The notes beneath the pieces were generated by a model, which saw only the letters and a list, made by a program, of their open reading frames with translations, was not told the DNA's origin and searched no databases. Positions 1-37,445 of a DNA stretch of 37,445 nt are shown piece after piece (the first letter of the stretch is position 1; each line of letters starts with the position of its first letter). Origin of the DNA: Flavobacteriales bacterium (GTDB lineage Bacteria; Bacteroidota; Bacteroidia; Flavobacteriales_D; Crocinitomicaceae); assembly GCA_015665275.1 (NCBI GenBank), contig JADFAL010000008.1, positions 96,104 through 133,548 on the forward strand, in the 5' to 3' direction. A program made the position numbers and the translations under genes.

Positions 1-93
1 CTAATCAAAAAGTTTTTAACGATGATTAAAAAGTTAGAAACAAGATATGAACAACGTTTACTTCGAGAGCCTCAGTCTACCTTGTTCAAGTGA
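1..93 (+). CDS. possible 3' end of an upstream gene (partial)
   Basis: Frame 1 is open from the window edge to a TGA at 91-93, giving about 30 residues that end in REPQSTLFK. The other two forward frames stop within the first 30 bases. The stretch is basic and could be the C-terminus of a protein that starts outside the window, but it is too short to assign to a family. The left arm of the long hairpin at 56-132 begins inside this reading frame. The evidence is only an open frame, so it could also be non-coding. Confidence 0.35.
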   Translation, partial: LIKKFLTMIKKLETRYEQRLLREPQSTLFK

Positions 94-132
94 TTCCATG
101 TTCACTGAGGTTCTCGAAGTAAACATGGAATC
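56..132. repeat. long imperfect palindrome with two overlapping stems
   Basis: Bases 56-76 pair with 104-124 over about 21 bp, with one G-T wobble, leaving a 27 nt loop. A second perfect 11 bp pairing joins 92-102 (GATTCCATGTT) to 122-132 (AACATGGAATC). The two stems use overlapping bases, so they cannot form together. No T-tract follows, so this is not a clear intrinsic terminator. It could be a dispersed intergenic repeat or a structured element between the upstream gene and the operon that starts at 163. Confidence 0.6.
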
Positions 133-162
133 AATATCTTTACAAAAACGGAAACTTAACGA

Positions 163-1032
163 GTGAAACTCCTGCGCGCATTATCTATCAATCAATGGCT
201 GAAGAACATTCTGATCTTCATTCCAGCGATTTTTGCAACGGTAGTATGGAGCCAAGAGTTGATTCTACAGCTAGTACTCGCCTTTCTAGGCTTCTCTTTG
301 ATCGCGTCCGCAGTTTATGTTCACAACGACATCACCGACAAAAAACTCGACGCACAACATCCTGAAAAGAAAAAACGGAGTATTGCTTCTGGTGAAATTT
401 CAGTGAGTAACGCTCGAATTTTACAACTCTTGCTCATCGCAATGGGAGCAGGGATTCTCTTTTTGATCTCCAACAAAGTTTTCATTCTCGGAATCACCTA
501 CCTCATCATCAATTTGCTCTATTCACAGATACTTAAGCAAGTGCCGCTTGTTGATTTAATCCCAATCGTTTCTGGATACTTCATCCGCTTGTTAATTGGC
601 GAAGATATTGCCCATGCGCCTCTCAGTATTTGGATTTTGCTCATGGTAGGATTGCTCGCGATCTATCTCGTATTGATGAAACGTCAAGGAGACGTTCAAC
701 TCTTTCAAACAACCGGTGTTGAGCATCGAAAAACAGTGGCATTTTATTCGAAAATGAATCTTCCCCTCACCACCATGATCTTGATTCATGTAATCACACT
801 AGTATTCGCTGCATACATCCATTTCGTTTTTTCAAACTACCCTGACACCTTCAGTTACCTTCCCTACCTAACCATTCCATTAACCTACGCAGCTATTTTC
901 AGCTATCACCTCAGCGCTCAAAAACGCATTCAGAAGGATCCAATCTCCATTCTATTGCGAAATCCATGGAGTTTGCTCTTCGTCGGGATCAGTTTCATAA
1001 TGCTTATCGTTACACTCTACCCGATTCAATGA
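163..1032 (+). CDS. UbiA-family prenyltransferase, decaprenyl-phosphate phosphoribosyltransferase-like
   Basis: The 289-residue protein is almost entirely hydrophobic with about eight to nine membrane segments, typical of the UbiA superfamily. The first aspartate-rich motif is visible as NDITDKKLD (N55 to D63) and is followed by a basic KRSIASGE stretch. In mycobacteria the relative Rv3806c attaches phosphoribose from PRPP to decaprenyl phosphate. That role is inferred here because the next gene is a DprE1-DprE2 protein, which acts later in the same pathway. The start is GTG at 163; an in-frame TAA at 157-159 excludes an upstream start. The stop overlaps the next start as ATGA. A different UbiA substrate cannot be excluded from sequence alone, but the context makes the phosphoribosyl role the best reading. 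Confidence 0.85.
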   Translation: MKLLRALSINQWLKNILIFIPAIFATVVWSQELILQLVLAFLGFSLIASAVYVHNDITDKKLDAQHPEKKKRSIASGEISVSNARILQLLLIAMGAGILFLISNKVFILGITYLIINLLYSQILKQVPLVDLIPIVSGYFIRLLIGEDIAHAPLSIWILLMVGLLAIYLVLMKRQGDVQLFQTTGVEHRKTVAFYSKMNLPLTTMILIHVITLVFAAYIHFVFSNYPDTFSYLPYLTIPLTYAAIFSYHLSAQKRIQKDPISILLRNPWSLLFVGISFIMLIVTLYPIQ

Positions 1033-2996
1033 AAGTAAGTAACTGGAACGGTCGACCTGTGGTGGAAAATGCAACGCTGATTCCATTCGAAAAAGGAAAG
1101 CAAACTTCCTCAAATTCATGCCCGCGTGGAAACGGAAGAAGCTATGGAGATGCCTCTCTTCAACATACAATAATCGACTGTACCGAGAACAAAGAAACGC
1201 TGGAATTGAGCGATGATATCCTTGCCGCAAGTGCTGGTTTTACCGTTACTGATATTCTTAATTTTTGCATTCCTAAAGGATATATTTTACCTGTAATTCC
1301 GGGCACCCAACACGCAACAGTTGGAGGTATGATTGCTGCAGATGTACACGGGAAAAATCACGAGACTAACGGTACCATTGGACGCTGGATTACCTCGATG
1401 GAAATCCAAAACCAACAAGGTGAAATTGTTGTGTGCAGTCCGACGGAAAATGAAGAATTGTTTCAAATGACGATCGGAGGTTTGGGGCTCACCGGGATTA
1501 TTATTTCCGCAAAATTCAAGTTAAATTCACTTGATACGGTCACTTTTGAGCAAAATGTATCGAAACACCCGTCATTAGACGCACTCATTGAAGCGCTGGA
1601 TCGAAGTACTGCAAGTCACAAAACCGGTTGGTTCGATTTCTTCCAAATGGACGACTTTTTACTATTGGAAAATGCGCCAAAAAAAGACCAAACCATTCCA
1701 GCAGATTTTCAATTGCGAAAGGCCAAATGGAAGGTACCTTTTAAATCGCTTCCGTTCGTTCAACCCGCACTGATGAAAATCTACAACAAGCGGAATGCAC
1801 GTAACTTGCTCAAGCAAAAAAAGGAGGTACGCATTGATGACGTTTTGTTTCCGTTGGATTCCATTTCTAACTGGAATTATCTGTACGGTTCACGAGGATT
1901 CTACCAGCTGCAATTCTCTTTCCCAAAAGCAGACCTTTCCGATAAAATGAGAACTATTACACTAAAGATTTTGGAATCAAAATTTGTTCCGGTATTGGCA
2001 GTAGTAAAGAAACATGGAGAACTGAAATCTCCTGGAATTTTATCGTTTGTACAACCCGGTTATTCGTTCGCTTTTGACTTTGTCTACCGAAAAGGTTTGG
2101 TCGATTTTCTTCGAGAATTGAATGCTGAAATTGCCGATTTGGGAGGACGCGTGTATATGGTGAAGGATGCCGTAATAAACGGTGAAACTTTCGAGAAAAT
2201 GTATCCGGAATCGAACCATTTTAAAGAACGGCTTTCCAATTATAATGATGGATCGATGCAGTCACTTCTATCCAATCGCATTAACTTAACAACCAGCATG
2301 AATCAACGATTTTTGATTATTGGCGCTAACTCTGACATTGCTCAGGCCTGCATTCCGCACTTTGAGAAAAGTGGAGCGCAGTTAATTCTGGGGGCTCACA
2401 AACCCAATGATCTTCAAAACGGAAGTCATGAAGTGGTGGAGATTGACGTCACAAAACCGGAAGATGCCATTCAAAAAATAGAAGCCTTACAATTCGATGG
2501 CGTTGTCTATGCTGCTGGAAGTTTACCGGAAAATGAAGAAGCATTGTTTGGGGACCTTGCAGATCGTACCATGGCTGTCAATTATACCGGAGCGGTTCGT
2601 ATTCTCGGAGCGATCTCAAAGAAATTCATCGATCAGAAAAAAGGAACCATTGTAGGAATTAGTTCGGCAGGGGCCGTGCGCGGCAAAACGTCCAACATCG
2701 TATACGGATCAGCAAAAGGTGGATTTGATCATTACCTGGCGGGATTGCGACAGTACTTGCATCCGAAAGGCGTTCGCGTGGTCACCATTCGCCCAGGATT
2801 TGTTGCAACAAAGATGACCAAAGGACTGGATCTTCCCAAAAAGCTGACGGCTACATCCGATCAAGTGGCTAAAACGATTGTCAAACACGCGATGAAAGGC
2901 AATCGAAACATAGTATACACGAAACCGATTTGGCGTCCAATCTCTTGGATCATTAAAAACGTTCCAGAATTCATCTTTAAGCGAAAGCAGCTATGA
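1029..2996 (+). CDS. DprE1-DprE2 fusion: decaprenylphosphoryl-ribose 2'-epimerase, both subunits in one chain
   Basis: The 655-residue protein joins two enzymes that are normally separate. Residues 1 to about 422 are a DprE1-type FAD oxidase, with NGRSYGD at 35-41, the GGMIAADVHGKNH segment and a C-terminal VKDAV lysine motif. Residues 424-655 are a DprE2-type short-chain reductase with GANSDIA at 432-438 and the catalytic pair Y559/K563. DprE1 oxidises the 2'-OH of polyprenyl-phosphoribose to a keto intermediate and DprE2 reduces it to the arabinose epimer. No stop or extended linker separates the halves; an ATG at 2298 marks the old DprE2 start. The start at 1029 forms an ATGA overlap with the upstream gene; an ATG at 966 in the same frame would overlap it by 67 bp and is less likely. 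The position equivalent to mycobacterial Cys387 is Ala348. Confidence 0.88.
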   Translation: MKVSNWNGRPVVENATLIPFEKGKQTSSNSCPRGNGRSYGDASLQHTIIDCTENKETLELSDDILAASAGFTVTDILNFCIPKGYILPVIPGTQHATVGGMIAADVHGKNHETNGTIGRWITSMEIQNQQGEIVVCSPTENEELFQMTIGGLGLTGIIISAKFKLNSLDTVTFEQNVSKHPSLDALIEALDRSTASHKTGWFDFFQMDDFLLLENAPKKDQTIPADFQLRKAKWKVPFKSLPFVQPALMKIYNKRNARNLLKQKKEVRIDDVLFPLDSISNWNYLYGSRGFYQLQFSFPKADLSDKMRTITLKILESKFVPVLAVVKKHGELKSPGILSFVQPGYSFAFDFVYRKGLVDFLRELNAEIADLGGRVYMVKDAVINGETFEKMYPESNHFKERLSNYNDGSMQSLLSNRINLTTSMNQRFLIIGANSDIAQACIPHFEKSGAQLILGAHKPNDLQNGSHEVVEIDVTKPEDAIQKIEALQFDGVVYAAGSLPENEEALFGDLADRTMAVNYTGAVRILGAISKKFIDQKKGTIVGISSAGAVRGKTSNIVYGSAKGGFDHYLAGLRQYLHPKGVRVVTIRPGFVATKMTKGLDLPKKLTATSDQVAKTIVKHAMKGNRNIVYTKPIWRPISWIIKNVPEFIFKRKQL

Positions 2997-3586
2997 AAAG
3001 GGTGAAACTCGCCATATTGGATTTTGACGGCACGTTGTATCGCGGTGATTCTATGCGAGATTTTGCAAGGTTTGCAAACCCGATTCGCTATTATTTTTCG
3101 CTCTTAAAAATGCTTTTTTCTTACATCCAGCTGTTATCCGGGAATGCGTCTCGAAACGATCTGAAAGCGCTATTTCTCAAATACAATTTTGCGGGTTATT
3201 CAGAACAAGAGCTCAACGAAAAAGGGAAGAAATTCTACGATAAATATGTGAAGCGATGCTATCCTTCTGCCTTAGATTGGATCGCCAAGGAACAAAGGGA
3301 AAATACCAAGTTGTTGATTCTTTCCGGATCATGTCCACCATGGCTCCGACCTTTCTCAAGAGCTTTCGGTGCCGATTTGATATGCACAGAACTGGCATAC
3401 GAAAACGACTATTGCACGGGCGAGTGGATTGGAAAAAATATGACGGGCTACGCCAAGCGGGAAGCATTGGAGAACTATTTAAGTCAGCATCCAGAAATCA
3501 GTTATTCCATTGCACTGGGAGATCAGAAAAGCGATGCAATTGCCGGTGCCCTAGCCGATGAATACCATCAGAACTACTTTCATTGA
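2993..3586 (+). CDS. HAD-superfamily phosphatase (HAD-IB type)
   Basis: The 197-residue protein has the HAD motifs in order: DFDGT with nucleophile D10 and D12, motif II SGS at 111-113, a lysine near K155, and a motif III GDQKSD at 176-181. An inserted helical segment at about 30-90 resembles the cap of phosphoserine-phosphatase-like HAD-IB enzymes. The start overlaps the DprE fusion's stop as ATGA, so the two are probably translated together. A phosphatase is needed between the phosphoribosyltransferase and DprE1 to remove the 5-phosphate from polyprenyl-phosphoribose-5-phosphate. In mycobacteria that step is assigned to an unrelated PAP2-type protein. Its assignment to this HAD protein is inference from position only. 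Confidence 0.8.
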   Translation: MKRVKLAILDFDGTLYRGDSMRDFARFANPIRYYFSLLKMLFSYIQLLSGNASRNDLKALFLKYNFAGYSEQELNEKGKKFYDKYVKRCYPSALDWIAKEQRENTKLLILSGSCPPWLRPFSRAFGADLICTELAYENDYCTGEWIGKNMTGYAKREALENYLSQHPEISYSIALGDQKSDAIAGALADEYHQNYFH

Positions 3587-5085
3587 ACAGAACTACTAAA
3601 ATCAACTATTTACTCTGGGGGATACTCATTTCTTTAGTCGTACTGCGGTTTTTTCATCTTGGAAACGACGTAGACAACCCGCACGCATGGAGACAATACG
3701 ATACGAAACAATACATTGAAGGCTATTATTACGACAACGCTGATTTTCTGGAGCCGACTGTATGTTGGATGGGACAGCACAAAACCTTGTTACTTGAATT
3801 TCCCTTGCCAGAATATGCCGTGGCTCAACTCTTCAAAATCTTTGGTCCAAATCTGATCGTTGCCCGTTTATTCTTTCTAACGTTCTTCGTTCTTGCACTT
3901 CTGTATTTTTACAAATCACTTCGAATTCTCTTCAACAATAAAATTCCTGAACTAGCGACATTATTTGCAGGAATCGTTCCTTTATCCTTGTTCTATTCAC
4001 GGGCAATTCACATCGATTTTTTTGCCATCTCGTTTGCCATGGCGATGCTATACTTTGCGATGAAAGCCATTCGTGAAAAACACTTTTACTCGCTGTTAAT
4101 TTCAGTGGCTTGCGGCACAATAGGACTCCTCACAAAAGCGCCGTACACCTTTTACCTTGCCCTGCCCATTCTTTATTTTGCTTACGCTGAAGGACGAATG
4201 AAATGGTTTCTCTCTCGCGCTCCACTTTATTTAATTGCAGTGTTTTCTCTTTTCATGTGGATCCAATATTCAAAAAGCGTCAATGCAAAAATACCCGACT
4301 GGCAGTTCATACCGAACTTCAATAAATTCACGGACATGTCTTATTGGTATTTCGGAACCATGCAACAGCGCTACGTTTTAGAAAACTGGTCACTTCTGGG
4401 AGAACGCATCTACACTGAAATTCTCGGTGCAATCGGTGCAATTATTGGTTTAGTGGGAGTGCTTTTTTATCGAAAATCCGATGCTTACAAATGGTCGTGG
4501 TTCTTACTGCTCGGAACGGTTATTTACGTTTGTATCTTTTTCAATCTCAACATCAAGCACAACTACTATCAGCTTCCCTTCACATTTCCATTGGCAGTAT
4601 TCATGGCGATGGGTACGCATTGGATTTCAAATCGATTAGCGAACAACAAAAGATCGGGCAATGTACTCACGCTAATCATTTCAGGGTTGATCATTTTTCA
4701 ATCATTCCAATTTGCCGAAACCAATTATTACTCTGTTCATAGGGAATCCAAAAAGGTAGCAGCGGAAATAAAGCAATTCTCTTCTAGAGACGACGGCATC
4801 ATTGTCTGTTATGGCGGTTTGACGCCTCAATGCCCGCTTATTCTTCAGGAAGCACAGCGTTACGGTTGGTCCATTCCCATTAAAGATTTCACACCGGAGA
4901 TTGCCTATCAACTCTATAAAGATGCAGGTGCAACGAAACTGGCCATCTATCAATATGGATATTTCCCAGAGGGTGCGATGCGCAGTTTTTACGAGTACAT
5001 GACCGTCAAAAAATCGGTGCAGATTACTGAGGATGGAATGGTGCTTTATATGTGTGAATTAGACATTTCACCACGCAACGAATAA
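3583..5085 (+). CDS. GT-C family membrane glycosyltransferase
   Basis: The 500-residue protein has an N-terminal membrane segment, a first periplasmic loop containing DVDNPHAWRQYDT (about 29-41), and roughly ten further hydrophobic helices, followed by a soluble tail from about 390. This is the layout of the ArnT/PMT-like GT-C enzymes, which use a polyprenyl-phosphate sugar donor and carry an acidic residue in the first loop. Its position after the DprE enzymes suggests it uses polyprenyl-phosphoarabinose, which is inference. Translation appears to start at TTG 3583, overlapping the HAD stop as TTGA; no ATG in frame gives a sensible alternative. It is the last gene of the operon, and no terminator hairpin follows before the ilv leader. 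Confidence 0.8.
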   Translation: MNRTTKINYLLWGILISLVVLRFFHLGNDVDNPHAWRQYDTKQYIEGYYYDNADFLEPTVCWMGQHKTLLLEFPLPEYAVAQLFKIFGPNLIVARLFFLTFFVLALLYFYKSLRILFNNKIPELATLFAGIVPLSLFYSRAIHIDFFAISFAMAMLYFAMKAIREKHFYSLLISVACGTIGLLTKAPYTFYLALPILYFAYAEGRMKWFLSRAPLYLIAVFSLFMWIQYSKSVNAKIPDWQFIPNFNKFTDMSYWYFGTMQQRYVLENWSLLGERIYTEILGAIGAIIGLVGVLFYRKSDAYKWSWFLLLGTVIYVCIFFNLNIKHNYYQLPFTFPLAVFMAMGTHWISNRLANNKRSGNVLTLIISGLIIFQSFQFAETNYYSVHRESKKVAAEIKQFSSRDDGIIVCYGGLTPQCPLILQEAQRYGWSIPIKDFTPEIAYQLYKDAGATKLAIYQYGYFPEGAMRSFYEYMTVKKSVQITEDGMVLYMCELDISPRNE

Positions 5086-5127
5086 CCACGTTTCATCAGC
5101 CAACTTCAAAATATTTTCGCTGCGATG

Positions 5128-5160
5128 TTTGTTTATTAAAAATATTTGCACTTACCTTTG
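5128..5160 (+). promoter_or_regulatory. Bacteroidota-type promoter of the ilv operon
   Basis: TTTG at 5128-5131 and TACCTTTG at 5153-5160 match the -33 (TTTG/TTG) and -7 (TAnnTTTG) consensus, with a 21 nt spacer. Transcription should start within a few bases after 5160, so the first leader peptide ATG at 5168 would lie almost at the RNA 5' end. Confidence 0.7.
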
Positions 5161-5167
5161 TCCCGCA

Positions 5168-5230
5168 ATGAGCAACAAGAAAAACATTCAGTCTATTATT
5201 AACGTCGTGATTATTGATCGCAGACACTAG
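5168..5230 (+). CDS. ilv leader peptide 1 (Ile/Val-rich, 20 aa)
   Basis: The ORF encodes MSNKKNIQSIINVVIIDRRH. Five of 20 codons are Ile (all ATT) and two are Val, clustered at residues 7-16. It sits between the promoter and a strong terminator, ahead of the isoleucine/valine operon, as leader peptides of attenuators do. Its TAG stop at 5228-5230 overlaps the 5' arm of the proposed antiterminator. Ribosome stalling at the Ile/Val codons would leave that arm free, whereas a ribosome reaching the stop would cover it. There is no Shine-Dalgarno sequence, and the start is only about 7 nt after the -7 element. Confidence 0.85.
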   Translation: MSNKKNIQSIINVVIIDRRH

Positions 5231-5262
5231 GATGGACGTATATATATTTTGAAGAGCCATCC
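5230..5262 (+). promoter_or_regulatory. antiterminator of ilv attenuator 1
   Basis: GGATGG at 5230-5235 is complementary to CCATCC at 5257-5262, the 5' arm of the terminator that follows. The 11 nt CACTAGGATGG occurs at 5225-5235 and again at 5262-5272, so the upstream copy competes with the terminator's own 3' arm for the same partner. The arm starts at the last base of the leader peptide stop codon. Confidence 0.7.
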
Positions 5263-5280
5263 ACTAGGATGGCTTTTTTT
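5255..5280 (+). terminator. intrinsic terminator of ilv attenuator 1
   Basis: AGCCATCC (5255-5262) pairs perfectly with GGATGGCT (5267-5274) around an ACTA loop and runs into a seven-T tract ending at 5280. It lies in front of the operon it should control and downstream of a leader peptide, which marks it as an attenuator rather than an end-of-operon terminator. Confidence 0.88.
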
Positions 5281-5297
5281 ATGATTGAAACTTTAAG

Positions 5298-5360
5298 ATG
5301 AAAACATTAGCACTTAACATTATTGTCCTTGTCATTATTATTCCATTACCGCCATGGTGA
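5298..5360 (+). CDS. ilv leader peptide 2 (Leu/Ile/Val-rich, 20 aa)
   Basis: The ORF encodes MKTLALNIIVLVIIIPLPPW. It has four Leu, five Ile and two Val among 20 residues, with an unbroken run of eight branched-chain residues at 8-15. Unlike leader 1 it also contains leucine, so it can report on all three branched-chain tRNAs. Its TGA stop (5358-5360) lies within the 5' arm of the second antiterminator. The ATG overlaps the TGA of a six-codon ORF (5281-5301, MIETLR) as ATGA, which could feed ribosomes into it. The peptide ends in Pro-Pro-Trp next to the stop. Confidence 0.83.
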   Translation: MKTLALNIIVLVIIIPLPPW

Positions 5361-5400
5361 GATGAGGACTTTGTATATAATTCGTTCAGCCCTTCTCACT
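5356..5400 (+). promoter_or_regulatory. antiterminator of ilv attenuator 2
   Basis: GTGAGA at 5357-5362 pairs with TCTCAC at 5394-5399, extendable by a G-T pair at 5356/5400. This uses part of the 5' arm and loop of the following terminator, so the two structures exclude each other. The arm overlaps the TGA stop of leader peptide 2, the same arrangement as in attenuator 1. Confidence 0.62.
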
Positions 5401-5418
5401 CCGAGAGGGGCTTTTTTT
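5388..5418 (+). terminator. intrinsic terminator of ilv attenuator 2
   Basis: AGCCCTTCTC (5388-5397) pairs with GAGAGGGGCT (5403-5412) over 10 bp with one G-T pair and a five-base loop, followed by a run of seven T (5412-5418). The ilvE start lies 26 nt downstream at 5444. Confidence 0.88.
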
Positions 5419-5443
5419 ATGCCAAAAATCTAAACTAATATTT

Positions 5444-6334
5444 ATGTATTTCAACAATCAAACAACCATCTTTTTGGATGGAAAATGGACCAAAGCTGCC
5501 GAAGCAACGACGGACCTCTACACTCAAAGCCTTCATTACGGATCAGGTGTATTCGAAGGAATTCGAGCGTACAAAACCGAAGACGGCGCCAAAATATTTA
5601 AAGCCAAGGAGCACTTTGAACGTTTGCATTACTCGGCTAGGAAAATGCACATCAATCTTCCCTATTCCGTTGAAGAACTGGAGAAACTAAGCTATGAACT
5701 CTTGGTGCACAATCAGCTTGAGGACGCCTATCTGCGACCTTTGGTTTACCTAGGTCAGAATATGGCATTGCAACCTACAGAAGAAGTTCACGTAATGCTT
5801 TGCGCCTGGAGTTGGGATCGTTATTTGGGGGATCAACTGTTGCGTGTGAAGACCTCTTCCTTTCAACGTCCGAATCCGAAGTCATGTTTTGTTGAGGCAA
5901 AAGTAACAGGGCACTATACTAACTCCATACTTGCCACTACGGAGGCCAAGCAAAAAGGTTATGATGAAGCGCTCCTTCTTGACATGAACGGATTTGTAGC
6001 GGAAGGTCCTGGTGCGAATTTCTTCTACGAAAAAGATGATGTGCTTTACACTGCTCCTTTGGGCAACATCTTGGCTGGAATCACTCGACAAACCATACTG
6101 GAACTTTGCAATGAACTCGGTGTTGAATGCAGGGAAAAATTCTTCACTGCAGAAGATGTATACAATGCGGACAGTGCCTTTTTTACTGGAACAGCAGCCG
6201 AAGTAGCTGGAATTGCAAGCCTAGACGATCATACCTTTAACTTGAAATGGGAAGATTCCTTGGGTTATCAGTTGTCGCTCGCCTACCAAAATCGAGTACG
6301 CAAGAAGGAATACAAATTATTCGAACTGGTTTAA
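5444..6334 (+). CDS. ilvE: branched-chain amino acid aminotransferase
   Basis: The 296-residue class IV PLP aminotransferase interconverts Leu, Ile and Val with their 2-oxo acids, the last step of synthesis. The PLP lysine is K153 in [10 protein letters not shown]. Downstream are the family segments [12 protein letters not shown], the GITR phosphate-binding motif and FFTGTAAEV near the C-terminus. Length is normal for IlvE. ATG 5444 directly precedes the conserved N-terminus ([14 protein letters not shown]). It is the first structural gene after the tandem attenuators and is 10 nt from ilvD, so its expression should depend on read-through of both terminators. Confidence 0.95.
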
Positions 6335-6344
6335 ATCAACAAAA

Positions 6345-8021
6345 ATGGAATTGAACAAATTCAGCAAACGCATCACACAAGACGATTCTCAACCCGCCGC
6401 AAAAGCGATGTTGCATGCAATCGGACTAACAAAAGAAGATCTAAACAAGCCCTTTGTCGGAATTGCGAGCACCGGTTATGAGGGAAATCCATGTAATATG
6501 CACCTGAATGATCTCGCCAAGGAAGTAAAGCGCGGCACCATGAATGAAAATCTCGTGGGATTGATCTTCAACACTATTGGCGTAAGCGACGGAATTTCCA
6601 TGGGGACTCCTGGAATGCGTTACTCTTTACCATCGCGTGACATCATTGCGGATTCAATGGAAACGGTGGTCGAAGGAATGTCGTATGACGGACTTGTTAC
6701 GGTGGTTGGCTGTGACAAGAATATGCCCGGCGCACTCATTGCCATGCTCCGATTAAACCGACCAAGCGTGCTCGTATACGGAGGGACGATTTCGTCTGGT
6801 TGCCATGAAGGTAAGAAACTAGATGTAGTTTCTGCTTTTGAGGCATGGGGACAAAAAAACGCGGGTAAAATAAGTGAGACGGAATATCAAAATGTAATTG
6901 AAAAAGCGTGTCCGGGTGCAGGCGCTTGCGGTGGAATGTACACTGCGAACACTATGGCCTCAGCAATCGAAGCATTGGGAATGTCGCTCCCTTACAATGC
7001 GTCCAATCCAGCGCTGAGTCAGGAAAAAAGAGACGAAAGCGTGAAGGCTGGAGAAGCACTTCGAAAATTGTTGGAATTGGATCTCAAACCCAAAGATATC
7101 GTTACAAAGAAATCTCTGGAAAATGCCATCCGACTGGTCACTGTTTTGGGAGGTTCAACGAATGCAGTTCTTCATTTTTTGGCGATCGCGAACGCGGCGG
7201 AGATTGATTTCACTTTAGCCGATTTCCATCGCATTTCTGAATCTACGCCCTTCCTCGCCGACTTAAAACCAAGCGGGAAATACTTGATGGAGGATGTCCA
7301 CCAAGAAGGTGGGATTCCTGCGGTAATGAAATACATGCACGACCAGGGGATGCTTCATGGAGATTGCATGACGGTAACCGGAAAAACGATTGCGGAGAAT
7401 TTGGAGCTTGTCGAATCGCTATCTGACAATCAAGACGTAATTCGAAAGATCAGCAACCCAATCAAACCGAGCGGTCATTTACGCATACTTAGAGGGAACT
7501 TATCACCAGAAGGAGCCGTAGCAAAAATCACAGGCAAAGAGGGCTTACAATTTTCGGGTACGGCCAAAGTATACAACTCCGAATACGATGCAAATGATGG
7601 AATCAGTAAGGGAGAAGTCGTTCGTGGCGATGTGGTTGTTATCCGATATGAAGGACCAAAAGGAGGCCCGGGAATGCCCGAAATGTTGAAGCCAACCGCT
7701 GCCATAATTGGTGCGGGACTAGGGAATGACGTCGCTTTAATAACCGATGGCCGATTTTCGGGTGGGTCACATGGTTTTGTCGTTGGGCATATTTCTCCGG
7801 AGGCTCAGGTAGGTGGACCTATTGCACTCGTAAACGACGGAGATACAATCACCATAGATGCCGTTCAAAATACAATCACATTGGAGGTTACCGATGAAGA
7901 ACTAGACCGTCGAAAAGCACAATGGTCAGCTCCCAATTTAAAGTTTAATAGAGGCGTGTTGTACAAATACGCGCGTACCGTTTCATGTGCCTCTGAGGGG
8001 TGCGTAACAGATAATTTTTAA
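6345..8021 (+). CDS. ilvD: dihydroxy-acid dehydratase
   Basis: The 558-residue enzyme of the IlvD/Edd family dehydrates 2,3-dihydroxy-3-methyl acids to the 2-oxo acids of Val and Ile. Three cysteines at C50 (GNPCNMH), C123 (GCDKNMPG) and C195 ([14 protein letters not shown]) match the iron-sulfur cluster ligands of the [2Fe-2S] type. The C-terminal [19 protein letters not shown] segment carries the catalytic serine region. Length is that of the full enzyme. It is spaced 10 nt after ilvE and 9 nt before ilvB. Confidence 0.96.
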
Positions 8022-8030
8022 TTCGAAACC

Positions 8031-9749
8031 ATGGAAACTTTAGAGAAAAATCAAACCGATATCAAGCAATTAACAGGTGCACAAGCAGTAGTTCAATCTT
8101 TGATCGAGGAAGGCGTTGACCTGATTTTCGGTTATCCCGGTGGGGCTATCATGCCCGTCTATGATGCGCTTTATGATGTAGATGATCAATTAGAACACGT
8201 ACTAACACGTCACGAACAAGGAGCCATTCATGCCGCACAGGGATATGCAAGATCAACCGGAAAAGTTGGAGTCTGTCTCGCCACTTCCGGCCCTGGCGCC
8301 ACAAACTTAATCACTGGAATAGCAGATGCACAAATTGATGCAACACCCTTGGTTTGTATTACCGGGCAAGTTGCCAGTCATTTATTGGGAACCGATGCTT
8401 TTCAGGAAACTGACGTAATTGGCATCTCCATGCCTGTCACTAAATGGAATTATCAAGTAACCAAAGCTTCGGAAATTCCCAAGGCCATTGCAAAAGCATT
8501 TTACATCGCAAAATCAGGGAAACCGGGTCCCGTACTGGTGGACATCACCAAAGATGCTCAGTTCGAAGCAAGCAAATATCAGTATCAACCTTTCACGGGA
8601 ATGCGAAGTTATTTGCCGGCTCCCCAGTTGATGTCTAGCAAAGTAAAAGAAGCTGCCGACCTGATCAACGTTGCAAAACGTCCATTTGTTTTATTTGGAC
8701 AAGGCGTGATTCTTTCGCAAGCGGAAGCAGAATTCAAAGCATTTATTGAAAAAACCGGAATTCCCGCTGGATGGACAATCTTGGGACTTTCAGCATTGGA
8801 ATCGGATCATCCTTTGAATGTAGGAATGTTAGGCATGCACGGGAACTATGCTCCTAACAAACTTACAAATGAGTGCGACGTCTTAATAGCTATCGGCATG
8901 CGTTTTGACGATCGCGTAACCGGTAACTTAGACAAATATGCCAAACAAGCCAAGGTAATTCACTTGGAAATAGATCCTGCTGAGATAGACAAGAATGTAA
9001 AAACAGATGTTGCCGTACTCGGAAATGCAAAAGAGAGTCTCGAGGCGCTCACAAAGCTAGTGCACCCCAACCAACACTCTGATTGGCTGCAACGCTTTCG
9101 AACTTTGGAGCAGGAAGAGTACGAAGCTGTCATCCAAAATGAATTAGAGCCAAAAGAAGAAACGCTCACAATGGGCGAAGTCATCCACCAAATCAATAAA
9201 GCTTCAGATGGGAAAAATGTGTTTGTGACTGATGTCGGCCAACATCAAATGATTGCTTGTCGTTATGCGCGTTTCCTACAATCCAAATCAATGATTACTT
9301 CTGGCGGCTTGGGAACAATGGGGTTCTGCCTTCCGGCTGCTATCGGTGCAAAAATGGGCGTTCCAGATAAACAGGTAATTGGCATTATCGGTGATGGCGG
9401 ATTCCAAATGACACTTCAGGAATTGGGGACTATTTTTCAATCGAAAGTTCCAGTGAAGATTGTAGTGCTTAACAACGAATTCTTAGGAATGGTACGCCAG
9501 TGGCAGGAACTCTTCTTTGACAAACGATATGCCTCCACAATCATGGTCAATCCAGACTTTCAAACCATAGTAAAGGGATACGGTATTCAAACGAAACTGG
9601 TACAAGAACGCTCTGAATTGCAAAGCGCCGTGCAAGAAATGCTTGAATGTGAAGACGCCTATTTTCTAGAGGTTCGTGTTGGTAAAGAGAATAACGTTTT
9701 CCCTATGGTTCCAACGGGTGCTTCTGTATCTGAAATTCGATTAAAGTAA
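8031..9749 (+). CDS. ilvB: acetolactate synthase, large (catalytic) subunit
   Basis: The 572-residue ThDP enzyme condenses pyruvate with pyruvate or 2-oxobutyrate. The catalytic glutamate is E62 in TRHEQGAIHAA. The ThDP/Mg motif begins at GDGGFQM and ends in the LNNEFLGMVRQWQ segment in the C-terminal domain. The central domain (about 195-340) has the FAD-binding character of AHAS. It is followed after 4 nt by the regulatory subunit gene, so the two subunits should be made together. Confidence 0.95.
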   Translation: METLEKNQTDIKQLTGAQAVVQSLIEEGVDLIFGYPGGAIMPVYDALYDVDDQLEHVLTRHEQGAIHAAQGYARSTGKVGVCLATSGPGATNLITGIADAQIDATPLVCITGQVASHLLGTDAFQETDVIGISMPVTKWNYQVTKASEIPKAIAKAFYIAKSGKPGPVLVDITKDAQFEASKYQYQPFTGMRSYLPAPQLMSSKVKEAADLINVAKRPFVLFGQGVILSQAEAEFKAFIEKTGIPAGWTILGLSALESDHPLNVGMLGMHGNYAPNKLTNECDVLIAIGMRFDDRVTGNLDKYAKQAKVIHLEIDPAEIDKNVKTDVAVLGNAKESLEALTKLVHPNQHSDWLQRFRTLEQEEYEAVIQNELEPKEETLTMGEVIHQINKASDGKNVFVTDVGQHQMIACRYARFLQSKSMITSGGLGTMGFCLPAAIGAKMGVPDKQVIGIIGDGGFQMTLQELGTIFQSKVPVKIVVLNNEFLGMVRQWQELFFDKRYASTIMVNPDFQTIVKGYGIQTKLVQERSELQSAVQEMLECEDAYFLEVRVGKENNVFPMVPTGASVSEIRLK

Positions 9750-9753
9750 CAAC

Positions 9754-10278
9754 ATGAAAAAGAGATTTACCATATCCGTTTTTACGGAAGACGTAGTTGG
9801 GATTCTGAATCGCGTGACGATCATTTTCACCCGACGAAAAATAAACATTGAGAGCATCGCAGCTTCTGAAAGTGAAGTAGATGGAGTGCATCGATATACT
9901 ATTGTGATCACGGAGCAAGAAGATCTCGTGAAAAAAGTCGTGCTTCAACTTGAAAAGCAAGTCGAAATCATCAAAGCCGTATATCAACTAGATAAGGACA
10001 TTATCTATCAAGAAATAGCATTGTATAAAGTGCCAACGAATGTGTTGGCCAGCGGCGGAGAAGCGGAGAAAATCGTCAGAGCGCATTTCGCCAGAGTCCT
10101 GTCTGTAGAACCGGAATTCACTGTTTTGGAAAAAACGGGGCACAAGAACGAAACACAAGATCTGTTCAACGAACTGGAACCTTATGGGATATTAGAATTT
10201 GTGCGATCAGGACGCGTGGCTATAACCAAACCGATGAGAACCTTGAAATCAATTATTACCGAATTAGAAAACAATTAA
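9754..10278 (+). CDS. ilvN: acetolactate synthase, small (regulatory) subunit
   Basis: The 174-residue protein has an N-terminal ACT domain (about 3-78) with the pattern [24 protein letters not shown] and NIESIAAS, as in IlvN/IlvH. The C-terminal domain follows. The subunit activates IlvB and usually confers feedback inhibition by valine; feedback in this protein is inferred from the family. It is placed 4 nt after ilvB and 1 nt before ilvC. Confidence 0.93.
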
Positions 10279-10279
10279 A

Positions 10280-11755
10280 ATGAAGAACTATTACAACGCC
10301 TTGCCGCGTCAGAATCAACTAGAACAATTGGGGAAATGCGATTTCCTCGAAGCTGGCGAGTTTACTGAAGGAGTACAAGCATTATTGGGTAAAAATATTG
10401 TCATTGTAGGCTGCGGCGCTCAAGGACTTAACCAAGGATTAAACATGCGAGATTCAGGACTAAATATCTCATATGCGTTGCGAAAATCAGCCATCGATGA
10501 GCAACGCCCTTCCTATAAAAATGCGACGGACAATGATTTTCATGTTGGAACCTATGAGGAAGTAATTCCCACTGCAGATCTCGTCATAAATCTTACCCCA
10601 GACAAACAGCATACTTCGGTGGTTAGAGCTGTGATGCCTTTGATGAAGAAAGGTGCCACCCTGTCCTACTCTCATGGATTTAACATCGTGGAGGAAGGCA
10701 TGCAAATTCGCGAAGACATCACAGTTATCATGATGGCACCAAAATCACCGGGATCAGAGGTTAGAGAAGAATACAAACGTGGTTTTGGCGTTCCAACCTT
10801 AATTGCTGTGCACCCGGATAACGATCCAGAAGGAAAGGGTTTGGAAAGGGCAAAAGCTTATGCCTTGGCAACGGGAGGAGACCGTGCTGGTGTCTTGCTT
10901 TCATCGTTTGTTGCAGAGGTCAAATCAGATTTAATGGGAGAGCAAACCATCTTGTGCGGGGTTCTGCAAACGGCCTCGGTTCTTCTCTTTGATAAAATGG
11001 TTCAAGAGGGGCGAGACCCAGCATTCTCCGCAAAATTGATCCAGAATGGTTGGGAGGTAATCACCGAGGCTTTGAAGCAAGGTGGAATTACCGAAATGAT
11101 GGATCGATTGTCTGAGCCTGCTCAACTGAAAGCATCGGAAACTTCCGAGCGATTGAAAGTCTTGATGACGCCACTTTTCGAGCATCACATGGCAGATATT
11201 CTGTCTGGAAAGTTTTCAGAGCGGATGATGAAAGATTGGCAAAACGAAGATGCTGCACTTCTGACATGGCGTTATGAATCCAGCCAAACACCCTTCGAAA
11301 TGACGGAAGGATCAACCACGGATTTTCCATCACAATTCTACTTTGAGCATGGTACTTTGATGGTCGCATTTGTAAAATCTGGAGTCGAACTTGCCTTTGA
11401 AACCATGGTTGCGAACGGAATCAAGGAGGAGTCTGCCTACTATGAATCGTTGCACGAATTACCGTTGATTGCCAATACGATCGCCCGAAAGAAATTGTAT
11501 GAGATGAACCGTATCATCTCCGATACAGCAGAATATGGGTGTTATTTGTTCGATCACGCGTGTAAGCCATTACTTCGCGATTTCGTTATGCAATTGGATG
11601 CTTCGTTAATCGGTGAAGTTATCCATGGGAGTCGCCATCAGATCCAGTTTGAAATTCAGGCGCTTCATGAGCAGGTAGCCAATCATCCCATTGAATTAGT
11701 CGGCAAGAAACTGCGTGCTTCTATGACGGCCATGCAACACTTAATTACGGATTGA
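10280..11755 (+). CDS. ilvC: ketol-acid reductoisomerase, class II (long form)
   Basis: The 491-residue protein is the long, E. coli-like class II KARI, which isomerises and reduces acetolactate and acetohydroxybutyrate. The Rossmann motif GCGAQG lies at 44-49, followed by an ALRK...QRPSY stretch suited to NADPH. The magnesium-binding SDLMGEQT segment and a duplicated C-terminal knotted domain complete it. It is separated by 1 nt from ilvN and by 1 nt from ilvA. Confidence 0.96.
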
Positions 11756-11756
11756 T

Positions 11757-13007
11757 ATGCATACAAAAGTGAATTTAGAAAATGTACGAAAGGCCGCGTC
11801 ATCATTTGGTGACGTGGTCCTTCGGACTCCATTGATGCCGAACCACACACAATCACAAAAGTGGAAAGCGAATGTCTTTTTCAAACGCGAAGATTTACAA
11901 CAAGTGCGATCGTACAAAATTCGTGGGGCATATCACAAAATCAGCTCTCTGAGTAAGGAAGAGCTCAAGAATGGAGTCGTTTGCGCAAGCGCTGGAAATC
12001 ATGCTCAAGGGGTAGCTTTATCGTGCTCAAAAATGAGCGTTCAAGGAGTCATTTTTATGCCAACCCCAACGCCCAACCAGAAAGTCGAGCAAGTGAAAAT
12101 GTTCGGTGGATCCTTTGTTCGGGTGGAATTAATCGGAGATACGTTTGACGACGCGTCTGCTGCTGCTAAAGAATTTTCTCAAAGGAATGGCATGGCGTTC
12201 ATTCATCCTTTCGATGACGAAAAAGTGATTGAGGGCCAAGGAACGGTTGGATTGGAAATTTTAGACCAAGCTTCCTATCCAATTGATTATCTATTTCTTC
12301 CTGTTGGTGGTGGTGGCCTAGCTTCCGGAGTCTCAAGTGTGTTCAAATTGCTTTCTCCCGAGACCAAAATCATAGGAGTTGAGCCCATGGGAGCTCCTTC
12401 TATGTCCGAATCCATTACTAACCGAAAAAATACGCGTTTGGACGGAATTGAAAAGTTCATTGATGGCGCTTCTGTACAGATGGTAGGACAACGCAATTTT
12501 GAAATTTGTTCCGATAATCTGGATCAAATGGTCACCGTTCATGAAGGCAAGGTATGTCAAACAATTCTTGACTTGTACAACAAGGACGCATTAGTAGTAG
12601 AACCTGCCGGAGGTATGACAGTTGCAGTTTTAGATCAATTTCGAGAGCAGATTGCAGGGAAAAACGTGGTTTGTCTCATCAGTGGAAGTAACAACGATAT
12701 CACACGAACAGAAGAAATTAAGGAGCGTGCATTGCTTTATGCTGGACTGAAGCACTATTTTATCGTCAATTTCCCGCAACGACCTGGAGCCTTGAAGGAT
12801 TTTGTTTCACGCGTACTTGGAGAGGGCGACAACATTACTCATTTCGAGTATTCAAAGAAACACAACCGCAATTCCGGACCGGCAGTAATAGGATTGGAAA
12901 TTGGAAATGCCGATGACTTGAACTCTTTAAAAATGCGCATGAAAAATGAGGGATACGCATATCGATATTTGAACGATCAACCCGATTTATTTGAGTTCTT
13001 GGTGTAG
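11757..13007 (+). CDS. ilvA: threonine dehydratase (biosynthetic)
   Basis: The 416-residue fold-type II PLP enzyme makes 2-oxobutyrate from threonine, the entry to isoleucine. The PLP lysine is K54 in RSYKIRGAYHK. The glycine-rich phosphate-binding loop reads VGGGGLASG, and ISGSNND follows near residue 308. A C-terminal ACT-like regulatory domain starts near residue 330 (HYFIVNFPQRPGALKDF). The length fits the short IlvA with one regulatory domain, found in Bacillus and Bacteroidota. It is the last gene of the operon. No convincing terminator follows; GCCTAA/TTAGGC at 13021-13058 has no T-tract. Confidence 0.94.
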   Translation: MHTKVNLENVRKAASSFGDVVLRTPLMPNHTQSQKWKANVFFKREDLQQVRSYKIRGAYHKISSLSKEELKNGVVCASAGNHAQGVALSCSKMSVQGVIFMPTPTPNQKVEQVKMFGGSFVRVELIGDTFDDASAAAKEFSQRNGMAFIHPFDDEKVIEGQGTVGLEILDQASYPIDYLFLPVGGGGLASGVSSVFKLLSPETKIIGVEPMGAPSMSESITNRKNTRLDGIEKFIDGASVQMVGQRNFEICSDNLDQMVTVHEGKVCQTILDLYNKDALVVEPAGGMTVAVLDQFREQIAGKNVVCLISGSNNDITRTEEIKERALLYAGLKHYFIVNFPQRPGALKDFVSRVLGEGDNITHFEYSKKHNRNSGPAVIGLEIGNADDLNSLKMRMKNEGYAYRYLNDQPDLFEFLV

Positions 13008-13091
13008 GAGTTATGTATTCGCCTAAAAGAAGCAAGACGGAAGATTGGCTCCTTAGGCAGGAGGGGAACAGTAAGATAATTTTACCAGAAA

Positions 13092-13763
13092 CTATCTCAA
13101 ATAAATTTCCAGCTTCCCTAACTCCAACTTCTCAATAGGATGTTCTACACCTTCCAGAGTATCAAACTGAACGTCCGAAAGTTGTTCTTTGATCACAAGT
13201 GTTTCGGCTTCGGAAACCATCGTATCTTTTTCACCAACAAGTAAGTGAACCGGACAGTTAACGCTGGACAAATCCACTTCATTTAACGGTGGCTTTTCGC
13301 CCATTGCTTCCATCATCATGGCGGTATTTCGCATGTTTTCTTTCCAATCGTTGGGTGCGTGCATGCGTGATAGATGCGCGGCAAACTTTGGCACCTTTTC
13401 TTCTATGATTTCCGGATTCAGCATGCGTACTTCTCTAGCGGCAACGTCGGGTGTCCAATTGAATTTGGTACCCAAAGTGACAATTTTTGAGAACGTTCCC
13501 GGCGATTGTGCTTCGTTGTACAAGGCGACATATCCACCCATGCTGTATCCAAATACCAGCGGATTCTTGAGATTGTTCTCATCTAAAAACGATGATAGGT
13601 TCTCAGAAAAATACTGAATCGCTAACGGACGATCCGAATTCCGAACTCCATGTCCTTCAAAGCACAAAAGATGTACATCGAATTTTTTCGCTAGGTGGTT
13701 TTTCAATGGCTCCAATTGACGATCAGAACCCAATGCTCCATGGAGCAAAACGATTGATTGCAT
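13092..13763 (-). CDS. alpha/beta hydrolase
   Basis: The 223-residue protein has an alpha/beta hydrolase fold. An oxyanion-hole HGALGS lies at 8-13 and the nucleophile elbow GYSMGG has S74. An acid follows in LLVGEKD, and the catalytic histidine lies in GVEHPIEK near the C-terminus. No signal peptide is seen, so it should be cytoplasmic. The substrate cannot be told from sequence. Its ATG overlaps the stop of the upstream small membrane protein gene as TAATG on the minus strand, implying coupled translation with the YbjQ cluster. Confidence 0.85.
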   Translation of the reverse strand: MQSIVLLHGALGSDRQLEPLKNHLAKKFDVHLLCFEGHGVRNSDRPLAIQYFSENLSSFLDENNLKNPLVFGYSMGGYVALYNEAQSPGTFSKIVTLGTKFNWTPDVAAREVRMLNPEIIEEKVPKFAAHLSRMHAPNDWKENMRNTAMMMEAMGEKPPLNEVDLSSVNCPVHLLVGEKDTMVSEAETLVIKEQLSDVQFDTLEGVEHPIEKLELGKLEIYLR

Positions 13764-13900
13764 TAATTATCTCTTTTCTCAAATGTTTCTCCCCTCTTTT
13801 CCTGCACTCTTTTACCAATCAACACAAGGATTAGAATCACCGCAACAATACCCAATAGCGGAAGGATTAAGATCAGATTTGCAATGGTCCAATTACTCAT
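13763..13900 (-). CDS. small membrane protein, 45 aa (paralogue of the one at 13923-14054)
   Basis: The 45-residue ORF starts at ATG 13900. It has a short N-terminus, one hydrophobic helix at about 7-29, and a charged tail that reads GKRVQEKRGETFEKRDN. The neighbouring 43-residue ORF has the same plan and an almost identical tail. The shared ending, the matching topology and the overlapping stop/start with the hydrolase all support real coding. No function is recognised. The tail would face the cytoplasm by the positive-inside rule. Confidence 0.75.
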   Translation of the reverse strand: MSNWTIANLILILPLLGIVAVILILVLIGKRVQEKRGETFEKRDN

Positions 13901-13922
13901 GTCTCTGCAGAAAACTTAAGGA

Positions 13923-14054
13923 TCAATTATCTCGTTTCTCGAAAGTTTCATTCTTCTTTTCCTTGACGCGCCGTGCGATTAATACAATCAACAACACGAG
14001 AGCACCCAGAAAAATCAGTCCTTCGAAAAGCATGACACCTATGACTATATTCAT
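13923..14054 (-). CDS. small membrane protein, 43 aa
   Basis: The 43-residue ORF starts at ATG 14054, overlapping the stop of the YbjQ gene as ATGA. One membrane helix (about 4-27) is followed by a charged tail RRVKEKKNETFEKRDN. The last residues ETFEKRDN are identical to the paralogous ORF 22 nt downstream. It probably arose with its neighbour by tandem duplication. Function is unknown; the operon position suggests it works with the YbjQ protein or the hydrolase. Confidence 0.75.
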   Translation of the reverse strand: MNIVIGVMLFEGLIFLGALVLLIVLIARRVKEKKNETFEKRDN

Positions 14055-14365
14055 GACAATTTAACGGCAGTTCCGTAGGCCAAAATCTCAGAAGCTCCCT
14101 GCATAATAGTACTCGTGGCAAAGCGAACGTTCACAACAGCATCTGCCCCTAATTTCTCAGCATCCTGAGTCATTCGTTGCAAGGCTTGCTCACGTGATTC
14201 AGCCTGTAGTTTTGTATATCCTTCGATTTCTCCACCGACCATATTCTTGAATCCTGCCAAAATATCACGGCCGAAATTTCGCGCTCGAACTGTGCTCCCA
14301 CGGCAAATTCCTAAAACTTCTTTGATTTCCTTTCCCGGAACGGTATCAGTAGTGGTAACTATCAT
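14051..14365 (-). CDS. YbjQ/UPF0145 family protein
   Basis: The 104-residue protein matches the YbjQ family (heavy-metal-binding-domain-like, UPF0145). It begins MIVTTTDTVPGKEIKEVLG and contains VRARNFGRDI, then a C-terminal AEKLGADAVVNVRF...EILAYGTAVKL segment. Family members are small, oligomeric and of uncertain function. The start at 14365 matches the conserved N-terminus; an ATG at 14425 would add 20 residues that do not resemble the family. It is the first gene of a coupled minus-strand cluster with two tiny membrane proteins and a hydrolase. Confidence 0.88.
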   Translation of the reverse strand: MIVTTTDTVPGKEIKEVLGICRGSTVRARNFGRDILAGFKNMVGGEIEGYTKLQAESREQALQRMTQDAEKLGADAVVNVRFATSTIMQGASEILAYGTAVKLS

Positions 14366-14402
14366 AATTTCAATGTTTATGAAGAATGAAATTAAGAATT
14401 TC

Positions 14403-14436
14403 CGAATCGAATGACTAATTTTCATAAAACGATTCG
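14403..14436. promoter_or_regulatory. inverted repeat in divergent promoter region
   Basis: CGAATCG (14403-14409) and CGATTCG (14430-14436) form a 7 bp inverted repeat between the divergent ybjQ-like and WG-repeat lipoprotein genes. It could be an operator, but the repeat is short and no -7 element is clear on either strand. Confidence 0.3.
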
Positions 14437-14442
14437 ATTTAT

Positions 14443-15357
14443 ATGAAGAGTATTGGAATACTGAGTTTTTTGATCCTTGTTTTCATCTTGAGTTCCTGTG
14501 GTGGAAATGAACCAGAGCGCGATAAGAAAAAAGATGCATCCAAAGGAATCTCCCTTTCTTCTGGCGACGCCATGTTCCCTTACTTCAAGAGAGTCCCAGG
14601 ACTTAGCGCTTTAAAAAGGTATACCTATGGTTATATGAATATAAACGGGAAGCGCGTAACCGACAACCGATTCCGGAACGCCCATACTTTCACGCATAGA
14701 TTGGGGTGTGTGAGTATTCATCGAGATGACCGGATTTGGTACGGATTTGTAAATACTTCGGGGGAATTTGAAATCGACCCTACATACACAAGGGCTCGAC
14801 CGTTTCACGAAGAACGAGCTGCTGTGTGTAAAGACACAAATCTGTGGTTGGTGATTGACACCAAAGGCAAAGAGTTAACTCAAGCGAAGTATTCGTTGTT
14901 GTCGGACTACCACAACGGGGTTTGCTACGGTTACATTTTTACGAAAAAGGTTCAAAAAAGAGGTCTGTTTAAGCGCTCCAAGGAGAAATCCGTTTATGAT
15001 TGCTACCGGATTGATAAGAAGGGGAACGAAACGCTAATGGCTTCAGAGGTTAGTGATGTATCCAAACTGGAATCAAGTACGCTTGCGCATATGGACTATC
15101 TCGGCATGTACTGGCTCAACGATGCAAATGACACCCGAAGCTACGGTTATAAGAAACTGACCCAAGAAGAATTCAAGCAAAGCCCGTTGTCTAGCTGTGG
15201 GAATTATCTTAACAAGGGCATGGATCAAATTAAAGCACAATTTAAAGATGCCGAGTGCTTTGAAGGCGGCTACGCACGAGTAAAATTACGATCTGATAAA
15301 TCGGCCTATATTGATACCAGTGGTGCAATTATCTGCACTTTTTCTGATGATAGATAA
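14443..15357 (+). CDS. WG-repeat lipoprotein
   Basis: The 304-residue protein starts with a lipoprotein signal peptide ending in LSSC, so C19 would be lipidated and the protein anchored in a membrane facing the periplasm or surface. The mature part contains WG-repeat-like units such as YGYMNINGKRVTDNRF, WYGFVNTSGEFEIDPTY and WLVIDTKGKELTQAKY, spaced by about 45 residues, then more diverged units to the C-terminal SAYIDTSGAII. WG repeats form beta-rich binding scaffolds; the ligand is unknown. It lies 15 nt before a second lipoprotein gene on the same strand, and the two are likely co-transcribed. Confidence 0.8.
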   Translation: MKSIGILSFLILVFILSSCGGNEPERDKKKDASKGISLSSGDAMFPYFKRVPGLSALKRYTYGYMNINGKRVTDNRFRNAHTFTHRLGCVSIHRDDRIWYGFVNTSGEFEIDPTYTRARPFHEERAAVCKDTNLWLVIDTKGKELTQAKYSLLSDYHNGVCYGYIFTKKVQKRGLFKRSKEKSVYDCYRIDKKGNETLMASEVSDVSKLESSTLAHMDYLGMYWLNDANDTRSYGYKKLTQEEFKQSPLSSCGNYLNKGMDQIKAQFKDAECFEGGYARVKLRSDKSAYIDTSGAIICTFSDDR

Positions 15358-15372
15358 AATAGATTAAACCCT

Positions 15373-16578
15373 ATGTCGAAATTCAAAATTCTATTGGCAC
15401 TACTCCTCCTTGGAAACGTTCTGGGCAGTTGTATGTCAACGAATAACTCTCGTGGTAATGCAGTGTCCCCCGAAGGAGAAACCGTAGTACAAATTCCTTT
15501 CGATACCATTCAGAACCTCATCATTATTGAGGCTGAAATAAACGGAAATAAAGGAAGATTCCTCTTCGATAATGGATTTACCTTAAGTGCAATTAGCCCG
15601 AGTTTTGCGGAGAAATGCGGGGTGCGTTTTAATCGATCTGCTACCGTAAATGACATCAACAATAAGAAGTCTTCTTTGGATGAGACCACCTTGGAAAGTA
15701 TTAAAATTGGCGGTTTTGATTTTCAAAAAACAGGATTGTATAAAATCGATACGAAAAAGTTTTTTCCATGTGATGACGTGGATGGAGTCATTGGTGCTTC
15801 TATCATCAATAAGGTGAACTGGAAAATTGATTATCAGGCACGAACCATTGCTATTTCTGGAAACCCTTTCGATTTTCAGGACGATGCCACGGTAATTCCT
15901 GTTGTTTTCAATCGAGGGAATACAGCCTTGACGAATATCGCTGTAAAAAACCAGGAGATCACCTGCAAAATCGATATCGGAATGGCGGGCGAAATGGCCA
16001 TTAAGAAATCGAAATATTTACCACTTTTTGTAGGAGATCAAGCAATCAAAACGGACGGAATTAGTTCCTTAGGAGCGACTGGGTTGGGTGGTATTGAAAA
16101 CAACTACGATCTGGCTGAAAGAATGGTAATCAAATCGGGAACAAATGAATTATCCGCTGGAGCACAAATTGAATTGGAGCAATCTCAGAAGTACGATGGT
16201 TACATTGGAATTGGCTATCTCAAGCACTATGCTATAATCCTCAACTCAACTGAGAACCAATACATTTTATTTGATGGAAATATTCCGAACGACGGCGATG
16301 GAATGAATTATGGGATCAACATGTATGTAATTAACGACACTTGCCGCATCATTCAGAAAAATGGGTTTGATCCTTTACTTAATGGTATTGAACTGATGTC
16401 AGTGGTTGAAATGATCGACGACCAACCAACATCTGAATTTCGTTCGGTTTGTGATTTGCGGGCCTTTCTGCGAAAGAAAAACGCCTCGAAGTCAGAAATG
16501 ATTTTGCAACTGAAAAACAACGAGGAACCGATTGTATTGCCCTATCGAGAATTAGTTACAGGACCGATTGAAGATTAA
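15373..16578 (+). CDS. retropepsin-like aspartyl protease-family lipoprotein with degenerate motifs
   Basis: The 401-residue protein has a lipoprotein signal (NVLGSC, C20). Two lobes resemble clan AA aspartyl proteases. The first reads GRFLFDNGFTLSAIS (D66) and the second CKIDIGMAGEMAI (D201). The usual D-T/S-G triads are replaced by DNG and DIG: both aspartates are kept but the neighbouring Thr/Ser is lost. A C-terminal region (about 300-395) follows, with LRAFLRKKNASKSEMILQL resembling a PDZ fragment. It may be an inactive or altered protease. It follows the WG-repeat lipoprotein by 15 nt, and its stop abuts the stop of the convergent cupin gene. Confidence 0.72.
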   Translation: MSKFKILLALLLLGNVLGSCMSTNNSRGNAVSPEGETVVQIPFDTIQNLIIIEAEINGNKGRFLFDNGFTLSAISPSFAEKCGVRFNRSATVNDINNKKSSLDETTLESIKIGGFDFQKTGLYKIDTKKFFPCDDVDGVIGASIINKVNWKIDYQARTIAISGNPFDFQDDATVIPVVFNRGNTALTNIAVKNQEITCKIDIGMAGEMAIKKSKYLPLFVGDQAIKTDGISSLGATGLGGIENNYDLAERMVIKSGTNELSAGAQIELEQSQKYDGYIGIGYLKHYAIILNSTENQYILFDGNIPNDGDGMNYGINMYVINDTCRIIQKNGFDPLLNGIELMSVVEMIDDQPTSEFRSVCDLRAFLRKKNASKSEMILQLKNNEEPIVLPYRELVTGPIED

Positions 16579-16986
16579 TTACTCGTCTTGATCCGTAAAA
16601 ATTCGATCTTTTCCATCAAAAATTGGCGTCTGCGTAGAAAGCACTTTTAATGGTTTGTGAGAAGTTACTTCCATAACGGCATGTTTCGTTCCTTCTGGAA
16701 TGTTGATGAAATCGCCTTTTTTTACTGTAATCTCTTCGCCGTTCAATGTCATCCTAGCCTTTCCTTGAATCACAACAATATTCTCTGTATGCGAGGCGTG
16801 ATAATGCTCCGAAACGCCATCCTTTACCCAGATGATGTACGTTGAATGTAAATCGTCTTCCGCAATTTTTAGCACGTGTACGTTTTCGTACTCGGCCGTG
16901 GGTTTGTAGTCGTTGAGGTTCTTGTGTTCTTGGGAGAAAGAGTAACAAGCAATAAGAAGAAAGGCGAAGGACAAAAGGTGTTTCAT
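16579..16986 (-). CDS. secreted cupin-domain protein
   Basis: The 135-residue protein has a Sec signal peptide of about 19 residues (MKHLLSFAFLLIACYSFSQ) and one cupin barrel. Cupin motif 1 gives H61, H63 and E68 in EHYHASHTEN; motif 2 is GDFINIPEGTKHAV with H102. These are the usual metal ligands. The substrate is unknown. The signal peptide suggests a periplasmic location. Its stop directly abuts that of the convergent aspartyl-protease-like gene. Confidence 0.85.
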   Translation of the reverse strand: MKHLLSFAFLLIACYSFSQEHKNLNDYKPTAEYENVHVLKIAEDDLHSTYIIWVKDGVSEHYHASHTENIVVIQGKARMTLNGEEITVKKGDFINIPEGTKHAVMEVTSHKPLKVLSTQTPIFDGKDRIFTDQDE

Positions 16987-17002
16987 TGGAAGTGAATTTA
17001 TG

Positions 17003-17036
17003 CAAAGATAACCAATGCTAAATCACTTATTACAAA
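17003..17036 (-). promoter_or_regulatory. promoter of the cupin gene
   Basis: On the minus strand, TTTG (17036-17033) and TATCTTTG (17010-17003) match the -33 and -7 consensus with a 22 nt spacer. The -7 element ends 16 nt before the ATG at 16986. Confidence 0.6.
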
Positions 17037-17100
17037 ATGGGGATTTGCACACGATTTGCTACAATTAGGCTAGGATGGCTATTTATCCTTTTTGCTTGAT

Positions 17101-17290
17101 CAAAAAGAACGAAAAAATCAAGGAGGGCTTCAAGCCGTTCAGCGCATCATTTTTAAGAAGTACAACTAACGGACGAGTGGATGAGGCATCCAAACCACAA
17201 GCGCCTCCGCTGTTCTACTAATCTTAAAAATGATGCTTATTTCCTCACTTCGGAAGCCCTCCTAGGGATTTCGCTTCGATTTTTTAATCA
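17101..17290. repeat. foldback inverted-repeat element (about 190 bp)
   Basis: Nested inverted repeats pair across a 63 nt centre. GGAGGGCTTC (17122-17131) pairs with GAAGCCCTCC (17253-17262), and GCATCATTTTTAAGA (17144-17158) pairs with TCTTAAAAATGATGC (17222-17236), both perfectly. The outer AAAAAATC/GATTTTTT parts pair imperfectly. The centre holds small hairpins such as GGATG-AGG-CATCC. No transposase gene lies inside. It fills most of the 429 nt gap between the cupin gene and the unknown gene. It looks like a MITE-like or dispersed palindromic repeat rather than a terminator. Confidence 0.6.
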
Positions 17291-17434
17291 TTTTCGAAAA
17301 ATTTTGATTTCTGTACTCTCCAATTGCTGGGCTGGACAACGGATATTACGTATTAATTAGCCAAATGCTAGGAAATCCGGGATTTGTACTTATTGCATAA
17401 TACTTGGTAAATCTTAACTTACCTAATTTTTCAG

Positions 17435-18208
17435 ATGGGCGAAACTTCAATTATTATCTTGACGGTCCTTACGGGTGGGGCGATATGGCCCATTATTACA
17501 TTTATATATCCGGAAATTAAAAGACCAATCCTGAACAGGATAAACGCCAAGAAGACCTTTTATAATAACTTAAACCCAATTCTAAGATCATCTAGCGAAC
17601 TATACGGCAAGATTGAATCTTTGGCGAAAGAAGATTTTTCAACTTTTATAAATCCTGCTAACTCCAACTCAAAAGATCCAGAACATAATCGATTATATGT
17701 GTACTATTTGTTTTCTCAATTTTGGGCACAATTGGAATATTTTCGACTTGAAAGTCAGCAAATCTCATTGTCCAAAACCAAAAAAGGAAACCAATTGTTA
17801 CGATTCATTGAAACAATTGAGTCAAGGAAATATCGGATTCTAGACAGATCGGTGCAGCGAATTATTGGTGAATGTCTTATCACTCAAAAGGATCAAAGAT
17901 TTCGCGTTATTACAATGAAAGAATTCCTAGAACAACTTGATGATCCTGACTCAACTTTGAGCAAATGGGTAAATACGCTGGATCAATTTATGAAAGAAAT
18001 AAACGACAAAGAGAAAAGACAAATCGTTCTAAGGTTTGGAATAATTGTAGCAATGTTAATTGATCACTTTGATCCCAACTATAAAACTGTAAGAAGAAGA
18101 CCCATTTATAAAAACAAACTAAATCAAAAGAGTAAAAAGCTTATAATGCAAAACCTGCTAACTCACTATCTACAGTTTATAAAGAATGACTGGCGTTTCT
18201 ACATATAA
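17435..18208 (+). CDS. unrecognised protein with N-terminal membrane helix
   Basis: The 257-residue protein has one hydrophobic segment at about 5-26 (IIILTVLTGGAIWPIITFIY), followed by a predominantly helical, basic domain rich in Lys, Gln and Phe/Tyr. No family motif was recognised. Its base composition is visibly more AT-rich than its neighbours, and it lies next to a foldback repeat and terminators, consistent with a recent insertion. An upstream TAATTTTT ends 3 nt before the ATG. The long open frame and ATG start support coding. Confidence 0.65.
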   Translation: MGETSIIILTVLTGGAIWPIITFIYPEIKRPILNRINAKKTFYNNLNPILRSSSELYGKIESLAKEDFSTFINPANSNSKDPEHNRLYVYYLFSQFWAQLEYFRLESQQISLSKTKKGNQLLRFIETIESRKYRILDRSVQRIIGECLITQKDQRFRVITMKEFLEQLDDPDSTLSKWVNTLDQFMKEINDKEKRQIVLRFGIIVAMLIDHFDPNYKTVRRRPIYKNKLNQKSKKLIMQNLLTHYLQFIKNDWRFYI

Positions 18209-18241
18209 AAAAAGCCCCGCAGGCTATCCACCTACAAGGCT
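18209..18241 (-). terminator. possible terminator for gcvP direction
   Basis: Read on the minus strand, AGCC-TGCGG-GGCT is followed by a T7 tract (plus-strand A-run at about 18207-18213). The stem is only 4 bp, so support is weak. Confidence 0.3.
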
Positions 18242-18324
18242 TCAAAATCCGTTGGAACTTTTCACTTCGTTAATATCTTTCGCTTAAAAAGCTTGATACA
18301 AGATAACAACTATTTCACAACTAT

Positions 18325-18354
18325 AAAAAACCCACCCTCTCGAGTGGGTTTTTT
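18325..18354. terminator. bidirectional terminator between the unknown gene and gcvP
   Basis: AAAAAACCCAC (18325-18335) pairs perfectly with GTGGGTTTTTT (18344-18354) around an 8 nt loop. The A-tract and T-tract flanks let it stop transcription in both directions between two convergent genes. Confidence 0.85.
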
Positions 18355-18431
18355 ATATCATTTTTTCATCTATTTAGCACCTCCACTCCATTCGATGCCC
18401 TCAATAGATTCAATGTGCGTTTTACTAGTCG

Positions 18432-21254
18432 TTACGCGTATTCTTCTACGCTTGGACACGTACAAACGAGATTACGATCTCCGTAAGCATTGTCTACGCG
18501 GCGAACTGGCACCCAGTATTTTGACTCTTTCAAGTATTCTACTGGATAAACTGCCTCTTGCGGCGTGTACGAATATTCCCAGTTTTGATTTATTAGACAA
18601 TCTGCCGTATGTGGCGCATTCTTCAACAAGTTACTCGCTCTATCAGCGTGTCCGTTTTCAATCTCACGAATTTCCTCACGAATCTTAATCATCGCTTCAA
18701 TGAAACGATCCAACTCAGCTTTGTCTTCGCTTTCCGTTGGTTCAATCATCAAAGTTCCAGCTACTGGGAACGATACCGTTGGTGCATGGAATCCGAAATC
18801 GATCAAACGTTTTGCGATGTCCGCTACTTCCACATCTGCGGTTTTCTTGAACTCACGACAATCAACGATCATCTCATGCGCTACCGTCCCGTTCTTTCCT
18901 GCATACAACATATCGTAGTGTCCTTTCAAACCAGCAGAGATATAGTTCGCATTCAAAATCGCCATTTCGGTAGATTCACGCAATCCTTTCCAACCCAACA
19001 TCTTGATGTATCCGTATGAGATCAGCAAGATTAACGCGCTTCCCCAAGGAGCTGCGGAAACTGCTTTGATAGCATTGTCTCCACCCATGTTTACCAAAGG
19101 AGATCCCGGTAAGAAAGGAACAAGGTGCGCTCCTACTCCAATCGGTCCCATTCCTGGTCCTCCACCGCCATGCGGAATTGCAAATGTTTTGTGCAAGTTC
19201 AAGTGACAAACGTCCGCTCCAATGTTTCCTGGATTTGTCAATCCTACTTGAGCGTTCATGTTCGCACCGTCCATGTATACTTGTCCTCCATTGTCGTGGA
19301 TGATAGAAGTAATTTCCTTAATTCCTTCTTCATATACTCCGTGCGTTGATGGGTACGTTACCATGATTCCACCCAATGAATCTTTCAACTCTTCGGCTTT
19401 CTCACGCAATTCTTCGATATCGATGTTTCCGTTCTCATCACATCCAGTAACTACTACCTCAAATCCAGCCATTACAGCTGATGCTGGGTTAGTTCCATGT
19501 GCCGATGAAGGAATAATCATTTTGTTTCTGTGGAAATCACCTCTCGATTCGTGGTAGGCTTTGATTACCATTAATCCGGTATATTCCCCTTGCGCTCCTG
19601 AATTCGGTTGCAACGACATGCCTGCAAATCCAGTACATTCACACAAGTCTTTCTCCAACTCGACCAACATTTCCTGATATCCTAATGTTTGATCTGTTGG
19701 AGCAAATGGATGCAAGTTGGCAAACTGAGAATTTGTAATTGGAATTAACTCGCTTGCGGCATTCAACTTCATCGTGCAAGATCCCAAAGGAATCATGCTA
19801 TGTACCAACGACAAATCTTTGTTCTCTAGACGCTTCAAATAGCGCATCATTTTCGATTCAGAATGGTATGAATGGAATGTTGGATGCGATAGAATCTCAT
19901 CTGTACGCAAGAACGAAGCATCTACACCTGTTCCTTGAGCAGCAGAAGCACCAAATACTTCCAATACTGCGTTCAAATCTGCTTCCGTATGCCCTTCACC
20001 GAAACTAATTGTTACTTCGCTATCGCTTGGATAGTAGAAGTTCAATTGTGCTGCTTCTGCTTTCGACTTAATATCTGATGCATTCACTCCGGATACATGA
20101 AGTGTGTCAAAGAATGGCTGATCTGCCACATTCACACCTGCATTTTTCAATCCAGCTGCTGCACGTGAAGTCATATCATGTATTCCTCCAGCGATCTCTT
20201 TCAATCCTGTTGGTCCGTGATACACCGCATACATACTCGCCATTACTGCCAACAAAGCCTGTGCTGTACAAATATTTGAAGTTGCTTTACCACGTTTAAT
20301 ATGCTGCTCACGCGTTTGCAATGCCATGCGCAATGCCGTGTTTCCATCCGCATCTACCGATACGCCAATAATTCTTCCTGGAATATGGCGCTTGTATGAT
20401 TCTTTCGTTGCGAAATATGCTGCGTGAGGCCCTCCGAATCCCATTGGAACTCCGAATCGTTGAGAAGTACCAAATACTACTTCAGCACCCAAAGACCCCG
20501 GTGATTGCAACATGACCAAGGCCATGATATCAGATGCTACTCCCACCTTAATTTCGTTGGCGTGCATTTTTTCGATGAATGCTCCAAGATCGTCAATGCG
20601 CCCGTTTTTGTCAGGGTATTGAACAATTGCTCCGAAGAATTCGTTGGATCCTTCAAAACTATTTGGATCGTCTTGTACCAGTTCAATTCCCAAGTTGTTC
20701 GCCCGACCTTCAATCACTTCGATTGTTTGTGGGAACAATGTATTTGCGATAAAGAACTTATTCTTTCCTTCTTTTACCTCAGCGCGAGAGCGTGAGTTCC
20801 AGAACATCAACATCGCTTCGGCAGCAGCTGTGGCTTCATCTAAAAGAGATGCATTTGCCAACTCCATTCCGGTTAAGTCGATGATCATTGTCTGGAAATT
20901 CAACAAAGCCTCCAATCGTCCTTGAGAAATTTCCGCTTGGTACGGCGTATATGCTGTATACCAACCTGGATTCTCTAAAACGTTCCTCAAAATCACGGAA
21001 GGAACGACAGTATCGTTATATCCTAACCCAATAAATGATTTGTAAACTTTGTTCTTGGCGGCCATTTCTTCTACGTGACTTAAATACTCACGTTCGCTCA
21101 TGGCATCCGATACCTTCAATTCTCCACCCAATCGGATGTGAGAAGGAATGGTTTTGTCAATCAATTCTGCAACTGATCCTACTCCTACTTTGTCCAACAT
21201 TGCCTGTTTTTCCAAGGCATCTGGACCGATGTGTCTCTTTGAAAATCCGCTCAT
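18432..21254 (-). CDS. gcvP: glycine dehydrogenase (decarboxylating), P protein of the glycine cleavage system
   Basis: The 940-residue single-chain P protein decarboxylates glycine and passes the aminomethyl group to lipoyl-GcvH. Both halves are present. The N-terminal half contains GLGYNDTVVPSVILRN and YTPYQAEISQGRLE; the C-terminal half has the PLP lysine K689 in LNLHKTFAIPHGGGGPGMGP. The length is that of the fused type, not the GcvPA/GcvPB type. The start at 21254 gives the conserved MSGFSKRHIGP; an ATG at 21281 would add nine residues and lies over the promoter -7 element. gcvT and gcvH are not in the window. Confidence 0.96.
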   Translation of the reverse strand: MSGFSKRHIGPDALEKQAMLDKVGVGSVAELIDKTIPSHIRLGGELKVSDAMSEREYLSHVEEMAAKNKVYKSFIGLGYNDTVVPSVILRNVLENPGWYTAYTPYQAEISQGRLEALLNFQTMIIDLTGMELANASLLDEATAAAEAMLMFWNSRSRAEVKEGKNKFFIANTLFPQTIEVIEGRANNLGIELVQDDPNSFEGSNEFFGAIVQYPDKNGRIDDLGAFIEKMHANEIKVGVASDIMALVMLQSPGSLGAEVVFGTSQRFGVPMGFGGPHAAYFATKESYKRHIPGRIIGVSVDADGNTALRMALQTREQHIKRGKATSNICTAQALLAVMASMYAVYHGPTGLKEIAGGIHDMTSRAAAGLKNAGVNVADQPFFDTLHVSGVNASDIKSKAEAAQLNFYYPSDSEVTISFGEGHTEADLNAVLEVFGASAAQGTGVDASFLRTDEILSHPTFHSYHSESKMMRYLKRLENKDLSLVHSMIPLGSCTMKLNAASELIPITNSQFANLHPFAPTDQTLGYQEMLVELEKDLCECTGFAGMSLQPNSGAQGEYTGLMVIKAYHESRGDFHRNKMIIPSSAHGTNPASAVMAGFEVVVTGCDENGNIDIEELREKAEELKDSLGGIMVTYPSTHGVYEEGIKEITSIIHDNGGQVYMDGANMNAQVGLTNPGNIGADVCHLNLHKTFAIPHGGGGPGMGPIGVGAHLVPFLPGSPLVNMGGDNAIKAVSAAPWGSALILLISYGYIKMLGWKGLRESTEMAILNANYISAGLKGHYDMLYAGKNGTVAHEMIVDCREFKKTADVEVADIAKRLIDFGFHAPTVSFPVAGTLMIEPTESEDKAELDRFIEAMIKIREEIREIENGHADRASNLLKNAPHTADCLINQNWEYSYTPQEAVYPVEYLKESKYWVPVRRVDNAYGDRNLVCTCPSVEEYA

Positions 21255-21278
21255 TTCGTACAGATAAATTGTGAGGTA

Positions 21279-21286
21279 CAAATATA
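21279..21286 (-). promoter_or_regulatory. promoter -7 element of gcvP
   Basis: The minus strand reads TATATTTG, matching TAnnTTTG, 24 nt upstream of the gcvP ATG. A -33 TTG at the usual distance is not clear. Confidence 0.5.
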
Positions 21287-21328
21287 CGTCGTATCTGAAC
21301 TAAAATGAAGCCTTATTTGGTGAAAAAT

Positions 21329-22294
21329 CTAACGCTTTCGCTTACGATTGTACTTACGCTTGTAATCCCTTCTGAAGCGTCCTTTGTTGCTGATATAACG
21401 TGGCTCACCAAAGTCGTAGCGATCGTTACGATACGGGAAGCCGAATCCTAGGTGCAATTCGTTTGACATTCCTTTGTATCGCGCCAATCCAGCAACGTCG
21501 TGGTTGAAGGCATACCCCACACGCATATATGGATTAATGAGGAAATCCAATCCGGCAATTATTGAATTCTCAGAGCGATATCCAACAACAATACTCCAGC
21601 GTCCGTTGAAGGTATTTCGGAGCAACAAATCTCCTTGAACCGGTGTGCCTCGAACCACTTTTACCTGAAGGTTTGGCTGAAAGGTGTATCGATCGGAAGG
21701 ACTGAAGTACCAGCCGGTTGATAGGAAGTAATGAAAATCGCTTGGTCGGAATCCATCATCGCTACCAAAGTTCGTTTGAAACATTTGCGGAATTGAGGCT
21801 CCGATGTAGAAGATTGGTGAGTAATAATATACCCCAAAAGAACTTTGGAAAAACACCTTTGAGAATCCTTGTGCAAAAGCTGGATCGTTTGGTTGAATAG
21901 TTACCGTGGAAGCCAGATCTGCGGCTTTGCTTTCAATTCCTGCTCCAACTCCAAAGATTAATGCATTGGCATTGTCAAACAATAATCGATACGAATACTG
22001 TGCATTAACGGCGTTGTTGCTGTATTTCCCTATTTGATCGTTATAAAAGTTTAACCCAACGGCCATGTCAGGTGCCAATTCGTATTGTCCACTAGCGGCA
22101 AAGGTGGACGGAGCTCCGTCAAATCCAAACCACTGATTTCGGTACACCAAATCTACTTCGTACTTGGCATCAATTGCTAATGCTGCCGGATTCAATAAAC
22201 TTTGTGTAAAATTCAATTGCGAAAAGCGCTGGAAATTCTGTGCCGAACTCCAACCGCAAATCATTACTGCTATGATAACTATCAATCCTTTCAT
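21329..22294 (-). CDS. PorP/SprF family type IX secretion-associated outer membrane protein
   Basis: The 321-residue protein has a signal peptide (MKGLIVIIAVMICGWSSAQ). The PorP/SprF pattern follows: FSQLNFTQSLLNPAALA, then YRNQWFGFDGAPSTFAASG, then alternating beta-strand segments of an outer-membrane barrel. Family members assist T9SS cargo, especially type B CTD proteins. The gene lies 3 nt downstream of such a cargo gene. An unusual basic tail rich in Arg/Lys (about 298-321, ending KYNRKRKR) follows the barrel. Confidence 0.9.
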   Translation of the reverse strand: MKGLIVIIAVMICGWSSAQNFQRFSQLNFTQSLLNPAALAIDAKYEVDLVYRNQWFGFDGAPSTFAASGQYELAPDMAVGLNFYNDQIGKYSNNAVNAQYSYRLLFDNANALIFGVGAGIESKAADLASTVTIQPNDPAFAQGFSKVFFQSSFGVYYYSPIFYIGASIPQMFQTNFGSDDGFRPSDFHYFLSTGWYFSPSDRYTFQPNLQVKVVRGTPVQGDLLLRNTFNGRWSIVVGYRSENSIIAGLDFLINPYMRVGYAFNHDVAGLARYKGMSNELHLGFGFPYRNDRYDFGEPRYISNKGRFRRDYKRKYNRKRKR

Positions 22295-22297
22295 CGC

Positions 22298-23530
22298 TTA
22301 TCGTAATAATGTGATGTACCCCTCTTTTTCTACGCCTCCTACATTTAGATGATAGAAATACGTTCCGTCGGTTAATGCGCCTCCATTGGGAAAGCAAAAA
22401 TTACTCAAGCAGGTTCCGTTCCAGTCATTTTGATAATCCTTTGACTCCACGACGATATCTCCCCAGCGGTTCCAAACCACCAAATCACCTACCAATTCGT
22501 CGAGTTCCGGAATTACAAATGTATCGTTGATCAAATCTCCATTCGGTGAGAATCCATCTGGTATGGTAAGACTGACTACAATCACCGTAAATGTTGCTTC
22601 TAAAACACATCCGTCTGGGTGCGTAGCTGTAAGCGTGATCGTTTGAGTTTCTGTTCCATTGAAAATAATCGAACTTGTTGTTGAGTCTTGCAATTGTCCG
22701 CCCGGTGACCAAACATAGGTTGAGAAACCGTCTGGTCCGAGAATGATTTGATTCGCTCCTGCTTCTACGTAGAAGGTATCTTGAATAGAAAAGTTTGCTG
22801 TATTGGAGGGAATGGGATCAATGGTAATTGACTCGCTAATCACACATGAACCTTCTGTGATGGTCACGTCATACGTAGTTGTTGTTTCGGGAGACACCAC
22901 AATAACGTCTGAAGTTTCTCCAGTGGACCAGCTATACTGTGACCCGCCTGTTGCTTGCAAAGCAATTGTATTCACACAGCTGTTTTGGCCGATAATATTC
23001 ACATCTCCAGTAACAATACCAATGTCATACGTAAAGGTTGATACACAGTCATTTCCATCTACAACGCTTACGGAATATGTTCCGGATTGATTGACTTGCA
23101 ATGATGGCGTGGTAACACCACCCGTCCAACTGTATAATGCGTAAGTGCCGCTTAAGCTCAAAGTCGAGGTTCCCCCTCCACATAATGTGTCTCCTGCGCT
23201 CGAAATAATGTTGTCTACCGGAGCTGGATGCACAATTACCTCAATGGTATCGGATGAAATACAACCAATTGCATCCTCTGCGAATACAATGTGTTGACCA
23301 GAACCAGTTGGAAAGTACTGTTGCGTAGAACCAGGTGTAGAACCTGTCCAAACGTAGTCTAAATAACCATTCGTGGCATTCAGGGGAACAATCGCGTTTG
23401 CACACATTTCGATGCTATCACCTTCGATGATTTGTACATCGATATCGCATTGCACCTGGGCTTGCGAAAAACTCGCACATCCTAAGGTGAAAAGAGCGAA
23501 CAAGCCTTGTTGTATAGTTATTAGTCTCAT
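22298..23530 (-). CDS. secreted T9SS cargo protein with type B (gliding motility-associated) C-terminal domain
   Basis: The 410-residue protein has a signal peptide (about 1-24, ending SFSQA). Several Ig/PKD-like beta repeats follow, with units such as YSWTGGVTTPSLQVNQSGTYSVSV and YSWSTGETSDVIVVSPETTTTY. The C-terminal domain begins IPDGFSPNGDLINDTFVIP and continues VWNRWGDIVVESKDYQNDWNG to DGTYFYHLNVGG. That domain is the gliding-motility-associated type B sorting signal for type IX secretion. The protein is probably exported to the cell surface with the help of the SprF-like protein encoded 3 nt downstream. Its -7 element TAAATTTG (minus strand, 23546-23539) ends 8 nt before the ATG. Confidence 0.9.
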   Translation of the reverse strand: MRLITIQQGLFALFTLGCASFSQAQVQCDIDVQIIEGDSIEMCANAIVPLNATNGYLDYVWTGSTPGSTQQYFPTGSGQHIVFAEDAIGCISSDTIEVIVHPAPVDNIISSAGDTLCGGGTSTLSLSGTYALYSWTGGVTTPSLQVNQSGTYSVSVVDGNDCVSTFTYDIGIVTGDVNIIGQNSCVNTIALQATGGSQYSWSTGETSDVIVVSPETTTTYDVTITEGSCVISESITIDPIPSNTANFSIQDTFYVEAGANQIILGPDGFSTYVWSPGGQLQDSTTSSIIFNGTETQTITLTATHPDGCVLEATFTVIVVSLTIPDGFSPNGDLINDTFVIPELDELVGDLVVWNRWGDIVVESKDYQNDWNGTCLSNFCFPNGGALTDGTYFYHLNVGGVEKEGYITLLR

Positions 23531-23538
23531 GAGCGAAG

Positions 23539-23546
23539 CAAATTTA
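23539..23546 (-). promoter_or_regulatory. promoter -7 element of the type B CTD / SprF operon
   Basis: The minus strand reads TAAATTTG, matching TAnnTTTG, and ends 8 nt before the ATG at 23530. The 5' UTR would be only a few bases. No clear -33 element is visible. Confidence 0.5.
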
Positions 23547-23730
23547 CGTCATTTCCGAAGTAAGTTCCGAATCATTTTTGGTCGAGTTGTTCACAAACGG
23601 AAGCCTATTAATCCACATAACTCCAATTTCTTCGCAAGCATCTGCCTCGAATTTACAGCACTCGATGGAACCGTATTTGATTTGATTAGTATTTGGAGAC
23701 TTTTAGTGATTAAGTGGTTCTTTTACCGCA

Positions 23731-25149
23731 TTAATCCACGTAGCTCAATTTCAACATATTCGAATTTCCGTGCTCTTCAATAGGCATGGAAGCAATATTA
23801 ATCACCAAATCACCCGAATTAATCTTGCCTTCATCTCTCAGCATGTTCTTGATATCTGAAATGGTTTGGTCGGTACTTTCCGTTTTATCGTAATAGAAAC
23901 CCTTTACTCCCCAAACCAGGTTCAATTGCGTCAAAATTCGACGATTGCTCGTAAACACGAAAATATTAGCATTGGGACGTTGTGATGCCACTTTGTAACC
24001 TGTATACCCGGTAAACGACATGGTTAAAATTGCTTTCGCTTCTACTCGTTTACACAAACGCACTGCGTTAAAACAAATAGAATCCGTGATAAATCGCGTA
24101 TGATCTTTCTCTGGTGCTTCGTGCTTGTTGTACAAATCATCGTAATCTTCAATCTCTTTTACGATGTTGGACATCGCCTGAATGACTTCCACCGGATATT
24201 TCCCTACTGAAGTTTCTCCAGACAACATCACGGCATCTGTTCCATCAAAAACGGCATTTGCCACGTCATTCACTTCGGCACGACTTGGAGTGGTATTGTC
24301 TATCATACTCTCCATCATCTGCGTTGCTACAATTACTGGCTTGGCATTTGCACGACATTTCCTGATAAGCATCTTCTGAATCAACGGCACATTTTGAAAC
24401 GGAATCTCTACTCCTAAGTCACCACGGGCCACCATAAGCGCATTACTTTCAGCGATGATTTCGTCGATTTGCTCAATTGCTTCTGGTTTCTCAATCTTCG
24501 CGATTACTTTGGTGTGCTTTCCTTGTTCTTTAATGATGTCTTTCAGTTCGCGCATATCAACCGCCGAACGCACAAATGAAAGGGCTATCCAATCTACTTC
24601 GTGCAATAGCGCAAAGTCCAAATCGAGTCGGTCTTTCTCTGTAAGTGACGGCATGGAAATCTCTGTATTTGGGAAGTTCACTCCTTTGCGTGAAGAAAGA
24701 ATACCACCCAAAATAACTTCGGCAGTGATTTCCGTCTTCCCGTTGGAATCAATAACTTCCAAAGTCAGTTTTCCATCGTCGAGCAACAATCGTTCGCCCA
24801 CATTCACATCATGCGGTAAGTCCTGATAATTGATGGAAAAGCGCTTCGCAGTTCCTAATACATCTTTGGTCGTGATCTTCACTTTTTGTCCTGCTTCCAA
24901 CAAGACACCGTTGTCGGTCATTTTACCCGTACGGATCTTCGGACCTTGCAAATCGCCAAGGATGGCTACGCTCAATCCAGTCTCCGTGTTCAAATCACGA
25001 ATCATTCGAATGATGTTTTCGTGATCTTCATGCGATCCATGCGAGAAGTTCAATCGGCATACGTTTACTCCCGATTCGAACATTTTCTTCAGCACTTCTC
25101 TCTTTGCAGAGGAAGGCCCCATGGTCGCTACTATTTTCGTTCTTTTCAT
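23731..25149 (-). CDS. pyk: pyruvate kinase
   Basis: The 472-residue enzyme converts phosphoenolpyruvate and ADP to pyruvate and ATP. It begins MKRTKIVATMGPSS with CRLNFSHGSHEDH. It carries the active-site IAKIEKPEAIEQIDEI and MVARGDLGVEIP segments and MLSGETSVGKYPVE near residue 320. The C-terminal domain is complete and ends NMLKLSYVD. The gene lies downstream of an IPExxxVDY protein gene, a common Bacteroidota pairing, but a separate promoter lies in between. Confidence 0.96.
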   Translation of the reverse strand: MKRTKIVATMGPSSAKREVLKKMFESGVNVCRLNFSHGSHEDHENIIRMIRDLNTETGLSVAILGDLQGPKIRTGKMTDNGVLLEAGQKVKITTKDVLGTAKRFSINYQDLPHDVNVGERLLLDDGKLTLEVIDSNGKTEITAEVILGGILSSRKGVNFPNTEISMPSLTEKDRLDLDFALLHEVDWIALSFVRSAVDMRELKDIIKEQGKHTKVIAKIEKPEAIEQIDEIIAESNALMVARGDLGVEIPFQNVPLIQKMLIRKCRANAKPVIVATQMMESMIDNTTPSRAEVNDVANAVFDGTDAVMLSGETSVGKYPVEVIQAMSNIVKEIEDYDDLYNKHEAPEKDHTRFITDSICFNAVRLCKRVEAKAILTMSFTGYTGYKVASQRPNANIFVFTSNRRILTQLNLVWGVKGFYYDKTESTDQTISDIKNMLRDEGKINSGDLVINIASMPIEEHGNSNMLKLSYVD

Positions 25150-25227
25150 GTGTAATATCGTTTATCAATGGTCACATGGAAGTCGTAAGTAAATTTCAAT
25201 CATTTCAGTTCGCGCAATGATCTGATT

Positions 25228-25256
25228 CAAATTTACGTACTCGTTTCATATTCAAA
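25228..25256 (-). promoter_or_regulatory. promoter of pyk
   Basis: On the minus strand, TTTG (25256-25253) and TAAATTTG (25235-25228) match the -33/-7 consensus with a 17 nt spacer. The -33 element overlaps the last codons of the upstream gene. The pyk 5' UTR would be about 75 nt. Confidence 0.6.
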
Positions 25257-25680
25257 ATACAATGTTTTGTGCTGAGCTGAGTTCGTCTGGTTCAAAAGGG
25301 AACACCGCCAAAATACTCGGCACAGCTTTTAATTCAACTACCAACTCCGGAATTTCTACCGCCCAATTATCGCACAGAAATAGAAAGAAGTCTATGCCGG
25401 GCTTTTCAGGAATAAGGTACTTGCCTTGGTTTTTGTTTTTAATGAGGTAGTATACCAATCGATCTGAATCATCTGCGTATTCATACATGGAATGACTCGA
25501 AACCACCACTCCCTTTCTGTCTGTTACGCAATATGGTTCGTCACATTTCGAAAGATGCAAACCGAGTTCTTGATTGATACCCCAGGCGAGACGATAATCG
25601 CTATGATGAGAACTAATCCCAACAATATCAAAGTCGAGATCATCATCTAACTCAAGCGTGTATTTCTTTTTCTTCGCCAT
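25252..25680 (-). CDS. IPExxxVDY family protein
   Basis: The 142-residue protein starts MAKKKKYTLELDDDLDFDIVGISSHHSDYRLAW and contains IPEKPGIDFFLFL at about 90-102, a variant of the family's IPExxxVDY signature with IDF in place of VDY. It is a small Bacteroidota protein of unknown function, typically found beside pyk, as here. No signal peptide or membrane segment is seen. Confidence 0.88.
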   Translation of the reverse strand: MAKKKKYTLELDDDLDFDIVGISSHHSDYRLAWGINQELGLHLSKCDEPYCVTDRKGVVVSSHSMYEYADDSDRLVYYLIKNKNQGKYLIPEKPGIDFFLFLCDNWAVEIPELVVELKAVPSILAVFPFEPDELSSAQNIVF

Positions 25681-25876
25681 AAACTAACACCAACACACGA
25701 AAATACTCAAATGTGAACGAATGATATCAACGAACCAATAAGATAGCCTTGAATTAACAATTTGGTGATACCTCCGAATCTCTCATTCCATGTTCACCAC
25801 AAAGACACAAACCAATCATTTTGATACTCCTTCTATCAACGACACCATAACCCAGAAGTCTTTTAATTGAGCAATA

Positions 25877-27481
25877 TTAGTAGATCACGACCTTCTTGTT
25901 AGCAACAATTCTTCCCTCCTCAATTAATTTCAGGAAGTAAACACCTGTTTGACATAGGATTAGCTCTGCAGAATTCAATCCTGCGCTTTGTAATTGTGAA
26001 AATACCTGCTTCCCTGTTGCATCTGTAATTTGAATTTCCTGTGGATGTATCCCTTCCCAGCGCACGGTGAATTGACCTTTACTCGGGTTGGGAAATAAAT
26101 TCACGTTAGCAGCTTCCAATTCCATATTCCCAAGAACTCCCGAAGATTGATTCGAATAAACACCTACCGGATTTGTATTTCCTTGTGGACGTGGATTATT
26201 CATTGAAATTAGTACGACATTACCATCAACAGTAAGCGGTGGCTCTGCACATTGATAGGTAGAGAGGTATTGCAACGCTGCTCCGGCATCCAATCGACCT
26301 GCCCCCAATAACCCATCGTAATCTGAAGAGTTTATCGGATAAATATCGACAGCAGTTTGCTTTAAAACACTGATCACCTCTTCCCTACTCAAGCATGGTC
26401 GTAATGAGAGCATCAATCCGATGGTACCAGTAACGTATGGCGCAGCAAAACTACTTCCGCTTCCCGTAAGGTAATTCCCTGGAAAATTAGTTCCTGCCAC
26501 ATCATATCCCGGTGCGCAAATATCCACTTGTGCGTTATGCTGATGCGTCGAATTTGGGTCTCCAGGTATTCTTTCATGATTGTCCCATGGTCCAACGCTC
26601 GAAACCGAAATTACACCGTCCAATCCTGCTGGATACACTACTCCGGTTGGTCCTCCACACTGACCTCCATTTCCTGCAGCGGCAACAACGATACAACCGT
26701 TTTCGAACAATTCATTCATGATCAGATCATAATATCCCGTGTAAAAGCAGCCTGATGTCCAGCTCACGTTAATCACCCGTACCCCTTGATAACAAAGTTG
26801 AAGCATTTCATTGTACCCCAGAGATTTCAATGACAATTGGCAGTTGTACCCTATTGAGCTTTTACCGATTGCGTTATTTGTATTTCCCGCTGCCGCAATT
26901 GAAACAGCTGTGCCATGCATATAATAGTAGGGAGAAGCGTAAATCGGGTTCTGTGCTGCAACTACATTTCCTTGCAACTCTTCATGATTGAGTTAGAACC
27001 CTCCATCTACAACGCCAATAACGGTGTTTGGATCTCCTGTAGAATATTCCCAGGCGATTTCTGCATTGATTAAATCCAGAGCGTAATCATTGGAAAATGT
27101 AAACGAGTAATCGTCCGGAAAAGGATCTACACTCAACAATTCATATTCGGGTGCGGGATCAATTTGAGAACAATAACCAAGTACTGAGAGAGAACGGGAG
27201 AAATCCTCGAAAGAACCGACAGCTTCAACCTCATAGACTCGCTGTAATTTTTCTGAGCGGCTATCTGGAAGTGCTTTTGCACAACTTTTGACATCAAATG
27301 CATTGAACACTTCTCTTAAATGCACATCTCCTTCCTTCCAAATTCCATGTTCCTGAATGGGAATAAACGGATCGCTATCAATGGTCCCCCAAACTTTAAC
27401 CGCTTCTTCTTTTTCCTGACCAAACGATGTGGTGGTAGCACCAAACAATAAAACAACGATTACCAACCTCACTAACTTCAT
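25877..27481 (-). pseudogene. S8 subtilisin-like protease with T9SS type A sorting domain, interrupted by one in-frame stop
   Basis: One reading frame runs from ATG 27481 to 25877 with a single TAA at 26995-26993 (codon 163). Before it come a signal peptide (ending TTTSFGQ), a propeptide-like region and the Asp motif VIGVVDGGF (D159). Directly after it, in the same frame, come LNHEELQGNV, the His motif MHGTAVSIAAAGN (H189), the oxyanion region AAAGNGG and the Ser motif GSSFAAP (S344). A C-terminal type A T9SS domain follows (VNLFPNPSKGQFTVRW to KKVVIY). Intact relatives read DGGF-x-LNHEEL, so one base change explains the stop. Nothing else is damaged, so it is a very recent pseudogene, a sequencing error or a read-through gene. 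The ATG at 27523 adds 14 residues before the signal peptide and is less likely. Confidence 0.85.
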
Positions 27482-27599
27482 ACACTTTAACTGCTCTCTA
27501 AATTCATACTTATAGCCGCGCACTTGTCGCAGCTACCTTTTGTCGCAATCGTTAGTCAGTTGATTGTTAGACGGATTCGAAAATCCAGCGCGAATATAA

Positions 27600-27653
27600 T
27601 ACAACGTGTTAGATTATTACTTAATCGGTTAAATATCTTTTCAACACGTTGTA
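27600..27653. repeat. inverted repeat in divergent intergenic region
   Basis: TACAACGTGTT (27600-27610) and AACACGTTGTA (27643-27653) are perfect inverted copies of 11 bp with a 32 nt loop. They lie between the subtilase gene and the tonB-family gene. There is no T-tract, so a terminator is unlikely; a regulator-binding site or structured RNA are possibilities. Confidence 0.5.
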
Positions 27654-27764
27654 CACGATAAGTTGGGTTTGGCCGGAGAATTGACTGCCGGTAGTATTAA
27701 CAAGTAATTAACAAATTGTTACGTAATCTCAATTGTAGTCAGCTACACGCATTTTGGCATGCCA

Positions 27765-27797
27765 TTTGCGGTTTTGGATACTGGAAACTTAAATTTT
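27765..27797 (+). promoter_or_regulatory. promoter of the tonB-family gene
   Basis: TTTG (27765-27768) and TAAATTTT (27790-27797, one mismatch to TAnnTTTG) are 21 nt apart, the same spacing as in the ilv and fumC promoters. The -7 element ends 5 nt before the ATG at 27803. Confidence 0.5.
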
Positions 27798-27802
27798 TAT
27801 TT

Positions 27803-28510
27803 ATGATTGAAAAGAAAGATTCGAGAGCAAATCTCGAAAAAAACCGGGTGACCATTTTCGGTATCGGCCTCCTCGCAGCGGGCTCTTTTACCTTGGCCGC
27901 CTTCACCTACACTTCCCCGATGGAAGTAGAAGAGGCGAAAATCGCTTCGGCACAATCCGAAGTACGTTATGAAATTCAACAGGAGGATGCGCCTGAAGAA
28001 AAACCAGAAGAAATTCTTGAAGAAGTCGCACAGGACGAACCTATGTTTCAGACAGAAGCGTTGGAAGAACTGAGCGAAGACATCAAGACAAAGCAGAATG
28101 AGAAGCAAGCTCAGGAAGCCACCGCTAACTCTGGTAATCAGAAGCGTCTCAAAGGGCCCTCTCATCGATTCACGATTCGTGAGAAATTACCCGATGCAGT
28201 TGAATACACGGATGTAGAAGCAAAATACGTTGGAGGTACTACCGAGATGATCAAGTACGTTCAAACCAACGTAGAATATCCTGAATATGCGCGATCGATT
28301 GGCGAACAAGGCAAAATCTATGTTCGTTTTATCGTTGAACGGGATGGGACTATTTCTAGCGTAAAAGCTGTAAACGAAAAGATGGATCGCAGTCTTAGAC
28401 GTGAAGCTGAACGCATTGTACGATCGTTCCCCAAATGGATACCGGGCGAGCTAAACGGGAAACGCGTACGTAGCTATGTTAGATTACCCATAACCTTTGT
28501 CCTAGATTAG
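27803..28510 (+). CDS. TonB family energy-transducing protein
   Basis: The 235-residue protein has one N-terminal membrane helix (about 17-36, TIFGIGLLAAGSFTLAAFTY). A Glu/Pro-rich linker (about 60-120) follows, then a TonB C-terminal domain with YPEYARSIGEQGKIYVRFIVERDGTISSV and a final FPKWIPGELNGKRVRSYVRLPITFVL. It would sit in the inner membrane and span the periplasm. The start at 27803 gives a short cytoplasmic N-terminus; an ATG-like start at 27716 would add 29 unrelated residues. No ExbB/ExbD or TonB-dependent receptor gene is adjacent. Confidence 0.88.
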   Translation: MIEKKDSRANLEKNRVTIFGIGLLAAGSFTLAAFTYTSPMEVEEAKIASAQSEVRYEIQQEDAPEEKPEEILEEVAQDEPMFQTEALEELSEDIKTKQNEKQAQEATANSGNQKRLKGPSHRFTIREKLPDAVEYTDVEAKYVGGTTEMIKYVQTNVEYPEYARSIGEQGKIYVRFIVERDGTISSVKAVNEKMDRSLRREAERIVRSFPKWIPGELNGKRVRSYVRLPITFVLD

Positions 28511-28533
28511 TTAAACCACTAGCTGCGAAATTT

Positions 28534-28565
28534 AAGGCTGCGTCTTTATGACCAGCCTTTTTTTA
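28534..28565 (+). terminator. terminator after the tonB-family gene
   Basis: AAGGCTG (28534-28540) pairs with CAGCCTT (28553-28559) around a 12 nt loop and is followed by a T-run. Confidence 0.8.
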
Positions 28566-28595
28566 TGCTCCTTTGCTCAAGCATCGGCGAAAGCG

Positions 28596-28627
28596 TTGTG
28601 TCCATCCCGAGAGATTGCCTAAATTTA
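28596..28627 (+). promoter_or_regulatory. promoter of fumC
   Basis: TTG (28596-28598) and TAAATTTA (28620-28627) fit the -33/-7 pattern with a 21 nt spacer, with A replacing the final G. The fumC ATG lies 20 nt after the -7 element. Confidence 0.5.
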
Positions 28628-28647
28628 GAGCCATAAAATTGCAATTG

Positions 28648-30057
28648 ATGGAATACAGAATTGAAAAAGATACGATGGGCGAAGTTCAAGTGCCTGCGGA
28701 CAAGTATTGGGGTGCACAAACACAGCGATCTCGAAACAACTTCAAAATTGGTGGCGACAACATGCGCATGCCGCTAGAGGTAACTAAGGCCTTTGCTATT
28801 TTAAAGAAATCGGCGGCGGAAACAAATGCTGAATTGGGCGTTTTGCCAAAAGAAAAGGCGGCATTAATTGGTAAAGTTTGTGACGAAATTCTGGATGGGA
28901 AATTGGACGATCAATTCCCACTAGTGATCTGGCAAACTGGTTCGGGTACGCAATCGAACATGAATATGAATGAAGTAATTGCCAATCGTGCACACGTGAT
29001 CAATGGCGGTTCATTAATGGACGCGGATAAATACATCCACCCGAACGACGACGTAAACAAATCACAATCTTCTAACGATACCTTTCCAACAGCAATGCAC
29101 ATTGCAAGCTACAAGCAAATTGTTGAGGATACGCTTCCAAAAATTGAAACACTTCGAAATACGCTGCATGAGAAATCGGAACAGTATATGAACGTGGTTA
29201 AAATTGGACGTACGCACTTCATGGATGCTACTCCTTTAAGTTTGGGACAAGAATTCTCAGGATATGTTTCTCAATTGGACCACGGAATAAAAGCATTGAA
29301 AAATACTTTCGCTCACCTTTCTGAGTTGGCTCTTGGAGGAACAGCTGTGGGTACAGGATTAAATACTCCTGAAGGATACTCTGAATTGGTGGCACAGAAA
29401 ATTGCTTCTTATTCGAACCAACCTATGATTACTGCGGAAAACAAATTTGAAGCGTTGGCTGCGCATGATGCTATGGTTGAAACACACGGAGCATTGAAGC
29501 AATTGGCGGTAAGTTTGATGAAAATTGGGAACGATATTCGGATGTTGTGTTCAGGACCTAGAAGTGGAATTGGAGAAATCGTAATTCCAGAAAACGAGCC
29601 AGGATCTTCTATCATGCCAGGGAAAGTAAATCCTACGCAGTGTGAAGCGTTGACAATGGTTTGTGCGCAGGTAATTGGAAACGATGTTGCAGTTGCAACC
29701 GGCGGTATGACAGGTCACTTCGAATTGAACGTTTTCAAACCGATGATGGTATACAACGTTTTGACTTCTGCTCGTTTGTTGGGAGACGCATGTTTGTCAT
29801 TCAATGACAACTGTGCTGTTGGAATTGCTCCAAACGATGCTGTAATCAAAGAAAAACTAGAAAACTCATTGATGTTGGTAACTGCACTAAACACGCATAT
29901 CGGATACGAAAATGCAGCAGCTATTGCTAAAAAGGCTCATAAAGAAGGAACAACGTTGCGTCAGGCAGCCATTGCTCTTGAATTAGTGACGAACGAACAA
30001 TTTGACGAGTGGGTACGTCCCGAAGATATGATCGGAAGTATGAAAACCACTTCTTGA
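28648..30057 (+). CDS. fumC: fumarate hydratase, class II
   Basis: The 469-residue protein interconverts fumarate and malate in the TCA cycle. It begins [27 protein letters not shown]. It carries the substrate-binding [17 protein letters not shown], the [19 protein letters not shown] segment and the superfamily signature [13 protein letters not shown]. The start at 28648 matches the conserved N-terminus and follows a promoter; an ATG at 28573 would add 25 residues that overlap the promoter. It is flanked by terminators and is probably monocistronic. Confidence 0.96.
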
Positions 30058-30110
30058 ATTAGAAATAAAGAAATGTACCTTTCGACTTTGCTCAAGGTAC
30101 TTTGAAATTG

Positions 30111-30150
30111 GCCCCGCTTCTCGACTTTACTCGATGCGGGGCTTTTCTTT
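30111..30150 (+). terminator. terminator of fumC
   Basis: GCCCCGC (30111-30117) pairs with GCGGGGC (30136-30142), followed by TTTTCTTT. A smaller hairpin GTACCTT/AAGGTAC (30075-30100) precedes it. Confidence 0.8.
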
Positions 30151-30250
30151 GGGAAAACATTTTGTGCGTTGGGAAGTTGAATCGATACGGTGGGATGAAG
30201 CGGCGTATACAATCAAGGATGAATGCCGTACTTGCTATCAGAAACGATAC
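30133..30250. repeat. direct repeat, copy A (about 118 bp)
   Basis: This segment recurs at 30475-30593. The last 43 nt (30208-30250, starting TACAATCAAGG) are identical in the two copies; the first part has scattered differences. It begins in the fumC terminator's 3' arm. No long reading frame or transposase is present. Confidence 0.75.
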
Positions 30251-30342
30251 AAAAAGAGTTAGTTAGTAGAATTTTAGTTGTTAGTAATGTATCGATTTCT
30301 AAAGGCTTTTATAGTGTAATTAGTAGTTTATTGGTTAGGTAC

Positions 30343-30370
30343 AGCCCCGAGATATCGGGGCTTTTTCTTT
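30343..30370 (+). terminator. intrinsic terminator-like hairpin
   Basis: AGCCCCGA (30343-30350) pairs perfectly with TCGGGGCT (30355-30362) around GATA, followed by TTTTCTTTTT. No recognised gene ends here; it may terminate a small transcript from the preceding repeat. Confidence 0.75.
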
Positions 30371-30421
30371 TTAAAAAAGAATAGCACCTTCCCACCCCAC
30401 TCAAGGTGTAAGAGAATTGGT

Positions 30422-30482
30422 CCCGCATCCCAGCTTCGTTCAAGTTGCCCAGCCCCGGTCATCGAGCCTGTCGAGATGCGGG
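30422..30482. repeat. GC-rich palindrome at the edge of repeat copy B
   Basis: CCCGCATC (30422-30429) and GATGCGGG (30475-30482) form an inverted repeat that encloses ATCGAGCCTGTCGAGAT, a second stem-loop-like stretch. It resembles the GC-rich intergenic palindromes common in Bacteroidota. Confidence 0.5.
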
Positions 30483-30593
30483 GATTATTCTTTGCCTAGA
30501 CATTTCGTGCGTTAGGAAATCAAATCAACACGATGGGATGAATCGGCGTGTACAATCAAGGATGAATGCCGTACTTGCTATCAGAAACGATAC
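30475..30593. repeat. direct repeat, copy B (about 119 bp)
   Basis: This is the second copy of the segment at 30133-30250, with the identical 43 nt core at 30551-30593. As in copy A, it starts in a GATGCGGGG hairpin arm and carries GTGCGTT and GATGGGATGAA-like blocks before the core. Confidence 0.75.
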
Positions 30594-31034
30594 CAATATT
30601 GTTGTTACATTTTGCTTTTGGGGTATCGATTTCCACATCGTGTTTAGCGTAGTTTAGAATTTAAGGTTTAAGAAAGCCCCGCATCGAAATACTTGATGAC
30701 CGGGGCTTTTCTAGTATATATCACAAATTTAGCACTACGCAGTTTTACTAAAACTAGCAAAAGCATGGTTTCAATGAAAATTAAGTCTTCTTGGTTGAAT
30801 GAACGGTGAAATCATCACATAATTCACACAAATAATTCCCACTAATATAACATCCTCAGTTACAATGGACAAAATCCAATCAACCAAATAATAATTTGAT
30901 TTTCAATACCTAATACCCAACTTTCGTGATTCAATAATTCACAGTTGAAGAATGCGCACAAACGGGCATTATTTTTTATATATTGTATATTACTAAGAGT
31001 TGTTACTAAGGACAACTAACGCCACTGCACTACT
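30594..31034. other. gene-free stretch before the sensor kinase
   Basis: After the second repeat copy no convincing gene is visible up to 31035. The stretch holds a terminator hairpin (30675-30710), a short palindrome AGTTTTA-C-TAAAACT (30741-30755) and an AGTTGT/ACAACT inverted repeat (30998-31003 and 31012-31017) just before the kinase start. The region from 30720 to 31000 is AT-rich. It may contain the kinase promoter, but no clear TAnnTTTG element is seen. Confidence 0.5.
30675..30710 (+). terminator. intrinsic terminator-like hairpin
   Basis: AGCCCCG (30675-30681) pairs with CGGGGCT (30701-30707), extended by flanking AA and TT, and runs into TTTT. It follows repeat copy B and no gene ends immediately before it. 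Confidence 0.7.
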
Positions 31035-34000
31035 ATGGAGTTTATGAGAAAATATCGGTTCGGTTTACTAGGAGGAATCATCTTCTGTACGTGTACCTGT
31101 ATTTTCCTTTTGTTCGGCTTCATTCTTGACACGGCTTACAAAGAGCGAATTCTTACAAAAAGTGAAAAAACGCTTTTATACATGAAAGGAAAACAAGAGA
31201 AGGCCCTTTCCGATATAGAAGAGGAATTGTTCTTTGTTTCCAATTTAGGCTCTGTCGGGAATTTTGAAAATGAACAAACAAGAGCGACTGACGATCTATA
31301 CCACTTCATGAAGACCAAAAGGGGCTTCGACCAAATTCGGATTCTTGACCTATCAGGACAAGAAGTAATTTGCGTAAACGCAGCGGCGAATCCATCCGTA
31401 GTTGATTTCATGCTGCTACAGGACAGCAGGGATCAAGAGGTATTTCGGCAAGCGAAACTGTTGCAAATAGGTGAATATTACAATTCGGCCCTACAATTAA
31501 GCAAGAGGTTGGTTACGTCCAAGGAACAAGGAAAACCTGTAGTAAGTTTTGCGACTTCTATTTATAGGGGCGACTCCAGAGTAGGATATCTGATTATAAA
31601 TTATGAGATCTTACACTCTTTGGATAATTACGACCTCATCGTTTCCAATGGCAATCGCTTCGATCTTATCGATGACCAGGGCATTTCCCTAGGCTCTTTG
31701 GTGAACGCAAATCCAAAGAATTTCTCCCCATTTACGGTTAAAACCCAAGGCAGCTCTAAGAAGAATACGAAACAACAAATTAAAGTATCTCAAGACGACA
31801 ATTACCAGTACTTAGCAGTACAGATGGACGGAAAAAAGAACGTTTCACGGAATTCCAATCGACTCAAACAGAGTGAACAGTCCAATCGGGCATTTACCCT
31901 TATCCATGCTACGCCTTCAGAAAAATTCAAGGCGGTCAAGGCAGATTATTTTTGGATTTTAATCGTATCCTTTATTCTTTTCTCAGCGCTTTATTGGTTC
32001 GGGTATATATCGCTTTGGTCCAATCGAAAACAACAGCAATCTTCTGAATTAAAATTGAATTCCATTTTCAACAAATCGCTTTCATTTGTTGGATTGTTAG
32101 CACCGGATGGCACAATACTAGAAGTAAATGAACCGGCTCTACAATTTGCCGGAATAACGAAGGAACAAGTCATCGGACTTAAGTACTGGGATGCTCCTTG
32201 GTGGGCCTTAAGTTCTCAAGCACGATTGAATTTGCGTTCAGCGATTCAAGAAGCAAGTAGTGGAAAGTCCATACGGTATGATGCAGAGATAGTGGGCGAT
32301 AATGACGAGCGAATAATAATCGACTTTAGCTTGCAACCTGTACGCGATGAGAATAGCGAAATCATCTACATCATTCCGGAGGGCCGAAATATTACCGAAA
32401 AGGTGACACTGCAAAAGGAAATTGAAGCCAATAACCAATTGCATAAAGCCGTACAAAAACTATCAAACACGGGAATTTGGTCTGTAAACCTCACTGACAA
32501 TAGACTTGTTTGGGACGAAATCGTTTATGCGATTCATGAGTTAGAGTTTGGGACCGAATTGAAAGTGGAGGAAGGCATCAATTTCTATCGAGAAGATTTC
32601 CGCGAACTGGTTCGCTCTTCTATTGATAATGCAGTCGTGAACAATGAAAGTTGGGATATCGAAGCAGTCTTGGTAACCTCCAAAGGGAAAGAGGTTTGGG
32701 TAAGAGCACTTGGTTATCCAGTATTTAAAAATGGAGAACTGCTAGAACTCCGTGGAACCTTCGCCGATATTAACACACGTAAAAGAAACGAAGAAAAACT
32801 AGCAGAAAACGAGAAACGATTGCGATTGGCATTGGATTCTACGAATCTCGGTATGTGGGATTGGGATCTGGTCAACGACGTTCTTACCTGGGATGATTCC
32901 CTCTACGAAATGTACGGAGTAGAACAATCGGAATTCACAGGTGCATTCGAGGCCTGGAAGAGTTCTGTTCATCCGGATGATATCGAAAATGCGCGGGATA
33001 AGGTAAACGAGAGCATTGATCAAAGGACTCCACTCAATATAATTTTCCGAATCATTAGGCAATCGGGGGAAACGCAATATCTAAGGGCGGATGCCTCGGT
33101 GATCACTGATGATTTAGGAAAACCTATCCGTATGATAGGTGTAAACAAGGATATTACGGAAAGTGTTTATAATGAGATCAAGATCAGGGAGTTAAATTCC
33201 AACCTGGAGGACAAGGTGATGGAACGCACGGCAGAACTTAGTAAAACCAAAGTCGAACTACAGCAGCAGCTGAGCCTACTTGGAGTAACTGCAATGGTCT
33301 CCGAAACCAATCTGAAGGGTGATATTATAAATGCAAACAATGCCTTCTGCGAACTTTGTGAGTACAGCAAGGAAGAATTAATTGGACAAACACACAGACT
33401 TCTGAAAAGTGAAATCCAGGATAACGGGATGTACAATGATTTATGGAAAACTATTTCAGGAGGTGGAACCTGGCAGGGAGAACTGTGCAATAAGAAGAAG
33501 TCTGGTGATTTGTATTGGGTACATGCTACCATTCAACCATTTTTAAATGAAGATAACTCCATTACCCGCTACGTAGGGGTTTATTTTGACATCACGCAGC
33601 TCAAAGAAAGTACCCGCAAACTTTCGGAAATGAACGCAGAGTTGGATTCTGCCAACCGGGAACTGGAAACATTCAGCTATTCCGTATCGCATGACTTGAA
33701 GGCTCCTTTACGCGCGCTGCAGGGGTTCAGCAAAAACATGATTGAACGGTACGGGTCTACTTTGGATGAAACAGGAACGCGCTGGCTGCATTTCATTGAG
33801 GACAATGCTTCTCGCATGGATAATCTAATTGGAGACATTCTGTCCTACTCTAAAATTGGCAAGGCAACCATCCGAAAATCGAAATACAGTATGAAAACGC
33901 TGGTGCAAGAAAAACTTGCCGCTATTGAAACCGGATACAAAAACCAGCCAACGGTAACGATCGAAGAAAACCTTCCCGATATTTCTTCTGACCGAACTAT

Positions 34001-34322
34001 GGTTGGTGTGATTTGGCAAAACTTAATCGATAACGCATTTAAATACTCGCAAAAGAAGGAAAACACTGAGATCTCCATTCGAGCGGAGGTTGATCGCAGC
34101 GGCGTAACATATTTCGTCAAGGATACAGGAAATGGCTTTGATATGCGCCATTACCAAAAACTCTTTGGTGTTTTCCAGCGTCTGCATTCACAACAAGAAT
34201 TCGAAGGAACAGGAGTTGGTCTCGCCAACGTTCAACGAATCATTAACAAACATAACGGTACTATTTCAGCGGTTGGCGAACTCGGTGAAGGTGCTACTTT
34301 TCAATTCTTTTTACCCTTTTAA
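31035..34322 (+). CDS. membrane-bound multi-PAS sensor histidine kinase
   Basis: The 1095-residue kinase has two membrane helices (about 9-31 and 306-327) flanking a periplasmic sensor domain of about 275 residues. Four PAS domains follow (about 338-455, 470-585, 592-712 and 748-865), with a coiled coil before the last. The HisKA domain has phospho-acceptor H886 in SYSVSHDLKAPLRAL. The ATPase domain has LIDNAFKYS (N box), DTGNGFD (G1) and GTGVGLANV (G2). The HDLKAPLRA type of dimerisation domain is typical of phytochrome-like kinases that partner Rcp1-type regulators, and one is encoded 11 nt downstream. The signal is unknown. The ATG at 31044 is an equally possible start. Confidence 0.92.
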   Translation: MEFMRKYRFGLLGGIIFCTCTCIFLLFGFILDTAYKERILTKSEKTLLYMKGKQEKALSDIEEELFFVSNLGSVGNFENEQTRATDDLYHFMKTKRGFDQIRILDLSGQEVICVNAAANPSVVDFMLLQDSRDQEVFRQAKLLQIGEYYNSALQLSKRLVTSKEQGKPVVSFATSIYRGDSRVGYLIINYEILHSLDNYDLIVSNGNRFDLIDDQGISLGSLVNANPKNFSPFTVKTQGSSKKNTKQQIKVSQDDNYQYLAVQMDGKKNVSRNSNRLKQSEQSNRAFTLIHATPSEKFKAVKADYFWILIVSFILFSALYWFGYISLWSNRKQQQSSELKLNSIFNKSLSFVGLLAPDGTILEVNEPALQFAGITKEQVIGLKYWDAPWWALSSQARLNLRSAIQEASSGKSIRYDAEIVGDNDERIIIDFSLQPVRDENSEIIYIIPEGRNITEKVTLQKEIEANNQLHKAVQKLSNTGIWSVNLTDNRLVWDEIVYAIHELEFGTELKVEEGINFYREDFRELVRSSIDNAVVNNESWDIEAVLVTSKGKEVWVRALGYPVFKNGELLELRGTFADINTRKRNEEKLAENEKRLRLALDSTNLGMWDWDLVNDVLTWDDSLYEMYGVEQSEFTGAFEAWKSSVHPDDIENARDKVNESIDQRTPLNIIFRIIRQSGETQYLRADASVITDDLGKPIRMIGVNKDITESVYNEIKIRELNSNLEDKVMERTAELSKTKVELQQQLSLLGVTAMVSETNLKGDIINANNAFCELCEYSKEELIGQTHRLLKSEIQDNGMYNDLWKTISGGGTWQGELCNKKKSGDLYWVHATIQPFLNEDNSITRYVGVYFDITQLKESTRKLSEMNAELDSANRELETFSYSVSHDLKAPLRALQGFSKNMIERYGSTLDETGTRWLHFIEDNASRMDNLIGDILSYSKIGKATIRKSKYSMKTLVQEKLAAIETGYKNQPTVTIEENLPDISSDRTMVGVIWQNLIDNAFKYSQKKENTEISIRAEVDRSGVTYFVKDTGNGFDMRHYQKLFGVFQRLHSQQEFEGTGVGLANVQRIINKHNGTISAVGELGEGATFQFFLPF

Positions 34323-34333
34323 AACGAATCGTC

Positions 34334-34780
34334 ATGAGCAATCAAAATACTGTTGATTTATTACTTGTAGAAGATCGTCCTGAGGATGCTGAATTGGCGC
34401 TGATGGCTCTCAAAAGGCACAAATTGCTCAACAACATCAAATGGGTCAAGGACGGTCAGGAAGCGCTTGATTTTCTGTTCTTCGAGGGCGCGTATGCACA
34501 TCGCAAAGGTGCGGCAAATCCCAAATTGATTTTATTGGATATCAAAATGCCCAAAGTGAGTGGTTTGGAGGTAATAGAAGCTGTCCGAAAGAATCCAACA
34601 ACCAAAACAATCCCTATTGTAGCACTAACTATAAGTCGCGAACAAAACGACCGTCTCGACGCTTACAATCTTGGAGCCAACAGCTACATCGTAAAACCTG
34701 TTGAATTTGAGAACTTTTCCGAATGTGTGAGAGAACTTGGGTTCTACTGGCTTTTGTTAAACGAACCGCCACTGAAATAA
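34334..34780 (+). CDS. single-domain response regulator, Rcp1-like
   Basis: The 148-residue protein is one receiver domain with no output domain. The acidic pair lies in LVEDRPEDAE (residues 11-20), the phospho-acceptor is D69 in LLLDIKMP, the switch threonine is T99 and the lysine is K121 in YIVKP. The inserted FFEGAYAHRKGAANP segment before the D69 strand is typical of Rcp1-type partners of phytochrome-like kinases. It is 11 nt after the kinase and 7 nt before the next sensor, so it probably carries phosphate between them or to an unseen output. Confidence 0.92.
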   Translation: MSNQNTVDLLLVEDRPEDAELALMALKRHKLLNNIKWVKDGQEALDFLFFEGAYAHRKGAANPKLILLDIKMPKVSGLEVIEAVRKNPTTKTIPIVALTISREQNDRLDAYNLGANSYIVKPVEFENFSECVRELGFYWLLLNEPPLK

Positions 34781-34787
34781 CTCGTAT

Positions 34788-37445
34788 ATGCCCATTCGAA
34801 TATTACATCTTGAAGATAATGATGCTGATGCTGAACTTATTTGTATTGAGTTAGAAAAAGAGTACAACCAATATGATATTGTACACGTAAACAATAGGAA
34901 AGACTACGTTGAAGCCCTACAAAATCAAAAGTTTAACATCATTCTTTCAGACTACAATGTACCTGATATTGTAGGGCTCGAAAGTCTTGAATTGGCCAAT
35001 TCCTTCGGTTCGAAGGTGCCGTTTATTTATGTCTCTGGGGCAATCGGTGAAGAAGGCGCGGTAGAAATGCTGAAGTTTGGTGCCACCGATTATGTCCTAA
35101 AAAGCAAACTGGAAAAACTACATATTTCTATATTCCGATCCGTACAATCCCACAGATATCACGAACTGGTTGAGGAGAAAGAGCAACAAATCAAAGACCA
35201 GCAACTCGAGTATAGATATGTAATTGAACGTATTAACGAAGGTTTTATAAAAGTAAATACAGACAATAAAATCGCCATTGTGAACCCGGCGGTGTGTCAG
35301 TTGTTCGAAGCCGACCCCATTGATTTTATTGGTAAGGATATCAACATGCTTCTCGATATCCCAAACGACAACAGCGATTTCCAACTCATTGACATTAGTA
35401 ATTCTCTCGAATACGACAAAGTGTTAACGCGAAGTAACAACGATCGGTTCTGGGCACATATTCGAATTTCGAAACAAATGAATGAATTAGGCGACAGCAC
35501 AGGATTCGCCGTGATCATTCGGGATATTACGAATCAAAAGCTGAGCGAAGTCTGGGAGCGAATTATATCGAAAATTGCACACAAATTAAGTACTTCTGAA
35601 AGCTCTATATCTACATTTTTTCAGAAGCTTCATATGGAAATGCAAAAGCATACTCCTTGTTTTAACTTCTTCGCAATCCTCAAGGAAAACACCGATCAAA
35701 TCCGATTGGTATATCACAAAGGCGAGGGGGAAGAATCACAAACCCCGCAGTATCGCAAAAATTGTTCTGGACTAAGTGAACACGTCTTACAATCGAAAGA
35801 AGCAGTTTGGCTGAAAGGAAATGAGATCACCGTATTTGAGGATAAACATGGAATTGCAGTTCAAGGAAACCGGCCTAAAAGTTTGATTTGCGTTCCGATA
35901 ATCGCTGAAAACGATTGCATTGGCGTCATGGGATGCATGGATTATGAAAGCACGGACTCCTTCAACGAATTCCATTTCAAGGTTTTGACTTACGTAGGTG
36001 GTCACATCGGAATCTTCATTAGAAAACTGGAATCTGAGATCAACAGGAATCGAATATTGCAACTATCAGAGGATCTAATCTGTACGCTGAATAAATCCGG
36101 CGAACTGATTTACGTAAATCCAGCCTTTCAAAACATGCTGGGATACGAAGCAGAAGAATTGCTGTTCAAGCCATTAGTGAATCTTTTCCTTAAAGGTGAA
36201 AATTCGGCTCACGAGATGTTCCATACTACCCTGGAAACCAATAGTGGAACTCAAAAGTTCGACAGTCCCATCCTAACTAAGGGTGGTGATGTTCGCTCTG
36301 TTTCCTGGACAATTATGTGCTTGGAAAAAGACCAATCGTTCTATTGCATTGGCCGCGATTTCACCGAAAAACAGGCCATTCAAAAACGCATTGAGGAAAG
36401 CGAGAAGAGATACCGCGGCTTGTTCCAACGTATGAATGAAGGGTTGATGAGTTCTGATCCGAATGGGGTCATCCTAAATGTAAATCCGAGTCTTTGCAAA
36501 ATGTTAGGATATACTGATGATGAAATGATTGGTAAAATTGGCTACGAGTTCCTACATGACCCTGACACGGCACAGCGCCTCAAACAAAAAATCAAGTATC
36601 GAAAAACAGGAAAAACCGGTCTTTACGAGACTACCTTCCTCCATAAGAACGGCTCAATAGTTTGGACCAATATATCCGCTACACCAGATTACAATGACCA
36701 AGGAAACTTCTCTGGAGTAATGTTGATTGTCTTGGACGTCACAGATCGCAAAGAAGCAGAAAGGAAGGCTTTCGAAATCAAAGAGGCATTTACCCGAGAG
36801 TTAGAATTGAGTGTTGCCCAACGCACACGAGAACTGGAAGATGCCCGAAAAGAACTGGCCATTAGCCTGAAAAAGGAGAAGGAATTGGGTCGCTTGAAAT
36901 CGCGATTTGTATCCACGGCCTCCCATCAATTTCGAACTCCACTTTCGGTAATACAAGCGAATATTGGCGTTTTGGCAATGCATATGGATACTTCTACAGG
37001 ATCCCAACTGGACAAAGAATTCCAATCCAAATTCAACAAAATCAGCGAGCGTATTAAGAATCAGATTACGCGCATGACGGATCTAATGAATGAAGTATTG
37101 ATCCTCGGTAAAATCAATGATGGAAACATTACACTCCGCCTCATCCAACAACCGATTGTTCCGATCTGTCAGGATATTCTCGACAATCACAGTTATATCA
37201 ATCAGGAAGAACACAATACCGTTGAGGTAAAAGGCGAACCGATAGAATTGGAGTTCGACAAACAACTCTTCAGCCATGCCTTGTCGAATTTGGTTTCCAA
37301 TGCATTCAAATACTCAAAAGGAGACGAGTTACCGAAAGTTTTGGTGCATTTCCGTGAAGAGCAGACAGAAATATGCGTTATTGACTATGGAATTGGAATC
37401 CCTGAGGACGAACTGTTCCATTTATTCGAGCCATTTTATCGGGCA
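34788..37445 (+). CDS. receiver-PAS-GAF-PAS-PAS sensor histidine kinase (cut by window end)
   Basis: The frame is open from ATG 34788 to the window end, 886 codons. Order: receiver domain (1-120, phospho-acceptor D55 in IILSDYNVPD, K in YVLKSK), PAS (about 145-255), GAF (about 262-415), PAS (about 420-530), PAS (about 540-655), coiled coil, HisKA with H713 in VSTASHQFRTPLSVIQ, and the start of the ATPase domain (NLVSNAFKYS, DYGIGIPEDE). The G2 box and C-terminus lie beyond the window. There is no membrane segment, so it should be cytoplasmic. The N-terminal receiver could accept phosphate from the upstream kinase, making this a second-tier sensor; that is inference. Confidence 0.92.
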   Translation, partial: MPIRILHLEDNDADAELICIELEKEYNQYDIVHVNNRKDYVEALQNQKFNIILSDYNVPDIVGLESLELANSFGSKVPFIYVSGAIGEEGAVEMLKFGATDYVLKSKLEKLHISIFRSVQSHRYHELVEEKEQQIKDQQLEYRYVIERINEGFIKVNTDNKIAIVNPAVCQLFEADPIDFIGKDINMLLDIPNDNSDFQLIDISNSLEYDKVLTRSNNDRFWAHIRISKQMNELGDSTGFAVIIRDITNQKLSEVWERIISKIAHKLSTSESSISTFFQKLHMEMQKHTPCFNFFAILKENTDQIRLVYHKGEGEESQTPQYRKNCSGLSEHVLQSKEAVWLKGNEITVFEDKHGIAVQGNRPKSLICVPIIAENDCIGVMGCMDYESTDSFNEFHFKVLTYVGGHIGIFIRKLESEINRNRILQLSEDLICTLNKSGELIYVNPAFQNMLGYEAEELLFKPLVNLFLKGENSAHEMFHTTLETNSGTQKFDSPILTKGGDVRSVSWTIMCLEKDQSFYCIGRDFTEKQAIQKRIEESEKRYRGLFQRMNEGLMSSDPNGVILNVNPSLCKMLGYTDDEMIGKIGYEFLHDPDTAQRLKQKIKYRKTGKTGLYETTFLHKNGSIVWTNISATPDYNDQGNFSGVMLIVLDVTDRKEAERKAFEIKEAFTRELELSVAQRTRELEDARKELAISLKKEKELGRLKSRFVSTASHQFRTPLSVIQANIGVLAMHMDTSTGSQLDKEFQSKFNKISERIKNQITRMTDLMNEVLILGKINDGNITLRLIQQPIVPICQDILDNHSYINQEEHNTVEVKGEPIELEFDKQLFSHALSNLVSNAFKYSKGDELPKVLVHFREEQTEICVIDYGIGIPEDELFHLFEPFYRA

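Follow-up and report, generated by a model that had tools for sequence, protein, structure and literature searches.

Why would an operon for amino acid biosynthesis be preceded by two attenuators that appear to answer to the same amino acids? The ilv, trp and his attenuators of enterobacteria consist of a peptide with control codons, an antiterminator arm close to where the peptide ends and a terminator followed by a U tract. The leader described here resembles them in that a peptide, an arm and a U-tract terminator lie ahead of a biosynthetic operon; however, enterobacterial leaders hold one such module, whereas two or three are found here for the same amino acids. The control amino acids also differ, Ile and Val here rather than Leu, Ile and Val, and the first peptide is probably almost leaderless, unlike that of the enterobacterial leader. 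Textbook peptide attenuators, such as those of the enterobacterial operons listed in PMC1183508, are single switches, and an ordered array for one signal invites us to ask what sharpness such a switch may attain.

In the window, by which we mean the whole stretch of 37,445 nucleotides that was analysed, positions 5168-5418 read as two complete leader-peptide attenuators in series, upstream of an ilvE-D-B-N-C-A operon (Table 1). The operon makes Ile and Val, which are the amino acids enriched in both leader peptides. The preliminary description had proposed a tandem pair within a 276-nucleotide leader, each unit comprising a 20-codon peptide, an arm overlapping its stop codon and a terminator with a T7 tract. 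We recovered all these elements, with 20 residues in each peptide and a leader length that matches 5168-5443. The hairpin of terminator 1 has the sequence AAGAGCCATCC-ACTA-GGATGGCTTTT (5252-5277; -17.7 kcal/mol, z -5.29) and that of terminator 2 the sequence AGCCCTTCTC-ACTCC-GAGAGGGGCT (5388-5412; -17.6 kcal/mol, z -5.35). A pattern scan of both strands between 4700 and 6000 returned four terminator-like sites versus a shuffle mean of 1.0, namely the two terminators, a site nested in terminator 2 and one on the minus strand. The 11-base sequence CACTAGGATGG is present in two exact copies, at the end of peptide 1 (5225-5235) and in terminator 1 (5262-5272), and the arm of module 1 thus duplicates part of its terminator. 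As for module 2, the core of its arm, GTGAGA (5357-5362), includes the TGA stop and can pair with TCTCAC (5394-5399). In both modules, the predicted upstream (1:2) hairpin would sequester the antiterminator arm. A spacer of 17 nt separates the end of the first T tract (5280) from the beginning of peptide 2 (5298). Identity with a leader of the Rfam collection was considered and rejected, as the search of the window returned no family at gathering score, the T-box fold included, and only sub-threshold matches to Phe_leader (RF01859; 24.0 and 17.4 bits for a gathering cut-off of 55). No NCBIfam model matched peptide 1 or peptide 2 at E 0.01.

Table 1. Features of the ilv leader and operon in the window (positions are those of the window)
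Feature	Position	Strand	Details and basis
Candidate -33 element TTTG	5128-5131	+	Sequence compared with the consensus (PMC7366714); weak alone
Candidate Bacteroidota -7 box TACCTTTG (TAnnTTTG)	5153-5160	+	Ends 7 nt before the peptide 1 start codon
Leader peptide 1 MSNKKNIQSIINVVIIDRRH	5168-5230	+	20 residues, stop TAG 5228-5230; present in relatives
Module 1 upstream (1:2) hairpin	5191-5237	+	5191-5197/5231-5237; inner helix 5204-5212/5216-5225; predicted fold
Module 1 antiterminator arm GGATGG	5230-5235	+	First base is the last of TAG; partner CCATCC 5257-5262
Module 1 intrinsic terminator	5252-5280	+	Stem 5252-5262/5267-5277, T7 5274-5280; pattern scan, fold
Leader peptide 2 MKTLALNIIVLVIIIPLPPW	5298-5360	+	20 residues, stop TGA 5358-5360; present in relatives
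Module 2 upstream (1:2) hairpin	5325-5369	+	5325-5341 with 5354-5369; predicted fold
Module 2 antiterminator arm GTGAGATGAGG	5357-5367	+	Includes the stop codon; partner 5390-5399
Module 2 intrinsic terminator	5388-5418	+	Stem 5388-5397/5403-5412, T7 5412-5418; pattern scan, fold
ilvE, branched-chain aminotransferase, first gene of the operon	5444-6334	+	TIGR01122 (NCBIfam) over cut-off
ilvD, dihydroxy-acid dehydratase	6345-8021	+	TIGR00110 over cut-off
ilvB, acetolactate synthase large subunit	8031-9749	+	TIGR00118 over cut-off
ilvN, acetolactate synthase small subunit	9754-10278	+	TIGR00119 over cut-off
ilvC, ketol-acid reductoisomerase	10280-11755	+	NF003557 over cut-off
ilvA, threonine ammonia-lyase	11757-13007	+	TIGR02079 over cut-off

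We propose, with a probability of about 0.87, that the leader would function as a series of two transcription attenuators of the ribosome-mediated type, each sensing the supply of charged Ile and Val tRNAs. Transcription would begin at the predicted start site near 5165, and a ribosome would load immediately on peptide 1. When Ile and Val are ample, this ribosome would reach the stop codon and mask the arm, letting terminator 1 form and ending the transcript near 5280. Under a shortage of Ile or Val, it would stall about 5-14 codons ahead of the stop, leaving the arm free to pair with the 5' half of the terminator, and the polymerase would continue. A fresh ribosome would next initiate at peptide 2 and the test would be repeated at terminator 2, with an end near 5418, such that ilvEDBNCA would be transcribed once both terminators have been passed. 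Such a series should act as a product, with a lower leak and a steeper response. What the comparisons establish, at the level of sequence, are the parts, their conservation, the pairing of each arm with its own terminator and a candidate promoter box that lies before the array and not between the modules.

To place this leader among others, we collected ilv leaders from named genome contigs (65 loci, of which 54 were used, the other 11 being distant or lacking upstream sequence) and from further genomes of the family, order and phylum, the latter stretches being picked to spread over families. We applied a strict detector to 205 of the 209 leaders, four being too short. It calls a module where a short frame ends 3-75 nt ahead of an intrinsic terminator and has seven or more Ile, Leu or Val among its 20 C-terminal residues. 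At least one module was found in 129 of the 205 leaders and at least two in 28: one in 101, two in 26, three in 2 and none in 76, the latter count not being evidence of absence since some operons may begin with another gene. One leader (L096) was scored as having a single module because its contig starts there. Among the reverse complements of the same leaders, two of 205 yielded one module and none yielded two, and no module was found in 615 shuffled leaders. When duplicate genome copies were removed by eye, 196 leaders remained, 25 of them with at least two modules and two with three; these 25 include L186, judged to be probably false owing to a long gap and weak pairing. Demanding an antiterminator of -8 kcal/mol or below reduced the multi-module leaders from 25 to 21 of 196 and left no reverse complement with any module (0/196). 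Some detected modules do have a poor antiterminator, for example those of loci L140-L155 and of Pedobacter leaders. L186 was excluded from the codon-content, control-zone and rank comparisons, and L158 from the rank comparison. Conversely, L005, L006, L017, L104 and L106, whose other module is below the threshold, were added by eye for the rank comparison and the tree, and are absent from the two-module set of the swap test.

Two-module leaders are present in the clade of the window, in L004, L005, L006 (Fluviicola), L044 (Aureitalea) and L069; module 1 of L005 and L006 falls under the strict threshold and was identified by eye. They are also found in relatives of Ulvibacter, Bizionia, Chryseobacterium, Reichenbachiella and Aureispira, and in several other families; Aureitalea sp. 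L0-47 and Reichenbachiella faecimaris are culturable examples. L124 and L159 have three modules in series. In L159, the peptides of modules 2 and 3 are nearly the same, MKTNSNIIIISIIIRSFE and MKTNMNIIIISIIIRSFE, which points to a recent duplication.

Over the 127 non-redundant modules, Ile accounts for 37-50% and Val for 8-25% of the residues found 5-13 codons ahead of the stop, and the last four codons (1-4) have little of either. As a ribosome stalled a few codons from the stop would cover the arm, the enrichment of Ile and Val observed at codons 5-14 is what control by stalling would require. An alternative is that the modules read different signals, the first Ile and Val and the second Leu or the general translation rate, as in the Salmonella mgtCBR leader, whose tandem short ORFs respond to ATP and proline signals and which was called a 'singular example' by its authors (PMC3641672). 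In support of this, Leu is commoner in last modules, with 37 versus 17 residues over 24 tandem leaders (last module higher in 12 leaders and lower in 4; p=0.017). However, within the stalling zone, codons 6-16 before the stop, the counts are 19 and 12, which is not a significant difference (p=0.12), and the average peptide has similar numbers of Ile and Val in non-last (6.15 and 2.27, n=26) and last modules (6.38 and 2.12, n=24). Judged by codon content, both modules carry the same Ile and Val control codons, and a difference in signals like that of mgtCBR is not apparent at this level.

The preliminary description had rightly noted that Leu codons are absent from the first module of the window and present in the second, where we count four, and had deduced an unequal weighting of leucine. 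The latter idea fared poorly: in addition to the control-zone result, the second peptide of the nearest relatives contains 0 to 3 Leu, and genes of the Leu pathway were not found in the genome of the window, whose completeness is 96%. No leuC was found over the family cut-off in that genome, with just two aconitase-length frames, whereas 9 of 14 control genomes have a leuC over it; the LeuA dimer domain was likewise not found, whereas all 14 control genomes have it. These results indicate that leucine synthesis is probably missing, and that the bacterium is probably a leucine auxotroph with a full Ile/Val operon. A leucine role for the second module is thus weak, and we regard two distinct signals as unlikely.

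The proposal of two attenuators in series for the same signal also implies that each module works as a switch of its own. We addressed this with a swap test, in which the arms of 127 non-redundant modules were paired with their own terminators and with those of other modules. Mean binding was -12.8 kcal/mol with the own terminator versus -8.3 kcal/mol with the others, and for 114 of 127 modules, the own terminator bound better than the others did on average (p=1.3e-20). In two-module leaders, both arms favour their own terminator in 23 of 23 cases, which argues that each module is a switch in its own right. Within the two triple leaders, duplicated modules are interchangeable, their cross-pairing being at least as good as their self-pairing. 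A similar swap of the 1:2 hairpins gave a weak signal, the own partner being better in 72 of 127 modules (p=0.003). In relatives, the tandem array is conserved and its arms are matched to its terminators. The alignment proposed in the preliminary description confirmed that both peptides, arms and terminators are kept in relatives, but not the covariation that was expected: in alignments of close relatives (A1, 10 rows; A2, 13 rows), the named pairs are mostly retained and their covariation does not exceed that of column shuffles, because the arms hardly vary at this distance.

Might one module alone regulate the operon, the other being a relic of duplication on its way to loss? The number of modules does vary. 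On an IlvD tree of 191 rows, whose details are unsure because 67 of them cover under half of the columns, the multi-module state requires 19 changes versus 26.5 in shuffles, with none of 500 shuffles as low. As judged from this tree, the multi-module state is clustered, with repeated gains or losses. Close relatives with a single unit have retained either type, some module-1-like and others module-2-like, and the near-identical modules of L159 testify to fresh duplication. In the single modules of L011 and L012, the terminator resembles that of module 2 and the peptide half is slightly nearer to module 1 (scores of 23.5 versus 22.5 and 23.0 versus 20.0 for module 1 and module 2); these are perhaps collapsed arrays. 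Nevertheless, in the clade of the window both modules have kept their peptide, the arm overlapping the stop codon and the terminator. Furthermore, a relic would be expected to drift, whereas first modules are nearer to foreign first modules than to the adjacent second ones. Thus, when each of the 58 modules of 28 tandem or triple leaders was compared with modules of other genomes, the rank of a module and that of its nearest foreign counterpart agreed in 50 of 54 cases, four with a middle module being left out. In none of the 26 two-module leaders does the adjacent module outscore the best foreign one, although two ties occur; the duplicated modules of the triple leaders do outscore it. By these scores, module order is inherited, and a single active module next to a relic appears quite improbable to us.

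Action in series further supposes that both modules are on one transcript. In Bacteroidota, the -7 box occupies positions -12 to -5 (PMC9723704) and a TTTG consensus lies at about -33 (PMC7366714). With the candidate box of the window placed at -12 to -5, the start site is predicted near 5165, leaving peptide 1 with a 5' UTR of about 3 nt and making it nearly leaderless. A spacing of 7-9 nt between the box and the first peptide is also found in L004, L044, L069 and L100, that of the others being 13-21 nt; by this measure, the first leader peptide is probably almost leaderless in the window and in these four. Comparably short 5' UTRs were reported for 5.5% and 3.7% of mRNAs in this phylum (PMC9723704, PMC7366714). 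Over the survey, a TAnnTTTG box ending 3-22 nt before the first detected peptide is present in 29 of 119 leaders, versus a mean of 2.9 and a maximum of 8 in 200 shuffles; most leaders have no perfect box. By the same rule, the box precedes 1 of 27 later modules. Reassigning by eye L104 and L106, whose first detected module is actually the second, changes these numbers to 27 first modules and 3 of 29 later ones. One of the boxes before a later module, that of module 2 in L159, includes the last base of a T tract and may be due to chance.

The modules could alternatively work in parallel from separate promoters. The genus g36 (L101, L104, L106 and L107) lends some substance to this idea, as a TAnnTTTG box lies 8-10 nt before the second-type peptide, which suggests a promoter between the modules in L104 and L106; action in series is therefore not universal. 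In the window, however, no promoter box was found in the 17-nt spacer and the box lies ahead of the array, in agreement with the series on one transcript initially put forward. Together with the rarity of boxes before later modules, this makes the parallel arrangement very improbable for the window. Lastly, AT-rich intergenic DNA does yield many short frames, and the detector gave four chance matches in the 233,300 bases (both strands) of 34 his, chorismate-binding and homoserine loci, but a chance association of hairpins and hydrophobic short frames was rejected as having a negligible probability given the near-empty reverse complements, shuffles and other loci and the conservation of order and pairing.

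The two-attenuator reading can now be compared with known leaders. The mechanism is that of the classical peptide attenuator, and what is new, within the open-access literature searched, is its stacking for one signal; this suggests that a well-known switch would have been stacked for tighter control. In that literature, we found no tandem peptide attenuator for amino acids, although the survey of bacterial attenuators by Lopatovskaya et al. (2010), which is outside that scope, may hold cases. The initial statement that no tandem case is described in Bacteroidota likewise holds within the open-access papers searched. The tandem peptide attenuators that we did find there, those of Salmonella mgtCBR, respond to two signals. 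As in mgtCBR, two short ORFs are in tandem within one leader; unlike mgtCBR, which controls a virulence and Mg operon, the leaders described here read one signal twice, precede an amino acid operon and occur in several families. Two leader peptides have also reportedly been studied for ermB, in that case with translational, antibiotic-induced control. The rimP leader of some Gammaproteobacteria has a second terminator in tandem (PMC2965389); it shares the two terminators, but the account given there does not describe it in terms of control by an amino acid leader peptide. Closer to home, leader-peptide attenuators at amino acid operons were described in Flavobacterium psychrophilum (PMC9723704) and short ORFs in long leaders in Bacteroides thetaiotaomicron (PMC7366714). 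These leaders belong to the same phylum and have the same promoter type, but are not known to include a tandem arrangement. The nearest parallel is found in Bacillota, where tandem and triple T-box riboswitches precede ilv operons (PMC12452182): as presented there, the target is the same, and like sensors are repeated in series in two and three copies. However, T-boxes bind uncharged tRNA, whereas sensing here would be performed by ribosomes on peptides, and we claim no homology.

Why, then, would the switch be stacked? A comparison with histidine leaders is informative. hisG was found in 30 of 120 genomes of the same order, and the corresponding leaders have one His-rich peptide before a terminator in 26 loci, none in 4 and two in 0, in a scan that asked for at least four His per peptide and would miss a second module with fewer. 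The genome of the window itself has a single His attenuator at its hisG locus (L230, contig C21), with the peptide MITTQLHHHHSNTCTQASVE and a terminator of -18.3 kcal/mol. Three other his loci (L237, L260 and L261) belong to genomes, G130, G176 and G112, whose ilv leaders have two modules by eye. The homoserine dehydrogenase locus and two chorismate-binding loci of the genome of the window yielded no recognisable attenuator in the scan. In a model of attenuation, the response to a declining supply is larger by a factor 1/f, where f is the usage frequency of the control codon (PMC1183508). Of the codons in 20 window genes, 7.2% are for Ile and 2.0% for His, so that a steeper response would be expected of a His switch. 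Placed one after the other, two switches would multiply their read-through and add their logarithmic gains. It is tempting to speculate that Bacteroidota stack one to three peptide attenuators for the same Ile/Val signal, keeping their rank order over long times and leaving his single, that stacking restores the steepness lost to common codons, and that the T-box layout of Bacillota is an independent solution. We advance this as a whole tentatively, as somewhat more likely wrong than right. The number of modules is not related to GC content, with medians of 0.392 in the multi-module (n=28) and 0.393 in the one-module group (n=90; p=0.69), and this test, albeit crude, gives no support to the codon-frequency idea.

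These leaders nevertheless offer a natural experiment, as related genomes have one, two or three copies of the switch before the same genes, and his has one in the same order. They also add, beside the tandem T-boxes, a second and apparently independent layout of repeated sensors at ilv operons.

Elsewhere in the window, a gene at 966-2996 encodes a 676-residue chain with an FAD-binding domain at its N-terminus and a short-chain dehydrogenase at its C-terminus. Flanked by a UbiA-type gene (163-1032) on one side and a HAD hydrolase gene (2993-3586) on the other, it presumably resembles a fusion of both subunits of a DprE1/DprE2-like epimerase.
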